From NCBI RefSeq assembly GCF_014191545.1, contig NZ_AP023361.1, positions 834,501-898,500 on the forward strand: a stretch of DNA of 64,000 nt. The letters are read 5' to 3'. Origin of the DNA: Terrihabitans soli. Lineage in GTDB: Bacteria > Pseudomonadota > Alphaproteobacteria > Rhizobiales > Methylopilaceae. A program made the position numbers and the translations under genes. The notes under the pieces are model-generated. The model made no database searches. It saw only the letters and a program-made list of their open reading frames with translations, and was not told the origin of the DNA. Shown here in pieces: positions 1 through 64,000 of this stretch. Positions within the stretch are counted from its first letter, which is position 1; each line of letters starts with the position of its first letter.

Positions 1-80
1 GCGCGATCCGCGGCGACGGCTGCGCCGAGCGGCGTGGCAAGGAGCGCGATGAGCGCACTCGTACGGATAATTTTCTGCAT
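1..80 (-). CDS. Exported protein, N-terminal fragment (runs off window)
   Basis: Only the first 26 codons are present. They start at the ATG at 80 and read leftwards off the window edge. The N-terminus MQKIIRTSALIALLATPLGA has basic residues, a hydrophobic core and a small-residue stretch (AAVAA) typical of a signal peptidase I site, so the product is probably secreted or periplasmic. The mature part is outside the window and no family can be named. Confidence 0.55.
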   Translation of the reverse strand, partial: MQKIIRTSALIALLATPLGAAVAADR

Positions 81-171
81 GCAAAATCTCCTGTGTTCGG
101 GGGCAGAGGAGAGTCTAGGGCTGAATGGGGCAGTGAGGGGGCAGAAGCGTGAAACTTCTGGCTCGCATCAG

Positions 172-187
172 GTCGGGTAAACCCGAC
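172..187. terminator. Short palindromic hairpin between gene 1 and uvrB
   Basis: GTCGGGT (172-178) and ACCCGAC (181-187) form a perfect 7-bp stem around AA. It lies about 40 bases past the uvrB stop on the minus strand and about 90 bases upstream of the start at 80. It could end uvrB transcription, but no clear U-run follows, so an operator or an extragenic palindrome is also possible. Confidence 0.35.
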
Positions 188-224
188 TTGGTCATTCAAG
201 ATTTCGTCATTTATTATCGCGAAA

Positions 225-2912
225 TCAGCGGCGTTTGCCGCGAGAGCCCGCACGGCCGCCGCCGGCCCTTCCGCCCGAAGACGTTCCGCCGCGCGTGATG
301 CGGCGAATTTCGACCTCTTCGTCATGTGCTTCGGAGGCAAGACCCTCGACGACATTGCGCGGCGCGGCGAGCGGCAGATCGCGATTGTGCGGGCCCATTT
401 CCTTGAGCGTCGGCTTGTGGACGCGCGAGCGCGTCTCGCCGAATTTACCGGCGCCGTCTTCGATTTCGGACTGACGCACCAGCGCATCGTCGGCGACGAG
501 AAGCTCGGTTTCGCGCAGCCGCTTGAGTTCGTCGCGCAGCCTTGCTGCTTCTTCGAATTCGAGATTGGCCGCGGATTCGCGCATGCGCTTTTCGAGATCG
601 GCCAAAGTCGCCTGGAAATTATGGCCGACCAGCGTGCCGTCTTTGACGAGGCCGGTATCGACGCGCACATGATCCTTCTCGTAGACGCTGTCGAGAATAT
701 CGGCGATGCGCGCTTTCACGCTCTGCGGCGTGATGCCGTGTTCGGTATTGTAGGCGACCTGCTTTTCGCGGCGGCGCGCCGTTTCCGCCATCGCGCGCTC
801 CATCGAGCCGGTCACATTGTCCGCGTAGAGCACGACCTTGCCGTCGACATTGCGCGCGGCACGGCCAATGGTCTGGACGAGCGAGGTCTCGGAGCGGAGG
901 AAGCCTTCCTTGTCGGCATCGAGGATCGCGACAAGTCCGCATTCGGGAATATCGAGGCCTTCGCGCAGAAGATTGATGCCGACCAGAACATCGAATGCAC
1001 CGAGACGTAGATCGCGGATGATCTCGATGCGCTCGATCGTGTCGATGTCCGAATGCATATAGCGGACGCGCACGCCGGCTTCGTGCAGATATTCGGTGAG
1101 GTCTTCGGCCATGCGCTTGGTCAGAACCGTCACGAGCGTGCGATAGCCCTTTTTCGCCGTCTCGCGGATTTCGCCGAGCACATCGTCAACCTGCGAACGG
1201 GCAGGGCGCACCTCGACCGGCGGATCGATCAGGCCTGTCGGACGGATCACCTGTTCGGTGAACACGCCGCCGGTCTGCTCCATTTCCCATTTGCCGGGCG
1301 TTGCCGAGACATAGACGGTCTGCGGCCGCATCGCGTCCCATTCCTCGAAACGCATGGGCCTATTGTCCATGCAGCTTGGCAGGCGGAAGCCGTATTCGGC
1401 CAGCGTCGCCTTGCGGCGGAAGTCGCCGCGATACATGGCGCCGATCTGCGGCACGGTGACATGGCTCTCGTCGACAAAGACGAGCGCATTGTCGGGCAGA
1501 TATTCGAAGAGGGTCGGCGGCGGCTCGCCGGGCTTTCGGCCCGTCAGCCAGCGCGAATAATTTTCGATGCCGGCACAGGAGCCGGTCGCTTCCATCATTT
1601 CGAGATCGAACATTGTGCGCTGTTCGAGGCGTTGCGCTTCGAGCAGGCGGCCCATTTTGTTGAGCTCGTCGAGGCGCAGGCGCAGCTCTTCGCGAATGCC
1701 CTTCACCGATTGCAGCAAAGTCGGCCGCGGCGTCACATAATGCGAATTCGCGTAGATCTTCACGAAGGCCAGATCGGATGTCTTGTGTCCGGTCAGCGGG
1801 TCGAATTCCTGGATGCTTTCGATCTCGTCGCCGAACAGGCCGATGCGCCAGGCGCGGTCTTCATAATGGGCCGGGAAGATTTCGATCGTGTCGCCGCGCA
1901 CACGGAATGTGCCGCGCGTGAAATTCACATCGGCGCGCTTGTATTGCGTCGCCACGAGATCGGCGATCAGCTGGCGCTGGTTGACGCGCTCGCCGACTTT
2001 GAGGCCGAAGGTCATGGCGGTGTAGGTTTCGACCGAGCCGATACCGTAAATGCACGAGACGGATGCGACGATGATGACGTCGTCGCGTTCGAGCAGAGCG
2101 CGCGTCGCCGAATGGCGCATGCGGTCGATCTGTTCGTTGATCGACGAATCCTTCTCGATATAGGTGTCGGTGCGCGGAACGTAGGCTTCCGGCTGGTAGT
2201 AGTCGTAATACGAGACGAAATATTCGACCGAGTTTCCCGGGAAGAAACTTTTGAACTCGCCATAGAGCTGCGCGGCAAGCGTCTTGTTCGGCGCAAGGAT
2301 CAGCGCCGGGCGCTGCGTTTCCTCGATCACCTTGGCCATGGTGAAGGTCTTGCCCGAGCCGGTGACGCCGAGCAGCACCTGATCGCGCTCATGTTCTTTG
2401 ATGCCGGCGACGAGTTCATCGATCGCAACCGGCTGGTCGCCCGCGGGTTGATAGTCCGAGGCGAAGTCGAATTTGATGCCGCCTTCCCATTTTTCGGGAC
2501 GTTCGGGCCGGTGCGGGGTCCAGACCTTGCCCTGAAGTTCCGGGCGGCCGTGCTGGATCAGATCCTCAAGTGCTTTGACCGTGGCGGAGACGCCGCCGGC
2601 GCCGCCGTCTGAAAGCTCGGGCTTCTGGAAGGGCGAGGGGCGCTTGAACTCCGGCTCGGGGGCGTCGCCCTCACGGGCGGCATCCCAGCGGCGGTCGCGG
2701 GGCTGCGCCTCGGGGGTCGCATTGCGTTTTGTGCGCGCCGAGACCTTCTTGGCGCGCACGCTCGCATCCTCGGCCGCTTTGGGGCCGCGGCCGAGCGCAT
2801 CGAGCAGAGCGGGATCGCCGATCAGGCCGGAAAAGTCACCGGCCTCGCCGGCATCAAATTCCGCCTGTGGCCTCTCACTGAGGCCTTCCTGTTGCCTTGG
2901 TTTGCGGGGCAT
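225..2912 (-). CDS. uvrB: Excinuclease ABC subunit B
   Basis: UvrB is the damage-verifying helicase-like subunit of UvrABC nucleotide excision repair, handed to DNA by UvrA and recruiting UvrC. Visible features are the Walker A motif GVTGSGKT near residues 182-189, the Tyr-rich beta-hairpin [12 protein letters not shown] that clamps one DNA strand, helicase motifs including DESH and QTIGRAARN, and a C-terminal UVR motif ([20 protein letters not shown]) that contacts UvrC. At 895 residues it is about 220 longer than the E. coli protein (673). The surplus is a charged, low-complexity N-terminal extension of about 145 residues plus a Gly/Arg-rich C-terminal tail, as seen in other alphaproteobacterial UvrBs. 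I see no GTTC-N7-GTTC LexA box directly upstream. Confidence 0.97.
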
Positions 2913-2969
2913 CGTCGGAATATGGTCGTCTTCGCGGCGGAATCAAACCGCCCGGTTCTGGAGCCTCCC

Positions 2970-4121
2970 ATGCATCTGCGCCTTTTCCTCAGCCTCGTGG
3001 CCCTCATTCCGGCCGCAGCGGCCTCCGCCCAGCAGGCCTGCACCCCGAGCAGCACGCCCGTTATCGGCGCGGACGACCCGGCGCCGGCGCTGTTCTCCCA
3101 CTGTGTCGAGGAAACCAAGTGCGGCGCGGTGGACCGGAAAGGCGAGTGGAAGGTTCCGCCGAAGTTTCGGGACGTTCTGATCAAGGACGATTTCATCGTC
3201 GTTCCGGAAAACGACGACTGGACCAAATACGGATTCCTCGGCGCCAATGGCGAGAGCCTGGGCAGCGGCGAATACACGATCAGTGTCGAGGAGGATCTTC
3301 CGGTTTCCGAAGGCCTGCTGCCGGTCGTCAGCGGCGAGAAGGCCGGCTATGTCGACAAAACGGGCAAGCTCCGTGTTCCCGCCGAATTCGATTACGGCGC
3401 GGCGTTTGTCGATGGGCTCGCTGCGGTCGAACAGGACGGCAAGCATTTCTACATCGACACGGCGGGCAAGACGGTCGTTGCGCCGCCGCCTGGCTTTGAC
3501 GATCTCTCCGCTTTCGTCGATGGCGTTGCGGTTGTCGGCAAGGAAGGTAAATACGGCCTGATCGACAAGACCGGCAAACTCGTGGTCGAACCGAATTTCG
3601 ATTCCATCTACGCCGATAGCGGCGTGCTCGTTGCGCTCAAGGAAGCCAGCTACGGCATTCTCGACAAGACCGGCAACTGGATCGCCAAACCCGATTTCGC
3701 GGCGATAGGCCCGTTCTCGGACGGGCTTGCGCCGGCGCAGCAGGGCGAACGCTGGGGCTTCATCGACACCTGCGGCAATTGGAAGATTCCGGCAAAATAC
3801 ACCTTCGCCATCGGCTTCGACGGCGGGCCGGCGCGCGTGCAGATCGACGAGAAATGGGGCCTGATCGACAAGACCGGCAAGGAAATCACGCCGGTCGACA
3901 AGAAATTCATCGGCGATGGCATTTGGCGCGACGGGCTCATCACCTTCTCGCCGGACGAGACAAAATACGGATTGATCGACACGACCGGCAAAACCGTCAT
4001 CGAGCCGAAATATGACAGCGTCGATCCGCTCGGCGGCGGCGTTCTGATGGCCTATGACGGCGAGGAGATGAAGCTGCTCAATCTCGACGGCAGCGAAATC
4101 AAGGTTTTACCGGCTCCGTAA
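2970..4121 (+). CDS. Secreted WG-repeat protein
   Basis: The start is placed at 2970, where MHLRLFLSLVALIPAAAASA forms a clean signal peptide ending before QQAC. Upstream in-frame codons run into the uvrB start. The mature part (about 360 residues) is built of WG repeats: units such as KYGLIDKTGKLVVEPNF, GYVDKTGKLRVPAEF and RWGFIDTCGNWKIPAKY recur every 45-50 residues, at least seven times. WG-repeat (KWG) proteins have no general enzymatic role and are thought to form beta-rich binding surfaces. It is divergent from uvrB, and its 3' end overlaps the convergent neighbour by 23 bases. The function is unknown. Confidence 0.85.
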   Translation: MHLRLFLSLVALIPAAAASAQQACTPSSTPVIGADDPAPALFSHCVEETKCGAVDRKGEWKVPPKFRDVLIKDDFIVVPENDDWTKYGFLGANGESLGSGEYTISVEEDLPVSEGLLPVVSGEKAGYVDKTGKLRVPAEFDYGAAFVDGLAAVEQDGKHFYIDTAGKTVVAPPPGFDDLSAFVDGVAVVGKEGKYGLIDKTGKLVVEPNFDSIYADSGVLVALKEASYGILDKTGNWIAKPDFAAIGPFSDGLAPAQQGERWGFIDTCGNWKIPAKYTFAIGFDGGPARVQIDEKWGLIDKTGKEITPVDKKFIGDGIWRDGLITFSPDETKYGLIDTTGKTVIEPKYDSVDPLGGGVLMAYDGEEMKLLNLDGSEIKVLPAP

Positions 4122-5364
4122 TCTCGTCGTCGGCTTCAGCAATCTTTTCTAGATAATGAGCGGCGAAATCGGTGCCTATTTTTATCCAGAGAGGATGGTG
4201 GTCGGACATCTGCCAGGAACGCCATTTGCGATAGTGCGTGTCCGGTTTCGTCTTTAGCGGTTTATTTTTAGTGACGCGGTTGTTCAGCATGAGGGCTTTG
4301 TAAACTCCCATATCCTTTGCGTTGTCGCGGAAAACGACGTCGAACACGTCGAGAAGACCGCCGGTTATGACGTTGAATCGTTCGTCTTTCACGCGCACCG
4401 CGATCTGGTCGTAATAGTGCTTCTTCTTCTTGCCCTTCTTGTTGCCATTGATTTCCGCGTCGCGAACATTGTGACCTGCGATCGGTTCGGGAACGACGAA
4501 ACCCTGGCTCACCAACGCCGTCATGGTCTCGTGCTCCGGGCTGACGACGTTGAAATCGCCAAGAAGGATATAGTTCTCGATTAGGCTCGGATCGATTTTT
4601 TCGCCGTCCTTGAGTTGTTTTTCTGCCAGCTTGATCTCGGTGTCCTGCCTTTTGGCGAAAAATTCGACGAGCTTTTCAATCTCCTGGATGCGCTGCTTCA
4701 GCTGCTGGCCGCTCTCCGAACCGTAATAAATATGTACGGTGCACAGGCTGAAGCGAAACCAGCCCGACTGGAAGGCGACGAGGAAGGGCGAGCGCGCGAA
4801 TTGCTGTTTTACTTCCTGGAATTCTTCTTTGACCGTCTCAACCGTCTCATCGGACATTTGCGGGGCGGCGGTGTCCGATGTTTTTTTCGCGACTTTCTTG
4901 TGTGCGACGATAAGCTGGCCTTCGGGCAGGACGATTTCGCCGGCGACTTTGCGGAACCACACTTTCTCGCGGTTGAAGACGAAAGCCATGCGCTCGTTCG
5001 ATCCCGCGGTGCCGGCCGTCACATCGGTGACGATGTAATCCCATTCGCGCCCGAGAATTTTCATGATCTTTTGGAGCGGCCGCAGATCGAGATTGATCTC
5101 CTGCAGCGCGACGAGATCGAACGCGGATATGATCTCGGCGATGTAATAAAAGCTCTCGTCGAGGCGCGGGCCGAAGCCGAACTTGTCGGAGTCGAAATCT
5201 CGAATGTTCCAGGTCGCCAGCAAAAGGCTCGAATCCGATTTATGCGCGCAGATCGGCTCCAGGTTTTTGCGAAGCTTCAGCAATCGCCGGGCACAGCGGC
5301 CCGGCATGGTTGAATCATTCAGAGATTTTCCGACGTCTTCGATATCGGCGTAGTAATTCGACAT
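4099..5364 (-). CDS. Endonuclease/exonuclease/phosphatase (EEP) fold protein
   Basis: This 421-residue protein has no signal peptide. EEP-superfamily landmarks are visible in order: ATWNIRDFD (Asn near the start), ALQEIN (metal-binding Glu), LLGDFNVVSP (Asp-x-Asn catalytic pair) and MSDHHPLW (C-terminal Asp-His). These are the residues used by DNase I/ExoIII-type metal-dependent phosphodiesterases. A charged Lys-rich helical insertion (around residues 150-260) departs from the compact ExoIII design. The substrate (DNA, phosphoinositide or nucleotide) cannot be read from sequence. Its codon use looks less GC-biased than its neighbours, which may hint at more recent acquisition (inference). Confidence 0.8.
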   Translation of the reverse strand: MSNYYADIEDVGKSLNDSTMPGRCARRLLKLRKNLEPICAHKSDSSLLLATWNIRDFDSDKFGFGPRLDESFYYIAEIISAFDLVALQEINLDLRPLQKIMKILGREWDYIVTDVTAGTAGSNERMAFVFNREKVWFRKVAGEIVLPEGQLIVAHKKVAKKTSDTAAPQMSDETVETVKEEFQEVKQQFARSPFLVAFQSGWFRFSLCTVHIYYGSESGQQLKQRIQEIEKLVEFFAKRQDTEIKLAEKQLKDGEKIDPSLIENYILLGDFNVVSPEHETMTALVSQGFVVPEPIAGHNVRDAEINGNKKGKKKKHYYDQIAVRVKDERFNVITGGLLDVFDVVFRDNAKDMGVYKALMLNNRVTKNKPLKTKPDTHYRKWRSWQMSDHHPLWIKIGTDFAAHYLEKIAEADDEITEPVKP

Positions 5365-5416
5365 CGCCCCTCCCAGCGGAGGGCGATGCTACACGCGATA
5401 GTTGCCAAATCAAGAA

Positions 5417-6082
5417 CTACGCGTGGCCGCTGTCGCTCGACAGCATGCGCGGATCGACGCCGATTTTGCGCAGGCAGCGGTCGTATTTAGCCTCGGTCGG
5501 CGTGTCGAAGAGAAGTTCGCTGTCGGCCGGGCAATTGAGCCAGCCATTGGCCTGGATCTCGGTCTCGAGCTGGCCCGGCGCCCAGCCGGCATAGCCCAGC
5601 GCCAGAACGGCCGCCGCCGGCCCGCCGCCGGTGGCGATGGCCTTGAGGATGTCGAGCGTTGCCGTCAGCGAAACGCCTTCGTCGATCGGCAGGGTCGAAT
5701 TCTCGATGAAGAAATCAGCGGTGTGCAAAACGAAACCCCGCCCGGTTTCGACCGGCCCGCCGCGCAGCACCGAAATCTGTTCGGCGGCGGTCGGCAGATG
5801 AATGCTTTCGCCCTCGGGGAGAATGTCGAGCTGAACCAGAAGGTCCGGAAAACGGATATTGTGAGCGGGTTGATTAACTACGATGCCCATCGCTCCCTCG
5901 GGGGAGTGCGCGCACATGTAAATCACCGAGCGCGCGAAGCGCTCGTCCATCATTCCGGGCATCGCGACGATAAGCTGACCGTCGAGATAGCCTTCCCCGG
6001 ACATCGGTCTGGTACCGGCGGGAATCATGTCTATGAGTGTAGGCATCGACCGGCTGGTTTGAAAGGTGCCCGCATGTTTCAT
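5417..6082 (-). CDS. YqgE/AlgH family protein (UPF0301)
   Basis: The family is recognised from [39 protein letters not shown], and the later [14 protein letters not shown] and [13 protein letters not shown] blocks, which span nearly the whole protein. YqgE/AlgH is a soluble cytoplasmic protein of unresolved molecular function. It was linked genetically to alginate regulation in Pseudomonas and is often near ruvX in gammaproteobacteria. The ATG at 6082 gives 221 residues; an ATG at 6046 (MPTLID) would give 209 and cannot be excluded. The longer reading to 6220 would run into the divergent DsbD-like gene and is unlikely. Confidence 0.9.
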
Positions 6083-6143
6083 ATCGCATCGCTCACGCAA
6101 GTGTGGCTGGCCGGTCATCCTCTCCGGCGCTAGGGCACCCTGC

Positions 6144-6962
6144 ATGAACGCCCTTCGTCTTCTGCTAACGGCTGTCGCCGCCGCGATGTTCCTTCCCGGA
6201 GCAGGCTTTGCCGCGGACACGGTTTCGCCATGGGTGGAGGAGACGGGCTTTCGGATGCGGCTCTCGGCAGGTCCGGCCGCCGGCGATGGAACGCTGGGGG
6301 CAGGGATCGAACTGCATCTCGGCGAAGGCTGGAAGACCTATTGGCTCAATCCCGGTCCGAACGGCATTCCGCCGCGGATCGATTTCACCGGATCGGAGAA
6401 CCTCGCAAAGGCGGAGGCACTGTGGCCGGCGCCCGCGCGCATCGCCGATGGCGATGCGGAGGCGGCGGGCTATACGGGAATTCTCGTGGTGCCTGTCACC
6501 GTCACGCCGAAAGATCCGGCAAAGCCCGTTGCGCTGAAGCTGCATATCGATTTCGGCATGTGCGAAAAAATCTGCGTGCCGGCGAGTGCCGATCTCAAAC
6601 TCGAACTGGTGCCCGGCGCAAAACCGCAGGCCATGGCCGCGGCTCTGATCGAAGGCTTCAAAAGCCGGGTGCCGAAACCGGCAAAGCTCGGCAGGGAGGG
6701 CGAACTCGCCGTGACGGCCATTGCGCGAACGTCCGAGAGCCTTGGCGTCAGCGTGCGCTTCCCGGAAAAGGCCAAGACGCGCGATCTGTTCGCCCGTGCC
6801 GAAGGCGTCGCCTTGCCGCTGCCCAAACTGAATTCACCTGGCAGCTACAGCATAAGGCTGAAGCCGGGTTCGACCCCGGCAAAAATCGAGCTCGTGGCCG
6901 TGGCCGACGGGGAGGCGATTGCCGTGCCGATCGCTCTCGACCTTCCGGCCGCAAAGCCTTAA
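6144..6962 (+). CDS. DsbD N-terminal-domain-like periplasmic thiol-disulfide protein
   Basis: The start at 6144 gives [20 protein letters not shown], a signal peptide cleaved after GFA. The mature protein carries the block [18 protein letters not shown] and then the pair of cysteines in [13 protein letters not shown]. Both are characteristic of the protein-disulfide-reductase DsbD N-terminal-like domain that accepts electrons in the periplasm. No transmembrane electron-transfer domain follows (272 residues, all soluble), so a separate membrane partner would be needed. It lies 44 bases upstream of the peroxiredoxin gene in the same direction, suggesting a redox-defence unit. Confidence 0.82.
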
Positions 6963-7006
6963 AGAAGCGCCTGTCTATTTTCCCACGAAAAACAGCGAGA
7001 CTGCTC

Positions 7007-7492
7007 ATGTCCATCAAAGCCGGCGACAAGATTCCGGAAGCCTCGTTCACCGTGATGGGTCCCGAAGGCCCCGCCAAGAAGACCACCGACGAGGTGTTCA
7101 AGGGCAAGAAGGTCGTTCTGTTCGCCGTGCCGGGCGCGTTCACGCCGTCCTGCCACAAGAACCATCTGCCGAGCTATGTCGAGAACTACGACGCGCTCAA
7201 AGCCAAGGGCGTCGACAGCATTGTCGTTACCGGCGTCAACGACGTCTTCGTGCAGGATGCCTGGATCAAGGCGACGGGTGCTTCCGGCAAGATCGATGCG
7301 CTCGCCGACGGCTCGGGCGATTTCGCCAAGCTCATCGGCATGGACATCGATCTCGGCAAAGCCGGGCTCGGCCTGCGCTCCAAGCGCTATGCGGCGATCG
7401 TCGAAGACGGCGTCGTGAAATGGTTCGATGTCGAGGACGCGCCGCCGAAGACCGACAAGACCAAGGCGGACGAGGTTCTGAAGCACCTCTGA
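7007..7492 (+). CDS. Peroxiredoxin, Prx5/AhpE-like atypical class
   Basis: 161 residues. The peroxidatic site is PGAFTPSCHKNHLPSY, with Cys near residue 47 and the upstream Thr and Pro that define the active site. The C-terminal part (GLGLRSKRYAAIVEDGVVKW) matches the Prx5 subgroup, which reduces alkyl hydroperoxides and H2O2 using glutathione/glutaredoxin or thioredoxin. I see no second conserved resolving cysteine, so it probably works as a 1-Cys enzyme with an external thiol. It follows the DsbD-like gene and is closed by a strong terminator. Confidence 0.95.
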   Translation: MSIKAGDKIPEASFTVMGPEGPAKKTTDEVFKGKKVVLFAVPGAFTPSCHKNHLPSYVENYDALKAKGVDSIVVTGVNDVFVQDAWIKATGASGKIDALADGSGDFAKLIGMDIDLGKAGLGLRSKRYAAIVEDGVVKWFDVEDAPPKTDKTKADEVLKHL

Positions 7493-7513
7493 TCTGGACT
7501 GATTGAATTTACG

Positions 7514-7539
7514 AAACGGCGCCTTCGGGCGCCGTTTTT
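7514..7539 (+). terminator. Rho-independent terminator after the peroxiredoxin gene
   Basis: The stem AAACGGCGCC (7514-7523) pairs with GGCGCCGTTT (7528-7537) around a TTCG tetraloop, and the T-run continues to 7539. It lies 22 bases after the stop. The symmetric A/T flanks would also let it serve the convergent DMT permease gene. Confidence 0.9.
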
Positions 7540-7543
7540 CGTT

Positions 7544-8395
7544 TCAGCCCCGTGCCAGTCGCGTCAGGACGAGGCCGGCAAGAATGACGAAGGCGGCGAT
7601 CCAGCGCCAGCGGGTGAATTTCTCGTTCAGCAGCCACACCGCAAGCGCGGCGCCGAACAGGATCGAGGTTTCGCGCACCGCCGCGACAAGGCTGACCGGC
7701 GCGATGGTGATGGCATAGAGCGCGATGCCATAGGACAAAGTGAAGAGAAATCCGCCGGCAAGGCCGCGCAGCGCCGTTCCGCGCGGCATTGCAAGAACCG
7801 ATCGCGGGCGCACGGCGAGTGAGACGATGAAGGCGGCAAGCCCGCTCAGACTCGACAGGGTAAGGACATAAGCGACCGGATCGCCGGACATCCTGACGCC
7901 GGTCGAGTCGACCAGCGTATAGGCCGAGATCGTGCCGGCGGCGAGAACGGCAACGGCAAGCGTGCCGGGCGTCGTGCCTTTGCGGGCGATGGCTTCAAGT
8001 CCCATCGCGATGATGCCGGCGGCAATGATGAAGACGCCCACCCAGGCCGGAAGCGGCAGATTTTCGGCGAAGAGCAGGGGAGCAAGCGAGGCGGTGAAGA
8101 TCAGCGAGCCGCCGCGGATGATCGGATGGGCAACCGACATATCGGCGCCGCGATAGGAAAGGCCGACCAGCAGCATATAAGTCGCGTGAATGCCGGCGGA
8201 ACTGGCGGCGAAGATCAGGCTCTGCCCATGCGGCAGCCCGGTAAAAAGCAGGATCGGCGCTGCAGTGACGCCCGCCCCGATGAGAACCGCCGCAGAGCGG
8301 CCGAGCGGATCGCCTTCGCCGCTTTTGATGAGGAAGTTCCAGGCAGCATTGGTCGCGGCCGAAATCAGAACGAGAAGAACGACGCCGAAGGACAA
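7544..8395 (-). CDS. EamA/DMT family permease
   Basis: This 283-residue protein is almost wholly hydrophobic, with about ten predicted transmembrane helices in two repeats, the EamA (DMT) layout. Examples are SAATNAAWNFLIKSGEGDP at the N-terminus and SYGIALYAITIAPVSLVAAVRETSILFGAA in the second half. EamA permeases export amino acids or other metabolites; the substrate is unknown. The only plausible start is the TTG at 8395, two bases after the rnhA stop, so translation probably depends on coupling to rnhA. It forms the 3' end of a thrB-rnhA-permease unit. Confidence 0.85.
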   Translation of the reverse strand: MSFGVVLLVLISAATNAAWNFLIKSGEGDPLGRSAAVLIGAGVTAAPILLFTGLPHGQSLIFAASSAGIHATYMLLVGLSYRGADMSVAHPIIRGGSLIFTASLAPLLFAENLPLPAWVGVFIIAAGIIAMGLEAIARKGTTPGTLAVAVLAAGTISAYTLVDSTGVRMSGDPVAYVLTLSSLSGLAAFIVSLAVRPRSVLAMPRGTALRGLAGGFLFTLSYGIALYAITIAPVSLVAAVRETSILFGAALAVWLLNEKFTRWRWIAAFVILAGLVLTRLARG

Positions 8396-8397
8396 TT

Positions 8398-8844
8398 TTA
8401 TTTCGCCGGTTTGAACGGCGCCATGCCCTGGCGCGCGAGTTCGTCGGCGCGCTCATTGTCCGGATCGTTGGCGTGACCCTTCACCCAGTGCCAGGCGACT
8501 TCGTGTTTGGCGGTCAGCTTGTCGAGCTGTTCCCACAGCTCCTGATTTTTGACGGCTTTCTTGTCAGACGTCTTCCAGCCGTTCTTCTTCCAGCCCTTCA
8601 TCCATTCGGTGATGCCGCCGCGCACATATTGGCTGTCGGTGTAAAGATCGACCGCAACGGGACGTGTCAGCGCTTCGAGGGCGCGGATCGCCGCGAGAAG
8701 CTCCATCCGGTTGTTCGTTGTGAGCTGTTCGCCGCCGGACAATTCTTTCACCGTGTCGGCGAACTTCATGACGACGCCCCAGCCGCCGGGACCGGGGTTT
8801 CCCGAGCAAGCGCCGTCCGTCCAGATGGCAACGCGCGCGCTCAT
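8398..8844 (-). CDS. rnhA: Ribonuclease HI
   Basis: RNase HI cuts the RNA strand of RNA-DNA hybrids (R-loops, primers). All four acidic catalytic positions are visible: Asp in [16 protein letters not shown], Glu in [10 protein letters not shown], Asp in YTDSQYV and Asp in NERADELA. The 148-residue length fits the classic single-domain enzyme. The ATG at 8844 overlaps the thrB stop as ATGA, so the two are translationally coupled. RNase HII is also encoded in the window, at 23.5 kb. Confidence 0.97.
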
Positions 8845-9806
8845 ATTTCCCACCCATAAGATGCGACGGAGTTGACGGTCTGATGAAAGCGCAGCTTGCG
8901 CCAGTATTCGAGCGGGTCTTTCGGCTGAACGAGAGCGCCCGTGGGAACGGAAAGCCAGTCGATCAGGCGCGTCAGCAGAAAGCGCATGGCCGAGCCGCGG
9001 GCGAGGAGGGGCAGGGCCTCGATCTCGTCTTCCCGCAGCGGCCGGGCCGCATGATAGGCGGCAAGAAGGGCGCGGCCTTTGGTGGCGTTATAGGAGTGAT
9101 CCGGTTCGAAGCACCAGGCGTTGAGGCAGATCGACAGATCGTAGGCCAGAATGTCGGTACAGGCGAAATAGAAATCGATCAGCCCCGGCGCGCGGCCTTC
9201 GACGAACAGAACATTGTCCGGAAAGAGATCGGCGTGGATCGTGCCCTTGGGCAGGGTTTTGGGCCAATTGCGCGACAGATATGAAAGCTCTTCGGCAATC
9301 GCGTTCGCAAGCCCGGTGCGCACTTCATTGGCGCGGTCGAGTGCGCCGTCCGCAAGGCGCTGCCAGCCCTCGAGCGACAGATCGTTGTCGCGGCACATCT
9401 GGAATTCGAAAGTCGCGTTGTGAAAGCGCGCCAGCGCATCGCCGACCTGTGCCGCATGTTCGACGGTCGGGCGGCGGCGCGAAATGCCGTCGAGAAAGGT
9501 GACGATGGCGGCGGGACGGCCGCACAGTTCGCCCAGCACTTTGCCGTCGCGGTTTTTCACCGGCAGCGGGCAGGTGATGCCGTGCTCGGCGGCGTGTTCC
9601 ATCAGACCGAGGAAATAGGGCAGGCTCTCGCGCTTCACGCGCTTCTCATAGAGCGTCAGGATGAATTGCCCGCCTTCGGTGCGCAGAAGGAAGTTCGAAT
9701 TCTCGACACCTTCCGCAATGCCCTTGCAGGTCAGATGGTGGCCGAGATCGTAAGCCGCGAGAAAACGGGCGAGATCGTCTTCCGGGACGTCGGTGTAAAC
9801 GGCCAT
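8841..9806 (-). CDS. thrB: Homoserine kinase, ThrB type II (aminoglycoside-phosphotransferase fold)
   Basis: It phosphorylates homoserine at the penultimate step of threonine synthesis. The 321-residue sequence carries the kinase-like motifs of the APH/ChoK fold: nucleotide-loop region [10 protein letters not shown], Brenner motif [11 protein letters not shown] with the catalytic Asp and Asn, and metal-binding LIDFYFA. This family replaces the GHMP-type ThrB of enterics in alphaproteobacteria, where thrB-rnhA adjacency is common. The start at 9806 ([12 protein letters not shown]) agrees with the family N-terminus. Confidence 0.95.
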
Positions 9807-9901
9807 GTTCGCTCGGGTAGAATCAGCCTAGCGGCGAATTGGCGGGGCCGCGTATGGCGTGTTATCGGCTCGACGGGCAGGCGTCAAACAGCGGGCAGGC
9901 C

Positions 9902-10789
9902 GTGATTCCCTCCGAATGGTATTGGGCGATTTTCACCGTCATCGCCGCGGCTGCACAGACTTTGCGCAATGCGGCACAGCGTCAGGTCACGGGTGCTGCC
10001 GGCGTGTTCGGCGCGACGCTGGTACGCTTTCTCTACGGCCTGCCGTTTGCGGTGCTGTTTTTCGCGGCGATTGTCTCGGTACACGGCTTGCCGCCGGAGC
10101 CCGATGCGGCATTCTGGGCGTGGACGGTGTTCGGCGCGGTCCTGCAGATCGTGGCGACTGGGCTTCTCCTTGCCGCCATGAACGAACGCAATTTCGCGGT
10201 CGCCATCGCCTATTCACGCACCGAGCCGGTGCAGATCGCGATTTTCGGCCTGATCGTTCTCGGCGATCCGCTGACTTTGCTGCTGGCGGTGGCCATCCTT
10301 GCGGCAACGCTCGGCGTGCTGTGCCTGTCCTGGCCGAAATCGGGGATGAAGCTCGAAACGCGTCCCGTGGTGCTCGGCATTCTGGCCGGCAGCGCCTTTG
10401 CCATGTCCGCCATCGGCTTTCGCGCTGCGGTCCAGGAACTCGACGCCCCCTTTACGCTCGCGGCGACGACGATGCTTCTCACCGCGCTCATCATTCAGAG
10501 CATTCTGATGACGGGCTTTATGCTGTGGCGCGACCGCACGGGCCTCAGCGCCGTGGCCTCGGCGTGGAAAATATCGCTCATGGCCGGAGCTGCGGGCGCC
10601 ACCGCAACGCAGCTCTGGTTCTTCGCCTTTGCGCTCGAGAGCGCGGCGAGGGTGCGCACGCTCGGCGTGATCGAAATTCTCTTCGCGCAGATCGTCTCGG
10701 CGCGCCTTCTGCGCGAAGGCGCGACCGCGCGCGAGCTTATCGGCATCGCGCTGGTGATTGTCGGCGTTGTGGTGGTGCTTAACGCTTAA
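9902..10789 (+). CDS. EamA/DMT family permease (second copy)
   Basis: Multipass membrane protein with roughly ten helices. Segments such as [20 protein letters not shown] and [15 protein letters not shown] bracket the two EamA repeats. I prefer the GTG at 9902 ([13 protein letters not shown]), which matches the start of related DMT proteins; the ATGs at 9839 and 9854 would add an unlikely polar leader. Substrate unknown. It is divergent from thrB and convergent with ispH, sharing the TTAA that holds both stop codons. Confidence 0.85.
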
Positions 10790-11760
10790 GCGGCGTCGAC
10801 ATTCATGCCGCGCAGCGGGCGCGGCAGCGGGAAGAACATGTTCTCTTCCACGGCAGCGACGGTCTCGACTTCGACATCATAGCGTTCGGCGAACGCGTCG
10901 ATGATCTGTTCGACGAGAACTTCCGGAGCCGAGGCGCCGGCGGAAATGCCGAGCGTTTCGATATGCTGGAATTCCGACCAGTCGATCTGATGCGCGCCGT
11001 CGACAAGGCGCGAAACCTTGACGCCGCGCTGTTCGGCGACTTCGCGCAGACGCTGCGAGTTCGACGAGTTGGGCGAACCGACGGTGATGAAGGCATCGCA
11101 CTGATGGGCGATCTGCTTCACCGCTTCCTGGCGGTTCGTCGTCGCGTAGCAGATGTCTTCCTTGTGCGGGACGGTGATGTTCGGGAATTTGCGCTTCAGC
11201 GCTTCGATGATCCCCGACGTCTCCTCAACCGACAGAGTGGTCTGCGTGACGAAAGCGAGCTTGTCCGGATCGTTCGGGACGAACGCATCGACATCTTCGA
11301 CGGTCTGCACGAGCTTGACCGCGCCGTCCGGCAGCTGGCCGATCGTGCCGACGACTTCCGGATGGCCGGCATGGCCGATCAGGATGATTTCCTTGCCGCG
11401 CTTGAAATGGATTTCGGCCTCGCGGTGAACCTTGGTCACCAGCGGGCAGGTGGCGTCGAGAATCTGGAAATTCCGGCGCTCGGCCTCGGCGGGAATGGTC
11501 TTGGCCACGCCATGGGCGGAGAAGATGACCGGGGCCTGGGTGTTGTCCGGAACCTCGTCGAGCTCCTCGACGAAGACGGCGCCTTTGCGCTTCAGGCTCT
11601 CGACGACGTATTTGTTATGGACGATCTCGTGCCGGACATAGACCGGGGCCCCGTAGAGCTTCAGGGCCTTTTCGACCACGTCGATAGCGCGAACGACGCC
11701 GGCGCAGAAACCGCGCGGCGCGCACAGAAGAATCTTGAGAGGCGGCTTGGAGTTCGTCAT
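10786..11760 (-). CDS. ispH: 4-hydroxy-3-methylbut-2-enyl diphosphate reductase
   Basis: IspH is the last enzyme of the MEP pathway, reducing HMBPP to IPP and DMAPP with a [4Fe-4S] cluster. The three cluster cysteines are visible in [14 protein letters not shown] (second Cys), [11 protein letters not shown] and the [11 protein letters not shown] region. The substrate-binding stretch [11 protein letters not shown] and the Glu of this family are present. 324 residues is a normal length. ispE of the same pathway lies at 38.4 kb, so two MEP genes occur in the window but not together. Confidence 0.97.
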
Positions 11761-11866
11761 CTCGTCGAGAATTGCGGGTTCGAGGCGGGATTTGTCAAGG
11801 TTCTGGCCCGGCGACCTAAAAGAGCGTAAATCGCAAATCGGGCCAAATTCCGGAGTTTCTGGTCAT

Positions 11867-12469
11867 ATGGGCAAGACCGGACGTTATTCAAACCGCCTTC
11901 TGGCGGCCTCCATTCTCCTTCTAACCCTTTGTGCGAGCGGGCTTCCTGCCGCCGCGGAAGGGGTTCAGATGGCGCTTTTCGGCTGGGGTAAATCCAAGGA
12001 TGGGGCCCCGACGCCACCCCCGCCGCCCAAGGACAAGGAGCCGATGTTCTGCCCGGCGATCCTCGTCCAGCCCGGCACGGCCGCCTTTATCCAGTATGAG
12101 CGCGGCAAAGAGGGCGACCCGACATCGGTGCGCTATCAGGCCAATTTCAACCAGTTCGCCCGCGAATGCGTCGATCTCGGCGCCGAGGTCGGCGTGCGCA
12201 TCGGCATTGCCGGCCGGGCCCTGGTCGGCCCCAAGGGCGTTCCGGGCCAGAAGATGGAAGTGCCGATCCGCTTTGTGGTCATCGACGACCAGCAGAAGGT
12301 CGTGCTGTCGCGAGTCACGCGCCTCCAGGTCGAGATCCCGCCGGGCCAGACGGGCATCACCTTTACCCATGTCGAGGACATCGGCAGCCTGCCTTTCCCC
12401 GGCAATGCCTTCCGCCGCTGGGGTTTTCGTGTCGGCTTCGACAGCAAGCCGGGGGGCCCTCAGGGCTGA
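11867..12469 (+). CDS. Secreted protein of unknown function
   Basis: The ATG at 11867 gives MGKTGRYSNRLLAASILLLT and a hydrophobic signal segment ending near AAAEG. A Pro-rich linker (PTPPPPPKDKEP) follows, then a roughly 130-residue domain with two Cys (MFCPAIL and FARECVDLG). The pattern Q-x-x-F-N-Q-F-A-R-E-C resembles uncharacterised alphaproteobacterial proteins that may be periplasmic or lipid-linked. I cannot name a function. It stands alone between divergent ispH and the ccrM promoter region. Confidence 0.7.
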   Translation: MGKTGRYSNRLLAASILLLTLCASGLPAAAEGVQMALFGWGKSKDGAPTPPPPPKDKEPMFCPAILVQPGTAAFIQYERGKEGDPTSVRYQANFNQFARECVDLGAEVGVRIGIAGRALVGPKGVPGQKMEVPIRFVVIDDQQKVVLSRVTRLQVEIPPGQTGITFTHVEDIGSLPFPGNAFRRWGFRVGFDSKPGGPQG

Positions 12470-12554
12470 TCCGCGCACCACAACCCGCCTACATCCTCCT
12501 TTAGTCTAACAATGGGGCGAAACACCTTCGCCAACCCTTTGTTAACCCTGCTTT

Positions 12555-12569
12555 TTAGGCGGCATTTAA
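12555..12569 (+). promoter_or_regulatory. CtrA-like box in the ccrM promoter
   Basis: TTAGGCGGCATTTAA is TTAG-N7-TTAA, seven of eight positions of the CtrA consensus TTAA-N7-TTAA. It lies 48 bases upstream of the ccrM ATG. In Caulobacter, CtrA activates ccrM late in the cell cycle, so the placement agrees with known biology. Another TTAA lies at 12542-12545. I see no GANTC site between 12470 and 12617, unlike the Caulobacter leader. Confidence 0.65.
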
Positions 12570-12608
12570 GGTTGACCGTCCATGTTCTCACGCGAAGGTC
12601 ACGCGTAG

Positions 12609-13751
<1,143 letters not shown>

Positions 13752-13824
13752 TTCCGCGAACGCTTCTCAACTGCAAACATCCTTGTTGTAACCTGCAGCA
13801 AGCGGGTTTATTGCGCGGCCACTC

Positions 13825-14718
13825 ATGTCCGCGCACAAACTCTTCCGTCTCGCCCTCGGCAGCATTCTCGTCAGCCTGATCGTTCTCGGGCTGAAAGTGC
13901 TCGCCTATTGGCTGACGGGGTCGGTCGCCCTTTATTCGGATGCGCTCGAGAGCGTGATCAATGTCGTGACCGCGATCACGGCGGCGGCGGCTTTGTGGTT
14001 CAGCCATCAGCCGGCCGATCACAATCATCCCTATGGGCACGGCAAAGCGGAATATCTGTCGGCCGTTCTGGTCGGTGTTCTGATTACGCTCGCGGCGATC
14101 TCGATCGCCCGCTACGCCTATTACGGTTTCCTCGATCCCAAGCCGATGAATGCGCCGTTCGAGGGCCTTGCGGTCAATCTTGCCGCAACGGTGATCAACG
14201 TCGTCTGGGCGTTCGTGCTTATCCGCACCGGAAGGCGCGAACGGTCGCTGGCTCTGGAAGCCGACGGCAAGCACATTTTCACCGACGTCATTACATCGGT
14301 CGGCGTGTTTTTCGGCCTTGTCGGCGCCGTGGTGTTCGATCTGCCGATCCTCGATCCGATCTTTGCGGCGCTTGTCGCGCTCAATATCGTGTGGATGGGC
14401 GTCATGCTGATGCGCCAGAGCGTCGGCGGGCTGATGGATGAGGCGGTGGCGTCGGACACTTTGGCCGAGATCAAGGCGATCATCTCGAAGGAAGCCGAGG
14501 GCGCGATCGAAGCACACGATATCCGCACCCGTCAGGCGGGACGCAATATCTTTGTCGAATTCCATCTTGTCGTGCCCGGCACGATGAGCGTCTCGGACGC
14601 TCACGATATCTGCGACCGGATCGAGCGGGCAGTGGAGGACGGTGTTGAGGGCACGGCCGTCACGATCCATGTCGAGCCCGACAACAAGGCCAAGCATCAG
14701 GGCATCGTCGTTATTTAA
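13825..14718 (+). CDS. Cation diffusion facilitator (CDF) family transporter
   Basis: Divalent-metal/proton antiporter of the FieF/ZnT fold, 297 residues. The N-terminal two thirds hold six predicted helices with metal-site motifs SVALYSDALES in TM2 and DGKHIFTD (HxxxD) in TM5, plus the His-rich loop DHNHPYGHGKAEY. The C-terminal cytoplasmic domain (EAHDIRTRQAG, FVEFHLVVPG, THV-type HVEP) is the CDF dimerisation domain. Zn2+, Fe2+ or Mn2+ cannot be distinguished here. It is convergent with mutY, with both stops inside one TTAA. Confidence 0.92.
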   Translation: MSAHKLFRLALGSILVSLIVLGLKVLAYWLTGSVALYSDALESVINVVTAITAAAALWFSHQPADHNHPYGHGKAEYLSAVLVGVLITLAAISIARYAYYGFLDPKPMNAPFEGLAVNLAATVINVVWAFVLIRTGRRERSLALEADGKHIFTDVITSVGVFFGLVGAVVFDLPILDPIFAALVALNIVWMGVMLMRQSVGGLMDEAVASDTLAEIKAIISKEAEGAIEAHDIRTRQAGRNIFVEFHLVVPGTMSVSDAHDICDRIERAVEDGVEGTAVTIHVEPDNKAKHQGIVVI

Positions 14719-15776
14719 CGGCGGGCCAGATCGACCACCTTCCGCATCACGCTCGGCAGCGCTTCGGCGTCGACTTCCTGCGACCACCAGCAGTTTTCCG
14801 GCGCTCTGGTCTTTTGCGCGACTTCGGCGGCGAAGACCTGAAGTTCCAGCGAGAAGTGCGAGAACACATGGTTCACCGAACCGGTGAGCTTGCGCCACTC
14901 AGCTTTCAGCGGCGCCTGCTCGAGTGCAGGCTGTTTGTCGAATTTCGGCAGCCAGTCGGAGCCCGGAATTTCCGTCATGCCGCCGAGAAGGCCTTTCTCG
15001 GCGCGCCGCCGCAGCAGCACCGCGCCGTCCTTGCGCGTCACGAAAAAGGCCGCGCCGAACCTCGCCGGGCGCTCGCCCTTCGCAGCTTTGCGCGGAAAGC
15101 TCTCCTGGATGCCGAGCGCCCGCGCCTCGCACGGGTCGGTCCACGGGCAGAGCGAGCAGGCGGGGCTTTTCGGCGTGCAGATCGTTGCCCCGAGATCCAT
15201 CATCGCCTGCGCGAAATCGCCGGGGCGATCGGATGGCACCAGAGGTTCGGTCAGCGCGCGGATAATGGGCTTGGCGCGCGGCATTTCCTCTTCGACGGCG
15301 TAGAGGCGTGTAATGACGCGCTCGACATTGCCGTCGACGACGGTCGATTTCTCATTGAAGGCGATGGCGGCAATCGCCGCCGCAGTATAGGGGCCGATGC
15401 CGGGAAGCTCGAGCAGGCCCGCTTCCGTGTCCGGAAATGTCCCGCCGCGTGCCGCGACTTCCTTCGCGCAGGCGTGGAGATTGCGGGCGCGCGCATAATA
15501 GCCGAGCCCCGCCCATAGACGCATGACGGTGTCGGACGGCGCATCCGCCAGCGCCGTCACATTGGGAAAGCGGCCGAGGAATTTGTGGAAATACGGGCCG
15601 ACGGCGGCGACCGTCGTCTGCTGCAGCATGATTTCCGACAGCCAGACGCGATAGGGATCCGAGCTTTGCCCCGGCTCGGCGCGCCAGGGCAGGCGGCGGC
15701 GGTGGCGGTCATACCAGGCCAGAAGGGCGCCGGGGTCGGGTCGTTTCGGCTGGGCTTTGCGGGCGGCGAGGGCCAT
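14715..15776 (-). CDS. mutY: A/G-specific adenine DNA glycosylase
   Basis: MutY removes adenine mispaired with 8-oxoguanine. The helix-hairpin-helix and catalytic region reads LPGIGPYTAAAIAAIAF followed by VDGNVERVITR, which contains the catalytic Asp. The [4Fe-4S] cluster cysteines follow as C-x6-C-x2-C-x5-C in ICTPKSPACSLCPWTDPC. A C-terminal NUDIX-like domain (GAVLLRRRAEKGLLGGMTEIPG) recognises 8-oxoG. The ATG at 15776 gives 353 residues, the normal size; the reading frame stays open further upstream but without homology. It is divergent from dciA. Confidence 0.96.
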   Translation of the reverse strand: MALAARKAQPKRPDPGALLAWYDRHRRRLPWRAEPGQSSDPYRVWLSEIMLQQTTVAAVGPYFHKFLGRFPNVTALADAPSDTVMRLWAGLGYYARARNLHACAKEVAARGGTFPDTEAGLLELPGIGPYTAAAIAAIAFNEKSTVVDGNVERVITRLYAVEEEMPRAKPIIRALTEPLVPSDRPGDFAQAMMDLGATICTPKSPACSLCPWTDPCEARALGIQESFPRKAAKGERPARFGAAFFVTRKDGAVLLRRRAEKGLLGGMTEIPGSDWLPKFDKQPALEQAPLKAEWRKLTGSVNHVFSHFSLELQVFAAEVAQKTRAPENCWWSQEVDAEALPSVMRKVVDLARR

Positions 15777-15884
15777 AGGGCGCTTATAGCGCGGATATGA
15801 CGGCGTTCTCCCCGGCTTCCACAGCTTCTGTCTTTGTTCGGCGAGTGCTTGCCTGTGCACGGCAGCGGAGCGCAAATGTGGGCC

Positions 15885-16388
15885 ATGTCCGCACCCTCCA
15901 GGAAGAAGCGCGTCACCCGGACGCTGGCCGAGCTCACCCCCGGCGCGATGGGCGATGCTTTGGCCGCGCAGGGCTTCGCCAATGGCGAGATTCTCCTGCG
16001 CTGGCCGGATATTGCCGGCGCGGAACTGGCGGAGCGTTCGGAGCCGATCCGTCTCCAATGGCCGCGCGGTGCGAAAAGCGACAAAAGCGAACGCGATCCG
16101 GCGGTGCTTCATGTGCAGGTGGAAAGCGCCTTTGCGCTCGAACTGCAGATGCAGAGTCAGGTGATCATCGAGCGCATCAACCGCTATTTCGGCTGGCGGT
16201 GTGTGGGGTCGATCAAGCCGAAGCAGGGACCCATCGGCCGCAAAAAGCCCGCTCCCGCCGTGTTGAAACCGCTGAATCCTGAGGATGAAGCGCGCATCGC
16301 CAAGCTCACTTCGGGCGTCGAAGACAGCCGTCTTGCCGAGGCCCTTCAACGACTTGGCCGGGCCGTGACCGGATCACAACGGCGTTGA
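15885..16388 (+). CDS. DciA family (DUF721) protein
   Basis: The DUF721 domain core is seen in GFANGEILLRWPDIAGAELAERSEPIRL and VLHVQVESAFALELQMQSQVIIERINRYFG. DciA proteins are the presumed ancestral loaders or operators of the replicative helicase DnaB in bacteria lacking DnaC/DnaI. The ATG at 15885 (MSAPSRKKR) gives 167 residues. The order mutY (divergent) - DUF721 - dsbA - smc is one I recognise from Hyphomicrobiales genomes. Confidence 0.88.
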   Translation: MSAPSRKKRVTRTLAELTPGAMGDALAAQGFANGEILLRWPDIAGAELAERSEPIRLQWPRGAKSDKSERDPAVLHVQVESAFALELQMQSQVIIERINRYFGWRCVGSIKPKQGPIGRKKPAPAVLKPLNPEDEARIAKLTSGVEDSRLAEALQRLGRAVTGSQRR

Positions 16389-16461
16389 CTGCCTAAACTT
16401 GCCACATTTGCAGGATTGGCAAAGCGTGTAGAAGAGCCGCCGTGCCGAAAAGGGACCCGAG

Positions 16462-17154
16462 ATGAAGCGCCAGACCATGATTGCCGTTGCCGCCGCCGCC
16501 GTGATTGTGGCCGGCATTGCGGGCTATTTCGTCTACGCCATCCAGTCCGAGAGCGGCGGCAGCTCGCTTTTGCCCGGCGCCGAGCAGAGCGAGGGCCCGG
16601 CGCAGGTCTCGATGGAAGAGCTGCTCGCGCCCGGCCCGATTCCCGATCATGTGCTCGGCCCGGCCGATGCGCCGGTGACGGTCGTCGAATATGCCTCGCT
16701 GACCTGCTCGCACTGCAAAGCCTTCCACGAAGAAACCTTTTCCGAGGTGAAGAAGCGCTATATCGACACCGGCAAGATCCGCTTCATTTTCCGCGATTTC
16801 CCGCTCGATCAGTTCGCGACCGCCGGCGCCATGCTGGGCCGCTGCGCGGGCGAGGGGAAATATTTCCCCATCGCCGACGCTTTCTTCGATCAGCAGGATC
16901 AGCTGCGCGCGGCTCCCGATCCCTTCGTTTGGCTTCAGTCTTTCGCCAAACAGGTTGGATTCACGCAGGAATCGTTTGAGGCTTGCTTGTCGAATCAAAG
17001 CCTCACCGACAACATTCTCGCCGTCCGCCAACGCGCGTCAGAGAAATTCGGGGTGAGTTCCACGCCGACCTTCTTCTTCAACGGCAAGGTCCGGCGCGGC
17101 GGAATGACCATCGAGGAGTTCGAGCAGGAGCTCGGACCCCTTCTGAAAAAGTAA
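16462..17154 (+). CDS. DsbA-family thioredoxin-fold protein
   Basis: An N-terminal membrane anchor (MIAVAAAAVIVAGIAGYFVYA) is followed by a thioredoxin fold with the active site TCSHC around residues 84-88 (VVEYASLTCSHCKAFHEE). The cis-Pro loop is SSTPTFFFNG. It belongs to the BdbD/DsbA_4-type periplasmic oxidases or isomerases. An inverted repeat TTGCCA-N12-TGGCAA (16399-16422) sits in the short upstream gap and could be an operator. It precedes smc by 33 bases, probably co-transcribed. Confidence 0.92.
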   Translation: MKRQTMIAVAAAAVIVAGIAGYFVYAIQSESGGSSLLPGAEQSEGPAQVSMEELLAPGPIPDHVLGPADAPVTVVEYASLTCSHCKAFHEETFSEVKKRYIDTGKIRFIFRDFPLDQFATAGAMLGRCAGEGKYFPIADAFFDQQDQLRAAPDPFVWLQSFAKQVGFTQESFEACLSNQSLTDNILAVRQRASEKFGVSSTPTFFFNGKVRRGGMTIEEFEQELGPLLKK

Positions 17155-17187
17155 GGCCCGTTGGGGCACGGACCGGACAATCAACAC

Positions 17188-20100
17188 ATGAAGCTCACCC
17201 GACTTCGCCTTGTCGGCTTCAAATCCTTCGTGGACTCCTCGGAGATCGAGATCGAGCCGGGCCTGACCGGTATTGTCGGTCCGAACGGCTGCGGCAAATC
17301 CAATCTCGTCGAAGCGCTGCGCTGGGCGATGGGCGAGGGCTCGCACAAGACGCTGCGCGCCTCGGCGATGGACGATGTGATTTTTTCCGGCTCGGCCGGG
17401 CGTCCGGCGCGCAACACCGCCGAAGTTCTGATCGCGCTCGACAATGCGCATAAGCAAGCGCCCGCGCCGTTCACCGATGCGGAAGAGCTTGAGATCACGC
17501 GCCGCATCGAGCGCGAAAAGGGCTCGACCTATCGCGTCAACGGCCGCGAAGTGCGCGCCCGCGATGTGCAGCTTCTCTTCGCCGACGCTTCGACCGGTGC
17601 GCGCTCTCCGGCGCTTGTGCGTCAGGGCCAGATCGGCGAGATCATCAATGCCAAGCCCGAAGCGCGCCGCCGCGTGCTCGAAGAAGCGGCGGGCATTGCC
17701 GGCCTGCATGCGCGCCGCCACGAATCCGAACTGAAGTTGCGCGCCGCCGAACAAAATCTCGAGCGCACGGAAGATGTGCTGTCGCGCATGCGAGCCCAGC
17801 TCGAAAGCCTGAAGCGTCAGGCGCGCCAGGCCGTCAAGTACAGACAGCTTTCCGCCGATATCCGCCGGCTGGAATCCCTGCAGCTTGCCCGCGCCCACAC
17901 CGAAGCCGAAGCCGAACGCGATGCGGCAAGGCAGGCTTTGGCGGAAGCCGAACGCGTGGTTGCCGAACGCACGGTCGCGCAGGGCGAAGCTGCGCGTAAC
18001 GATGCGGTTGCCGGCCATGAATTGCCGCAGCTCCGCAACGATGCGGCCGCCGCCGCCGCGGGCCTTGAGCGCCTGAAGCGGGCGGGCGAGGATCTTGACC
18101 GCGAAGAACGCCAGGCGCGCGAAAAGATCTCAGATCTCGAACGCCGCATCGCCCAGCTTGAGAGCGACCGCGCCCGCGAAGAAACGCTCGTCACCGACGC
18201 CGCGGAAACGCTTGAACGCTTCAAGGCGGAACTCGCCCAGCTCGACGGCGAAGATGCCGCCGCGGGCGAACGCGAGACGGCGGCGACGGCGCGCGTTGCC
18301 GAGACCGAAATCACGTTGAAATCCGCTGAAGATGCATTGGCCGAGGCCAGCGCCGCGCTCGCCGCCCGCACCGCCGAGCGCGATGCGCTGACGCGCGCCC
18401 GTAATGACGCCCATCAGCGCCTGACGCGCCTGACCGGCGAATTGCAGCGCCTTGAAGGTGAAGCGCGCGCGCTGGAAGCCGCAGCTCCGCCGCGCGAACT
18501 CTCCGATCTTGCCGCCGAAGCCGAAGCCGCATCCGCCGCGCTGCATGCCGCCGAAGTTGCCGCCGTCGCCGGTGAAACGGCGCTCACCGCCGCCCGCGAA
18601 GCCGCCTCGCGCGCCCGCCAGGCGCAGCGCGAAGCCGAAACCGAACTGAACCGCCTGCAGGTCGAAGCCTCGACGCTGGCGCGCATGGTCAATGTCGACA
18701 CCAAGCACCAGTGGGAGCCGGTGATCGACAAGCTGCAGGCCGAGCGCGGCTATGAAGCGGCGCTTGCCGCAGCGCTCGGTGAAGATCTCAGCGTGCCTTT
18801 GGACGCGGAAGCGCCGATCCATTGGGGCGGCACCGAGGATGTGTCCGGCGATCCGCTTCTGCCGGCGGGTGCTGAATCGCTGCTCAATCATATCGACGCG
18901 CCGGAGGCTCTGGCGCGGCGTCTCGCGCAGATCGGTGTCGTCTCGCGTGAAGACGGCCCGCGCCTGCAGAAAGAGCTCGCCGTCGGCCAGAGGCTTGTGT
19001 CGCGCGAAGGCGATTTGTGGCGCTGGGACGGTTACACCTCGCGTGCCGATGCGGAGACGGTGTCGGCGCGGCGTCTTGCCGGCCGCAATCGCCTCAAGGA
19101 AATCGAGCTTGCGCTCGTTGCCGCGTTCGAAGTGGTCAAGGACCGCAAAGCGGCCAACGCCGAAAACGAACAGGCCGTTCAGGCGGCGCAGGCTGCCGAG
19201 AACCAGAAAAAGGATGCCGTGCGCACTGCGCGCAAGGCGCTCGAAGAAGCGCGCGGCCGCGCCGCCGAGGCCGAACGCCAGACGGCGCATCTGTCGGCCC
19301 GCCGCTCGGCGCTTGCCGAACAGTTCCAGCGCGTGACGGTCGACGAGGAAGAAGCCCGCAAGAAATTCGAAGAAGCCGAGCAGGCGATTGCATCGCTCCT
19401 GCCGATTGCCGATCTCGAAGTGAAGCGCGATGAGCTGCGCGCGGTTGCCGAAAAGGAACGCGCCGTCGCCGCCGATGCGCGCGCTGCCGCCGGCACGCTC
19501 AGCCGCGAGCGAGAGACGCGCCAGCGTCAGCGCGAGAACATCGTCCGCGAGAGCACGTCCTGGGAACAGCGCCGCTCGGGCGCCGCGACCCGCGTGACCG
19601 ACATCAAGGAGCGCCACACGACGGCCTCGACCGAGCACGAAGCCCTGCAGGGTGTGCCGGACGAAGTCGCCGCCAAGCGCCGCAGCCTTCTGACCTCGAT
19701 CGGCGAGGCCGAGACCGCAGCGAAAGCCGCAAGCGACCGGCTGGCCGAAGGCGAAACGAAAAAGCAGGCGGCCGAGAACGTCGCCCGCGAAGCCATGCGG
19801 GCGCTGGGCGAATCGCGCGAGGCTTTGGCGCGGTCCGAGACCCGCCGCGACGCCGCCGACGAAAGACTGGCCGATGCGCTGCGCCGTTATGTCGATTCGG
19901 TCGGCGAGCCGCCGAATGCGGAGGCCCGCGCCAGCGCCGCCGAAAGCGCGCCGAGCGAGGAGATCACCGCCGAGCTCGACAAGCTGAGAGCCGACCGCGA
20001 CCGCCTCGGCGCCGTCAATCTGCGCGCCGATGAGGAACTCGTCGAAGTGCAGACCGCACATGATGCGCTGATCGCCGAGCGTGATGACCTCGTGGAGGCC

Positions 20101-20631
20101 ATCAAGAGCCTGCGCCAGGGCATCCAGTCGCTGAACCGGGAAGGGCGCGAGCGCCTGTCCGAGGCGTTCAACACCGTGAACGGCCATTTCAGCAAACTCT
20201 TCACGACGCTGTTCGGCGGCGGCGAAGCCAAGCTCGAACTGATCGAATCGGACGATCCGCTGGAAGCCGGCCTCGAAATCGTCGCCCGGCCGCCCGGCAA
20301 GAAGCCGCAGACCCTGTCGCTGCTCTCGGGCGGCGAGCAGGCGCTGACCGCCATGGCGTTGATCTTCGCGATCTTTTTGACCAATCCGGCGCCGTTGTGT
20401 GTGCTGGACGAAGTCGACGCGCCTCTGGACGATGCGAACGTGGACCGCTTCTGCGACCTCCTCGACGCCATGCGTAAGGAGACCGACACGCGCTTCCTCG
20501 TCGTCACCCATAATCCGGTGACGATGAGCCGGATGGACCGCCTGTTCGGCGTTACCATGGCCGAGCGCGGCGTCAGTCAGCTCGTCTCGGTCGACCTCGA
20601 AGCGGCCGAACGCCTGCGTGAGGCGGTCTGA
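17188..20631 (+). CDS. smc: Chromosome segregation ATPase SMC
   Basis: 1147 residues. The N-terminal head has Walker A GPNGCGKSNL, followed by long coiled coils (Ala/Glu/Arg heptads). The central hinge lies around residues 500-640 (VNVDTKHQWEPVIDKL, EAPIHWGG), with a second coil after it. The C-terminal head has the ABC signature LLSGGEQALTA, Walker B LCVLDEVDAPLDD and the His switch (VVTHNP). SMC forms the bacterial condensin ring with ScpA and ScpB, loading at parS and organising the chromosome. scpAB are not in the window. The ATG at 17188 (MKLTRLRLVGFKSF) is the family start. Confidence 0.97.
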   Translation: MKLTRLRLVGFKSFVDSSEIEIEPGLTGIVGPNGCGKSNLVEALRWAMGEGSHKTLRASAMDDVIFSGSAGRPARNTAEVLIALDNAHKQAPAPFTDAEELEITRRIEREKGSTYRVNGREVRARDVQLLFADASTGARSPALVRQGQIGEIINAKPEARRRVLEEAAGIAGLHARRHESELKLRAAEQNLERTEDVLSRMRAQLESLKRQARQAVKYRQLSADIRRLESLQLARAHTEAEAERDAARQALAEAERVVAERTVAQGEAARNDAVAGHELPQLRNDAAAAAAGLERLKRAGEDLDREERQAREKISDLERRIAQLESDRAREETLVTDAAETLERFKAELAQLDGEDAAAGERETAATARVAETEITLKSAEDALAEASAALAARTAERDALTRARNDAHQRLTRLTGELQRLEGEARALEAAAPPRELSDLAAEAEAASAALHAAEVAAVAGETALTAAREAASRARQAQREAETELNRLQVEASTLARMVNVDTKHQWEPVIDKLQAERGYEAALAAALGEDLSVPLDAEAPIHWGGTEDVSGDPLLPAGAESLLNHIDAPEALARRLAQIGVVSREDGPRLQKELAVGQRLVSREGDLWRWDGYTSRADAETVSARRLAGRNRLKEIELALVAAFEVVKDRKAANAENEQAVQAAQAAENQKKDAVRTARKALEEARGRAAEAERQTAHLSARRSALAEQFQRVTVDEEEARKKFEEAEQAIASLLPIADLEVKRDELRAVAEKERAVAADARAAAGTLSRERETRQRQRENIVRESTSWEQRRSGAATRVTDIKERHTTASTEHEALQGVPDEVAAKRRSLLTSIGEAETAAKAASDRLAEGETKKQAAENVAREAMRALGESREALARSETRRDAADERLADALRRYVDSVGEPPNAEARASAAESAPSEEITAELDKLRADRDRLGAVNLRADEELVEVQTAHDALIAERDDLVEAIKSLRQGIQSLNREGRERLSEAFNTVNGHFSKLFTTLFGGGEAKLELIESDDPLEAGLEIVARPPGKKPQTLSLLSGGEQALTAMALIFAIFLTNPAPLCVLDEVDAPLDDANVDRFCDLLDAMRKETDTRFLVVTHNPVTMSRMDRLFGVTMAERGVSQLVSVDLEAAERLREAV

Positions 20632-20702
20632 CGCAGGTTACGCAAGGCGTTTCTGTAAGCGTTCCAAAGATTTAGAGTACACGCGAACACCCTCACACTT
20701 TC

Positions 20703-20731
20703 TTGACTAGCGTGGGGGGCGCAACTATGGT
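20703..20731 (+). promoter_or_regulatory. Sigma-70-type promoter of the F0 ATP synthase operon
   Basis: TTGACT (20703-20708) and TATGGT (20726-20731) are separated by exactly 17 bases. They sit 55 bases upstream of the atpI start in the gap after smc. This is the clearest -35/-10 pair in the window. Confidence 0.65.
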
Positions 20732-20785
20732 GCCGCGCAATTTCGGAAGCTCCGGCGAGCTTTCCGGCGCTTGGGTCTTCCTCGC

Positions 20786-21148
20786 ATGAGCGATAACGAC
20801 ACGAACGGCCGGGACAGTGCACGTCCGGGCGCGTCCGGGGGTGATTTTTCCGAACGACTCCGCCGTCTCGACACCGCGCTGAAGAAAGCGCAGGCCGACC
20901 GGGCGGATGGGGATGAACACAGCCCGCGGGCAGGCAAGAGCGTTCAGGGCATGGCCCAGGCGCTCCGGCTCGCCAGCGAATTCGCAGCCGGCGTTCTCGT
21001 CGGCGCGGCACTGGGCTGGGGCATCGACTGGCTGTTCGGCATATCGCCTTGGGGGCTGATTGTATTTCTGTTGCTCGGCTTCGTGGCCGGCGTTCTCAAC
21101 GTTCTGAGATCGGCCGGCCTCACGAAAAAACCGGGCGAGACCGATTAA
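20786..21148 (+). CDS. atpI: ATP synthase protein I
   Basis: 120 residues. The hydrophilic N-terminal half is followed by two helices, LASEFAAGVLVGAALGWGID and GLIVFLLLGFVAGVLNV, a layout and Gly pattern typical of AtpI. AtpI assists c-ring assembly and Mg2+ supply and is the first gene of alphaproteobacterial F0 operons. The ATG at 20786 (MSDNDTNG) is preferred over a weak TTG at 20771. atpB follows 18 bases later. Confidence 0.9.
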   Translation: MSDNDTNGRDSARPGASGGDFSERLRRLDTALKKAQADRADGDEHSPRAGKSVQGMAQALRLASEFAAGVLVGAALGWGIDWLFGISPWGLIVFLLLGFVAGVLNVLRSAGLTKKPGETD

Positions 21149-21166
21149 GGGCGGACACAGGGCGAC

Positions 21167-21901
21167 ATGGATCCGATCCACCAATTCAATATCGTTCCGC
21201 TGTTCGGCGAAGGCACCTTCGCCTTCACGAACTCCTCGCTGTTCATGGTGGCGACCGTCCTCACCATCACGCTGTTTTTGGTTCTTGCGACGAGCCGCAG
21301 CGCTCTCGTTCCGGGCCGCTGGCAGTCGCTCGCCGAACTCTCCTACGAATTCGTGGCGAATACCGTGCGCTCGTCCGCCGGCAATGAGGGGATGAAGTTC
21401 TTTCCGCTCGTCTTCTCGCTCTTCATGTTCGTGCTGGTCGCCAATCTCTTCGGCATGATCCCGTACGCCTTCACCGTGACGAGCCACATCATCGTCACCT
21501 TCGCGCTGGCGATGCTCGTCATCACCACCGTCATCCTCTACGGCTTCTGGAAGAACGGCCTGCATTTCCTGCATCTGTTCGTTCCGTCGGGCATTCCGGT
21601 GTTCCTGATGCCGCTGGTCGTTGCGATCGAGGTCATCTCCTTCCTCTCGCGTCCGATCTCGCTCTCGGTTCGTCTCTTCGCCAACATGCTTGCTGGCCAC
21701 ATCACGCTGAAGGTCTTTGCGGGCTTTGTCGTGCAGCTCGTCGCCGCGCTCGGCGCGGTGGGCTGGGGCCTTGCGGTCCTGCCGCTCGGCATGGCGGTCG
21801 CCCTTCAGGGCCTCGAATTCCTGGTGGCTTTCCTCCAGGCTTACGTGTTCACCATTCTCACCTGCATCTATCTCAACGACGCGATTCACCCGGGCCACTA
21901 A
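21167..21901 (+). CDS. atpB: F0F1 ATP synthase subunit a
   Basis: Subunit a forms the proton half-channels against the c-ring. The essential Arg is in helix five: [14 protein letters not shown]. The next helix carries the conserved residues of the exit channel ([20 protein letters not shown]). The N-terminal [12 protein letters not shown] matches alphaproteobacterial subunit a. 244 residues is normal. Confidence 0.97.
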
Positions 21902-21935
21902 GCCCAGGCGCAAACTTCACTTAAGGAGATCAGTT

Positions 21936-22160
21936 ATGGAAGCTCTCGGTCAGTACATCGGCGCCGGTCTCGCCACCCTCGGCATGGGCGGCGCTGCCAT
22001 CGGCGTGGGCAACATCTTCGCCCAGTACCTCTCCGGCGCGCTGCGCAACCCGTCGGCTGCCGACGGCCAGTTCGCCCGTCTGATCTTCGGCTTCGCCGTT
22101 ACCGAAGCGCTCGGCATCTTCTCGCTGCTCGTCGCGCTCCTCCTCCTGTTCGCCGTCTAA
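21936..22160 (+). CDS. atpE: F0F1 ATP synthase subunit c
   Basis: A 74-residue two-helix hairpin: Gly-rich helix one ([18 protein letters not shown]), polar loop RNP, and helix two with the proton-carrying Glu in [19 protein letters not shown] strong Shine-Dalgarno TAAGGAGA (21922-21929) precedes the ATG at 21936, as expected for the subunit needed in highest copy. Confidence 0.97.
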
Positions 22161-22204
22161 TAACGGGGAAGGGCGCTCAAGCAGCGCCCTTGTGAGGACA
22201 AAGC

Positions 22205-22798
22205 ATGTCGGAAACGGCCAAGGTCCTGAACGAAATGCAGCCCGGCGCAACCGCGCCGGTCGAAAGCGTGCACACGGAAGTGCATCAGGCGCAGGAAGGT
22301 CACGGAGGCGGGTTCCCGCCCTTCGAGTCCCACACCTTCGCCTCGCAGATTCTGTGGCTCGCGATCACCTTCGGCGCGCTCTACTTCCTGATGAGCCGCA
22401 TCGCGCTGCCGCGCGTTGCCTCGATCCTCGAAGTGCGCAGCGACCGCATCGCCTCCGATCTCGCCGAGGCCCAGCGCCTTAAGACCGAGACCGAGCAGGC
22501 AATCGCGGCCTATGAGTCTTCGCTCGCGGAGGCCCGTTCGAAGGCGCAGAAGATCGCCGGTGAAACCCGCGACAAGGTGCAGGCCGAGGCCGATACGCAG
22601 AAGAAGAAGATCGAAGCCGATCTCTCCGAGCGTCTCGCCAAAGCGGAGAAGCAGATCGCCGACACCAAGGCGAAGGCGCTCTCCAATGTCCGCACGATTG
22701 CGGTCGAAGCGGCTTCCGATATCGTTGCGCAGCTTCTCGGCGACAAGCCGGATGCCAAGGATGTCGAAACCGCCGTCGATGCGACGCTGAAGAGCTGA
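22205..22798 (+). CDS. atpG: F0F1 ATP synthase subunit b'
   Basis: One membrane helix near residues 50-68 ([21 protein letters not shown]) is followed by a long Ala/Glu/Lys coiled coil, the stator stalk. The 50-residue polar N-terminal leader and its place just before atpF mark it as b', the extra stator subunit of alphaproteobacteria and cyanobacteria that pairs with b. 197 residues. Confidence 0.93.
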
Positions 22799-22808
22799 GG
22801 AGACTGGA

Positions 22809-23294
22809 ATGCTGCAGACCGCTGAATTCTGGGTTCTCGTCTCCTTCGTCATCTTCATGGCCATTCTCGGCTATGTCGGCGTTCACAAGACGATCCTGTC
22901 GGCGCTCGACGCGCGTTCGAAGAAGATCGCCGACGATCTGGATGAGGCCCGCGCTCTGCGCGAGGAGGCCCAGAAGGTTCTCGCCGAGTATGAGCGCAAG
23001 CGCCGCGAAGCGGAGAGCGAGGCCCAGGCCATCATCGCTGCTGCGAAATCGGAAGCTGAGCGTCTTGCCGCCGAGGCCAAGCAGAAGTCGGAAGACTTTG
23101 TCGTGCGCCGCACCAAGATGGCCGAGCAGAAGATCGCTCAGGCCGAAAGCCAGGCGGTCGCCGAAGTTCGTGCCATTGCCGCCGATGCTGCCGTGAAGGC
23201 CGCCGGCGAGGTGCTCAAAAAGAGCGCGACTGGGAAAAAGGGTGAGGAGCTTGTGACAAAGGGACTCAAAGAAGTCCGCAGCAAGCTTCATTGA
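22809..23294 (+). CDS. atpF: F0F1 ATP synthase subunit b
   Basis: 161 residues. An N-terminal helix (TAEFWVLVSFVIFMAILGYV) anchors the protein and the remainder is a charged coiled coil ending ...LKEVRSKLH. It is separated from b' by 10 bases and closes the F0 operon. The F1 genes (atpHAGDC) are not adjacent, as usual in alphaproteobacteria. Confidence 0.95.
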   Translation: MLQTAEFWVLVSFVIFMAILGYVGVHKTILSALDARSKKIADDLDEARALREEAQKVLAEYERKRREAESEAQAIIAAAKSEAERLAAEAKQKSEDFVVRRTKMAEQKIAQAESQAVAEVRAIAADAAVKAAGEVLKKSATGKKGEELVTKGLKEVRSKLH

Positions 23295-23318
23295 CGGTTC
23301 GGGGAAGCGTCAAAGAGT

Positions 23319-23347
23319 AAAAGGCCGCCCTTCGGGGCGGCCTTTTT
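23319..23347 (+). terminator. Rho-independent terminator of the F0 operon
   Basis: AAAGGCCGCCC (from 23320) pairs with GGGCGGCCTTT across a TTCG tetraloop (23331-23334), followed by TTTTT up to 23347. It lies about 25 bases after atpF. Confidence 0.92.
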
Positions 23348-23415
23348 CATTGCGGGAACCACTTAGCAGGTTCGGACATTGCCTCATACGACAACCCCTG
23401 TTGGAGGCAACAACC

Positions 23416-23499
23416 ATGATGAAGGGTGGACTTCTTTGGCTCATCGGCATTCCGCTGCCGATCATTCTTGTGCTCTGGCTCACGGGTTTCCTGAGCTAA
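23416..23499 (+). CDS. 27-residue single-helix membrane peptide
   Basis: ATG at 23416, with Shine-Dalgarno GGAGG (23403-23407) eight bases ahead. The product is 27 residues: [20 protein letters not shown] followed by a short tail WLTGFLS. It is almost entirely one transmembrane helix with a Gly-Ile-Pro kink. Similar tiny LLWLxGIPxPIIL peptides exist in related bacteria as far as I recall, without known function. It lies between the atp terminator and rnhB and overlaps the rnhB stop by four bases (CTAA). Confidence 0.6.
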
Positions 23500-24242
23500 G
23501 CGCCTTCTGATTTTATCGCCTGTGCGGCCGCATTTTCCTCAAAGAGGAATGCGGCCTGCGCGGGCGTAACAAGTCCTTCCTTCATTTCGAACGCAATCCG
23601 CACCGGCGCGAAGCTGCGCCGGTGATGCGATGTCGGGCCGAGCTCAATCAGCGCGGCGCGATGTTCGGCCGTTGCGTAGCCCACATGTCGCTCGAAACCG
23701 TAGCCCTGTACGGACTGTGCGAGCCTTTTCATCAGCCGGTCGCGCGTCACCTTGGCGATGATGGAGGCCGCGGCGATGGACAGGATTTTCGCATCGCCGT
23801 CGATGACGGCTTCCGCCGGGCAGGGAAGGCCTTTCGGAAATTCCCGTCCATCGACGAAGATGCGGTCGGGCTTGCGCGGCAGCGCCTCGACCGCGGCGCA
23901 CATCGCCCAGAGCGTCGCTTTACGGATATCGATGCGGTCGATGCGCGACGGGCAGGCCGAGACAAAGGCCACATCCGCGCTCGCCATGATCTTCAGATAG
24001 AGCGCCTCGCGCACCTCCGGATCGAGCAGCTTTTTCGAATCGTCGATGCCTTTCGGAATCTTTTTCGGGTCGAGGATCACGGCGGCTGCAACCACGGGGC
24101 CGGCAAGCGGCCCGCGGCCGGCCTCGTCGACACCGGCGATCAGTTCGCAGCCGTCCTTCATCGCCTTCTTTTCGAAGCGGAAGGAGGGGCGCGCCACGGA
24201 GCGCGGAGCAGGTTTCGCTTTTTTCGGACGGGCCTCGGCCAT
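23496..24242 (-). CDS. rnhB: Ribonuclease HII
   Basis: RNase HII removes single ribonucleotides and RNA primers from DNA. The catalytic motif is [18 protein letters not shown]. The further acidic residues lie in [28 protein letters not shown] and the SKxxxH-like HVGYATAEH region. A basic 25-residue N-terminal extension ([15 protein letters not shown]) precedes the domain. The start is at 24242; a perfect CtrA box lies 45 bases upstream, between rnhB and the divergent PilZ gene. Confidence 0.96.
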
Positions 24243-24286
24243 GGCCGCACAATGCCATGCCGCGCATCGAGTCGGGAGGTTTAAGG

Positions 24287-24301
24287 TTAACGACAGCTTA
24301 A
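24287..24301. promoter_or_regulatory. Perfect CtrA binding box, with a GANTC site nearby
   Basis: TTAACGACAGCTTAA matches TTAA-N7-TTAA at all eight positions. A GAGTC (GANTC, the CcrM target) lies at 24269-24273. The box is 59 bases upstream of the PilZ gene and 45 bases upstream of rnhB, so it could act on either divergent promoter. Confidence 0.75.
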
Positions 24302-24360
24302 AGGAGACGCGAGGCCCCTTCTTGCTGCAACTTTGGTGGGAGACGGAGAGGGAGGACGTG

Positions 24361-24720
24361 ATGCAGACCGAACGCCGCAAGCATATCCGCACCACGAGCT
24401 ATCTCGGCGGGCGCGTCGCCTTCAATCATCTCTACGCGACCCGCGATTGCCTGATCCGCAATATCTCTGAAGACGGCTGCCGCCTGGTGTTCGCGGAGAC
24501 GACTTCCCTGCCGGAGCGCTTCGTCCTGTCGATCCCGAGCCGCGAACAGGCGATCAACGCGCGTCTTGTCTGGCGCAGCGACAAGGAAGCGGGCGTCGCC
24601 TTCGATATTGCGGACGCCACGAAGACGGTCTCGCTCGATATGGCGCGCCGTCTCAAAAAGCTCGAAGAAGAAAAGCGTCTGCTTCAGATCCGCATCATGG
24701 AACTGTCCGGCGAGCTCTAA
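24361..24720 (+). CDS. PilZ domain protein (probable c-di-GMP receptor)
   Basis: 119 residues. The PilZ signature is complete: Arg-rich RRKHIR at residues 5-10 and the [16 protein letters not shown] block, the RxxxR and (D/N)xSxxG elements that grip cyclic di-GMP. A short beta-barrel follows ([19 protein letters not shown]) and then a C-terminal coiled helix ([19 protein letters not shown]). Stand-alone PilZ proteins pass c-di-GMP signals to motility, adhesion or envelope targets. Strong Shine-Dalgarno GGGAGG precedes the ATG at 24361. CtrA control is implied by the box upstream. Confidence 0.88.
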
Positions 24721-24777
24721 GCATCTTTTCCGGGTCTGTTTACGTATCTCGCGTAGACGAGACTTCAGGGTGCGCTC

Positions 24778-25011
24778 ATGGCGATCAGTGGCGATTATTC
24801 CCGGCCGGTTACGGTCAACGGCTTTTCCTGCCGCAACTGCCAGGACGTGTCCTTGGCCAAGCGCAATATCGATCCCGAACATCCTCTGTCCGGCCCTTAC
24901 GGCGTAAGCGCGGACAGCGATCCCACCCAGACAATTGCAAAAACATCCGGTGTGCCAAGCCGCGCTCTGCTGGAAGAGGGTGTGGGCTTGCGTCTCGATA
25001 TCCGCGCCTGA
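24778..25011 (+). CDS. Small unknown protein with a CxxC pair
   Basis: 77 residues, no signal peptide or membrane helix. A CRNC pair sits at residues 18-21 in VNGFSCRNCQDVSLAKRNID, followed by PxHPLSGPYGVSADSDPTQ. Short proteins with this VNGF-C-x-x-C-D-V pattern occur in rhizobial genomes as far as I recall, without known function. The pair could bind metal or act in redox. It lies 57 bases after the PilZ gene in the same direction and may be co-transcribed. Confidence 0.6.
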   Translation: MAISGDYSRPVTVNGFSCRNCQDVSLAKRNIDPEHPLSGPYGVSADSDPTQTIAKTSGVPSRALLEEGVGLRLDIRA

Positions 25012-25023
25012 ACGCGCCGAAAC

Positions 25024-25461
25024 TTACGACGGCAGTGTGATGCCGCCGCTCTCGTCGAGTTCCCAGAACGGATTGTGCGCGATCTCCCAGACATGGCCGT
25101 CGGGGTCCGCGACATAGCCCGAATAGCCGCCCCAGAAGGTCTTGTCCGGCTGCTTCAGAAGCTTTGCCCCGGCGGCAATAAAAGCGGCGATCAGCTTGTC
25201 GACATCGAGCGGCGAGGCGGCGTTATAGGCAAGCGCCATGCCGCCGAAACCTTTCGATCCGCCGTCTTCGATATGCGCATCCTTGGCGAGATCCGTGCGC
25301 TTCCAGACGGCCAGTACAAGGCCGCCGGAAAGTTGAAAAAAGCTCACGCTGTCATTGCTCTCGCCGGATTTCTGCAATCCGATCTTTAAGTAGAACTCTG
25401 TGGCCGCCGCAACGTCGGCGACCCCGAGCGTGATGAGGCTGATACGCGGCTTCATCACCAT
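25024..25461 (-). CDS. VOC (glyoxalase/bleomycin-resistance fold) family protein
   Basis: 145 residues in two beta-alpha-beta-beta-beta modules: RISLITLGVADVAAATEFYLKIGL and, in the second, YSGYVADPDGHVWEIAHNP, the typical metal-site Glu context of VOC enzymes. The start at 25461 (MVMKPRIS) has Shine-Dalgarno GGAAGGAAG at the right distance; ATGs at 25497 and 25455 are alternatives. The substrate is unknown. Confidence 0.9.
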   Translation of the reverse strand: MVMKPRISLITLGVADVAAATEFYLKIGLQKSGESNDSVSFFQLSGGLVLAVWKRTDLAKDAHIEDGGSKGFGGMALAYNAASPLDVDKLIAAFIAAGAKLLKQPDKTFWGGYSGYVADPDGHVWEIAHNPFWELDESGGITLPS

Positions 25462-25497
25462 GCGGGGCTTCCTTCCAATGGGTACATGCGCGTTCAT

Positions 25498-26619
25498 CTA
25501 GAACAGCCTCAGCTGTTCGCCAGGGCGCGGCGGCGGCATGAACAGGTCTTTGCTCAGCGAGCGCTTCTCTTCATTGAGGCCGAGCCTTTTGCAGGCGAGT
25601 TCGAAACGCCGTCCGACCGTCCAGGCGAACACGCCTTCGCCGATCATGCGCTTGCCCCATTCGGCTTCATAGGCTTTGCCGCCGCGTGTCGACTTCACAA
25701 GACTCATGACGTGATTGGCGCGCTCCGGCCGGTGCTCGCGCAGCCATTCCTGGAAGAGATCCTTGATCTCGTAGGGCAGACGCAGCAGCACGTAACCGGC
25801 GCCGGTCGCGCCGGCGGCTTTCGCCGCGTCGAGCACGCGCTCGATCTCTTCATCGTTCAGAGCAGGGATCACCGGCGCCATCATGACGGTGACGGGGATG
25901 CCGGCATCGGTCAGCGCCTTGATCGTCTCGAGGCGTTTGGGCGGCGTCGGGGCGCGCGGCTCGAGCGTGCGCGCGAGTTTCGGATCGAGCGTCGTAATAG
26001 AGATCGCAACGCGGGCGAGATTGTCCGCCGCCATCGGCGCGAGAATGTCGATGTCGCGCTGGACGAGGGCGGATTTCGTGACGATCCCGACCGGGTGCTT
26101 CGTCCTGGCCAGCACTTCGAGAATGGAGCGCGTGATGCGGTATTCGCGCTCGATCGGCTGATAGGGATCGGTATTCGTCCCGAGCGCCATGGTGCGGACT
26201 TCGTATTTCGGGTCCGCCAGTTCCTTGGTCAGAAGCTCGGCCGCGTTCGGTTTGACGGTCAGCTTGGATTCGAAATCGAGGCCCGGCGACAGGCCGAGAT
26301 AAGAGTGGGTCGGCCGCGCGAAGCAGTAGACGCAGCCATGCTCGCAGCCGCGATAGGGATTGATCGAGCGGTCGAAGCTGATGTCCGGCGACTGATTGCG
26401 GGTGATGATCTTCTTGGCCGCCTCGTAGGACACTTCCGTCTTGAAGGGCGGCAGATCGGCCAGGCTCTCCCAGCCGTCATCCGCGAGCGAGCGCGAATAG
26501 GGCTCGAACCGGCCGGATGGATTGGTCACGGCGCCCCGGCCCCGCCTCCTGTCGGCAGTGATGCCGATCGGGGCTTCTCGCTCCGTCTCGTAATCCAGTT
26601 CGCGGGCCAGGGCAGCCAT
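25498..26619 (-). CDS. PA0069-family radical SAM protein (spore-photoproduct-lyase-like)
   Basis: 373 residues. The radical SAM cluster motif is C-x3-C-x2-C in YRGCEHGCVYCFARP. The surrounding blocks INPYRGCEHGC, LTVKPNAAELLTKEL, MALGTNTDPYQPIE and THPVG-type GIVTKSALVQRD are those of the SPL-related PA0069 family. The reaction is unknown for this family, though its relatives repair DNA photoproducts. I chose the ATG at 26619 (GAGG eight bases ahead) because the alternative ATG at 26643 falls inside the promoter -10. The upstream LexA box predicts SOS induction. Confidence 0.9.
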   Translation of the reverse strand: MAALARELDYETEREAPIGITADRRRGRGAVTNPSGRFEPYSRSLADDGWESLADLPPFKTEVSYEAAKKIITRNQSPDISFDRSINPYRGCEHGCVYCFARPTHSYLGLSPGLDFESKLTVKPNAAELLTKELADPKYEVRTMALGTNTDPYQPIEREYRITRSILEVLARTKHPVGIVTKSALVQRDIDILAPMAADNLARVAISITTLDPKLARTLEPRAPTPPKRLETIKALTDAGIPVTVMMAPVIPALNDEEIERVLDAAKAAGATGAGYVLLRLPYEIKDLFQEWLREHRPERANHVMSLVKSTRGGKAYEAEWGKRMIGEGVFAWTVGRRFELACKRLGLNEEKRSLSKDLFMPPPRPGEQLRLF

Positions 26620-26641
26620 GTTCAAATCCTCGATGAGAGGC

Positions 26642-26670
26642 ATAAGAACATAACGAGAACAGATTAGCAA
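26642..26670 (-). promoter_or_regulatory. LexA-controlled promoter of the radical SAM gene
   Basis: Read on the minus strand: -35 TTGCTA (26670-26665), a 17-base spacer, and -10 TCTTAT (26647-26642). GTTC-TCGTTAT-GTTC at 26660-26646 lies between and over these elements. GTTC-N7-GTTC is the LexA operator of alphaproteobacteria, and here both half sites and the spacing are exact. The placement would let LexA block RNA polymerase directly. Confidence 0.8.
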
Positions 26671-26729
26671 GTTTACTGCGACCAAAGGAAGAATGTCGCC
26701 TTTTGGTCAGTCGGTGGTAGAGGAGAAAT

Positions 26730-27392
26730 ATGATCAGCGTTGTTCTTCAGGCCTTTGATGATGAGGAGGCCCTTGTCGGAACGCTTGCCTCGCTCGTTTC
26801 GGGCGCGGCTGACGGCGCCGTCCGCGATGTGATCGTCGTCGACGGCGGCACGGCGCCGGGCATTCCGGTGATCGCCGATGCCGCTGGCTGCATCTATATG
26901 AAGGGGCCGAAGCGGCGCGAGCAGCGCCTGTCGATCGGCGCCGAAGCTGCCAAAGGGCCGTGGCTGTTTTTCCTCGCGCCCGGCGTCGAGCCGGATGAGG
27001 GCTGGTATCGCGAAGCCCGCCAGTTCATCGAGCGCGCCGAGCGCAAAGGCGTCGCGACCGCGCGCGCGGCGACCTTCCGCATTTCCCACGATGATCACCG
27101 CAGCGGCGTCCTGCGCCGCCTGTTCGGTCCGCATCCGGGGTCTTACGGTCTTCTGATCCACCGCTCGTTCTACAAAAGCCTCGGCGGCTTCCGGCATCTT
27201 CCGGCGGTCGAATATGTCGATCTCGTCCGCCGCATCGGCCCGACGCGTCTGACGCGTCTGCGCTCGAACCTGTTCGTCACCGAACGCGCGGCGGCGAATG
27301 CGGCGCTCGGCACCGGGACGAGGCGCGCGATCGGGGCTGCGCTTTTGGCGCTGCGCGTGCCCGCGCGTCTTGTGGCGCGGCTCTACGCCTAA
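26730..27392 (+). CDS. Glycosyltransferase family 2-like protein
   Basis: 220 residues. N-terminal ISVVLQAFDDEEALVGTLASL and VIVVDGGTAPG resemble the nucleotide-sugar-binding start of GT-A family 2 enzymes, and GPWLFFLAPGVEPDEGW replaces the usual D-x-D segment with a weaker acidic pattern. C-terminal GSYGLLIHRSFYKSLGGF fits the acceptor part. It resembles short rSAM-associated GT2 proteins. The sugar and acceptor are unknown. It is divergent from the radical SAM gene and shares four bases with the moaB stop. Confidence 0.75.
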   Translation: MISVVLQAFDDEEALVGTLASLVSGAADGAVRDVIVVDGGTAPGIPVIADAAGCIYMKGPKRREQRLSIGAEAAKGPWLFFLAPGVEPDEGWYREARQFIERAERKGVATARAATFRISHDDHRSGVLRRLFGPHPGSYGLLIHRSFYKSLGGFRHLPAVEYVDLVRRIGPTRLTRLRSNLFVTERAAANAALGTGTRRAIGAALLALRVPARLVARLYA

Positions 27393-27934
27393 CTCTTCTT
27401 CCGCTTCAGATGTTCGTCGAGGCGCGGCGCGATCTCGACGAAATTGCACGGCTTGTGCCGGTAATCGAGCTGGCTCTGCAGAATGCCGTCCCAGGCATCG
27501 CGGCAGGCGCCGGGCGAGCCGGGCAGGCAGAAGATGAAAGTCCCGCCGGCGGTGCCCGCGGTGGCGCGCGACTGCACAGTCGAGACGCCGATCTTGTCAT
27601 AGGAGATGCGGTGGAAGACGGCGGAAAAGCCCTCCATCTTTTTCTCGAACACCGGCTCCAGCGCCTCGGGCGTCACATCGCGCCCGGTAAAGCCGGTGCC
27701 GCCGGTCGTAATCACGACATCGATGCCGGGATCTGCGATCCACGCCTTCACTCTGGCCTGAATGGCCGCCACATCGTCCGTCACGATGGCCCGGTCGGCG
27801 AGGACATGGCCGGCCCCTGTCAGACGCTCAGTGAGCGTTGAGCCGGATTTGTCGTCCTCAAGCGTGCGTGTATCGGACACCGTCAGGACGGCGATCTTCA
27901 TCGGGATGAAGGGGCGGCTTTCGTCGAGTTTCAC
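27389..27934 (-). CDS. moaB: Molybdenum cofactor biosynthesis protein B
   Basis: A MogA/MoaB-fold protein acting on molybdopterin (adenylation step or a related role). Motifs are MKIAVLTVSDTRTLEDDKSG, the MPT-binding TTGGTGFTGRDVTPEAL and FCLPGSPGACRDAWDGIL. I prefer the GTG at 27934 (then KLDESRPFIPMKI), which matches the usual xxDESRPFIPxxIAVLTVSD start and follows GAGGAGAG by about ten bases; an ATG at 27967 lacks such support. 181 residues. Confidence 0.93.
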   Translation of the reverse strand: MKLDESRPFIPMKIAVLTVSDTRTLEDDKSGSTLTERLTGAGHVLADRAIVTDDVAAIQARVKAWIADPGIDVVITTGGTGFTGRDVTPEALEPVFEKKMEGFSAVFHRISYDKIGVSTVQSRATAGTAGGTFIFCLPGSPGACRDAWDGILQSQLDYRHKPCNFVEIAPRLDEHLKRKKS

Positions 27935-28049
27935 GGCTTTTGCTCTCCTCGGACCTGCTAAATGCACGTTGTGGCGGACTTTCTCAATGTCCGGGGGGCT
28001 GATCTACTGTCCGGCGCGTTATGTTCCGGGGTTGGACCGGAGGGTGAAT

Positions 28050-29087
28050 TTGGGACGTCTGCTCTGGGGTGCGCTGTTTCTCAGCCTCGCCTTTCTTGCC
28101 GTGCTGATCTTTGCCGAGGTCGAGGTTCCGCTCGATCCGGAAGAGGCGATCCGCCGCGAACTCGATGAGAAGATCACCGCACCGGCGATCGAAGCCAAGA
28201 TCGAGGCGGCGCTCGCGCGCGGCGATATTGACGATGCGGCGATGTATGCGGAGCTTGCGACCGAGTTTCAGCGGCCGATCCGCACTGATCTCGTCGAGCG
28301 GATCAAGGCCGAGACGGCGGCGGCCCCGACGGCGCAAAGAAATGCGATGGAATTCGGCGCGGGCTTTTTCAAAGGCGAGGGGACGACCGTTGCGGGTCTT
28401 GCCGGCGCGGTGACGTCGGACCTCACCGTCGTCGGCGATGTGCGCGATCTCGTCCATGAAGGCGGGCTGATGGTGTCGGGCCAGCCTTATTCCGAAATCA
28501 TTCTCGGCCTGTCCACCATCGGCATCGTGGCGACGGGCGCAACCGTTGCGACCGGCGGCGGCGCGCTGCCGGCAAAGCTCGGCGTCTCGGCGCTCAAAGT
28601 CGCGAAAAAGGCCGGGACATTGACGGCAGGTCTCGGCGAAGCGCTCGGCCGCGCGCTGCGCCAGAGCGTCGATTTCGGCGAACTCGGCAATGTGCTGAAA
28701 GCCGCGGCCACCATGGATTCGGCTGCGGTGCGCGATGCGGCGGCCAAGACCGTGCGCCGTGCCTCCGACGGCGATCTTGCGCGCATGATCGGCGATGCGC
28801 GCCATCTCGGCGAAGTCACAGGTCCCGGCGAGACGGTGCGGCTGATGAAATATGCCAATACGCCGGAGGAGCTGTCGGAGCTCGCGACCATGTCGACGCG
28901 CTTCGGGCGCACGACGCGCGGCGTCGTCGAACTGACGGGAAGGGCGAGTCTCCGCGCCTTCAAGACCGGTGTGCGGATCGTCTCGGTGATCCTCGAAAAC
29001 CTCTACGCCTTCATCCTCTGGTTCGGCGGCATTATCGGCATGATCATGACGCGGAGCGGCTGGCGCGCGGTGCGCGGCCGGCGCTAG
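28050..29087 (+). CDS. Membrane protein of unknown function
   Basis: About 345 residues. One helix lies at the N-terminus (LLWGALFLSLAFLAVLIFAEV), a Gly/Ala-rich hydrophobic stretch in the middle (LGLSTIGIVATGATVATGGG) and a helix near the C-terminus (LENLYAFILWFGGIIGMIM). The conserved-looking region PLDPEEAIRRELDEKI ... FGAGFFKGEGTT ... VGDVRDLVHEGG resembles an uncharacterised family I have seen in Hyphomicrobiales. The start is uncertain: the TTG at 28050 has GGAGGG five bases ahead, while GTG 28044 and ATG 27987 are alternatives. It ends in CTAG shared with the AraC gene stop. Confidence 0.65.
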   Translation: MGRLLWGALFLSLAFLAVLIFAEVEVPLDPEEAIRRELDEKITAPAIEAKIEAALARGDIDDAAMYAELATEFQRPIRTDLVERIKAETAAAPTAQRNAMEFGAGFFKGEGTTVAGLAGAVTSDLTVVGDVRDLVHEGGLMVSGQPYSEIILGLSTIGIVATGATVATGGGALPAKLGVSALKVAKKAGTLTAGLGEALGRALRQSVDFGELGNVLKAAATMDSAAVRDAAAKTVRRASDGDLARMIGDARHLGEVTGPGETVRLMKYANTPEELSELATMSTRFGRTTRGVVELTGRASLRAFKTGVRIVSVILENLYAFILWFGGIIGMIMTRSGWRAVRGRR

Positions 29088-30016
29088 CTCCGCGTATCGG
29101 ACGGCGTTTCGCCGAAGCGGCGGCGATAGGTGCGGTTGAAATAGGAAAGATCGGTGAAGCCGACGGAGAAGGCGATGTCGGCGATGCGCTGGCCGCGTTG
29201 CGCCGGATCGCGCAGCATATGCCAGGCCGCCGCAAGGCGGCGGTCCAGCACATGTTCGGATAAAGTTCGTCCCGTATCCTCCAAAAGAAGATGCACATAG
29301 CGCGGCGTCACGCCGAGCCGCGCCGCAATATCGGCGGCATCGAGATCGGGTTTCGAGAAATAGCGCTTGATGTCGTCGAGCACGGCCCGCAGACGCGCCG
29401 CCTTCAGCCCGCGGGCCTGCGCGATATCGCGCCCGTCGCCGCTTGCCTGCAGCGCAAGCGCGATCAGATCCGTCAGATAAAGCGCGGTCGGCTGCGACAG
29501 GAGCGCGTCGGTGTCGCTCGTGTCGAAGGCTTCGAACACGCCCGCGATCAATTTGGCGATCGGGTTGTCCTTTTTCAGCAGCGCGGTGCGCTCGCCGGCG
29601 TCCGAAAGGCCCAGGGCGCGCAGCTGCGTGTCGGAGACCTGCACGATCCAGGTATCGCTTTCGCCGATGGAGGATCCGGCATGCGGCTTGATCGAATTGA
29701 AGATGATGGCTTCGCCCGGTTCGAGATCGCAGTCGATATCGCCATGCCGTACATGCATCAGGCCGGTGCGGGTCATCAGCAGCCAGGCCCCTTCTTCGGT
29801 CTGCCGCGTCAGTTCGGGCGTGCGGAAGAATTCGGACGCCGAGCCGAGAACCTGCCCGAACACCGCAGGGCCGCCGATTTGCAGATCCACTTTGCCGCGA
29901 TAGGGCAGCGATGGATCGGCCGAGATATCGAGCTGAAACAGTTTGCGCGCGGCATCGCGGAAGCCCTCGAAACGCCCCGCGGGCTCCATGTCGTCGGTCG
30001 AAAAAAGATAGCGCAC
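29084..30016 (-). CDS. AraC family transcriptional regulator
   Basis: 310 residues. The N-terminal cupin-like sensing region contains LEPGEAIIFNSIKPHAG. The C-terminal AraC DNA-binding domain has two helix-turn-helices, DLDAADIAARLGVTPRYVHLL and RIADIAFSVGFTDLSYFNRTYRRRFG. The layout is of the AraC-binding-like (AraC_binding_2) class. The GTG at 30016 (then RYLFSTDDMEP) has GGGAGGG eight bases ahead and is preferred over a TTG at 30058. It is divergent from an outer-membrane-type gene, a possible target. Confidence 0.88.
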   Translation of the reverse strand: MRYLFSTDDMEPAGRFEGFRDAARKLFQLDISADPSLPYRGKVDLQIGGPAVFGQVLGSASEFFRTPELTRQTEEGAWLLMTRTGLMHVRHGDIDCDLEPGEAIIFNSIKPHAGSSIGESDTWIVQVSDTQLRALGLSDAGERTALLKKDNPIAKLIAGVFEAFDTSDTDALLSQPTALYLTDLIALALQASGDGRDIAQARGLKAARLRAVLDDIKRYFSKPDLDAADIAARLGVTPRYVHLLLEDTGRTLSEHVLDRRLAAAWHMLRDPAQRGQRIADIAFSVGFTDLSYFNRTYRRRFGETPSDTRS

Positions 30017-30196
30017 CGGATCGGCCCTCCCACCGGGTTGGTGGTGTTCTAGTGACAACAGGTTCGATCAAAAAGCGTCATTTCCGCATAAATATCAGAG
30101 TACTTCGCTGGAGTCCGCATCCCTTCACCCGGCTCCAAGACACGCCCGTGTCCGCACGCATAGTGACGTCCCATGGGCGAGGCTGGAGAGGATCAC

Positions 30197-31210
30197 ATGC
30201 GGGGTATTCTGGCGGCGGCGGCTTTGGCCGTACTGGTCATGCAGACCTCTCCGGGCGCAGCGCAGGAGGCGGGGTTCAGCATCGGCTTCGGCGGCGACTA
30301 CCGGCATGTCGATCTGCCCGATCTTGTCGGCCTCGGCATTGTCCCGCCGGATGGCGCGGGTGAGGGCGACCGCCATTTCTTCGATCTCGACGATGAGAAC
30401 TATTTCGGCTTTGCCGAATATGTTTTTGCGGAGGGCACGTTCGATCAGAGGTTCGGATCGCGCGTCCGTCTTGCCTTTCGTGCCGACTGGCTCGAAAGCG
30501 AAGGAACGAGTTATGCCGAAACGCGGTCCGGTGAAGACACCGCCCGATTTATCTCGCTCTCGGGCGATTTCAGCGGCGTTTATTTTTGCGATTTCGGACC
30601 CTGCGTCACGAAATCCGATGTCGAGCTCAACTATGAGTCCCGCACGCTTGAGATCGACGCCAAGAGCGATTTCGAGTTCGGACGCTTTGTTCTGACACCG
30701 TCGCTCGGCATCAAAGCCGGGCGTTCCAAGCTCGCCTACGAATATCTGCAGGAGCTTCTCTACACGGACGTCTCCGGCGAAGACCTTCCCTACGATTCAG
30801 GCCTCACCACCGGCGTGATTATCGGCACGAAGATCGACAGCTGGGATGCCGGCATCACCGGCGGGCTCGAAACGCGGTTCGATCTTACCGATCACATCGC
30901 GCTCGGCGTCTCGGGCAAATTCGGGCTTTTATACCGGACAGCCGATCTCTGGGCTTATGACGAGGGCTTGGGTTCGATCAGCTGGCTTGGCGCGATCGAA
31001 GACGAGGACGGGACGTTCGCCGTCCAGGCGGCGCCGGAAGTCAGCCTGTCGCTGCACAATGACGGGCTGGCCGTGACGGGATTTGCCGGTCTTCAGTTCG
31101 ACAGCGGCGTGCCGCAGATCGAGCCGTCCGATGGCGTGGAGCCGGCGCATCTCGGTTTCGAGAATGCGCTCAGCTATTACGCCGGCGCCAAGCTCACCGG
31201 ATCGTTCTAA
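30197..31210 (+). CDS. Probable outer-membrane beta-barrel protein
   Basis: The signal peptide is MRGILAAAALAVLVMQTSPG with cleavage near AAQ. The mature 310 residues alternate polar and aromatic residues with many Asp/Glu and Tyr/Phe, e.g. RFVLTPSLGIKAGRSKLAYEY and LGVSGKFGLLYRTADL. The protein ends in Phe (KLTGSF), the C-terminal Bam recognition feature. Two cysteines (YFCDFGPC) may form a loop disulfide. No close family is recognised. Shine-Dalgarno GGAGAGG precedes the ATG at 30197. Confidence 0.65.
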   Translation: MRGILAAAALAVLVMQTSPGAAQEAGFSIGFGGDYRHVDLPDLVGLGIVPPDGAGEGDRHFFDLDDENYFGFAEYVFAEGTFDQRFGSRVRLAFRADWLESEGTSYAETRSGEDTARFISLSGDFSGVYFCDFGPCVTKSDVELNYESRTLEIDAKSDFEFGRFVLTPSLGIKAGRSKLAYEYLQELLYTDVSGEDLPYDSGLTTGVIIGTKIDSWDAGITGGLETRFDLTDHIALGVSGKFGLLYRTADLWAYDEGLGSISWLGAIEDEDGTFAVQAAPEVSLSLHNDGLAVTGFAGLQFDSGVPQIEPSDGVEPAHLGFENALSYYAGAKLTGSF

Positions 31211-32073
31211 AGACTCTGCGCCGCAAACGTATTGCAGCTTTTGACCTGACCCGACTCGAATCCGGTCTTGAACCAGCGCACGCGCTGCGCCGACGAGCCA
31301 TGGGTGAAGCTGTCCGGAACGACGGTGCCCTGAGTCTGCTTCTGGATCTTGTCGTCGCCGATCGCGGTCGCGGCGTTGATCGCTTCCTCGATATCGCCGG
31401 GTTCGAGAGATGTTTTCGCGTGATGCGCCCACACGCCGGCAAAGCAGTCGGCCTGCAATTCGGTGCGCACCGAAAGCTCATTGCTCTGCGTGCGCGAGAC
31501 ACGCTGACGTTCCTGCTGCACGCGCTCCATGATGCCCATCAGGTTCTGCACGTGGTGGCCGACTTCGTGCGCGACGACATAGGCGGCGGCGAAATCGCCC
31601 GCCGCGTTGAAGCGGCGTTCCATCTCTTTGAAGAAACCCGTGTCGAGATAGACGCGCTGATCCGGCGGGCAATAGAAGGGGCCCATCGCCGCCTGGCCGA
31701 GACCGCAGGCCGAGGGCGTTGCGTTTTCGAACAGGACGAGGCGCGGCGCGCGGTAGGATTGGCCGTTCTGCTGGAAGATCTGCTGCCAGACATCTTCGGT
31801 CGAGCCGAGGACGGCGGAGACAAACTGGCCGCTCTCGTCGGAGGGCGCGCCCTGTTTGCCTTCCTGCTGGGTCATGCCGGGGTTGTTGCCCTGAACCATT
31901 TCAAGGCCGCCGAGAATGATGCGCGGGTCGATGCCCGTCGCCCAGGCGAGAAGGCCGACAATGATCAAGCCGCCAATGCCGAGGCCGCCGCCGCGGAAAC
32001 CGCCGCCGCCACCGCCGCCCATGCCACGGCGGTCTTCGATATTGCCCGAACGTCTGAGATCGCCCCAACGCAT
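31207..32073 (-). CDS. Neutral zinc metallopeptidase, YpfJ type
   Basis: 288 residues. N-terminal MRWGDLRRSGNIEDRRG, a Gly-rich linker (GGGGGGGFRGGG) and one membrane helix (IGGLIIVGLLAWATGI) precede the catalytic domain with HEVGHH (HExxH zinc ligands and Glu) in YVVAHEVGHHVQNLMGI. Further ligands are likely in LQADCFAGVWAHH. YpfJ-type proteins are presumed periplasmic peptidases of unknown substrate. It is convergent with the barrel gene through CTAA. Confidence 0.93.
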   Translation of the reverse strand: MRWGDLRRSGNIEDRRGMGGGGGGGFRGGGLGIGGLIIVGLLAWATGIDPRIILGGLEMVQGNNPGMTQQEGKQGAPSDESGQFVSAVLGSTEDVWQQIFQQNGQSYRAPRLVLFENATPSACGLGQAAMGPFYCPPDQRVYLDTGFFKEMERRFNAAGDFAAAYVVAHEVGHHVQNLMGIMERVQQERQRVSRTQSNELSVRTELQADCFAGVWAHHAKTSLEPGDIEEAINAATAIGDDKIQKQTQGTVVPDSFTHGSSAQRVRWFKTGFESGQVKSCNTFAAQSL

Positions 32074-32148
32074 ATGCAGTCCCTTCCAAGCTTTCCGCGC
32101 AATGGAAAGAACGCCGTACCCGGCGTCAAGTTCAATCCGGGGGCTGGC

Positions 32149-33153
32149 CTAGTGATAGCCCTCGCCAGGGGCGACGCGGCCGCGGAAGGTCCAGTACACG
32201 AAGATGGTGTAGCCGAGGATCATGGGAAGCAGGAAAAGCGTGCCGATCAGAAGGAAAATCTGCGATTCCGGGGCCGCCGCCGTGTCCCAGAATGTCAAAT
32301 GCGGGGGCACCAGATAGGGCACGGTTGAGATGACAAGCCCGGCATAGCCGAGCAGGAAGAGGACGATCGTACCGAGGAAGGGCAGGGCGTCATGCCCGGT
32401 CTTCAGCCAGCGCAGGATGAGATAAGCGACGATCAGCGTGACGGCCGGGATCGGCCACAGGAAATAGAAATTGGGCAGGCTGAACCAGCGTTCGGCGATG
32501 CGCTCGACCGAGAGCGGTGTCCAGATACTGATGATCCCCATGCCGATCAGGACGGCGATGAGAAGAAGCGGCGCGAATCTGCGGCCCAGCGTACGCACAG
32601 GGCCCGAGGTGCGCATATTGAGCCATGTCGCGCCGAGAAGGCCGTAGCCCGCGACGACGGCAAGACCCGTGAGGATCGAGAACGGCGTCAGCCAGTCGAA
32701 GGCGCCGCCGGCGAACTGGCCATTCGCGACATTCACGCCCTGGATCAGCCCGCCTAAAATGACGCCCTGCGAGAAGGCGGCGAGCGTCGAGCCGCCGGCA
32801 AAGGCGATGTCCCACCAGTGATGGTTCGGCTTTGCCACCCAGCGGAACTCGAACGAGACGCCGCGCAACACAAGCGCCAGCAGCATGATGATCATCGGCA
32901 GATAAAAGGCCGGCATGATGATGGCGTAGGCTTTGGGGAAGGCGACCCACAGACCGCCGCCGCCTAATATGAGCCAGGTCTCGTTGCCGTCCCAGAACGG
33001 CGCGACGGAATTCATCATCACATCGCGCTCGTCTTCCTTCTTCGCGAAGGGAAACAGAATGCCGATGCCGAGATCGAAGCCGTCGAGCACGACATACATC
33101 GCAACCGCAGTGCCGATCAGTCCGGCCCAGATGACGGGGAGATACCATTCCAT
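32149..33153 (-). CDS. cydB: Cytochrome bd ubiquinol oxidase subunit II
   Basis: 334 residues, multipass. N-terminal VLDGFDLGIGILFPF and NSVAPFWDGNETWLILGGGGLW are the hallmark blocks of CydB. CydAB oxidises ubiquinol and reduces O2 with high affinity without pumping protons. The ATG at 33153 follows the cydA stop by two bases with GGGAGG ahead. The same strand is open in another frame through cydA, but that reading is not a gene. I see no room for a CydX subunit after cydB. Confidence 0.96.
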   Translation of the reverse strand: MEWYLPVIWAGLIGTAVAMYVVLDGFDLGIGILFPFAKKEDERDVMMNSVAPFWDGNETWLILGGGGLWVAFPKAYAIIMPAFYLPMIIMLLALVLRGVSFEFRWVAKPNHHWWDIAFAGGSTLAAFSQGVILGGLIQGVNVANGQFAGGAFDWLTPFSILTGLAVVAGYGLLGATWLNMRTSGPVRTLGRRFAPLLLIAVLIGMGIISIWTPLSVERIAERWFSLPNFYFLWPIPAVTLIVAYLILRWLKTGHDALPFLGTIVLFLLGYAGLVISTVPYLVPPHLTFWDTAAAPESQIFLLIGTLFLLPMILGYTIFVYWTFRGRVAPGEGYH

Positions 33154-33155
33154 GA

Positions 33156-34586
33156 TCAGCGGCCTCCCTTTTTCGGCTTGATGCTCTTGCCGGGATCTTT
33201 GCCGGTCGCTTCGCGCGCGGCAGGCTCGGCGGCAGAGATCGGACGGTTCGGCAGCCCGGCGGGCGCCGCAGCGAGCGAGCCTTTCGGTCCCTTGGCGATC
33301 AGTCGGTTGATGTAATAGACGCCGGTCGAGAACACTGCGCCATAGACAAAGATGAAGAGGATCAGCGTGCCGAAGACGCTGGCGCCCGGCACCGGCGAAA
33401 TGCCGTCGGCGGTTTTTAGGAGACCGTAGACGAGCCAGGGCTGGCGGCCCTGTTCGGTGACGAACCAGCCGGCGAGGATCGCGATGAAGCCGAGCGGCCA
33501 CATATAGCTCGTGCCGGTCAGGTACCAGCGCGTGGTGAAGAGCTTGCCGCGCCACCACAGCAGCGCGCCGAAAAGGCCGGTCGCAATCAGCAAGAGACCG
33601 ATGCCGACCATGATGCGGAAGGCGAAGAAGACATTGGCGACGGGCGGGCGGTTTTCCGGCGGCACATCGGTGAGGCCGGGATATTTGCCGTCCCAGGTGT
33701 GGGTCAGAACCAGCGAGCCGGCATAGGGGATTGCGAGTTCGAGATAGTTCTTCTCCGCGCTCTGGCTCGGAATCCCGAAGATCACGAAATGGCCGGAGGT
33801 CGCGGTGTTCCAATTGCCCTCCATCGCCGCGACCTTCATCGGCTGATGGTGGAGCGTGTTGAGGCCGTGGAGGTCGCCGATGACAAGCTGCAAAGGCGCC
33901 GTGACGGCGATCATGCCGACCGCCATGCGCAGCATGGTGCGGGCTTCTTCCGTGTATTGACGGGCCAGCACATAGCGCGCTCCGACGGCCAGCACGACGA
34001 CCGCCGTCGTGAGATAGGCGGCGGTCAGCATATGGGCGAGGCGTAAGGGGAAGCTCGGATTGAAGATGATGGCGAGCCAGTCGAGCGGGAAAGCGATGCC
34101 GTCGCGGATCTCGTAGCCCGCCGGCGTCTGCATCCAGGAATTGGCGGAGAGGATCCAGAAAGCGCTGGTGGCGGTGCCGAAGGCAACGAGGCCCGACGCC
34201 AGAGTGAGCAGCCAGGGCGGCACGCGGTTCCAGCCGAACAGCATGATGCCGAGGAACGTCGCCTCGAGATAAAACGCCGTCAGCACCTCGTAACCGATCA
34301 GGGGGCCGATGACATTGCCGGAGAATTCGGAGAAGCGGCTCCAGTTCGTGCCGAACTGGTAGGAGAGAACGATGCCGGAGACGACGCCCATCGCAAACGA
34401 GACGGCGAAGATCTTGGTCCAGAAGCGGGCGAGGCGGTGAAACTTCTCCTCGCCGGTCTTCAGCCACAGAAGCAGCAGAACCGTCACGAAAGCCGAAAGG
34501 CCGATCGTGAAAGCCGGGAAGATGATGTGGAAGGAGATCGTGAACGCGAACTGTATTCGCGCAAGCAGGACCGGATCGAATTCCAT
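33156..34586 (-). CDS. cydA: Cytochrome bd ubiquinol oxidase subunit I
   Basis: 476 residues, about nine helices. Haem ligands include His in SFHIIFPAFTIG. The quinol-site and signature blocks are VSGIVLSYQFGTNWSRFSE and GWFVTEQGRQPWLVYG. The periplasmic Q-loop is short, and the GRQPW-VYG type is shared with cyanide-insensitive CioA oxidases, so this is a short-Q-loop bd enzyme. It is transcribed with cydB. I recognise no exact FNR/Anr box (TTGAT-N4-ATCAA) upstream. Confidence 0.96.
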   Translation of the reverse strand: MEFDPVLLARIQFAFTISFHIIFPAFTIGLSAFVTVLLLLWLKTGEEKFHRLARFWTKIFAVSFAMGVVSGIVLSYQFGTNWSRFSEFSGNVIGPLIGYEVLTAFYLEATFLGIMLFGWNRVPPWLLTLASGLVAFGTATSAFWILSANSWMQTPAGYEIRDGIAFPLDWLAIIFNPSFPLRLAHMLTAAYLTTAVVVLAVGARYVLARQYTEEARTMLRMAVGMIAVTAPLQLVIGDLHGLNTLHHQPMKVAAMEGNWNTATSGHFVIFGIPSQSAEKNYLELAIPYAGSLVLTHTWDGKYPGLTDVPPENRPPVANVFFAFRIMVGIGLLLIATGLFGALLWWRGKLFTTRWYLTGTSYMWPLGFIAILAGWFVTEQGRQPWLVYGLLKTADGISPVPGASVFGTLILFIFVYGAVFSTGVYYINRLIAKGPKGSLAAAPAGLPNRPISAAEPAAREATGKDPGKSIKPKKGGR

Positions 34587-34889
34587 CGCCGCGGGGCCTC
34601 CCGGAAAGCAGCTTAGTGCGCCGGGGTTACGCCGTGAACAGCGAAAATGAAATCATTCTAATCATCTGTGGGCGGCTTTGCCGCGCGCCGTTTGCGCACC
34701 CCCTTGGCGCGATTGACAGGCCGCGCGCCGGTCTGATCAAATCCAGTAAGGCTGTGCGGCCTGCCGCTCGCGCCCTTTGGGCATGGTGAACGCACGTCGA
34801 CTTCGCAGGTTCTAACCCTTTGCAAGGGTGGACCCGTCAGCAATGCGAGCACTGACTTGCCGGTTCGCCCGCTGCAGAGAGGTCGAACC
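34587..34889. other. Intergenic region between cydA and the glyoxalase-related gene
   Basis: 303 bases between divergent genes. It must hold both promoters. I see no tRNA, no convincing open frame, no FNR-type palindrome and no terminator. A purine-rich Shine-Dalgarno (AGAGAGG, 34876-34882) serves the gene at 34890. Confidence 0.4.
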
Positions 34890-35594
34890 ATGCGTACATT
34901 CCGCGATTCAAAAGACATGGCCAAAGCGCTGCGTGCCGCCTTGCGTGAGCGCGGCAGCGAGTTTTCGCACAGTGATTGCCTGGAGTTCGTGGCCCGGCAG
35001 CTCGGCTTTGATAACTGGAACGTGCTGTCGGCGCGCATAGAAGACGACAACGCCGTCCGGACCCGTACGCTTTATCTGCCGGAGGGCTGGGTCGCATCGG
35101 GCACGCGGCCGGAATTTTATGAAATGGGAGCCTATACGGCTGAGGGGGATTCAATCGCGCTCATCCGGTCGCTGCCCGGCGCCGAGACGGCCAAAGCAGG
35201 GATATACGGCAATCTGATGCAAAGCTTCCGTGCCGACCGCTTCCGCGGCCGGAAGCTGCGTTTCACGGGCGAGCTGAAAACGGAAGACGTCAGAGGCTCA
35301 GGGACTTTGTGGATGCGGGTCGACCGCTCGGCCGGACATACGCTCTGCTTCGACAATATGGAGACGCGCGCGCGTGAGGGATCGCTGAAAGGCAACCAAG
35401 ATTGGACGCGCCGCGAAATCGTTCTCGATGTGGCGGACGACGCGGAGAGCGTGCATTTCGGCTTTTATCTAGCCGGGACGGGCTGTGTCTGGGCGCGTGA
35501 CCTCGAAATCGGGGAAACGACTGAGCAGAAAAGCACCGCGATTTATTATCCCGAGCAGCCAAGCAATCTGTCGTTTGATCGGCCGGCGGTTTGA
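34890..35594 (+). CDS. Glyoxalase-related / beta-sandwich two-domain protein
   Basis: 234 residues. The first about 50 (TFRDSKDMAKALRAALRERG ... CLEFVARQLGFDNWNVLSAR) match the small glyoxalase-related N-terminal domain found ahead of diverse domains. The rest (LRFTGELKTED, GTLWMRVDRSAG, HFGFYLAGTGCVWARDLEIG) looks like a jelly-roll domain seen in predicted transcription or stress proteins. The function is unknown. The gene stands alone, with its start supported by AGAGAGG. Confidence 0.7.
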   Translation: MRTFRDSKDMAKALRAALRERGSEFSHSDCLEFVARQLGFDNWNVLSARIEDDNAVRTRTLYLPEGWVASGTRPEFYEMGAYTAEGDSIALIRSLPGAETAKAGIYGNLMQSFRADRFRGRKLRFTGELKTEDVRGSGTLWMRVDRSAGHTLCFDNMETRAREGSLKGNQDWTRREIVLDVADDAESVHFGFYLAGTGCVWARDLEIGETTEQKSTAIYYPEQPSNLSFDRPAV

Positions 35595-35610
35595 AAGCGG
35601 GGCGGGCGTC

Positions 35611-36486
35611 TTAGCGGACGCCCGCATTCAGTTCCGCCTTCAGCGCCCGGAAATCGCGCCAGGCAAACTTCTTCTGCGAGGGCGTGCGCAGCAGGAAGGC
35701 CGGATGCAGCGTCGGCAGCGCCTTTATCGCGCGTCCATCGATTTCATAATCATGCCACTGGCCTCGCAGCTTCATGATTCCATCTTTGCCGAGCAGGACC
35801 GAGGTCGGCGTCCCTCCGAGTAGCACGAGAATATCCGGGTTGACGAGTTCGATCTGCCGGCGGGCGAAGGGCAGGCAGAGCTCGGTTTCCTGGGGCGTGG
35901 GCTTGCGGTTTCCCGGCGGCCGCCACGGTAAAATATTGGCGATGTAGACGCTTGTCCGGTCGAGGCCGACGGCGGTCAGCATCTTGTCGAGCAATTGGCC
36001 GGCGCGGCCGACAAAGGGCAGGCCCTCGCGGTCCTCCTCCATGCCGGGCGCTTCCCCGACAAACATCACTTTTGCCTGCGGATTGCCGTCGGCGAAAACA
36101 AGCTTGGTTGCGGTCTTCTTCAGCGGCACGCCGTCATAGGTCTCGAGGATCGATCGCAATTCGTCGAGGCTCTTGGCCTCGCGCGCCCGCGACCTTGCAT
36201 CGGCGACGGCAACGTCCTGCGCCGGGGTCGATGCTGCGGCGGGCACGACAAGGGGCGGCCGTTCGCCGGAAAATCGTTCGGAGGGGGCTCTCTCGAGCGT
36301 CGGTAGCGGCCGCTCGCGCGATGCTTGTATCGGGGAACCGCCCGAAGCATTCCCGGTCACCGCATGTGCGGCGGCCGTCTCGGCGAATCTGTCCTGCGGC
36401 TCGTCCTCCATAGCCAGGTCGACGCCCATTTCGGCGTACCAGGCGAGCAGCTGGACGGCCTCGTTCCGGCCCGGAATACTGTTCAT
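35611..36486 (-). CDS. Uracil-DNA glycosylase, family-4-like but poor in cluster cysteines
   Basis: 291 residues. A variable N-terminal about 95 residues is followed by the glycosylase domain. Motif A is GEAPGMEEDREGLPFVGRAG (water-activating region of family 4) and motif B is HPAFLLRTPSQK. Three of the four cysteines that hold the [4Fe-4S] cluster in Thermus/Archaeoglobus family 4 enzymes appear absent: the early CxxC region reads YDGVPLKKTATKL and the PPGNR block is preceded by LPW rather than a Cys. Only the later Cys (ETELCLPF) is kept. A cluster-free UDG class with this look has been described in Bradyrhizobium, to my recollection. Removal of uracil from DNA is the expected role. Confidence 0.85.
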   Translation of the reverse strand: MNSIPGRNEAVQLLAWYAEMGVDLAMEDEPQDRFAETAAAHAVTGNASGGSPIQASRERPLPTLERAPSERFSGERPPLVVPAAASTPAQDVAVADARSRAREAKSLDELRSILETYDGVPLKKTATKLVFADGNPQAKVMFVGEAPGMEEDREGLPFVGRAGQLLDKMLTAVGLDRTSVYIANILPWRPPGNRKPTPQETELCLPFARRQIELVNPDILVLLGGTPTSVLLGKDGIMKLRGQWHDYEIDGRAIKALPTLHPAFLLRTPSQKKFAWRDFRALKAELNAGVR

Positions 36487-36616
36487 GACAGGAGATTAGC
36501 CAAATTGAGGGGCGCGATCACGCCGCAATCGTGCCTTAGCTATGGTTTATTGCCCTTGGAAGCCGCGAGAGGGGAGGTTACAACCTCGATCCGGCCGTTT
36601 ATTGAGAGGCTTATTC

Positions 36617-38386
36617 TTGCTCCGCTCTTTCCGTTTCGGGTGCTCCATCCTCGTGCTGGCGGCGCTCTCAGCCGCGCCTGCTTTCGCTACCACCGAGGGT
36701 TCCGACAGGGTCGCCGCCCAGGCCGCTACGTCCTCCGCCACCGGCAATTATCTTGCCGGCCGCACCGCGGTGACGCTGCGCGACATGGATGCCGCTGCAA
36801 CCTTCCTGCGCTCGGCGCTGCGCGCTGCGCCGAAGGATGCCGAGCTTCTCGACCGCACCTTCCGCATCGTTCTGGCCTCCGGCGATTTCGATCAGGCGGC
36901 GGATCTCGCCGACCGCGTCATCGCCGTCGATCCCAATAACCGCATCGCGCGCCTGACGCTCGCCGTCCGCGCCATCAAGAACAAGCAGTATGCGGCCGCG
37001 CGCACGCAATTGCAGCCTTCGCTCGAAGGGCCGATGGCCGATCTCGTCGCAACTCTCGTCGCGGCCTGGGCTTGGCAGGGTTCGGGCGACACGGCGAAAG
37101 CCGTCAAGACGACGGACATTCTGACCGGCAATGATTATGCGACCATGTTCCGCGATCTGCATGCCGGCCTGATCTATGAGGCGGCCGGCAATTTCCCGGA
37201 AGCCGAGAAGCGGCTGACCGAGGCCTACAAGAACGATCAGCAGCAATACATCGTCATCGACAGCTATGCGCGCGTTCTGGCGCGCGCCGGCAAGCTCGAT
37301 GAGGCGCTCGGCGTCTACAAGGCGCTGACCGACAAGATGCCGCGCAATACGCGCCTCAACGCTTCGGCCGCCTATCTCGAGAAAAACAAGAAGCTGCCGA
37401 TCCCGGTGACGAACGCCAAAGACGGCGTGACGGAAGCCTTGCTCAGCCTCAGCATGATGGCGAGCCGCGGCGAGACGGCCGAGATCAGCCTCATCTATCT
37501 CAATCTCGCGCTGGCGCTGTCGCCGCAGCACGAACTTGCGCTGATATCGCTCGCCGATCTTCAGGAAACGATCGCCCAGAACGAACAGGCGATTGAAACC
37601 TATCGCCGCGTGCCGAAGACCTCGGTGTTCCACGAGGACATCGCGCTTCGGATCGCGCTCAATCTTGCCCAGGCCGACAAGATGAAGGAGGCGCTGGATC
37701 AGCTCCGCGCCCTCGTCGCCGAGGACAAGAACGACACCGATGCGATCATCGCGCTCGGCGGCCTTCTGCACCGCGAGAAGAACTACAAGGAAGCGGCCGA
37801 AGTTTACTCGCTCGCGGTCGATGGTCTCGCCGAGCCGAAGAAATCGGACTGGTCGGTCTACTTCTCGCGCGGCGTGTCCTACGATCAGGCCAAGGACTGG
37901 CGCAAAGCCGAAAAGGATTTGCAGACCTCGATCGATCTCGATCCCGAACAGGCCGTGGCGCTGAACTATCTCGGCTATTCCTGGGTCGACCGCGGCACCG
38001 CCATCGAAAAGGGCATGGACCTCATCAAAAAGGCGGTCGATCTGCGCCCGAACGATGGCGACATCGTCGATAGTCTCGGCTGGGCCTATTACCGCCAGGG
38101 CAAATATCCGGAAGCGACGACCGAGCTTGAGCGCGCCGTCGAACTGAAGCCGCAGTCCTGGGAAATCAACGACCATCTCGGCGACGTCTATTGGAAGACG
38201 GACCGCAAGCTGGAAGCCAAATTCCAGTGGCTGCATGCGCTGACGCTCGAAATCGACGCCGACAAGCGCGGGCCGATCGAAAAGAAAATCTCCGAAGGTC
38301 TCGATGTCGTCGAAGCCGAGCAGCAGGCGGCCAAGCAGGCCGAGAATGCGGCTTCGCCCGACGCACAGAAGCCCGCAACGCCCTGA
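36617..38386 (+). CDS. Secreted tetratricopeptide-repeat protein
   Basis: 589 residues. From the TTG at 36617 (GAGAGG seven bases ahead) a signal peptide LRSFRFGCSILVLAALSAAP ending near AFA is read; the ATG at 36542 would add 25 polar residues. The rest is TPR helices, the clearest being NYKEAAEVYSLAVDG, DWRKAEKDLQTSIDLDPEQAVAL, NYLGYSWVDRGTAIEKGMDL and DSLGWAYYRQGKYPEATTEL. Periplasmic TPR proteins scaffold envelope complexes. It lies nine bases upstream of ispE, probably one operon, and this TPR-ispE pairing is common in Hyphomicrobiales. Confidence 0.85.
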   Translation: MLRSFRFGCSILVLAALSAAPAFATTEGSDRVAAQAATSSATGNYLAGRTAVTLRDMDAAATFLRSALRAAPKDAELLDRTFRIVLASGDFDQAADLADRVIAVDPNNRIARLTLAVRAIKNKQYAAARTQLQPSLEGPMADLVATLVAAWAWQGSGDTAKAVKTTDILTGNDYATMFRDLHAGLIYEAAGNFPEAEKRLTEAYKNDQQQYIVIDSYARVLARAGKLDEALGVYKALTDKMPRNTRLNASAAYLEKNKKLPIPVTNAKDGVTEALLSLSMMASRGETAEISLIYLNLALALSPQHELALISLADLQETIAQNEQAIETYRRVPKTSVFHEDIALRIALNLAQADKMKEALDQLRALVAEDKNDTDAIIALGGLLHREKNYKEAAEVYSLAVDGLAEPKKSDWSVYFSRGVSYDQAKDWRKAEKDLQTSIDLDPEQAVALNYLGYSWVDRGTAIEKGMDLIKKAVDLRPNDGDIVDSLGWAYYRQGKYPEATTELERAVELKPQSWEINDHLGDVYWKTDRKLEAKFQWLHALTLEIDADKRGPIEKKISEGLDVVEAEQQAAKQAENAASPDAQKPATP

Positions 38387-38395
38387 TTTTCTCTC

Positions 38396-39262
38396 ATGCG
38401 CACCGAGCGCGCTCCGGCCAAGATCAATCTGACGCTGCGCGTGCTCGGCCGCCGTATGGACGGCTTCCACGAGCTTGAGAGCCTCGTCGCCTTCGCCGGC
38501 GTATGCGATCTCGTTTCACTCGATCCTGAAAAGCCCTTCGGCCTTGTGGTCGAAGGCCCGACCGCGGAAGCCGCCGGCCCCGACAGCGACAATCTTATCA
38601 TCCGCGCGGCGCGCGCTTTGCAAAAGCGAGTGCCCAATCTGAAGCTCGGACAGTTTGCGCTGAAAAAACGTCTGCCGGTCGGCGCCGGCGTCGGCGGCGG
38701 ATCGTCTGATGCCGCAGCCGCCTTGCGGCTTCTTGCTCAGCTCAACGGTCTTCATCTGCACGATCCGCGCATCCATGAAGCGGCGGCGGAAACGGGATCG
38801 GACATCCCGGTGTGCCTGACGCCGACGGCGCGCATGTTCCGCGGCCGCGGCGATCATGTCGGGCCGCGCATCGCTTTGCCGGTGCTGGCGGCCGTCCTCG
38901 TCAATCCCGGCGTTCACATCTCAACGCCCGATGTGTTCCGGGCGCTGAAGCTTGAGCCGGGCGCTCAGGGTCCCTCGCAGGGACCGGGCGTCGAGACGTT
39001 CGAGGGCGATCTTTCGGCGCTCGTTGATCTCTTTGCCCGCGATGCGAACGATCTCGAACCGCCGGCACGGGCGCTGTCGCCGGTCGTGACCCAGGCGCTC
39101 GATGCGGTGAAGGCGGCGCCGGACGCACGCTTTGTGCGGATGTCGGGATCGGGCTCGACGGTGTTCGGCCTCTTCGACAGCTGCCGCCACGCCGCGCGCG
39201 CCGCCAAAATCATCAAGGCGTCTCACCCCGACTGGTGGGTGAAGCCGACGGTGCTGCGCTAA
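38396..39262 (+). CDS. ispE: 4-diphosphocytidyl-2-C-methyl-D-erythritol kinase
   Basis: GHMP kinase of the MEP isoprenoid pathway, 288 residues. The GHMP ATP loop is LPVGAGVGGGSSDAAAALRL. The N-terminal APAKINLTLRVLGRRMDGFHELES and C-terminal FVRMSGSGSTVFGLF are also diagnostic. It follows the TPR gene by nine bases and is convergent with the polyprenyl synthase gene, whose substrates derive from this pathway. Confidence 0.96.
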   Translation: MRTERAPAKINLTLRVLGRRMDGFHELESLVAFAGVCDLVSLDPEKPFGLVVEGPTAEAAGPDSDNLIIRAARALQKRVPNLKLGQFALKKRLPVGAGVGGGSSDAAAALRLLAQLNGLHLHDPRIHEAAAETGSDIPVCLTPTARMFRGRGDHVGPRIALPVLAAVLVNPGVHISTPDVFRALKLEPGAQGPSQGPGVETFEGDLSALVDLFARDANDLEPPARALSPVVTQALDAVKAAPDARFVRMSGSGSTVFGLFDSCRHAARAAKIIKASHPDWWVKPTVLR

Positions 39263-39274
39263 ACGCTTATTGCT

Positions 39275-40288
39275 TCAGTGCGCGCGGCTGGTGACGAAAT
39301 CGACGACGTCGAGCATCGCCTTTTTCGGCTCGCTCTCCGGGAAGAGGGCGAGCGCATCGCGGGCGATAGTGCCGTAATGACGGGCGCGGGCGAGTGTCTC
39401 GTCGATGGCGCCATGACGCTGCAGAAGATCGATGGCGATCTCAAGCGTGTTGTCGCCGATCTCGCCGTCTTCCAGGGTCTTGCGCCAGAATTCGCGTTCG
39501 CCCGGCGTGCCGCGGCGCACTGCGAAGATGACGGGCAAAGTGATCTTGCCCTCGCGCAGATCGTCGCCGACCTTTTTGCCGAGCTTGGCTTCGCGTCCGC
39601 CGTAATCCAGCGCATCGTCGACGAGCTGGAAAGCAATCCCGAGATTGGCGCCATAGGAGCGGCAGGCGGCCTGTTCGGGCTTGGGGCGCTGCACGAGCGC
39701 CGGGCCGACTTCGCAGGCCGCGGCAAAGAGGGCGGCGGTCTTCGAGCGGATGACCGCGAGATATTCGTCCTCGGTCGTTGCGATATTCTTGGCGGCGGCG
39801 AGCTGCATGACCTCGCCTTCGGCGATCACGGTGGCGGCGGTCGACAGAATGTCGAGGCAGGCGAGCGAGCCGACTTCGACCATCATCTTGAAGGCCTGGC
39901 CGAGCAGGAAATCGCCGACGAGCACGCTCGCCTGGTTGCCCCACATCATGCGCGCCGCAAGCTTGCCGCGCCGCATCTCGCTCTCATCGACGACATCGTC
40001 ATGGAGGAGGGTCGCGGTGTGCATGAACTCGACGCTGGCAGCGAGCCGGACATGGCCGTCGCCGGTGTAGGAGGCAAGCTTGGCCGCGGCGAGCGTCAGC
40101 AGCGGCCGAAGCCGTTTGCCGCCCGAGGAGATCAGATGATTGGCGACTTCCGGGATCATCTGGACGTCGGACCCGGTGCGGGACAGGATCAGCGCATTCA
40201 CGCGTTCCAGATCGGCAGCGACGAGCTCTGAAAGCGCCTGGATACCGGCCTCGCGGCGCGGCTCTTCAAGCGGTATGACGACTCCCAC
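39275..40288 (-). CDS. Polyprenyl (octaprenyl-type) diphosphate synthase
   Basis: 337 residues. Trans-prenyltransferase with first Asp-rich motif HDDVVDESEMRRG and second QLVDDALDYGG, plus GGKRLRPLLTLAAAKL near the N-terminus. It condenses IPP units to make the long side chain of ubiquinone. The GTG at 40288 (then GVVIPLEEP) has AGGGAG at the right distance and matches the family start; the ATG at 40321 is less likely. Chain length cannot be fixed from sequence alone. Confidence 0.93.
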   Translation of the reverse strand: MGVVIPLEEPRREAGIQALSELVAADLERVNALILSRTGSDVQMIPEVANHLISSGGKRLRPLLTLAAAKLASYTGDGHVRLAASVEFMHTATLLHDDVVDESEMRRGKLAARMMWGNQASVLVGDFLLGQAFKMMVEVGSLACLDILSTAATVIAEGEVMQLAAAKNIATTEDEYLAVIRSKTAALFAAACEVGPALVQRPKPEQAACRSYGANLGIAFQLVDDALDYGGREAKLGKKVGDDLREGKITLPVIFAVRRGTPGEREFWRKTLEDGEIGDNTLEIAIDLLQRHGAIDETLARARHYGTIARDALALFPESEPKKAMLDVVDFVTSRAH

Positions 40289-40390
40289 GGAAAACTCCCT
40301 ATCCGGGTGGCCCGGGACCATATGCAGCGGGGCCGGTGCCGGGCAAGCGGTGAATAGACGCGGCAATAGTATAGAGGGCGGGTGGCCGGA

Positions 40391-40621
40391 ATGCAGGAAG
40401 TGTTGCGTACCAATGACATGGTCCTGGTTTCCTTCGTCCGGTCCCTCCTGGACGAGGCCGAAATTCCCCATCTCGTTCTGGATAATCATATGAGCGTGGT
40501 CGAGGGCTCCCTCGGAATTCTGGCCAGACGGGTTCTGGTCGGGGACGATTTCGTGCCCGCCGCCCGACGGCTGCTTTCCGAAAACGGCCTCCGAGAGCAG
40601 TTGCGTCCCTCCGATGCCTGA
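40391..40621 (+). CDS. DUF2007 domain protein
   Basis: 76 residues. The DUF2007 pattern is EVLRTNDMVLVSFVRSLLDEAEIPHLVLDNHMS with the later ILARRVLVGDDFVPAARRLL. These small putative signal-transducing proteins have no established role. The end overlaps the trmN6 start by eight bases, so the two are probably translated together. The pair is divergent from the polyprenyl synthase gene. Confidence 0.85.
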   Translation: MQEVLRTNDMVLVSFVRSLLDEAEIPHLVLDNHMSVVEGSLGILARRVLVGDDFVPAARRLLSENGLREQLRPSDA

Positions 40622-41354
40622 AATGACAACGACCAAAGACCTGATCCTCGGTGACCGGCTGATCCTCAATCAGCCGGCGCGCGGCCATAGGGCCGGCTCG
40701 GATGCGGTCCTGGTTGCGGCGGCGGTGCCGATCAAGCCGGGCGAGGTCTTGGCCGATTTCGGTGCGGGCGTGGGTTCGGCGGGCCTGGCGGTTCTGATGC
40801 GCGTGCCGGATGCGCAGGGCGTTCTCATCGAGATCGATCCGGATTTGGCCGAGCTCGCCGCGATCAACATCGCCGAGAACGGGCTGAACGCGCGCGTCGT
40901 CACGGGAGATGTCGCCTCTCTCGGCAAAGATCTGGAAGCGGGGCTCACCGTCGATCACATCGTTTCGAACCCGCCCTATAACGCGCCGGGCGGACGCGCG
41001 CCTGCGGATGAGAAGACGGCGCGCGCCCGCATCGCGCCCGAGGGCATGCTCGAGGATTGGATGCGCGCGGCGATGCGCATCCTGTCGCCCGGCGGCACGA
41101 TCACCTTCATCCACCGGCCGGAAGCTCAGGCGGAAATTCTGGCCGCGCTCGGCAACCGTTTCGGCGGTGTTGTGCTGCGCTTCGTTCACGGTTCGGCGGA
41201 TGTTCCGGCAATCCGCGTCATCGTTCAGGCCAGGAAAGCGCGCCGCGCTCCGCTGCGCGTTCTGCCGCCTCTGATCCTCAATGCCGGGGAAGGCGCGTTT
41301 ACGCCGGAAGCCGAGGCGCTGCATCGCGATCTTGCCGCGCTCGATATGGGCTGA
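40614..41354 (+). CDS. tRNA1(Val) A37 N6-methyltransferase-like protein
   Basis: 246 residues. Class I SAM methyltransferase: motif I LADFGAGVGSAGLAVLMRV, acidic loop IEIDPDLAELA and catalytic NPPY in HIVSNPPYNAPGG, which marks N6-adenine activity. The start GDRLILNQPARGHRAGSDAVLVAA is typical of the TrmN6/YfiC family that methylates A37 of tRNA-Val. Related N6 methyltransferases cannot be fully excluded. Confidence 0.87.
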   Translation: MPEMTTTKDLILGDRLILNQPARGHRAGSDAVLVAAAVPIKPGEVLADFGAGVGSAGLAVLMRVPDAQGVLIEIDPDLAELAAINIAENGLNARVVTGDVASLGKDLEAGLTVDHIVSNPPYNAPGGRAPADEKTARARIAPEGMLEDWMRAAMRILSPGGTITFIHRPEAQAEILAALGNRFGGVVLRFVHGSADVPAIRVIVQARKARRAPLRVLPPLILNAGEGAFTPEAEALHRDLAALDMG

Positions 41355-41361
41355 AATGCAA

Positions 41362-41390
41362 ACGGGGCGCCCGATGAGCGCCCCGTCTGT
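41362..41390. terminator. Hairpin between trmN6-like gene and convergent small gene
   Basis: ACGGGGCGC (41362-41370) and GCGCCCCGT (41378-41386) form a 9-bp stem with a 7-base loop, followed by a short T-containing tail. It sits between two convergent genes and could end transcription from both sides. Confidence 0.75.
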
Positions 41391-41422
41391 TTAAGGTCCT
41401 GCCGCGTTTTTCTTCGTATTTC

Positions 41423-41728
41423 TTAGTAATAGTAGCGGTGACGGCGCGGATAGCATTCGCGCACGACGACGCGGCGCCATTCGCCATGGATACGCTTGCG
41501 TACGACGACGCGCTCGCAATAGCGGCGCGGGGCGTAATAGTTCGGGCCGCCGTAATAACCGTAGCCGGGGCCGCCAAAGCCGAAGCCGAAACCGAAGCCC
41601 GGACCTCCGCGCCAGTGATGGCCATGATGATGGCCGTGGCCGTGCGCCGCTGCCGGAGCGGGGGCGGAGACGAGACCCGCGCCGAGCGTCACCGCGGCCG
41701 CAGCAGCAATGGCAAGTTTGCGAAACAT
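41423..41728 (-). CDS. Small secreted His/Gly/Tyr-rich protein
   Basis: 101 residues. A signal peptide (MFRKLAIAAAAAVTLGAGLV ... PAAA) is followed by HGHGHHHGHH, a GPGFGFGFGFGGPGYGYYGG stretch, and a basic tail (YCERVVVRKRIHGEWRRVVV, ending in RYYY) with two Cys. Related short envelope proteins are common in Hyphomicrobiales. The His tract could bind metal (inference). No function is known. Confidence 0.75.
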   Translation of the reverse strand: MFRKLAIAAAAAVTLGAGLVSAPAPAAAHGHGHHHGHHWRGGPGFGFGFGFGGPGYGYYGGPNYYAPRRYCERVVVRKRIHGEWRRVVVRECYPRRHRYYY

Positions 41729-41839
41729 TGTCCTCTCCCAATCTGCGGATCTTTCGACCCGCTCTGTGCGATTTTGGGAGGGTAGAGAGAGGGCGCTGAA
41801 CTTGATCTGAGATGCGCGTTCATATGGCGTTCATGTATT

Positions 41840-41900
41840 CAACTCGGCTGTTGCCGAGTTGAGCATTTGAAATCCCAACTTCGGGCAGGCCCGAGTTGGG
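41840..41900. repeat. Two consecutive related hairpins
   Basis: Hairpin one is CAACTCGGC / GCCGAGTTG (41840-41861, loop TGTT). Hairpin two is CCCAACT-CGGG / CCCGAGTTGGG (41874-41900, one bulged T, loop CAGG). The stems share CAACT-CGG and its complement. They lie between divergent small genes, without a T-run. Confidence 0.7.
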
Positions 41901-41961
41901 GGTGCGTGCACCATTGCCGCCGCAATTTTGCGCCCAATATGTTCGGCTCGAAGGAGAAACT

Positions 41962-42132
41962 ATGAACCGGCTTCTGCCTTTTGCGGCGCTTGCCGCCGCT
42001 GTTGTCTTTGTCGCGCGCCGCGAATGGCGGCGCGTGAACGCCGAGCTTGATCGCACGCGTGGCCGGGAAGTGCCGCCGGCTGGAACACTTCGCCGCGATG
42101 CGGTGACGGGCGAATGGCGGCCGTCGCGCTGA
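41962..42132 (+). CDS. Small membrane-associated protein
   Basis: 56 residues. Hydrophobic N-terminus LLPFAALAAAVVFVA is followed by a strongly basic, Arg-rich tail ending GTLRRDAVTGEWRPSR. AAGGAGAA precedes the ATG at 41962 by four to five bases, so it is likely translated. The D-x-V-T-G-E-W-R-P end resembles other short alphaproteobacterial peptides of unknown role. Confidence 0.6.
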   Translation: MNRLLPFAALAAAVVFVARREWRRVNAELDRTRGREVPPAGTLRRDAVTGEWRPSR

Positions 42133-42153
42133 CGGCCGCCAATCTGTCGAAGG

Positions 42154-42516
42154 TTAGCTGCGCTTGGTCACGCAGACCTTGATGTCGTCGAGCTCGACGG
42201 AGCATTTGCGAATACCGTTTTCGATTTCGCAGATGCGGATTTCGCAGGCATTGTCCTTCTTCACATAGGTGATTTCCGGACGGTCATAGCAGCCACGGCC
42301 GGCTGTGCAGTTCGGATCGCGAGCGAACTCGATCGGGCTCTGCACGCGGAAGCCGCCGCCGTCGCCATTGCCGTTGCCGCCGCCACCACCACCGCCGCCA
42401 CCGCCGCCATGTCCACCGTTGCCGGCGGCCTGGGCGAGGCTTGCGGGGATCACAACGGTCAGAATGAGGGCCGCTGCCATGAAGCGGCCGACGCCGCGCT
42501 TGTTCAGATTCGTCAT
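42154..42516 (-). CDS. Small secreted protein with poly-glycine tract
   Basis: 120 residues. A signal peptide (FMAAALILTVVIPASLAQA) is followed by a run of about eleven consecutive Gly in a Gly/Asn/Asp segment. A roughly 70-residue domain follows with six Cys (NCTAGRGCYDRP, ACEIRICEIENG, KCSVEL, KVCVT). This Cys pattern suggests disulfide bonds in the periplasm or outside. No family is recognised with confidence. The Gly tract is coded by a GCC-type simple repeat on the plus strand and may vary in length. Confidence 0.7.
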   Translation of the reverse strand: MTNLNKRGVGRFMAAALILTVVIPASLAQAAGNGGHGGGGGGGGGGGNGNGDGGGFRVQSPIEFARDPNCTAGRGCYDRPEITYVKKDNACEIRICEIENGIRKCSVELDDIKVCVTKRS

Positions 42517-42685
42517 TGTCGTTTCCTTTTCCGAGGTGCGTTGATCGCCTCCCTTGCCCGTTCGTCGCCGCAGCCGCCGATTGCGTTCAAAGATTTGTTC
42601 ACCATCCCGGCCATTGCCTCACTCGCTTGCTCCGCCGGAGGGCGATGGCTAGGGTGCCGCCACCTCGAAAAACACCCGTTGATTC

Positions 42686-43612
42686 ATGCCGGAAACGACC
42701 GCAGGCCCTCTCAACCCGACCAAGTCCTTTCAAGGACTTATCCTCACCCTCCAGACCTTCTGGGCGGCGAAAGGCTGCGTCATCCTGCAGCCCTATGACA
42801 TGGAAGTGGGGGCGGGCACGTTTCACCCGGCGACGACCTTGCGGGCGCTGGGTCCGAAGCCCTGGAACGCGGCCTATGTGCAACCCTCGCGCCGTCCCAA
42901 AGACGGCCGCTATGGCGAGAACCCCAACCGGTTCCAGCACTATTACCAGTTTCAGGTGATCCTGAAGCCGAACCCGCCGAACCTGCAGGAGCTCTATCTG
43001 GAGTCGCTGGCGGCGATCGGCATCGACACCAAGCTTCACGACATCCGTTTTGTCGAAGACGACTGGGAAAGCCCGACGCTCGGCGCCTGGGGGCTCGGCT
43101 GGGAATGCTGGTGCGACGGCATGGAAGTCTCGCAGTTCACCTACTTCCAGCAGGTCGCGGGCGTCGAATGCTCGCCCGTTTCGGGCGAACTGACCTACGG
43201 CCTCGAGCGCCTCGCCATGTACCTACAGGGTGTCGACAACGGCTTTGAGCTGAACTTCAACGGGCTCGACGGCGACAAGAAGGTCACCTACGGCACAGTG
43301 TTCAAACAGGCCGAGGAGGAATTCTCGCGCTACAATTTCGAGCATGCCGATACCGAAATGCTGTTCCGCCATTTCCGCGATTATGAAGCCGAATGCCAGT
43401 CCCTGCTGAAAAAGGGCGACAAAGGCGAGCGCCATGAACTGGCGATGCCGGCCTACGATCAGGCGATCAAGGCGAGCCATGTGTTCAATCTTCTGGATGC
43501 GCGTGGCGTGATCTCGGTGACCGAGCGGCAGAGCTATATTCTGCGCGTGCGCGAACTTGCCAAAGCCTGCGGCGCCGCCTGGCTGAAGACCGCGGAAGGC
43601 GGCGCTGTCTGA
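42686..43612 (+). CDS. glyQ: Glycyl-tRNA synthetase alpha subunit
   Basis: 308 residues. Bacterial alpha2-beta2 GlyRS catalytic subunit. Diagnostic blocks are [57 protein letters not shown] and [19 protein letters not shown]. It charges tRNA-Gly together with GlyS. The stop shares one base with the glyS start. Confidence 0.97.
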
Positions 43613-45642
43613 TGCCCGATCTTCTGCTTGAACTTCTGTCCGAAGAAATCCCGGCCCGCATGCAGGCGCGTGCCGCCGAGGACCTGAAAAAGCTCATCAC
43701 CGACGCCCTGGTCGAGAGCGGCCTGACCTATGAGGGCGCCAAAGCCTTTGCGACGCCGCGGCGTCTGGCTTTGACGGTTCAGGGCCTCCCGGGCCGTGCG
43801 CCCGACCGCAAGGAAGAGCGCAAGGGGCCGCGCGTCGGCGCGCCCGACGGCGCCATTCAGGGTTTTCTGAAAGCATCAAACCTCAAGGATATTTCGCAGG
43901 CGAAAGTCCAGAACGATCCGAAGGGCGATTTTTATATCGCCGTCACCGAGAAAAAGGGCGGCGCGACTGACGAGATCGTCGCCGACATCGTGCCGAAGAT
44001 CGTGCGCGAATTCCCCTGGCCGAAATCCATGCGCTGGGGCGAGGGGACCTTGCGCTGGGTGCGCCCGTTGCAGAGCATTCTCTGCACGTTCGGGACATCG
44101 AATGAAGAGCCGGAGGTCGTGCGTTTCGATGTTGACGGCATCCAGTCCGGTAATACGACCGTCGGCCACCGCTTCCTTGCGCCCGGCGTCATTACGGTCC
44201 GCCGTTTCGACGATTACGTTCCGGCGCTGGAAAAGGCCAAGGTCGTGCTCGATCCGGCGCGGCGGCGCGAGATCATCCTCAACGAAGCGCGCAACCTGGC
44301 CTTCGCGCAGGGGCTCGAACTCGTCGAGGACGAGGCGCTGCTCGATGAGGTCTCGGGCCTTGTCGAATGGCCGGTCGTTCTCATGGGCTCGTTCGACGAG
44401 AGCTTTCTCGACGTGCCGGATGAGGTCATCCGCACGACGATCCGCGCCAATCAGAAATGCTTTGTTTTGAGGAAAGGCGACAAGCTCGCCAATAAATTCC
44501 TGCTCGTCTCCAATCTCGAAGCGAGTGATGGCGGCAAGGCGATCATCGCCGGCAATCAGCGCGTCGTGCGCGCCCGCCTGTCGGACGCCAAATTCTTCTG
44601 GGAGACGGACAAGCGTATCAAGCTGGAAGAGCGCGCCAAGAAGCTCGAACAGATCGTCTTCCATGAGAAGCTCGGCAAGCAGTCCGAGCGCGTCGAACGC
44701 ATCGCAAAGCTTGCCAAGGAACTCGCGCCGCTTCTCGGCGCCGATCCGGCGAAGGCCGAACGCGCGGCAAAGCTCGCCAAGGCCGATCTTGTGACCGAGA
44801 CCGTCGGCGAATTTCCGGAAGTGCAGGGCACGGCGGGCCGCTATCTTGCGGCCATTCAGGGCGAGGACGCCGAGGTCGCGGAAGCAATCGGTGATCATTA
44901 CAAGCCTGCGGGGCAGGGCGACCGCGTGCCGGTATCGCCGGTGGCGATTGCCGTGGCGCTGGCCGACAAGCTCGATACGCTGACCGGTTTCTGGTCGATC
45001 GATGAGAAGCCGACGGGCTCGAAGGATCCGTATGCGCTGCGCCGCGCGGCGCTCGGCGTTATCCGCATCGTGCTCGAGAATGGACTGCGTTTGCCGCTGT
45101 CTGAGCGCGCGAATGCCGATCTCATCTCCTTCTTCGCCGACCGCCTGAAAGTGCAGCTGCGCGATCAGGGTGCGCGGCATGACCTTGTCGATGCCGTGTT
45201 TGCGCTCGGCAATCAGGATGACCTCGTTCTGATCGTCCGCCGCGTCGAAGCGCTTGCGGCCTTCCTCGGCACAGATGACGGCAAGAACCTGCTCGCCGGG
45301 CAAAAGCGCGCGGCCAATATTCTCCGCATCGAGGAAAAGAAGGACGGGGAAGGCGTGTTCGATAAGGCGCCCGATCCCGGCCTTGTGCGTGAAGTCGAAG
45401 AGAGCGATCTCATCGTCGCGCTCGACCATGCCGAGACGGCGGCGCGCGATGCCGTGCACAAGGAAGATTTCGAAGCCGCCATGCAGGCGCTGTCGAAACT
45501 TCGCGCGCCGGTCGATGCGTTTTTCGACAAGGTGACGGTCAATGCCGATGAGGCGAAGCTGCGCGCCAACCGGTTGAAGCTCCTGGCGCGCCTGCGGGCG
45601 GCAACGCGGACCGTGGCCGATTTCTCGAAAATCGAAGGCTGA
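43612..45642 (+). CDS. glyS: Glycyl-tRNA synthetase beta subunit
   Basis: 676 residues, the expected size. N-terminal [22 protein letters not shown], core [20 protein letters not shown] and [18 protein letters not shown] are typical. The C-terminal region ([38 protein letters not shown]) is the anticodon-binding domain. It binds tRNA and completes the heterotetramer. Confidence 0.97.
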
Positions 45643-45668
45643 TTTCGGGCTGAAATTACGCCCGAAAT
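45642..45668 (+). terminator. Hairpin after glyS
   Basis: ATTTCGGGC (45642-45650) and GCCCGAAAT (45660-45668) form a 9-bp stem with a 9-base loop starting at the glyS stop. A TTTT follows only ten bases later, so it is a weaker intrinsic terminator than others here. Confidence 0.5.
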
Positions 45669-45745
45669 CCGCATTTTCCCGCTTTCAAAAGGCCCGAAAA
45701 CGGCTAGCCTCCCTCCTGCGGGAACGTGGCTTTCCTCGAATTGTC

Positions 45746-45770
45746 GGAACTTGCCGCCTCCCGCAACGTT
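45746..45770 (+). promoter_or_regulatory. EcfG-type general stress promoter
   Basis: GGAAC (45746-45750), 16 bases, CGTT (45767-45770). This equals the consensus GGAAC-N16/17-CGTT of the alphaproteobacterial stress sigma factor EcfG. It lies 46 bases ahead of the chosen GTG start of the DUF3096 peptide gene, an ordinary leader length. Confidence 0.7.
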
Positions 45771-45815
45771 CCAACCACATGCGGCTAAACGGCCGTAAAT
45801 CGAGAGGAAATGCCC

Positions 45816-45956
45816 GTGGAGATAAACATCGTCACGCTGCAGCCCATCATCGCCCTGATCGCGGGCGTTCTTATTCTCATAATGCCGCGGCTGCTCAACT
45901 TTATCGTGGCGATCTACCTGATCTTCATCGGCCTTTCCGGACTCCTCGGCCATTAG
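45816..45956 (+). CDS. DUF3096 small membrane protein
   Basis: 46 residues from the GTG at 45816 (GAGAGG eight bases ahead), or 48 from an ATG at 45810. The sequence is two short hydrophobic helices, VTLQPIIALIAGVLILIMP and LLNFIVAIYLIFIGLSGLLG, joined by a Pro-Arg turn. This is the DUF3096 pattern LQPIxALIAGxLILIMPRLLN. The function is unknown. Expression under general stress is implied by the promoter motif. The next gene starts 26 bases later. Confidence 0.75.
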   Translation: MEINIVTLQPIIALIAGVLILIMPRLLNFIVAIYLIFIGLSGLLGH

Positions 45957-45981
45957 CCGGGGCAACCGAAGAGGTGGCAAC

Positions 45982-46284
45982 ATGGAACGTTATGAACAGG
46001 ACCCCGTCGATCGCAAAATCGACAACACCTACGTCGAGACCTCGTCCGATTCGGGCGTGACCTGGTTCATCGTCGGTGCGCTGGTGATCGCCGCGGGCGT
46101 GCTCGCCTATCTGTACTTCGGCGATGATGCGGCCAATTCGACGGCCGAGACGGCGCCGCCGGCCATTGAGGCTCCGGCCGATACGGGCCGCGCTTCGACC
46201 CCGGCCGCTCCGGCCGAGCCTGCGGCTCCGGTCGAACCGGCTCCGGCTCCGATGGCTCCTCCGGCGGCGCCCCCGGCACCGTAA
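45982..46284 (+). CDS. Single-pass protein with Pro/Ala-rich tail
   Basis: 100 residues. A polar N-terminus (MERYEQDPVDRKIDNTYVET) leads to one helix (GVTWFIVGALVIAAGVLAYLYF), and then a 48-residue low-complexity tail of Ala, Pro and Glu (PAAPAEPAAPVEPAPAP). The tail would reach through the periplasm. It is probably co-transcribed with the DUF3096 gene under the EcfG-type promoter. A Shine-Dalgarno AGAGG lies ahead of the ATG. Confidence 0.7.
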   Translation: MERYEQDPVDRKIDNTYVETSSDSGVTWFIVGALVIAAGVLAYLYFGDDAANSTAETAPPAIEAPADTGRASTPAAPAEPAAPVEPAPAPMAPPAAPPAP

Positions 46285-46307
46285 AGGCACAGTATCAAGG
46301 TTAAGAG

Positions 46308-46341
46308 ACGGCCGGCGGGCAACCGCCGGCCGTTTCTCTTT
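46308..46341 (+). terminator. Strong terminator after the two small stress-linked genes
   Basis: ACGGCCGGCGG (46308-46318) pairs with CCGCCGGCCGT (46323-46333) across a GCAA tetraloop, followed by TTTCTCTT. The 11-bp GC-rich stem isolates the PPDK-like gene from upstream transcription. Confidence 0.85.
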
Positions 46342-46413
46342 GTCGGATCACCGTAAGCCGCCATATTCTGCCTCTAGAAGCATTCGAGGTCGCCAAGACC
46401 CAAGGAAGAGAGC

Positions 46414-48105
46414 GTGCGCAGCGATCCCATGGAGGATGGGGAGCCAAGACCGAAGATTCGGGCGAAGGCCATTTCGCGGCCGATGTCGACCGCGACAGCG
46501 GTGCCGCAGAGCCGTGCCGCGGCCGTGCTGCATTTCGCCGTCGAGAAGGTCAAAGCCGGGCTTCTGACGCGCGAAGAGGCGCTGCTCGAAATTCCGGCGC
46601 TGATGCTGGATGAGCTTCTCCATCCGATGATCGATCCGGATTTCCAGCGCTGCGTGATCGCGCGCGGCCTGCCGGCTTCGCCCGGCGCGGCCTGGGGTGA
46701 AATCACCTTCTCGCCCTCGCAGGCCGAGCGCCTGAAAGAACAGGGACGCCCCGTCATTCTGGTGCGGGTCGAAACCAGCCCCGAAGACATTCACGGCATG
46801 CACGCCTCAGCCGGCATCGTCACGGCGCGCGGCGGCTCGACCTCGCACGCCGCCGTCGTTGCCCGCGGCATGGGCAAACCTTGCGTCACCGGCGCGGGCG
46901 ATATCCGTGTCGATGAGCGCAAAGGCACGATGTCGGCCGGCGGCATGACGCTGAAGACCGGCGACATCATCACGATCGACGGTACGGCGGGGCAGGTGCT
47001 GGAAGGCGCAGCCCCCATGACCGAGCCGGAACTGCCGCCCGATTTCACCACCGTGCTCGGCTGGGCGGATTCGATCCGCAAACTGCGCATCCGCGCCAAT
47101 GCCGACACGCCCGCCGATGCATCTGCCGCGCGCCGTTTCGGCGCCGAAGGCGTCGGTCTGTGCCGCACCGAGCATATGTTCTTCGACGCCAAGCGCATCC
47201 GCGCCGTGCGCGAAATGATCCTCGCCGAAACCGGGGAGCGGCGCCGCGCATCGCTCGCGACGCTTCTGTCGGTGCAGCGGCAGGACTTTGCGGAAATGTT
47301 CCACATCATGGGCGGGCTGCCGGTGACGATCCGTCTGCTCGATCCGCCGCTGCACGAGTTCTTACCGAAGAGCGATGAGGATTTTTCCGAGATCGCGGCA
47401 AATCTCAAAATGTCCGAAGAAAAGATGCGCCGCCGCTCGCAGGAGCTCGACGAGTTCAATCCGATGCTCGGCTTCCGCGGCTGCCGTTTGGCCATCGCTT
47501 ACCCTGAAATCGCCGAGATGCAGTCGCGCGCGATTTTCGAAGCGGCGGTCGCCGTCGAAAAGGATATGGGCAAGCCGGTCCAGCTTGAGATCATGGTGCC
47601 CCTCGTTGCCACGCGCTCGGAGCTCGATGTCGTCAAAGCGCGCATCGATGCAACGGCGGAAGCCGTGCGCCGCGAGACGGGCGCCGATGTCAAATATCAG
47701 GTCGGCACGATGATCGAGCTGCCGCGCGCCTGCATCGCCGCCGGCGAGATCGCCAAAAGCGCCGAATTCTTTTCTTTCGGCACCAACGATCTGACGCAGA
47801 CGGCCTTCGGCATGTCGCGCGACGATGCCGGAAGCTTTCTCGGCCAATACATATTGAAGGGCGTCCTGCCGGCCGATCCGTTCACTTCGATCGATGTCGA
47901 GGGCGTCGGCGAACTCATCGCCATTGCGGTGGAGCGCGGCCGCAAGACGCGTCCCGATCTGAAGCTCGGCCTCTGCGGCGAGCATGGCGGCGACCCGGCC
48001 TCCATCGCCTTCTTCCACAAGACGGGCCTGACTTACATTTCCTGCTCGCCCTACCGGGTGCCGATCGCGCGCCTTGCCGCCGCCCAGGCGGTTCTCAGGG
48101 GCTGA
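46414..48105 (+). CDS. PPDK-like PEP-utilising protein lacking the ATP-grasp domain
   Basis: 563 residues against about 875-900 for pyruvate, phosphate dikinase. It aligns with the last about 563 residues. A linker (LTREEALLEIPALMLDELLHP) leads to the phosphohistidine domain with His145 in GGSTSHAAVVARGMG, then the PEP/pyruvate TIM barrel with GVGLCRTEHMFF, MIELPRACIAAGEIAKS, FSFGTNDLTQTAFG and catalytic Cys521 in GLCGEHGGDP. The roughly 310-residue N-terminal ATP-binding domain is absent, and no remnant is seen upstream, where a terminator closes the preceding genes. The GTG at 46414 has AAGGAAG ahead. It may phosphorylate its own His from PEP, as enzyme I does, or need a partner for ATP. 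Confidence 0.85.
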   Translation: MRSDPMEDGEPRPKIRAKAISRPMSTATAVPQSRAAAVLHFAVEKVKAGLLTREEALLEIPALMLDELLHPMIDPDFQRCVIARGLPASPGAAWGEITFSPSQAERLKEQGRPVILVRVETSPEDIHGMHASAGIVTARGGSTSHAAVVARGMGKPCVTGAGDIRVDERKGTMSAGGMTLKTGDIITIDGTAGQVLEGAAPMTEPELPPDFTTVLGWADSIRKLRIRANADTPADASAARRFGAEGVGLCRTEHMFFDAKRIRAVREMILAETGERRRASLATLLSVQRQDFAEMFHIMGGLPVTIRLLDPPLHEFLPKSDEDFSEIAANLKMSEEKMRRRSQELDEFNPMLGFRGCRLAIAYPEIAEMQSRAIFEAAVAVEKDMGKPVQLEIMVPLVATRSELDVVKARIDATAEAVRRETGADVKYQVGTMIELPRACIAAGEIAKSAEFFSFGTNDLTQTAFGMSRDDAGSFLGQYILKGVLPADPFTSIDVEGVGELIAIAVERGRKTRPDLKLGLCGEHGGDPASIAFFHKTGLTYISCSPYRVPIARLAAAQAVLRG

Positions 48106-48176
48106 ACCCGCCCCGATAGGCGCGTTTACCTAGCCGCAACCTTACCCGCCGATAATCGCAGCCTTGTTGTTTTGAC

Positions 48177-48193
48177 GTGACTTGTTCAGTCAC
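48177..48193. promoter_or_regulatory. Inverted repeat upstream of the cell wall hydrolase gene
   Basis: GTGAC (48177-48181) and GTCAC (48189-48193) are separated by seven bases. It lies 37 bases ahead of the chosen start at 48230. The arms are short but exactly complementary, and a dimeric regulator could bind here. No known regulator is assigned. Confidence 0.35.
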
Positions 48194-48229
48194 CAAAAAC
48201 CAAGCGTATGCGTGGGGTTGCGTCTGTTA

Positions 48230-49258
48230 ATGCGTTTGTTGCGTTGCGTAGCGTTGCGTCCGCTCGGCAGTATGGCTCTTGGAGGGCTGTTGCTTGCGCC
48301 GACGGCGGTCGCCTTTCAGGATGCGGCAGCTTTTGCGCCGCCCGACGCTGCGCCGCGCTGGCTCTCCTATTTCGCCTATGATCCGCAGACCCCCGACACG
48401 ACGGCGCAGGCCGCCGGGAAAGTCGAGCTTGCTTTCGCCGGTTTCGTGATCCGCCAGGCCGAACCCGAATATATTGCGCCGAAGCGCGAAAGGGTGCCGC
48501 TACCGCCGAGCCTTGCGGCGCGCTTTGCCATCGCCTTTCCCGATGACAGGGCCCTCGAAGCCTTCACCGGCTATGGCGCCTATGCCGAAGCCTCGCCTCC
48601 GGCGGCGCCCGCCGACACCACAAACATCACCGCGCCCTCAGACGGTGCGACGCCGACCGCTCTGGCCGCAACCTCGCTGACGCCGTTCGAGGAGATCACC
48701 AATTACGAGGTCGCGGCGCTGCCGGTCGATCCGCAGCATCCCGTCGATCCCGACATCACCGGCAGTATCGGCGCTCCGGCAGCTGAGCTTCCGATGCCCG
48801 ATCCCGAAGCGGGCTTGAGCCTTGCTTTGCAGGGCGAGGATCTCGGCAAGGCGAAGCAGTGTCTTGCGGAGGCGATCTATTTCGAAGCCCGCTCGGAGCC
48901 GGAAAAAGGTCAATACGCCGTCGCGCAGGTCGTGATGAACAGGACGCGCACCGGCTATTATCCGGCGACGGTCTGCGGCGTCGTCTACGAGAACAAGAAC
49001 CGGCGCAATAGCTGCCAGTTCTCCTTCGCCTGCGACGGCAAGCCGGACCGCGTGCGCGATCCGAAAAGCTGGGCGACTGCCCAGCGCATCGCCGACGACG
49101 TCCTTATGAACGGCGCCTATCTGCCGGATATCGGCACCTCGACGCATTATCACGCGACCTATGTGCGGCCGCGCTGGGTCCGCGACATGACGGACCGCCA
49201 CCGCCTCGGCACGCATGTCTTTTACCGCGTGCGCAACTGGTCGGACGAAGGCGTCTAG
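48230..49258 (+). CDS. SleB-like cell wall hydrolase (Hydrolase_2)
   Basis: About 342 residues. The signal segment (PLGSMALGGLLLAPTAVA) is followed by a Pro/Ala-rich spacer of about 190 residues, then the Hydrolase_2 domain: KQCLAEAIYFEARSEPEKGQ (catalytic Glu), QVVMNRTRTGYYPATVCGVVYE, CQFSFACDG and THYHATYVRPRW. SleB-type enzymes are lytic transglycosylases or amidases acting on peptidoglycan. The start is uncertain: in-frame GTG 48212 and TTG 48182 also exist. It follows the PPDK-like gene. Confidence 0.88.
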   Translation: MRLLRCVALRPLGSMALGGLLLAPTAVAFQDAAAFAPPDAAPRWLSYFAYDPQTPDTTAQAAGKVELAFAGFVIRQAEPEYIAPKRERVPLPPSLAARFAIAFPDDRALEAFTGYGAYAEASPPAAPADTTNITAPSDGATPTALAATSLTPFEEITNYEVAALPVDPQHPVDPDITGSIGAPAAELPMPDPEAGLSLALQGEDLGKAKQCLAEAIYFEARSEPEKGQYAVAQVVMNRTRTGYYPATVCGVVYENKNRRNSCQFSFACDGKPDRVRDPKSWATAQRIADDVLMNGAYLPDIGTSTHYHATYVRPRWVRDMTDRHRLGTHVFYRVRNWSDEGV

Positions 49259-49267
49259 AGGGGGCGT

Positions 49268-51865
49268 CTAGGCCTTCGCCGCGCTTGGGAACAGGAGGCG
49301 CTGGTAGATCACGCCGATCCCGACGAGAACGAGCCCGAGCCCCATAAACGACAGCGCGCGGAGAATTCCCGTGAGGTCGCCCATGTCGATCAAGAAGACC
49401 TTCAGCCCGACGAGCACGATCACGAGCGCCGAGCCGAGGCGAATGACGCGCGAGCGCAGGAGCCCGCCGGCGATGAGAAGCGCAATGCCGAGGATCAGCC
49501 AGGCGGCCGAATAGGTATATTGCTCCGCATCACTCATCTGCCAGGCCACGAGTGTCGGCGCATGGAAGGCCGAGCGCACTTCGAGCGAAACATAAGCCAG
49601 CGTCAGAACGAGCGCGACACCGGCGCCGAGCGGCGCCTGCCAGCCATCGTGTCCGCGCAGCTTCAGCGCATAGATCGCCGCGGCGATGGCCGGTGCGAGA
49701 TAGCCGAGGAAGAGTGCCGCAAGGAAAGGCCCGTCGCCGACTTCTTCGCCGGAGATCAGCGGATTGGTGACGATGAGGCTCAGCACCGACAGCGCAATGC
49801 CGGCAAGGCCGGCGAGCTTTACCGCCGCGCCGAAGACCGGGCTTGCCGATTTGAGGTTCAACCGGTTTACAGCAATGGCGAGAAGGAACGCCGTCATGGC
49901 CTGAAGGCCGGTCTCGTAGAGGCTGAGATTCGGCGCGAACATATCGCCGCCCTGGGCCCAATGGCGGATTTCAAAGAACAGCAACAGCGCCGTGTACAGC
50001 AGCGCCAGAGCCTCGAAGACACCGGCTTCGCGCGCCGCATTGCTTCTGCGGAACAGAACGGCCGCCGCCGCGAACGCGAGGGCGGGAATGCCATAGCCCC
50101 AGAGAAGCGCGTTGAAGATCGGTGTCGTGCCGGGCTCGTCGATGACGAGCGGACTTGCGGCGGTACAGACGATCACGATGGCGGCGGCAACAAGCGCCAG
50201 AATGCGCAGTGCCCAGATCGGCCGCATCGAATAGACCCAGGCAAGGCCCGCGGCGAGCAGCGACAGCGCGATGGTGAGGTAGCCGTCGCGCAAAACCATC
50301 GCGACACCAAGCGCCAGCGCTGAAGAGGCCCCTGCGGCGAAGACACCGGTCGGGCCTTCGGCAACCGGGTAGTCAGCCTCATATTTGATGAAGCGGGCGG
50401 TCAGCGCGACATAGGCCGCGGCCAAAGCCGCGGCGACCGCCGCATAACGCACTTCCGGCGTCAGATCGTTCGCCCACCAGTAGGCGGCGGCGAGAAGCAG
50501 AAGCGGGCCGAGGGTCGCAAGCCCGGCCCAGGACAGAGCGATGCGCGCCGGCCTTTTGAGGGCGCTCAGCGCAACGGCAATGCCTGAGGCCAGAAACAGC
50601 GCGCCGTGGATCGCGCAGACCGTCAGATAGAGCGCAAGGCGGCTTGCCATGGGCGCGGTTTCGCCGGGGCCGGGGAAGACTGTGGTCGGGTCCTGCAGCA
50701 GCTGCGGGCTGAGATCCCAGCTGATCGCCGCGCAGACGCTCATCGCAAGACTGACGATCAGGATGGGAGTGAGGCGCGGCAGTTTCCAGGCGCCGAGCAC
50801 CTGCAGAGCGATGAGTGCCGTGAAGATCACGAGGATACCATCGCCGTGCCACTGATCGACAAGCAGCAGCGTAGCAAGGAAGCCGAACGCGCCAATCAGG
50901 ATCGAGACGACGACATCCGGCTTGCCGTCATTCTCGCTCGTCATGTGATAGCCGAACAGAAGAAGCGTGATGGCGAAGATGAAGGCCGCCTCCGCCGCAA
51001 CAGCGTCTCCGGCGTCCAGGATGAAGAAGAGCCCCCAGAGGAAGGCGAGGACGGTTGCGGCGACCGCAAGCCAGCGCCAGTCGCGCAGCCGCGCCAGCGC
51101 GAGCGATGCACCGGTGACGACCGTGACATGGATAAACAGCGCCCAGGCGCTCGGCTCATCCGACGACACAAGAACCGGCGTTACCATGGCGCCGACAAGG
51201 CCAAGGCCCGCAAGCCAGGGGCCGTGCAGAGCGGCGGCGAGAATGCAGGCAATGCCGATGGCGCCCAGAAGAACGAAGGCCGAGGCTGGGCCGATAAAGC
51301 CGTAGAGCGCATGCGCCGAGTAAACGGTGGCGAACGCAGCGACCGTGCCGGCCGCCGTCAATACGCTCGGAATATGCGCGCTGGGAATTCCGAAGGGGAC
51401 GGGGCCTTCCTTGCGGCGGAACCATTCGCCAGCGCCGACGAGCAAGGCTGAGAAAAGAGCGCCGAAGAAAATGCGGGCACCCGGACCAAGAAGTCCGGCC
51501 TCGATTGAATAGCGGACGAGGAAGATGCCGCCGAGAGCAAGAGAAAGACCGCCGACCCAGACTGTCCAGCGCGTGCCAAGTCGTTCTTCGAGGCTCTGTT
51601 TCGGAACATCGGGCTGGGAAGTGCGCGAGGGTCCGGCGGAGGCCGAACGCGCCGCAACAGGCGGCGGGGTGACGGGAGGCGCGATAACAGACGGCGGGGC
51701 GATGGGCGCAGGCCTGGGCTCCGGTTCAGGAGCTTTGGCTTTCGGCGCGGGGGATGTTCCGGCCTCAAACTGCTCCAGACGCCGATGCAGTTCGGCGAGC
51801 CGGGATTGATTCTGCAGGCCGAGAAAAATCGCAAACCCGATCAGGACGAGCCACAGAACTTCCAT
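49268..51865 (-). CDS. DUF2339 giant multipass membrane protein
   Basis: 865 residues with roughly 25 predicted helices. The N-terminal anchor and coil (MEVLWLVLIGFAIFLGLQNQ, LAELHRRLEQFEAG) precede a Pro-rich linker, and the motif SLEERLGTRWTVWVGGLSLALGGIFLVRY opens the DUF2339 domain. The function is unknown; such proteins are predicted channels or envelope proteins. It lies 69 bases beyond the nrtR-like gene on the same strand and may be the distal member of that operon. Confidence 0.9.
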   Translation of the reverse strand: MEVLWLVLIGFAIFLGLQNQSRLAELHRRLEQFEAGTSPAPKAKAPEPEPRPAPIAPPSVIAPPVTPPPVAARSASAGPSRTSQPDVPKQSLEERLGTRWTVWVGGLSLALGGIFLVRYSIEAGLLGPGARIFFGALFSALLVGAGEWFRRKEGPVPFGIPSAHIPSVLTAAGTVAAFATVYSAHALYGFIGPASAFVLLGAIGIACILAAALHGPWLAGLGLVGAMVTPVLVSSDEPSAWALFIHVTVVTGASLALARLRDWRWLAVAATVLAFLWGLFFILDAGDAVAAEAAFIFAITLLLFGYHMTSENDGKPDVVVSILIGAFGFLATLLLVDQWHGDGILVIFTALIALQVLGAWKLPRLTPILIVSLAMSVCAAISWDLSPQLLQDPTTVFPGPGETAPMASRLALYLTVCAIHGALFLASGIAVALSALKRPARIALSWAGLATLGPLLLLAAAYWWANDLTPEVRYAAVAAALAAAYVALTARFIKYEADYPVAEGPTGVFAAGASSALALGVAMVLRDGYLTIALSLLAAGLAWVYSMRPIWALRILALVAAAIVIVCTAASPLVIDEPGTTPIFNALLWGYGIPALAFAAAAVLFRRSNAAREAGVFEALALLYTALLLFFEIRHWAQGGDMFAPNLSLYETGLQAMTAFLLAIAVNRLNLKSASPVFGAAVKLAGLAGIALSVLSLIVTNPLISGEEVGDGPFLAALFLGYLAPAIAAAIYALKLRGHDGWQAPLGAGVALVLTLAYVSLEVRSAFHAPTLVAWQMSDAEQYTYSAAWLILGIALLIAGGLLRSRVIRLGSALVIVLVGLKVFLIDMGDLTGILRALSFMGLGLVLVGIGVIYQRLLFPSAAKA

Positions 51866-51934
51866 ACCTTAAGCCTCCCAAGCCAGGCGGGATGCTAGCC
51901 CAGTCGCGGGAGGCGGCACAGGTGGTTTGGGGTT

Positions 51935-52918
51935 CTATCCCCGGGCGCCCAAGCGGAGGCCGGCGGCGGGGCGTTCGGCCACCACATCGCGGCGGAAACG
52001 GAAGAGCTGGGCCGGGCGTCCGCCGGTTGTGATCGAGGTCGCGCCGGTCGGCTCGACGAGCGCGCCGGCCTCCACAAGGCGGCGGAAATTCTGTTTGTGC
52101 AGATGGCGGCCCGAAATCGCTTCTACGGTGCGCTGCAGCGCGGTGAGGGTGAACTCTTCCGGCATGAGCTCGAACACGACGGGTCGGTATTTGAGTTTCG
52201 AGCGCAGGCGTCCCATCGCGGTTGCGAGAATGCGGCGATGGTCGAAGCGCATGATGCGGCCGAGCCTCAGTTGTTCGCCGCGCTTGAGCGCCGCTTCGCG
52301 CCCGTCGCGTTTTGCTTCCTCGACGAGGCCGGCTTCATATAAGAGCTCATACCGGTCGAGCACCTTCTCTTCATCCCAGCCATTGTCGTGGCCGAAGGCA
52401 AAGGTGAGCCGCTCGCGGCGCCCGCCGCTCTGCTTGATCGGGCCGGGTGCTTTCTCGGACGCCCATTCCGTCAATACAGGTATGAAACTGTCGAGCAGAG
52501 AGGGGCGGCCTTCGCGCCAGTCTTCCCACGGGAAATAATCGTACCAGGGTTCGAACACCGCGCCGGCGTCGCTGAGGCCCGCACCGTCTTCGGGCTGACG
52601 CGTCAGGGCGAGATAGCCGACCGAGACAACATGCGGCCCCGTATCGCCGATATGCATATGACGCCCGCGATCGCCGAAGGTGTAGAGCTGTTCGGCATAG
52701 CCGACGCCGAGCGCCGTCTGATCCTGCACCCAGGATCTGAGGCCCATATCGAAGGTGCGGTGATTGCGCGGATCGAAGGGGCCGGAGGGAAGGCCCATTT
52801 GGCCTTCCGGTTCGCCTTTGCCGGGCTTGGTCACCAGCACCAAGGGTGTCGCTTCCTCGACCGCGACGATGGCGGCGGTGAGGTTGATCTCGATCTGGGT
52901 GGGTGAGCCGGTCAGCAT
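51935..52918 (-). CDS. NrtR-like NAD-biosynthesis regulator (degenerate NUDIX + winged helix)
   Basis: 327 residues. The N-terminal NUDIX-like fold (ITAAIVAVEEATPLVLVTKP; GPFDPRNHRTFDMGLRSWVQ) lacks the REx2EE catalytic core of active hydrolases, as in NrtR sensors that bind ADP-ribose. The C-terminal part (LMPEEFTLTALQRTVEAISGRHLHKQNFRR) is the winged-helix DNA-binding domain, and GRPAQLFRFRRD ends it. NrtR represses NAD synthesis or salvage genes. No such genes are nearby, so targets are elsewhere. It follows the HD gene by 13 bases. Confidence 0.82.
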   Translation of the reverse strand: MLTGSPTQIEINLTAAIVAVEEATPLVLVTKPGKGEPEGQMGLPSGPFDPRNHRTFDMGLRSWVQDQTALGVGYAEQLYTFGDRGRHMHIGDTGPHVVSVGYLALTRQPEDGAGLSDAGAVFEPWYDYFPWEDWREGRPSLLDSFIPVLTEWASEKAPGPIKQSGGRRERLTFAFGHDNGWDEEKVLDRYELLYEAGLVEEAKRDGREAALKRGEQLRLGRIMRFDHRRILATAMGRLRSKLKYRPVVFELMPEEFTLTALQRTVEAISGRHLHKQNFRRLVEAGALVEPTGATSITTGGRPAQLFRFRRDVVAERPAAGLRLGARG

Positions 52919-52931
52919 GGCGGGCAGTCTA

Positions 52932-53525
52932 TCACTGCTCGCAGAGCGCGTTGAACCGGGCGAGGAAGCGTTTTTCGGCCTTGTCGGCCGGCCAGGGCGT
53001 GAGGTCCAGATTGGCCGGAATGCCCGCCGGGCGGCCGAAATATTTCAGCGCCTCGTCTTTGTCGAAGCCCGCAAGTTTCGTCGCCTCCATATAGGCGGCG
53101 GCCTGATCGGCCTTTTTCAGCAGCTTGTGGTGCACGTCGGGAATATCGGCGGGCAGGCCGAAGCGCAGATGGATCGCCGTCATCAGCCGCTTTTCGATGA
53201 TTTTGTAATTGCCGCCGAGCATCGCCTTGAACGGCGAGATGAGATCGGCAACGACATATTCCGGCGCGTCGTGCAGAAGGATCGCAAGCCGCCAGCGGTC
53301 GGCAAGATCGGGCTTCAGCACGCGCGAGATTTCTTCGACGACGAGCGAATGCTGCGCGACGGAGAAGATGTGCGCGCCGCGCGTCTGGCCGTTCCAGCGC
53401 GGCACGCGCGCAATGCCGTGGGCAATGTCTTCGATCTCGATATCGAGCGGCGAGGGGTCGAGAAGGTCGAGCCGTCGTCCGGACAGCATGCGCTGCCAGG
53501 CGCGGGGCGGAGGGGGCTTTGCCAT
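52932..53525 (-). CDS. HD-domain hydrolase, YfbR-like
   Basis: 197 residues. Metal ligands are visible as the His in FSVAQHSLVVEE, the HD pair in AILLHDAPEYVVADLISPFK, and a downstream Asp in KKADQAAAYME. These match YfbR-type 5'-nucleotidases and related HD phosphohydrolases. The start at 53525 overlaps the tag stop by one base (TGATG). It is part of the ygfZ-tag-HD-nrtR cluster. Confidence 0.88.
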   Translation of the reverse strand: MAKPPPPRAWQRMLSGRRLDLLDPSPLDIEIEDIAHGIARVPRWNGQTRGAHIFSVAQHSLVVEEISRVLKPDLADRWRLAILLHDAPEYVVADLISPFKAMLGGNYKIIEKRLMTAIHLRFGLPADIPDVHHKLLKKADQAAAYMEATKLAGFDKDEALKYFGRPAGIPANLDLTPWPADKAEKRFLARFNALCEQ

Positions 53526-54133
53526 CAGCGCACGAGTTTCTTCACTTCGCTGTGGCGGAAGCAGTCGACGAGGTGATCGTTCACAAGACCCGTCGCCTGA
53601 CAGAACGCATAAACGATCGTCGGCCCGCAGAATTTGAAGCCGCGCGCTTTCAGCTCTTTCGACATGCGCTTGGCCATATCGGTTTCGGCGGGAACCTCGT
53701 TCATCGATTTGAAGCGGTTCTGCACCGGCTTGCCGTCGACAAAGCTCCAGAGCAATTCGGAGAAACTGTCCTTCTCCTGAATCTCGAGCCAAGCCTGAGC
53801 GGACAGAACCGCGCCGTCGATTTTCATGCGGTTGCGGACAATGCCGGCATCGTTCATCAGCGAAGCCGTTTTCTTCGCATTGTAGCGGGCGATCTTCTCC
53901 GGCTTGAAGCCGTCAAAGGCTGTGCGGAAATTCTCGCGCTTGCGAAGGATCGTGATCCACGAAAGACCGGCCTGAAATCCGTCGAGCACGAGTTTTTCAA
54001 AAAGGGCCCGGTCGTCATATTCCGGCACGCCCCATTCCGTGTCGTGATACTCGACATAGAGAGGGTCTGTGCCCGGCCAGGGGCAGCGCTTCTTGCCGTC
54101 ATCGCCTTTGATGGCGCCGCGCAGCGTGCTCAT
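53525..54133 (-). CDS. tag: DNA-3-methyladenine glycosylase I
   Basis: 202 residues. It removes 3-methyladenine from alkylated DNA. The zinc-site and active-site blocks are KRCPWPGTDPLYVEYHDTEWGVP near the N-terminus and VNDHLVDCFRH at the C-terminus. Central FEKLVLDGFQAGLSWITILRKR is diagnostic of Tag. It overlaps the ygfZ stop as ATGA, so it is translationally coupled. Confidence 0.95.
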   Translation of the reverse strand: MSTLRGAIKGDDGKKRCPWPGTDPLYVEYHDTEWGVPEYDDRALFEKLVLDGFQAGLSWITILRKRENFRTAFDGFKPEKIARYNAKKTASLMNDAGIVRNRMKIDGAVLSAQAWLEIQEKDSFSELLWSFVDGKPVQNRFKSMNEVPAETDMAKRMSKELKARGFKFCGPTIVYAFCQATGLVNDHLVDCFRHSEVKKLVR

Positions 54134-55005
54134 GACGCTTTGTCCGGCACCGGCTCGCCCGGAAAGCGGAACTTCGCCCAATCCGGCTTGTCGATGGTGA
54201 GAACGGCGGAGCCGGCTTTCAGCACCTCGCCGGCGGCGAGGGCATCTTCGGCGCGGTCGAGGCGCAGAAGGGCAATGCCGCGCGTGCCCGACACCGAGCC
54301 GAGCGTTCCGGCGGTCTTGTCGCCCGCCATGATCTCGGTTCCGGCCTCGGCTGGGCCCGAGAGCGTCACCGGGACGATGCGGGTTCGGGCCGTTGAACGG
54401 TGCTGGGTGCGGCTGACGACCTCCTGGCCGATATAACAACCCTTGCGGAAATCGACGCCGCCGAGCTGATCCATATCCGCCTCATGCGGGAAGGCGTCGT
54501 CGAAGGCGAAATCGCGCCCGCCTTCGGGGATGCCCAAACCAATGCGATGGGCGTGAAACTCGTCTTCGGGTTTTACTTCAAGGCCCGCAGTCTTCAGCGT
54601 TGCATTAGCTTCACTTTTCGAGATGAAGGCGCGCTTACCCAAAACTGGAAGGCGCGGATCCTCGAATGCGGAAAGCGCCTCATCATCGGACCCGCCCCAG
54701 ATGGCGGCGACAGCCAGATCCTCGGCTGTGATCGTCACTTTGGCGCGCAGCTTATAAAGCGTAAGCCGCTTCTTCAGCTCCTCCAGCCGGGCGGCGGGGA
54801 CGTCGAGCAGATAGCCGTCAGGCGTCCGGAGGGCGAAAAAGTCGGAAATGATCTTCCCCTGCGGGGTCAGGAGGCCGGCATAGGCGGCCTTGCCCTCAGC
54901 GAGCTCCTCGACCGAACTCGTGACGAGGTTGTGCAGGAAATGCGGGGCTTCCTCGCCCGCGACACGGATGGCGGCCCGATCGGTAAGAACTGCGGCAAAA
55001 GCCAA
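54130..55005 (-). CDS. ygfZ: YgfZ/GcvT-fold folate-binding protein
   Basis: 291 residues. YgfZ supports assembly or repair of some [4Fe-4S] enzymes with tetrahydrofolate. The signature KGCYIGQEVVSRTQHRS (Cys in KGCYxGQE) is present near residue 195. The start is a TTG at 55005 with AAGGAGG five bases ahead, a very good ribosome site; no ATG in frame fits. It heads the ygfZ-tag-HD-nrtR operon and is divergent from pyrC. Confidence 0.92.
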   Translation of the reverse strand: MAFAAVLTDRAAIRVAGEEAPHFLHNLVTSSVEELAEGKAAYAGLLTPQGKIISDFFALRTPDGYLLDVPAARLEELKKRLTLYKLRAKVTITAEDLAVAAIWGGSDDEALSAFEDPRLPVLGKRAFISKSEANATLKTAGLEVKPEDEFHAHRIGLGIPEGGRDFAFDDAFPHEADMDQLGGVDFRKGCYIGQEVVSRTQHRSTARTRIVPVTLSGPAEAGTEIMAGDKTAGTLGSVSGTRGIALLRLDRAEDALAAGEVLKAGSAVLTIDKPDWAKFRFPGEPVPDKAS

Positions 55006-55079
55006 GTACGCCTCCTTGCGCCCGCGCGCGGCGGAACGTAAGCCCCCATATGACGCCCCACAAGGGCATGAGGATTGAA

Positions 55080-56450
55080 ATGGCCGAGACCTTCGACAGC
55101 ATTTTCCGCGGCGGCATCATCGCCAATCAGGACGGGATTCGCAGGGCGGATATAGGCGTCCGCAATGGCCGGATCGCTTTCATCGGAAACCTGGCGCGTG
55201 CCTCGGCGGGAGAGATCGTCAACTGCCGCGGCCTTCATCTTCTGCCCGGCGTCATCGACACCCAGGTGCATTTCCGCGAGCCGGGGCCGACGCACAAGGA
55301 AGATCTCGAATCGGGCTCGCTTGCCGCCGTCATGGGCGGCGTCACGGGCGTGTTCGAGATGCCGAACACCAATCCGCTGACGATCACCGCCGAGGCTCTG
55401 GCCGACAAGCTCGAGCGCGCCAAGCGCATGCATTGCGACCACGCCTTCTTCATCGGCGGCACGCATGAGAATGTCTCGGATCTTCCCGAGTTCGAGCGCC
55501 TGCCGGGCTGCGCCGGTGTGAAGGTGTTCATGGGCTCGTCGACCGGTTCGCTCCTCGTCGACGACGATTCGGGCGTGCGCAATATTCTGAAAGTCATCCG
55601 CCGCCGCGCAAGCTTCCATTCCGAGGACGAGCCCCGGCTCAACGAGCGCAAGCATCTGCGTGTGCCGGGCGATCCGTCGAGCCATCCGGTGTGGCGCGAT
55701 GTGGAAGCGGCGATGAAATGCACCGAGCGCCTCGTGCACATCGCCCATGAGACGGGCGCACGCATCCATGTGCTGCACATCTCCACCGCCGACGAAATGA
55801 AGTTCCTCGCCGCGCATAAGGATGTCGCGACGGTCGAGACGACGCCGCATCATCTGACGCTCGACGACAGCCTTTATGCGACGCTCGGCACGAAGCTGCA
55901 GATGAATCCGCCGGTGCGTTCGGTCGAACATCGCGACGGCATCTGGTGGGGCCTGCATCAGGGCGTTGTCGATGTGCTCGGCTCGGATCACGCGCCGCAC
56001 ACGCTTGAGGAAAAAGCAAAGCCCTATCCGGACTCGCCGTCCGGCATGACGGGCGTGCAGACGCTCGTGCCGATCATGCTCACTCACGTTGCTCAGGGGC
56101 GGCTGTCTCTCGAGCGGCTTGTGGATCTCACCAGCGCCGGCCCGGCGCGCATCTTCAACATCTCGCGCAAGGGCCGTCTTGCCGTCGGCTTCGATGCCGA
56201 CATCACGGTCGTCGATCTCAAGCGCCGCGTGACCATCAAGAATTCCTGGATCGCCTCGCGGTCCAAATGGACTCCCTATGACGGCGTGCCGGTTCAGGGC
56301 TGGCCGGTGGGCACCGTGCTGCGCGGCAAGAGAGTGATGTGGAACGGAGAGCTCGTCGGCCCCGCGACCGGAAAGCCGATCGAGTTTCTGGAAACGCTGC
56401 CGCGGGAGCATGCCCCGGACAAGCCTTCGAACCGGCTCTGGCCGAGCTGA
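55080..56450 (+). CDS. pyrC: Dihydroorotase, class I type
   Basis: 456 residues. It closes carbamoyl-aspartate to dihydroorotate in pyrimidine synthesis. Metal motifs are DTQVHFREPG, the carboxylated Lys in GVKVFMGSSTGS, HVLHISTADE and the Asp in VLGSDHAPHTLEEK. The C-terminal ITVVDLKRRVTI and WTPYDGVPVQGWP are typical. The ATG at 55080 has GAGG six bases ahead; an upstream ATG at 55050 is unlikely. pyrB is not adjacent here. Confidence 0.92.
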   Translation: MAETFDSIFRGGIIANQDGIRRADIGVRNGRIAFIGNLARASAGEIVNCRGLHLLPGVIDTQVHFREPGPTHKEDLESGSLAAVMGGVTGVFEMPNTNPLTITAEALADKLERAKRMHCDHAFFIGGTHENVSDLPEFERLPGCAGVKVFMGSSTGSLLVDDDSGVRNILKVIRRRASFHSEDEPRLNERKHLRVPGDPSSHPVWRDVEAAMKCTERLVHIAHETGARIHVLHISTADEMKFLAAHKDVATVETTPHHLTLDDSLYATLGTKLQMNPPVRSVEHRDGIWWGLHQGVVDVLGSDHAPHTLEEKAKPYPDSPSGMTGVQTLVPIMLTHVAQGRLSLERLVDLTSAGPARIFNISRKGRLAVGFDADITVVDLKRRVTIKNSWIASRSKWTPYDGVPVQGWPVGTVLRGKRVMWNGELVGPATGKPIEFLETLPREHAPDKPSNRLWPS

Positions 56451-56454
56451 GCGT

Positions 56455-57204
56455 CTAGACCCGCTCGGCGTGATCGGGCAGGGGGATCGTCACGAAGAAG
56501 ACGGCGCCCTTTGCGCCGTTGCGCGCGCCGCTCTCGCCGCCAAGGCTGCTGGAGACAAAGCGCACAAGGCGCATGCCGAGACCTTTAATGCGGCCGATGT
56601 CGAAATCCTTCGGCAGGCCGGGCCCGTCATCGGCGACTTCGATCGTCAGGACACCTTCCGCAAGATGCGCCGAGACGCGCACCGCGCAATCCTCGTTATC
56701 GCGATGACCGTGCTTGAACGCGTTGGTGACGAACTCGTTGACGACCAGGCCGAGCTTTGAGGCAATGTCGGTCTCAACGCGCATCCGGTCACAGTCGGCG
56801 GTGAGATTGAAGGCCTTCGGGCTTTCGTCCTGAAGCACCGAGTCCGACAGATCGTTGCAGAGATCGCGCAGATATTGAGAGAACTCGATCGTCCGCATAT
56901 CGCCGGACCGATAGAGCCGGTTATGCACGTGCTGGATCGAGCCGATGCGCAGCCCGGCCTTTTCAAGCTGGTCGCGCGTATGGGCATCGAGTTCCTGATG
57001 CGCCTGCATGCGGAGAATGGAGGAGGCGAGCTGCAGCGAATTGGCAACGCGATGATTGACCTCGCGCATCAACAGCTCCGCCTGACGCAACTCTTCCTCG
57101 CGCGCAGCGAGCTGCGACCGCAATTCTTCGAGTTCCGCCTGAAGGGTCGCGGAATTTAGAGTGCCCGTGGAATCAGCCAACTCGGCCCCCAATTTCCAGG
57201 TCAT
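56455..57204 (-). CDS. HisKA_2/HWE-type sensor histidine kinase, soluble
   Basis: 249 residues with no membrane helix. An N-terminal coiled coil (LQAELEELRSQLAAREEELR) is followed by the phosphoacceptor box with His51 in LMREVNHRVANSLQLASSIL. ATPase motifs are NEFVTNAFKHGH (N box), ADDGPGLP (G1) and GLGMRLVRFVSSSLGG (G2). No receiver or response regulator is next to it, so it is an orphan kinase probably acting on a distant regulator. The ATG at 57204 is chosen; 57246 would add 14 residues. Convergent with pyrC, four bases apart. Confidence 0.88.
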   Translation of the reverse strand: MTWKLGAELADSTGTLNSATLQAELEELRSQLAAREEELRQAELLMREVNHRVANSLQLASSILRMQAHQELDAHTRDQLEKAGLRIGSIQHVHNRLYRSGDMRTIEFSQYLRDLCNDLSDSVLQDESPKAFNLTADCDRMRVETDIASKLGLVVNEFVTNAFKHGHRDNEDCAVRVSAHLAEGVLTIEVADDGPGLPKDFDIGRIKGLGMRLVRFVSSSLGGESGARNGAKGAVFFVTIPLPDHAERV

Positions 57205-57272
57205 GTTCGCAGAATGCAGGAGAGCCGTAAACCGGCCAGAGCGCACAAGCCCGTGAGGCTATTGGTGCTTGT

Positions 57273-57884
57273 CTAATCGCCGGCGACGAAGAAATGCCAG
57301 ACGCCATCGGGCGCGATGCCGACGCGATAAAAGTTGTAGGCGCCGAATTCCTTCATCTCATTGTATTCAAAACTTGTCACGATCTTGAACAGTTCGATTG
57401 TCTGGGCCGGCGTCAAATCGTTGATCGGGTACTGAGCGAAATACGGCCACACATACATTTCCTGCGGCGTGCCCTTATCGACATGCACATAACCGGCTTC
57501 CAGAACTTCGGCGAGAATGGCCATGACCTCGCGGCCTTCGCCATCGTTCGACTGTTCCTTCATGGCCGCAATCGGATCGTTCTCGCCTTCTCCGAAGGAA
57601 AAGGCGGGAGGCATTTCGTTGGTCTGGATAACGATCTTCAGCTTGTCGAGATCGCCCGAAAGAGCGGCTTCGAGAATCTTGTCGCGCATGGCGCGCACCG
57701 GATCGGGCAGGAGGCCCGGATCGTACATGACGTCGGGCTTTTCGACCGGCGCGGTTGCGCCGCCGGCGGGCGCCTCTGTCGGCGGCGCGGACGGGCCTTT
57801 CGCGGGAAGCTGGCTTTCCGCCGCCGCTGCCACATGTGGTGCCAACGCGATCAGAAGGGCCGTCAGACCTGCAATCATGCGCAT
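57273..57884 (-). CDS. Secreted protein of unknown function
   Basis: 203 residues. A signal peptide (MRMIAGLTALLIALAPHVA) is followed by a Pro/Ala-rich linker, then a roughly 140-residue domain: LPDPVRAMRDKILEAALSGDLDKLKIVI, FGEGENDPIAAMKEQSND, KGTPQEMYVWPYFAQYPIN and GIAPDGVWHFFVAGD. The last block resembles uncharacterised alphaproteobacterial periplasmic proteins. No function is assigned. It is a single gene between the kinase and a LysE exporter. Confidence 0.75.
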   Translation of the reverse strand: MRMIAGLTALLIALAPHVAAAAESQLPAKGPSAPPTEAPAGGATAPVEKPDVMYDPGLLPDPVRAMRDKILEAALSGDLDKLKIVIQTNEMPPAFSFGEGENDPIAAMKEQSNDGEGREVMAILAEVLEAGYVHVDKGTPQEMYVWPYFAQYPINDLTPAQTIELFKIVTSFEYNEMKEFGAYNFYRVGIAPDGVWHFFVAGD

Positions 57885-58044
57885 CGAAGTTTTCCCGAGC
57901 GGCAGAACCGGAATGCAGCCTAGCCTGTTATCAGGGGAAGCGCGAGCTTGCCCCTTGAGCCTGCTTCCAATTATCACCCCTTGGGCGCCCCCGCGTCCTT
58001 CTGCCTGCCCCTTCTTGCCTCGTTTGGCCCTGCGGAGAGATTGA

Positions 58045-58683
58045 ATGCTCGATTGGGCATTGCTGGCGATTGGCTTTGGTATCGGTTTCGCCATGGCCGC
58101 CCCGATGGGGCCGATCAACATCATGGTCATCCATCGGGGGGTCAGGCACGGCTTCATGTCGGCCTTCATCGCCGGGCTCGGGGCGGTGGCCGGGGATACG
58201 CTTTATGCGGCGATCGCCGCCTTCGGCATCACGTCGGCATCCGACCTCATCACCGGCCATCTCACGCTGATCAAGATTGTCGGCGGGCTTCTCCTGATCG
58301 GCTTCGGCCTGTCCGTCGTGCCGCGCACGCCGCATCCGGAAGAGGGCGTGGAAGAGGATGTGCGCCCTTCGATGTTCGGCGCGGCGGTGTCGAGCTTTGT
58401 GATGTGCGTCACCAACCCGGCGCTGCTGCTCGGTTTTGCCGCGGTGTTTTCCGGCCTCGACGAGATCGGCCGGGCGCCCGACAATTACAAATCGGCGTTC
58501 GAATTGACGCTCGGCGTTCTGACCGGCGGCATTGTCTGGTGGTTTTTGCTGGCGAGCACCGTCGCGCGCTTCCGCCACCGCATCACCGTGCCGTGGCTGC
58601 GCAGCATCAACATCATCGCGGGCGTCGCGCTGATGGTGTTCGGCGGGCTTCTGCTCGCCGACGTCGCACTCAATATTTTCTGA
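58045..58683 (+). CDS. LysE family transporter
   Basis: 212 residues with about six helices. The N-terminal GFAMAAPMGPINIMVIHRGVRHG is the LysE/RhtB signature, and FVMCVTNPALLLGFAAVF lies in the second half. The family exports amino acids such as lysine, homoserine or threonine. The substrate is unknown. A polar stretch (PRTPHPEEGVEEDVRPS) forms the central loop. Confidence 0.9.
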   Translation: MLDWALLAIGFGIGFAMAAPMGPINIMVIHRGVRHGFMSAFIAGLGAVAGDTLYAAIAAFGITSASDLITGHLTLIKIVGGLLLIGFGLSVVPRTPHPEEGVEEDVRPSMFGAAVSSFVMCVTNPALLLGFAAVFSGLDEIGRAPDNYKSAFELTLGVLTGGIVWWFLLASTVARFRHRITVPWLRSINIIAGVALMVFGGLLLADVALNIF

Positions 58684-58686
58684 AGA

Positions 58687-58953
58687 TTACTGCGTTGCCA
58701 TTGCGAGCGTGAACTCGCCGCGGCGCAGACGGTCGGGCAGGCCTTCCGCAAAGGAGGCTACGGCTTCCTCGCCGAAGCTCTGCACGAGTTCGGCAAAGGC
58801 GCGGAACAGGGCGGCTTGCGCCACGCATTCCGTCGGCAGCCCGTCGAGAAGAGCGCCTTCCCAGGCTTCTTCGAGATAAGTGAGAGCTGCGAAGCGCTCG
58901 TTCGAGTGCTTTTCGCGATCGACGACATTCGGCGGAAACTGAGAAGCGGCCAT
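58687..58953 (-). CDS. Small unknown protein
   Basis: 88 residues from the ATG at 58953 (an ATG at 58959 adds two). It is acidic and helical: NERFAALTYLEEAWEGALLDGLP, QAALFRAFAELVQSFGEEAV and FAEGLPDRLRRGEFTLAM. There is no membrane segment and no cysteine beyond one. No family is recognised. A near-CtrA box (TTTA-N7-TTAA, 59040-59054) lies about 87 bases upstream. Confidence 0.6.
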   Translation of the reverse strand: MAASQFPPNVVDREKHSNERFAALTYLEEAWEGALLDGLPTECVAQAALFRAFAELVQSFGEEAVASFAEGLPDRLRRGEFTLAMATQ

Positions 58954-59063
58954 GATCATCCCCGCGGCACACACCCCATGTGCCGCCCGTTGTTGGATGA
59001 GCAACCTAGCAGCGCAGTTCGGCCCGCGCTTCACGTTCTTTTAAGGAAGGTTAATTCGACCGC

Positions 59064-59669
59064 TCAATTGCCGTGTCTTGTGGCGATTTCGCGGGTCAGC
59101 TTGGCGCCTTCGGCCAGATAGCGGCGCACCGCAAGATCGGCCGAGGGCGTGCAGGTGCGGTAGGTGAGCTGAAAGCCGTTATAGCCTTCGTTGAAGGCGC
59201 CGGCGAGGCGTTCGCGGCGATCGGCCGGGCCGCCTTCGGCATCGATCAGCGCCCGCATCTTGTCGCGCCAGGCCGCGCCGTCATCGGCGCCGCAGAGCGG
59301 GCGCAGATAATGCAGCGCGCCGAGAATTTCGCTGATGCGGCGCAGATCTTTTTCATAAGGCGGAGGCGGCGTGTTCGCCGCGGCGGGCGCCGCCTTCATC
59401 GGCGCGCCGGTGCCGGCGGCGGCAGGACCCGTGGGCACGCTGCTTTCATTGGCCGACGGATCGAGGCCGAGCGTTCCGGGCTGAGTTGCGCCCGGAGCTG
59501 TCGTGCCCGGGGCTCCGGGCGCGGTCTGTGCGGCGGGCGGTTTTCTCTGTTGCTGTTTTTTCTGCTGCTGCTGGCGGCGGAAGAAATCGAACGGCGATTG
59601 CGCTTGCGCGCTTTCCACCGCAACGACCGAAAAGATCAGTACGAGACAAAGAACGATCCGCGCGATCAT
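59064..59669 (-). CDS. TIGR02301 family secreted protein
   Basis: 201 residues. Signal peptide MIARIVLCLVLIFSVVAVES, then a Gln-rich stretch (RRQQQQKKQQQRK) and a Pro/Ala linker. The TIGR02301 domain follows, recognised by PYEKDLRRISEILGALHYLR, LCGADDGAAWRDKM, FNEGYNGFQLTYRTC and the final EGAKLTREIA. The function is unknown. The start overlaps the NUDIX stop as ATGA, a linkage usual in these bacteria. Confidence 0.85.
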   Translation of the reverse strand: MIARIVLCLVLIFSVVAVESAQAQSPFDFFRRQQQQKKQQQRKPPAAQTAPGAPGTTAPGATQPGTLGLDPSANESSVPTGPAAAGTGAPMKAAPAAANTPPPPYEKDLRRISEILGALHYLRPLCGADDGAAWRDKMRALIDAEGGPADRRERLAGAFNEGYNGFQLTYRTCTPSADLAVRRYLAEGAKLTREIATRHGN

Positions 59670-60091
59670 GCGGTCATGCTTTCCGGAAGAACGAGGGCGG
59701 CAGCTTCTGCGACGATGCGGTGGAGATCGTCGGTCACGGGCAGGCCGTCAAGCGTCTTGGGATCGGCCCACACGACCGCTGAGGCTTCCGGCCCGGTCTG
59801 CGGTTCGCCCGAGATCCAGCGGCCGGCAAAGGCGACGACGATAAAATGAAATTGCGGGCCCTCGCGCGGCATGACTTCGACAATGCCGGCAAAATCGACG
59901 ATCTCGGCGGTGACCTGCACTTCCTCTTCGAGTTCGCGCAAAGCAGCTTCCGCAAGCTTCTCGCCGAATTCGACCCGTCCGCCCGGCAGCGACCATAGTC
60001 CCTGAAGCGATCCGACGGCGCGCTGGGCGAGGAGTACGCGTCCATCGCGGAACACCGCGGTGGATACGCCGACTTCGGGACGATTTTTCAT
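59666..60091 (-). CDS. NUDIX hydrolase
   Basis: 141 residues. The NUDIX box is essentially complete: GGRVEFGEKLAEAALRELEEEV, matching G-x5-E-x7-R-E-x2-E-E with Glu residues for Mg2+. It hydrolyses nucleoside diphosphates linked to another moiety; the exact substrate (ADP-ribose or oxidised nucleotides) is open. It is coupled to the TIGR02301 gene. Confidence 0.92.
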   Translation of the reverse strand: MKNRPEVGVSTAVFRDGRVLLAQRAVGSLQGLWSLPGGRVEFGEKLAEAALRELEEEVQVTAEIVDFAGIVEVMPREGPQFHFIVVAFAGRWISGEPQTGPEASAVVWADPKTLDGLPVTDDLHRIVAEAAALVLPESMTA

Positions 60092-60111
60092 CGCACCGAG
60101 ATAGACCTGGA

Positions 60112-60630
60112 TCAGTTGTCGAACAAGGCGTCGACGGCCGCCTGGGCGTCGTCGGCCGAAACCTCTTCGGGATGCGACAGGCCGTTGATGAGGGCGCTGG
60201 CCCGAGCGATCAGCATTTCCGCCGCTTCGGTCGCCTCGGTGAGCGCAATATCGGCCTCGCCAGGTTCCTTTTCGGCTTCCACAGCATCCTGGCCGACGAG
60301 AAGCACGGTCTCGATCTCGGCAACGATGACGTCGAGCTGCTTTTTCACGGCCGTTCGCGCCAGCGCATAGCCCTCAATGGCCAGCGCCTTGGCGCGGAAG
60401 CCGGTCGCTTCGAAATGGTCCGGATAGGAAAGGACCTTCCAGTCGAGGATATCCTGCTTGAGATCGGGCGATGACGGATAAAGCTCCATCATCATCACCA
60501 TCTCATTGAAATGGTTCAGGTAATCGGTCGAAAGGCCGGTATAGGGGTTGATGTTCGCGCCCACGAACTCATCGCGCAGCTCGGCCAGACGGGCCTGTGT
60601 GTCAGGAACTGCGACGGGCGCAACACTCAT
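60112..60630 (-). CDS. Conserved unknown protein
   Basis: 172 residues, no signal or membrane helix. The conserved-looking centre is ANINPYTGLSTDYLNHFNEMVMMMELYPSSPD (about residues 25-56) and VLSYPDHFEATGFRAKALAIEGYALA. The C-terminal 60 residues are acidic and helical. It resembles a rhizobial family that sits near the NUDIX/TIGR02301 pair, function unknown. The start at 60630 is the first ATG. Confidence 0.75.
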   Translation of the reverse strand: MSVAPVAVPDTQARLAELRDEFVGANINPYTGLSTDYLNHFNEMVMMMELYPSSPDLKQDILDWKVLSYPDHFEATGFRAKALAIEGYALARTAVKKQLDVIVAEIETVLLVGQDAVEAEKEPGEADIALTEATEAAEMLIARASALINGLSHPEEVSADDAQAAVDALFDN

Positions 60631-60696
60631 TTTGTCAGTCTTCTTGGGCAGGTAACCGCGACTGGCTCAACATGAATGAGGCCGCTTGCTGCAGGG

Positions 60697-62097
60697 TTAA
60701 CGCTTATGCAGCAACACGCCAGGATTGAGTTGGTTGTCCGGATCGAGCGCCGTCTTCAATGCGCGCATCAGATCGAGCTCGGTTTCGCTTTTGATGCCGG
60801 GCAGAAGATCGCGTTTGAGCCTTCCAATACCGTGTTCGGCGGCAATCGAGCCATTGAAGCTTTTCACCACCTCATGCACCGCAGCGTTCATCGCATCCCA
60901 GCGGGCGATGAAACTTTCCGCGTCCATACTTTCCGGCTGCGTGACGTTGAAATGGATATTGCCGTCGCCGAGATGGCCGAACGGGCAGGGGCGGCAGCCG
61001 GGCACCGCTGCGAGCGCAGCCTTCGTCGCGGCGCGGATAAAGGCCGGAACATCTTTCACCGGCACGGCGACATCGTGCTTGATCGAGGCGCCGGCAAGCC
61101 CCTGCGCATCGGACATGATTTCGCGATAGGCCCAGAGTTTCTCGCGCGCCTCGGGAGAACCTGCCGTCACGCTGTCGGCGATATCGCCGTCGACGCGCGC
61201 GCCGTTGACGATACGGAACAGAATATCATCGAGCCCGCTTGCGGACACCGACGAGAGTTCGAGCAGCACATACCAATCGTGCTGCGCTTTCAGCGGCAGC
61301 GGCACGCCGAGTTTCTTTGCGGCAAGTCCAATGCCGAAACACGGGATGAGTTCGGCTGCGGTGACATCCGGCCCCGCTTCCGTGCGCGCACGGCGAAACA
61401 GCGCCAGAGCCGAATCCGGCGAGGGCACGCCGGCCAGCACGGTCGCAACCGAGCGCGGGCGCGCGAAGAGTTTCAAGGCGGCGGCGGTGATGATGCCGAG
61501 CGTGCCTTCCGAACCGGTGAAGACGTGTTTGAGATCGTAGCCGGTATTGTCTTTGCGCAGCGTGCGCAGTCCATTCCAGATTCGCCCGTCGGCCAGCACG
61601 ACTTCAAGTCCGAGCACAAGATCGCGCGCCGAGCCATAGGCTAGCACGGCAAGGCCGCCGGCATTGGTCGCAAGATTGCCGCCGATCGTGCAGCTTTCTT
61701 CGGAAGCAAGGCTCAAGGGGAAAAGACGGTCGACGCTTTCGGCGGCTCTGCGCGCTGTGGCGAGCGTCGCCCCGGCATCGATGATGAGCGTGTTGCCGTC
61801 CGGATCGAGCGCCCGGACTTTGTCCATACGCGCGAGCGAAATCACAATGGCGTTGTCGAGCCCTTCCGGCGTCTGGCCGCCGACAAGCCCGGTATTGCCG
61901 CCATATGGCACGATGGGCATCTTCAGGTCCGCGGCGAGGCGGACGACGGCGGACACCTCTTCCGTCGAGCCGGGCTTCACGAAAGCCGCCGCGTTTCCAT
62001 GGAACAGGCCGCGCCGTTCCGACAGATCGATGCCGGATGCGACATTCTCCTTTCCGCAGATGGCGGCAAGGCGGGCGATGAAATCGGGAGCGGCCAT
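60697..62097 (-). CDS. FAD-linked oxidase, GlcD/D-2-hydroxyacid dehydrogenase type
   Basis: 466 residues. The VAO/PCMH-type FAD domain has VPYGGNTGLVGGQTP, the diphosphate-binding GGNLATNAGG, and YDLKHVFTGSEGTLGIITAA. The C-terminal FAD-oxidase domain has CPFGHLGDGNIHFNVTQ and SIAAEHGIGRLKRDLLPG. Related enzymes oxidise D-lactate, glycolate or D-2-hydroxyglutarate; this one is closest in feel to D2HGDH-like proteins. It overlaps the LysE-type gene stop by one base. Confidence 0.9.
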   Translation of the reverse strand: MAAPDFIARLAAICGKENVASGIDLSERRGLFHGNAAAFVKPGSTEEVSAVVRLAADLKMPIVPYGGNTGLVGGQTPEGLDNAIVISLARMDKVRALDPDGNTLIIDAGATLATARRAAESVDRLFPLSLASEESCTIGGNLATNAGGLAVLAYGSARDLVLGLEVVLADGRIWNGLRTLRKDNTGYDLKHVFTGSEGTLGIITAAALKLFARPRSVATVLAGVPSPDSALALFRRARTEAGPDVTAAELIPCFGIGLAAKKLGVPLPLKAQHDWYVLLELSSVSASGLDDILFRIVNGARVDGDIADSVTAGSPEAREKLWAYREIMSDAQGLAGASIKHDVAVPVKDVPAFIRAATKAALAAVPGCRPCPFGHLGDGNIHFNVTQPESMDAESFIARWDAMNAAVHEVVKSFNGSIAAEHGIGRLKRDLLPGIKSETELDLMRALKTALDPDNQLNPGVLLHKR

Positions 62098-62723
62098 CAG
62101 GCGCGCTCCGCGGCGAGTTTGGCGCCAAGGCCGATAAACATCACGCCCATCAGTTTGCGCAGCCGCGCCGCCATCAGCTCATCTTCGCGCAATTTCGCAG
62201 AGATTCGTCCGGACAAAGCGACCATCGCAAGATTGACGGCAAGGCCGATGCAATTGACGGTCAGGCCAAGGATCAGAAGCTGGCCGATAACGTTTCCGGC
62301 CTGCTGATCGACGAATTGCGGCAAGAGCGCGAGGAAGAAGACAGCGACTTTCGGGTTCAAAACGTCACTTATGAAACCCTGCAGGAAGATCGCGCGCGTG
62401 GAACGGCCGCGCAGTTTCGATGAGGTGAGCTGGACATTCGAGCGGTCGAGCAGGGCGCTGATGCCGAGATAGATGAGATAGGCCGCGCCCGCCCATTTGA
62501 CGATGGTGAAGGCCAGCGCCGAGGTCATCAGGATGGCGGAGAGACCGGTGATGGCGGCGAGAAGATGTACATAGCAGCCGAGATTGATGCCGAGCGAGGC
62601 GGCAACGCCGGCGCGCGGCCCCTGCGCCACGCAGCGGCTGAGGAGATAGATCATATCGGGGCCGGGCGAGATGCTGAGAAGAAAGCTCGCGCCGACAAAG
62701 AGGAGGTAGGTGTGCCAGGACAT
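62097..62723 (-). CDS. LysE family translocator
   Basis: 208 residues. N-terminal SFLLSISPGPDMIYLLSRCVAQGPRAG is the LysE/RhtB signature, and the FLQGFISDVLNPKVAVFFLALLPQF block is diagnostic. About six helices. Substrate is likely a small amino acid (homoserine or threonine class), not determined. It is transcribed with the FAD oxidase gene. Confidence 0.92.
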   Translation of the reverse strand: MSWHTYLLFVGASFLLSISPGPDMIYLLSRCVAQGPRAGVAASLGINLGCYVHLLAAITGLSAILMTSALAFTIVKWAGAAYLIYLGISALLDRSNVQLTSSKLRGRSTRAIFLQGFISDVLNPKVAVFFLALLPQFVDQQAGNVIGQLLILGLTVNCIGLAVNLAMVALSGRISAKLREDELMAARLRKLMGVMFIGLGAKLAAERA

Positions 62724-62759
62724 AACGGAGCGATCTTAGGCCAGCCGGTGCGGTGAGGG

Positions 62760-63740
62760 CTAGCGCGCCGCCGCGCGCTTCAGCCGGTCATTGATCGCCT
62801 CGCCGAGCCCGTGTTCGGGGACCGGCGCCACGGCAATCGCGGAAGGCCCGAGCGCATCGAGCTCGCGAAGATAGGCGAAGAGATTTGCGGCGGCCTCCGA
62901 AAGATCGCCCGAGGGCGACAGGTTGAGGTGGGCGATGCCGCGCCCGCCCAAAGGCTCTGTTGCGCCGAAGCCGAGAAAGGCCTCGTTCGAAGCGACGTCT
63001 TCGGCGTTGAGGCGCACAAGAGCGTTCGGCGCGTAATGCTGGGCGAGCATGCCCGGTGCCTGCACGGCCTCGGTGGCTTCTGCGAGTTTTTCGCCGAGCG
63101 CGCGTTCGATGTCCTCGCGCGCAAGGCCGCCGGGACGCAGGAGGCGCACCGGCTCGCCCGGCAGGCAGGCGATGACGGTCGATTCGACGCCGATCTCGGT
63201 GCGGCCATCATTGATGATGATCGCGACTTTGCCGGCGAGATCGTGTGCGACATGTTCGGCCGAGGTCGGCGAGACGCGGCCGGACGCGTTGGCGGAGGGG
63301 GCGACGACCGGCGCGCCGAATTCGTCGAGCAGTTTTTGCGCGACGGGATGGGACGGCACGCGGATCGCAACGGTCGGAAGGCCGGCGCGCGCCAGCTCAT
63401 GCACCGGGCAATCTTGCGTGGAGGGCACGACGAGCGTCAGCGGGCCGGGCCAGAATGCCGCGCCGAGCTTTTCTGCGCGCGCATCGAACGCGCCGATTTT
63501 CCGCGCATCTTCGAGCGAGACGGTGTGGGCGATCAGCGGATTGAAACTCGGCCGGCCTTTGGCGGCGAAGATCTTGGCGACGGCGACACCGTTGCGCGCA
63601 TCGGCGCCGAGCCCGTAGACGGTCTCGGTCGGGAAGGCGACGAGTTCGCCTGAGGCCAAAGCCCAGGAGGCCTGGCCGAGGGCTTCCGAAGTCGGCGGCA
63701 GGATTTTGGTCACGGACGGGGCTTTTTCGGGGGCGGTCAC
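62760..63740 (-). CDS. Threonylcarbamoyl-AMP synthase, Sua5 type
   Basis: 326 residues. It makes threonylcarbamoyl-AMP from Thr, bicarbonate and ATP for the t6A37 modification of tRNA. The YrdC domain has VAFPTETVYGLGADARNG, FIAHTVS-like PLIAHTVSLEDARK and SANASGRVSPTSAEHV. The C-terminal Sua5 domain (APGMLAQHYAPNALVRL ...) distinguishes it from the shorter TsaC. The partner TsaD is not in the window. Confidence 0.93.
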   Translation of the reverse strand: MTAPEKAPSVTKILPPTSEALGQASWALASGELVAFPTETVYGLGADARNGVAVAKIFAAKGRPSFNPLIAHTVSLEDARKIGAFDARAEKLGAAFWPGPLTLVVPSTQDCPVHELARAGLPTVAIRVPSHPVAQKLLDEFGAPVVAPSANASGRVSPTSAEHVAHDLAGKVAIIINDGRTEIGVESTVIACLPGEPVRLLRPGGLAREDIERALGEKLAEATEAVQAPGMLAQHYAPNALVRLNAEDVASNEAFLGFGATEPLGGRGIAHLNLSPSGDLSEAAANLFAYLRELDALGPSAIAVAPVPEHGLGEAINDRLKRAAAR

Positions 63741-63855
63741 AATGTCTGCCTACACGCACTTGAGATGAAGGGAAACTCGCCAACATAAGGGATAGGAGAA
63801 AGTCTTGCCTTCCGCGGCGGGGCAGTGTTCCCTCCGGCCCAATCCCTATCCCGAA

Positions 63856-64000
63856 ATGAGGCTCAAGCCCTTGGCCACACTTCTTCTGCACCACCCGACC
63901 TTTGCCAATCACAAGACCTCGGCCGGCCATCCGGAGAGGCCGGATCGCTACCGCGCGGTCGAGGCGGTTCTGGGCCAGCAGGAATTCGACGGGCTTGTGC
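63856..64000 (+). CDS. Histone deacetylase-fold protein, N-terminal fragment
   Basis: Only the first 48 codons lie in the window. The reading LATLLLHHPTFANHKTSAGH then PERPDRYRAVEAVL carries the H-x-T-x-x-G-H-P-E-R-P-x-R start of the AcuC/class II deacetylase family (acetylpolyamine or protein deacetylases). The ATG at 63856 or a TTG at 63871 could start it. It continues off the right edge. Confidence 0.75.
   Translation, partial: MRLKPLATLLLHHPTFANHKTSAGHPERPDRYRAVEAVLGQQEFDGLV

Follow-up and report, generated by a model that had tools for sequence, protein, structure and literature searches.

The open reading frame at 46414 to 48105 of the window (by which we mean the whole 64,000-nucleotide stretch analyzed) encodes a 563-residue protein related to pyruvate, phosphate dikinase (PPDK) but lacking its ATP-grasp domain, with the same start and stop as given in a first-pass annotation of this DNA. 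The features of the locus are as follows.

42686 to 43612, forward strand: glyQ, neighboring gene (NCBIfam, locus comparison)
43612 to 45642, forward strand: glyS, neighboring gene, found close to PPDK in 13 of the 25 loci compared (NCBIfam, locus comparison)
46296 to 46342, forward strand: hairpin, U-rich on its 3' side, that probably terminates the gene before it (folding)
46360 to 46367, forward strand: GCCATATT, putative promoter-like element, 47 to 59 nt upstream of the GTG in all four congeners
46402 to 46410, forward strand: Shine-Dalgarno-like AAGGAAGAG before the GTG start (sequence)
46414 to 48105, forward strand: coding sequence of the ATP-grasp-less PPDK, 563 aa, GTG start (domain searches, alignment; short in all four congeners)
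46510 to 46650, forward strand: retained linker helices, residues 33 to 79, where PPDK homology starts (TIGR01828 from 338; helices in the model)
46651 to 47013, forward strand: phosphohistidine swivel domain, residues 80 to 200 (PF00391; the genus keeps 98% of the columns invariant in intact PPDKs)
46840 to 46848, forward strand: T143-S144-H145, equivalent to T453-S454-H455 of C. symbiosum PPDK (alignment, residue table)
47014 to 48093, forward strand: PEP/pyruvate-binding domain (PF02896; the genus keeps 97% of the columns invariant in intact PPDKs)
47974 to 47976, forward strand: Cys521, equivalent to C831 of C. symbiosum PPDK (alignment, residue table)
48182 to 49258, forward strand: cell wall hydrolase (Hydrolase_2, SleB-like), start codon uncertain, in 18 of 25 loci (domain match, locus comparison)

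Two small genes lie between glyS and the short ppdK, one for a 48-aa DUF3096 protein (45810 to 45956) and one for a protein of 100 aa whose tail is rich in Pro and Ala and which has no Pfam match (45982 to 46284). The first-pass annotation had named the glyQ, glyS and hydrolase neighbors correctly, and for the ribosome site it gave the gene there is a Shine-Dalgarno-like sequence. Its strong upstream terminator is supported as probable by a strong hairpin (-35.3 kcal/mol, z -6.5), which is absent from the calls of a simple terminator scan.

Domain content and structure model

Pfam searches of the 563-aa protein returned PF00391 (residues 113 to 193) and PF02896 (residues 212 to 559), with no further domain at an E-value of 0.001. 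The NCBIfam model TIGR01828 matches from position 338 of 865 with a score of 784.2 bits, under its curated PPDK equivalog cut-off of 843.45, and the alignment to C. symbiosum PPDK (2dik) runs from chain residue 336 to near the C-terminus; together, these two starting points place the beginning of the short protein at the linker past the ATP-grasp domain. From about residue 79 onward the offset against 2dik is constant (309 in chain numbering, 310 in full numbering), so that His145 corresponds to H455 and Cys521 to C831, in line with the C-terminal PPDK portion and the offset of about 310 proposed at first pass. Identity to solved PPDKs is 48 to 54% over about 530 columns. The swivel domain contains the T-S-H motif, and the PEP-binding domain contains equivalents of R561, R617, E745, N768 and C831, located by the alignment offset and numbered, with their catalytic roles, as in PPDK.

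An AlphaFold2 model of the short protein has a mean pLDDT of 89, with residues 1 to 30 below 50, and forms helices in the linker at residues 34 to 47, 53 to 59 and 62 to 69. Its best structural matches are PPDKs, namely 2r82 (TM 0.91, 1.8 Å) and 5jvl_C (1.5 Å), while it differs from 1kbl and 1dik by 10.9 Å. Given the conformational states that we presume for these entries, we read the modeled swivel domain as docked at the PEP site. The docked state is partly a consequence of leaving out the ATP-grasp domain; a model built without that domain would favor it in any case.

Conservation in the genus and position at the ppdK locus

We searched 121 genomes with the 563-aa protein, and 113 matched at an E-value of 1e-80. 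The genus is sampled by four genomes, three of them drafts that are 93 to 98% complete. Their open frames measure 575, 601, 631 and 704 aa, whereas the gene of the sister genus (G005) is full length at 908 aa; the extra length in the genus lies upstream of a GTG start common to all four, which is followed by a V-R-[SNT]-[DE] N-terminus and preceded at 47 to 59 nt by GCCATATT. In all four, TIGR01828 begins at 338 to 340. The same search returned other short frames in G017 (361 aa; same family, other genus, 88% complete), in G073 (431 aa) and, at a contig edge, in G019 (498 aa).

Across the six pairs within the genus, dN/dS is 0.106 to 0.173 at dS 0.67 to 1.27 (Nei-Gojobori, about 500 codons), and the six pairs among four full-length PPDKs from the family, compared over the corresponding half, give 0.139 to 0.228. 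Because all four congeners are short, share the GTG start and are under this level of constraint, an assembly artifact or frameshift, which had been proposed as a way to refute the short form, is not the explanation; these data confirm that the short form is real, and the stable design suspected earlier is borne out. A decaying leftover that looks intact because the loss was recent would agree with the missing ATP-grasp domain and with the state of genome G079 (f16, single contig), in which neither a PPDK (E ≤ 1e-20) nor the PPDK regulatory protein (PDRP) was found. We give this explanation hardly any credence in view of the dN/dS values of 0.11 to 0.17 in the four genomes, the retention of 97 to 98% of the invariant columns in the His and PEP domains, and the common start and upstream element.

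The genome of the window (3.11 Mb, one contig) contains two PEP-utilizers_C genes, the short PPDK and an 800-aa enzyme I, and no full-length ppdK copy was found in it. We sought the neighbors of the window in 25 loci of unequal length; 13 had glyS close to PPDK, and 18 had the hydrolase. The loci with glyS include two congeners (L113, L114), loci with full-length genes (G005 and two from Bradyrhizobium), and ATP-dead forms (defined below) of f6, f70, f191 and G225. We did not find glyS near the PPDK of L115 (same genus), of L117 and L118 (full length, same family) or of five of the seven named loci, which suggests an arrangement that is old and often broken. These comparisons support the view that the short gene stands at the ppdK locus shared with the full-length ppdK of relatives. 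The usual ppdK position named at first pass is thus real without being universal, and of the two options offered there, replacement or duplication, replacement fits.

Loss of the ATP site in other alphaproteobacteria

To survey other lineages, we used the full-length G005 PPDK as query against genomes at least 90% complete, and obtained matches at an E-value of 1e-60 in 393 of 397 genomes of the order and 309 of 387 of the class. From the per-genome E-values we picked by eye 72 weak or odd genomes, which were searched again with coordinates. In all 25 genomes of family f6 the match begins no earlier than residue 252; G383 (f16, a 280-contig draft) carries a 548-aa form that starts at the linker (TIGR01828 from 340); and both f191 genomes have frames of 697 to 719 aa. 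Residue-level comparison added f70, f43, G025 (f9), two pairs in f23 and part of f51 to the list.

We read six ATP-side positions (K22, R92, D321, E323, Q335 and R337) in 79 aligned PPDKs. K22 and R337 are named in PDB titles; R92, D321, E323 and Q335 are taken as further ATP-side positions of PPDK, and the spacing agrees once known gaps are allowed for. Forty-five rows read KRDEQR, one has one change, three have two changes, and 30 have at least three changes or no domain; we call these 30 dead. All 30 keep H455, R561, R617, E745, S764, N768, D769 and C831. Such retention is no proof of turnover. Among named organisms, 76 of 80 loci read KRDEQR, the other four being cut at the locus start.

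Decay was scored over the columns in which at least 42 of the 43 intact PPDKs agree (140 in the ATP-grasp domain, 15 in the linker, 48 in the His domain and 144 in the PEP domain). The genus keeps 7% of the ATP-grasp and 65% of the linker columns, beside the 98% and 97% given above for the His and PEP domains. Nine other dead or borderline groups keep 2 to 65% of ATP, 73 to 92% of His and 78 to 98% of PEP columns. For the borderline groups f51 (65% of ATP columns; three residues changed in G067, two in G103) and f23b (58%), the ATP percentage alone is no test, since similar values are seen in f164 (61% of the ATP and 73% of the PEP columns), a group judged intact, and in f23c (G169, G367; 64% and 81%). 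Loss or ruin of the ATP-grasp domain next to an intact PEP half thus recurs in several alphaproteobacterial lineages. This recurrence, and the loss of PDRP described below, go beyond the first-pass annotation.

The 0.8-Mb genomes of f164, whose partial matches had made them candidates for a further loss, were removed from consideration, as ATP-grasp was found in all three; G601 has six of the six signature residues, G518 has five, and G733 is outside the alignment. The ATP-dead PPDK at L156 (G059, f43) scores 844.3 against the TIGR01828 cut-off of 843.45, so that automatic annotation would likely label this ATP-dead form a true PPDK.

An ATP-grasp half encoded elsewhere might join these proteins in trans, as the first-pass annotation had also considered. 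Two-component dikinases of this kind are reported (HpeHI; PMC12167813), and PPDK_N (PF01326) regions occur elsewhere in five dead-form genomes (G383, G684, G225, G616 and G067). Profile searches for this one family found no PF01326 over cut-off in any of the four congeners, the genome of the window included (one match in G001 had an E-value of 0.35, below cut-off), and the same search recovered the PPDK of the sister genus. Likewise, none was found over cut-off in 17 of 17 f6, two of two f191 and two of two f43 genomes; one f43 protein, scanned alone, has a remnant at 26.9 bits against a cut-off of 27. The result in the four genomes counts against a partner protein from this ATP-grasp family, and we regard a split dikinase as very unlikely.

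Two of the PPDK_N regions lie within long frames, G383:C5:3705-4283 in one of 1253 aa and G684:C2:206353-206871 in one of 1351 aa, in genomes whose own PPDK has no working ATP-grasp.

The PPDK regulatory protein and the state of the ATP site

PDRP is reported to inactivate and activate PPDK via an active-site threonine in bacteria that harbor PPDK (PMC8100219). PDRP (PF03618) was not found in any of the four genomes of the genus and was found in all 13 other family members tested; in the wider search, it is present in 44 of 80 genomes. By ATP-side signature, PDRP is present in 44 of 45 full-signature rows (the exception is G601) and in both tested two-change rows, and absent in the single one-change row (G518) and in 25 of 25 tested rows with at least three changes, counts that are inflated by relatedness; five dead rows (G156, G183, G382, G269 and G189) stand outside this count. 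G169 and G367, with two of the six residues changed, keep PDRP, while it was not found in G067 of f51, with three changed, or in 14 of 14 f6 genomes.

Control genomes were chosen before their PDRP state was known, and 28 full-length sequences, all PDRP-positive, were added afterwards; apart from f164, no full-signature PDRP-negative genome was knowingly omitted. Among full-length-type controls, with G039, G169 and G367 included, 39 of 41 have PDRP. The two negatives are G067 and G304, the latter with no PF01326 found and its sequence not in the table.

Within families, the contrasts agree in three of three cases: in f1, the four short forms are without PDRP and the 13 others have it; in f16, G383 is without it and G032, G114, G141, G254 and G375 have it; and in f23, G225 and G376 are without it and G358 has it. 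On a tree of 77 PEP-half rows, from which the long branches G039 and G025 were left out, we counted at least six changes of ATP state, two of them forced by starred branches, and the independent-pairs test gave one pair on starred branches, in the same direction over most pairings and not significant. An earlier tree of 51 rows gave three starred-branch pairs, two the same way, one with no difference and none opposite (p = 0.5); long branches meet in both trees. In these comparisons, loss of the ATP site mostly goes with loss of PDRP, and the co-loss, with few exceptions, fits a PDRP that serves the ATP-linked reaction. PDRP loss is not strictly tied to ATP-site loss: it was not found in f164 (three of three), where ATP-grasp was found, or in f114 (two of two), whose short PPDK is the ATP half. 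The threonine targeted by PDRP is kept in the genus; it is replaced by L in G225 and G376, by N in G072 and by S in G022, G183 and G025.

A proposed PEP half-reaction and its candidate acceptor

Since the ATP site is gone and the PEP site remains, the protein would most simply run the PEP half-reaction and pass the phosphate to a different acceptor. Judging from sequence, we consider it probable (roughly 60%) that this ppdK descendant, reduced to its PEP half, acts as a PEP-driven phosphohistidine transferase, not as a dikinase, with an acceptor other than ATP. Its sole reaction would be PEP + enzyme-His145 <-> pyruvate + enzyme-His145~P, and the phosphoryl group would then pass to a presumably dedicated acceptor other than AMP, PPi or ATP. 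The AMP/ATP/Pi half-reaction should be impossible in the absence of the ATP-grasp domain. Deletion mutants of C. symbiosum PPDK made in 1995 reportedly showed that each half catalyzed its own partial reaction. More broadly, the products of the dead-form genes probably transfer phosphate from PEP to an acceptor that is not ATP.

In the genus, the first candidate acceptor would be NPr/HPr. We found HPr in 36 of 40 genomes, including four of four of the genus, nine of nine of f6, five of five of f70, two of two of f43 and all controls; it was not found in G665 or in f164 (three of three), and was weak and partial in G728. With this distribution, HPr is neither a mark of the dead forms nor available to every one of them, and as G665 and G728 carry another ATP-dead form, HPr as a general acceptor is ruled out. 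Moreover, the 800-aa enzyme I of the genome of the window (L001) is of the PtsP type, with GAF and PEP-utilisers_N domains, so that HPr is already served, which counts against the proposed function. The proposal made at first pass, that the protein takes phosphate from PEP as enzyme I does, stands as the best guess that sequence allows, short of a demonstration.

No acceptor candidate was evident among the neighbors of the short ppdK, a point that also speaks for a regulatory pseudo-enzyme or PEP/pyruvate sensor, in which His145~P would be the signal, or PEP would simply be bound, and the output would come by protein contact. There are reported precedents in VadK, which fine-tunes the methylcitrate cycle (PMC13400623), and in the PEPut domain of Bacillus subtilis PykA, which affects replication via a TSH motif (PMC9009071). 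Such a role is possible, although we think it unlikely: the catalytic residues of the PEP site, needless for pure binding, are kept in all 30 dead rows.

A bypass that consumes PEP would need no partner at all. Phosphohistidine is labile, and if His145~P were simply hydrolyzed, the enzyme would be a PEP phosphatase giving pyruvate. This would waste PEP, and pyruvate kinase was found in three of the four congeners, G002 being the exception, and in 31 of the 32 genomes searched that carry a dead or borderline form; with pyruvate kinase so widely present, no bypass is called for, and we hold this option to be improbable. Loss of pyruvate kinase as a reason for keeping the gene likewise gave no signal, as 60 of the 62 genomes have PF00224, G002 and G020 being the two in which it was not found.

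Comparison with known systems

The short protein resembles PPDK (EC 2.7.9.1) in its sequence, in its PEP-side residues and in standing at the locus of the full-length ppdK of relatives; it differs in being short and without ATP-grasp, in scoring under the TIGR01828 cut-off, and in belonging to a genome without detected PDRP. With enzyme I (PtsI/PtsP) it shares homologous PEP-binding and His domains, a similar length and the character of a PEP-driven phosphohistidine protein, but it is without the PEP-utilisers_N domain (PF05524) that L001 has, and it is far closer to PPDK (Foldseek TM 0.91 to PPDK 2r82 versus 0.54 to enzyme I 2hwg). HpeH is likewise reported to combine a swivel and a substrate domain in a chain that has no ATP-grasp; unlike the short protein, it is paired with HpeI as its ATP-grasp subunit, and its substrate domain has a different fold (PMC12167813).

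A further parallel is VadK (Rv1127c) of Mycobacterium tuberculosis, reported as a truncated PPDK that has lost its PEP domain, autophosphorylates from ATP and has a regulatory role (PMC13400623). In both proteins one substrate domain is lost and the phosphohistidine domain kept, and the missing domain is reported to have no gene in the VadK genome and was not found, as PF01326, in that of the window; VadK is the mirror image, however, in that it keeps the ATP domain and is ATP-driven, whereas the short protein could only be PEP-driven. Among the titles and abstract openings of the open-licence literature, we found no PPDK without ATP-grasp, VadK being the reverse case, and one that shows that such a mirror form matters for regulation. 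The short protein is best filed as a conserved ATP-grasp-less PPDK variant and not as PPDK, enzyme I or a split dikinase.

By sequence matches, f70 is probably Rhodobacterales. Its best plasmid matches come from Pseudorhodobacter turbinis, at 64.7%, and from a Paracoccaceae strain, at 52.1%. The P. turbinis protein keeps the E323 motif and has no Q-x-R motif, as in f70, and in the Paracoccaceae gene (LA6_005527), annotated as pyruvate, phosphate dikinase, the ATP motifs are absent by eye. Dinoroseobacter shibae, Phaeobacter gallaeciensis and Roseobacter denitrificans are, we presume, also Rhodobacterales. In the first two, ppdK is annotated and labeled glucose is reported to have given no PEP from pyruvate (PMC2761930); in R. 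denitrificans on labeled pyruvate, the pyruvate-to-PEP flux is reported as weak, which its authors tie to low ppdK expression (PMC2749216). With the proteins of these three species outside our comparison, the link of the flux data to a dead ppdK is only suggestive, as the pyruvate-to-PEP flux might be off on glucose anyway.

We put forward tentatively, at somewhat less than even odds, that alphaproteobacteria have repeatedly converted ppdK to serve as a PEP-driven phosphohistidine relay, neither a dikinase nor part of the PTS and with its own acceptor, and that the Rhodobacterales 'ppdK' is included. In such an evolution, the ATP half would decay or be deleted, the PEP half would stay under selection and PDRP would be discarded. 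If true, this would explain the absent pyruvate-to-PEP flux in 13C work on Rhodobacterales; ppdK-annotated genes of several families, probably including Rhodobacterales, may then lack the reaction that models assign to them, and flux models of such bacteria should bar pyruvate-to-PEP conversion via an annotated ppdK.

Forms that keep the ATP half

The survey also returned VadK-like mirror forms, with frames of 485 to 573 aa that match only the ATP-grasp and His part, in f12 (G028, G075, G111 and G139), f91 (G445, G550, G630, G697 and G758) and f114 (G711 and G771). PDRP was found in both f12 genomes tested and in three of three of f91. A full-length protein in G039 (L138) has an intact ATP signature and a dead PEP site (E745A, N768D); its decay runs in reverse, with 94% of ATP and 49% of PEP columns kept, and the G039 genome carries two PDRP genes.
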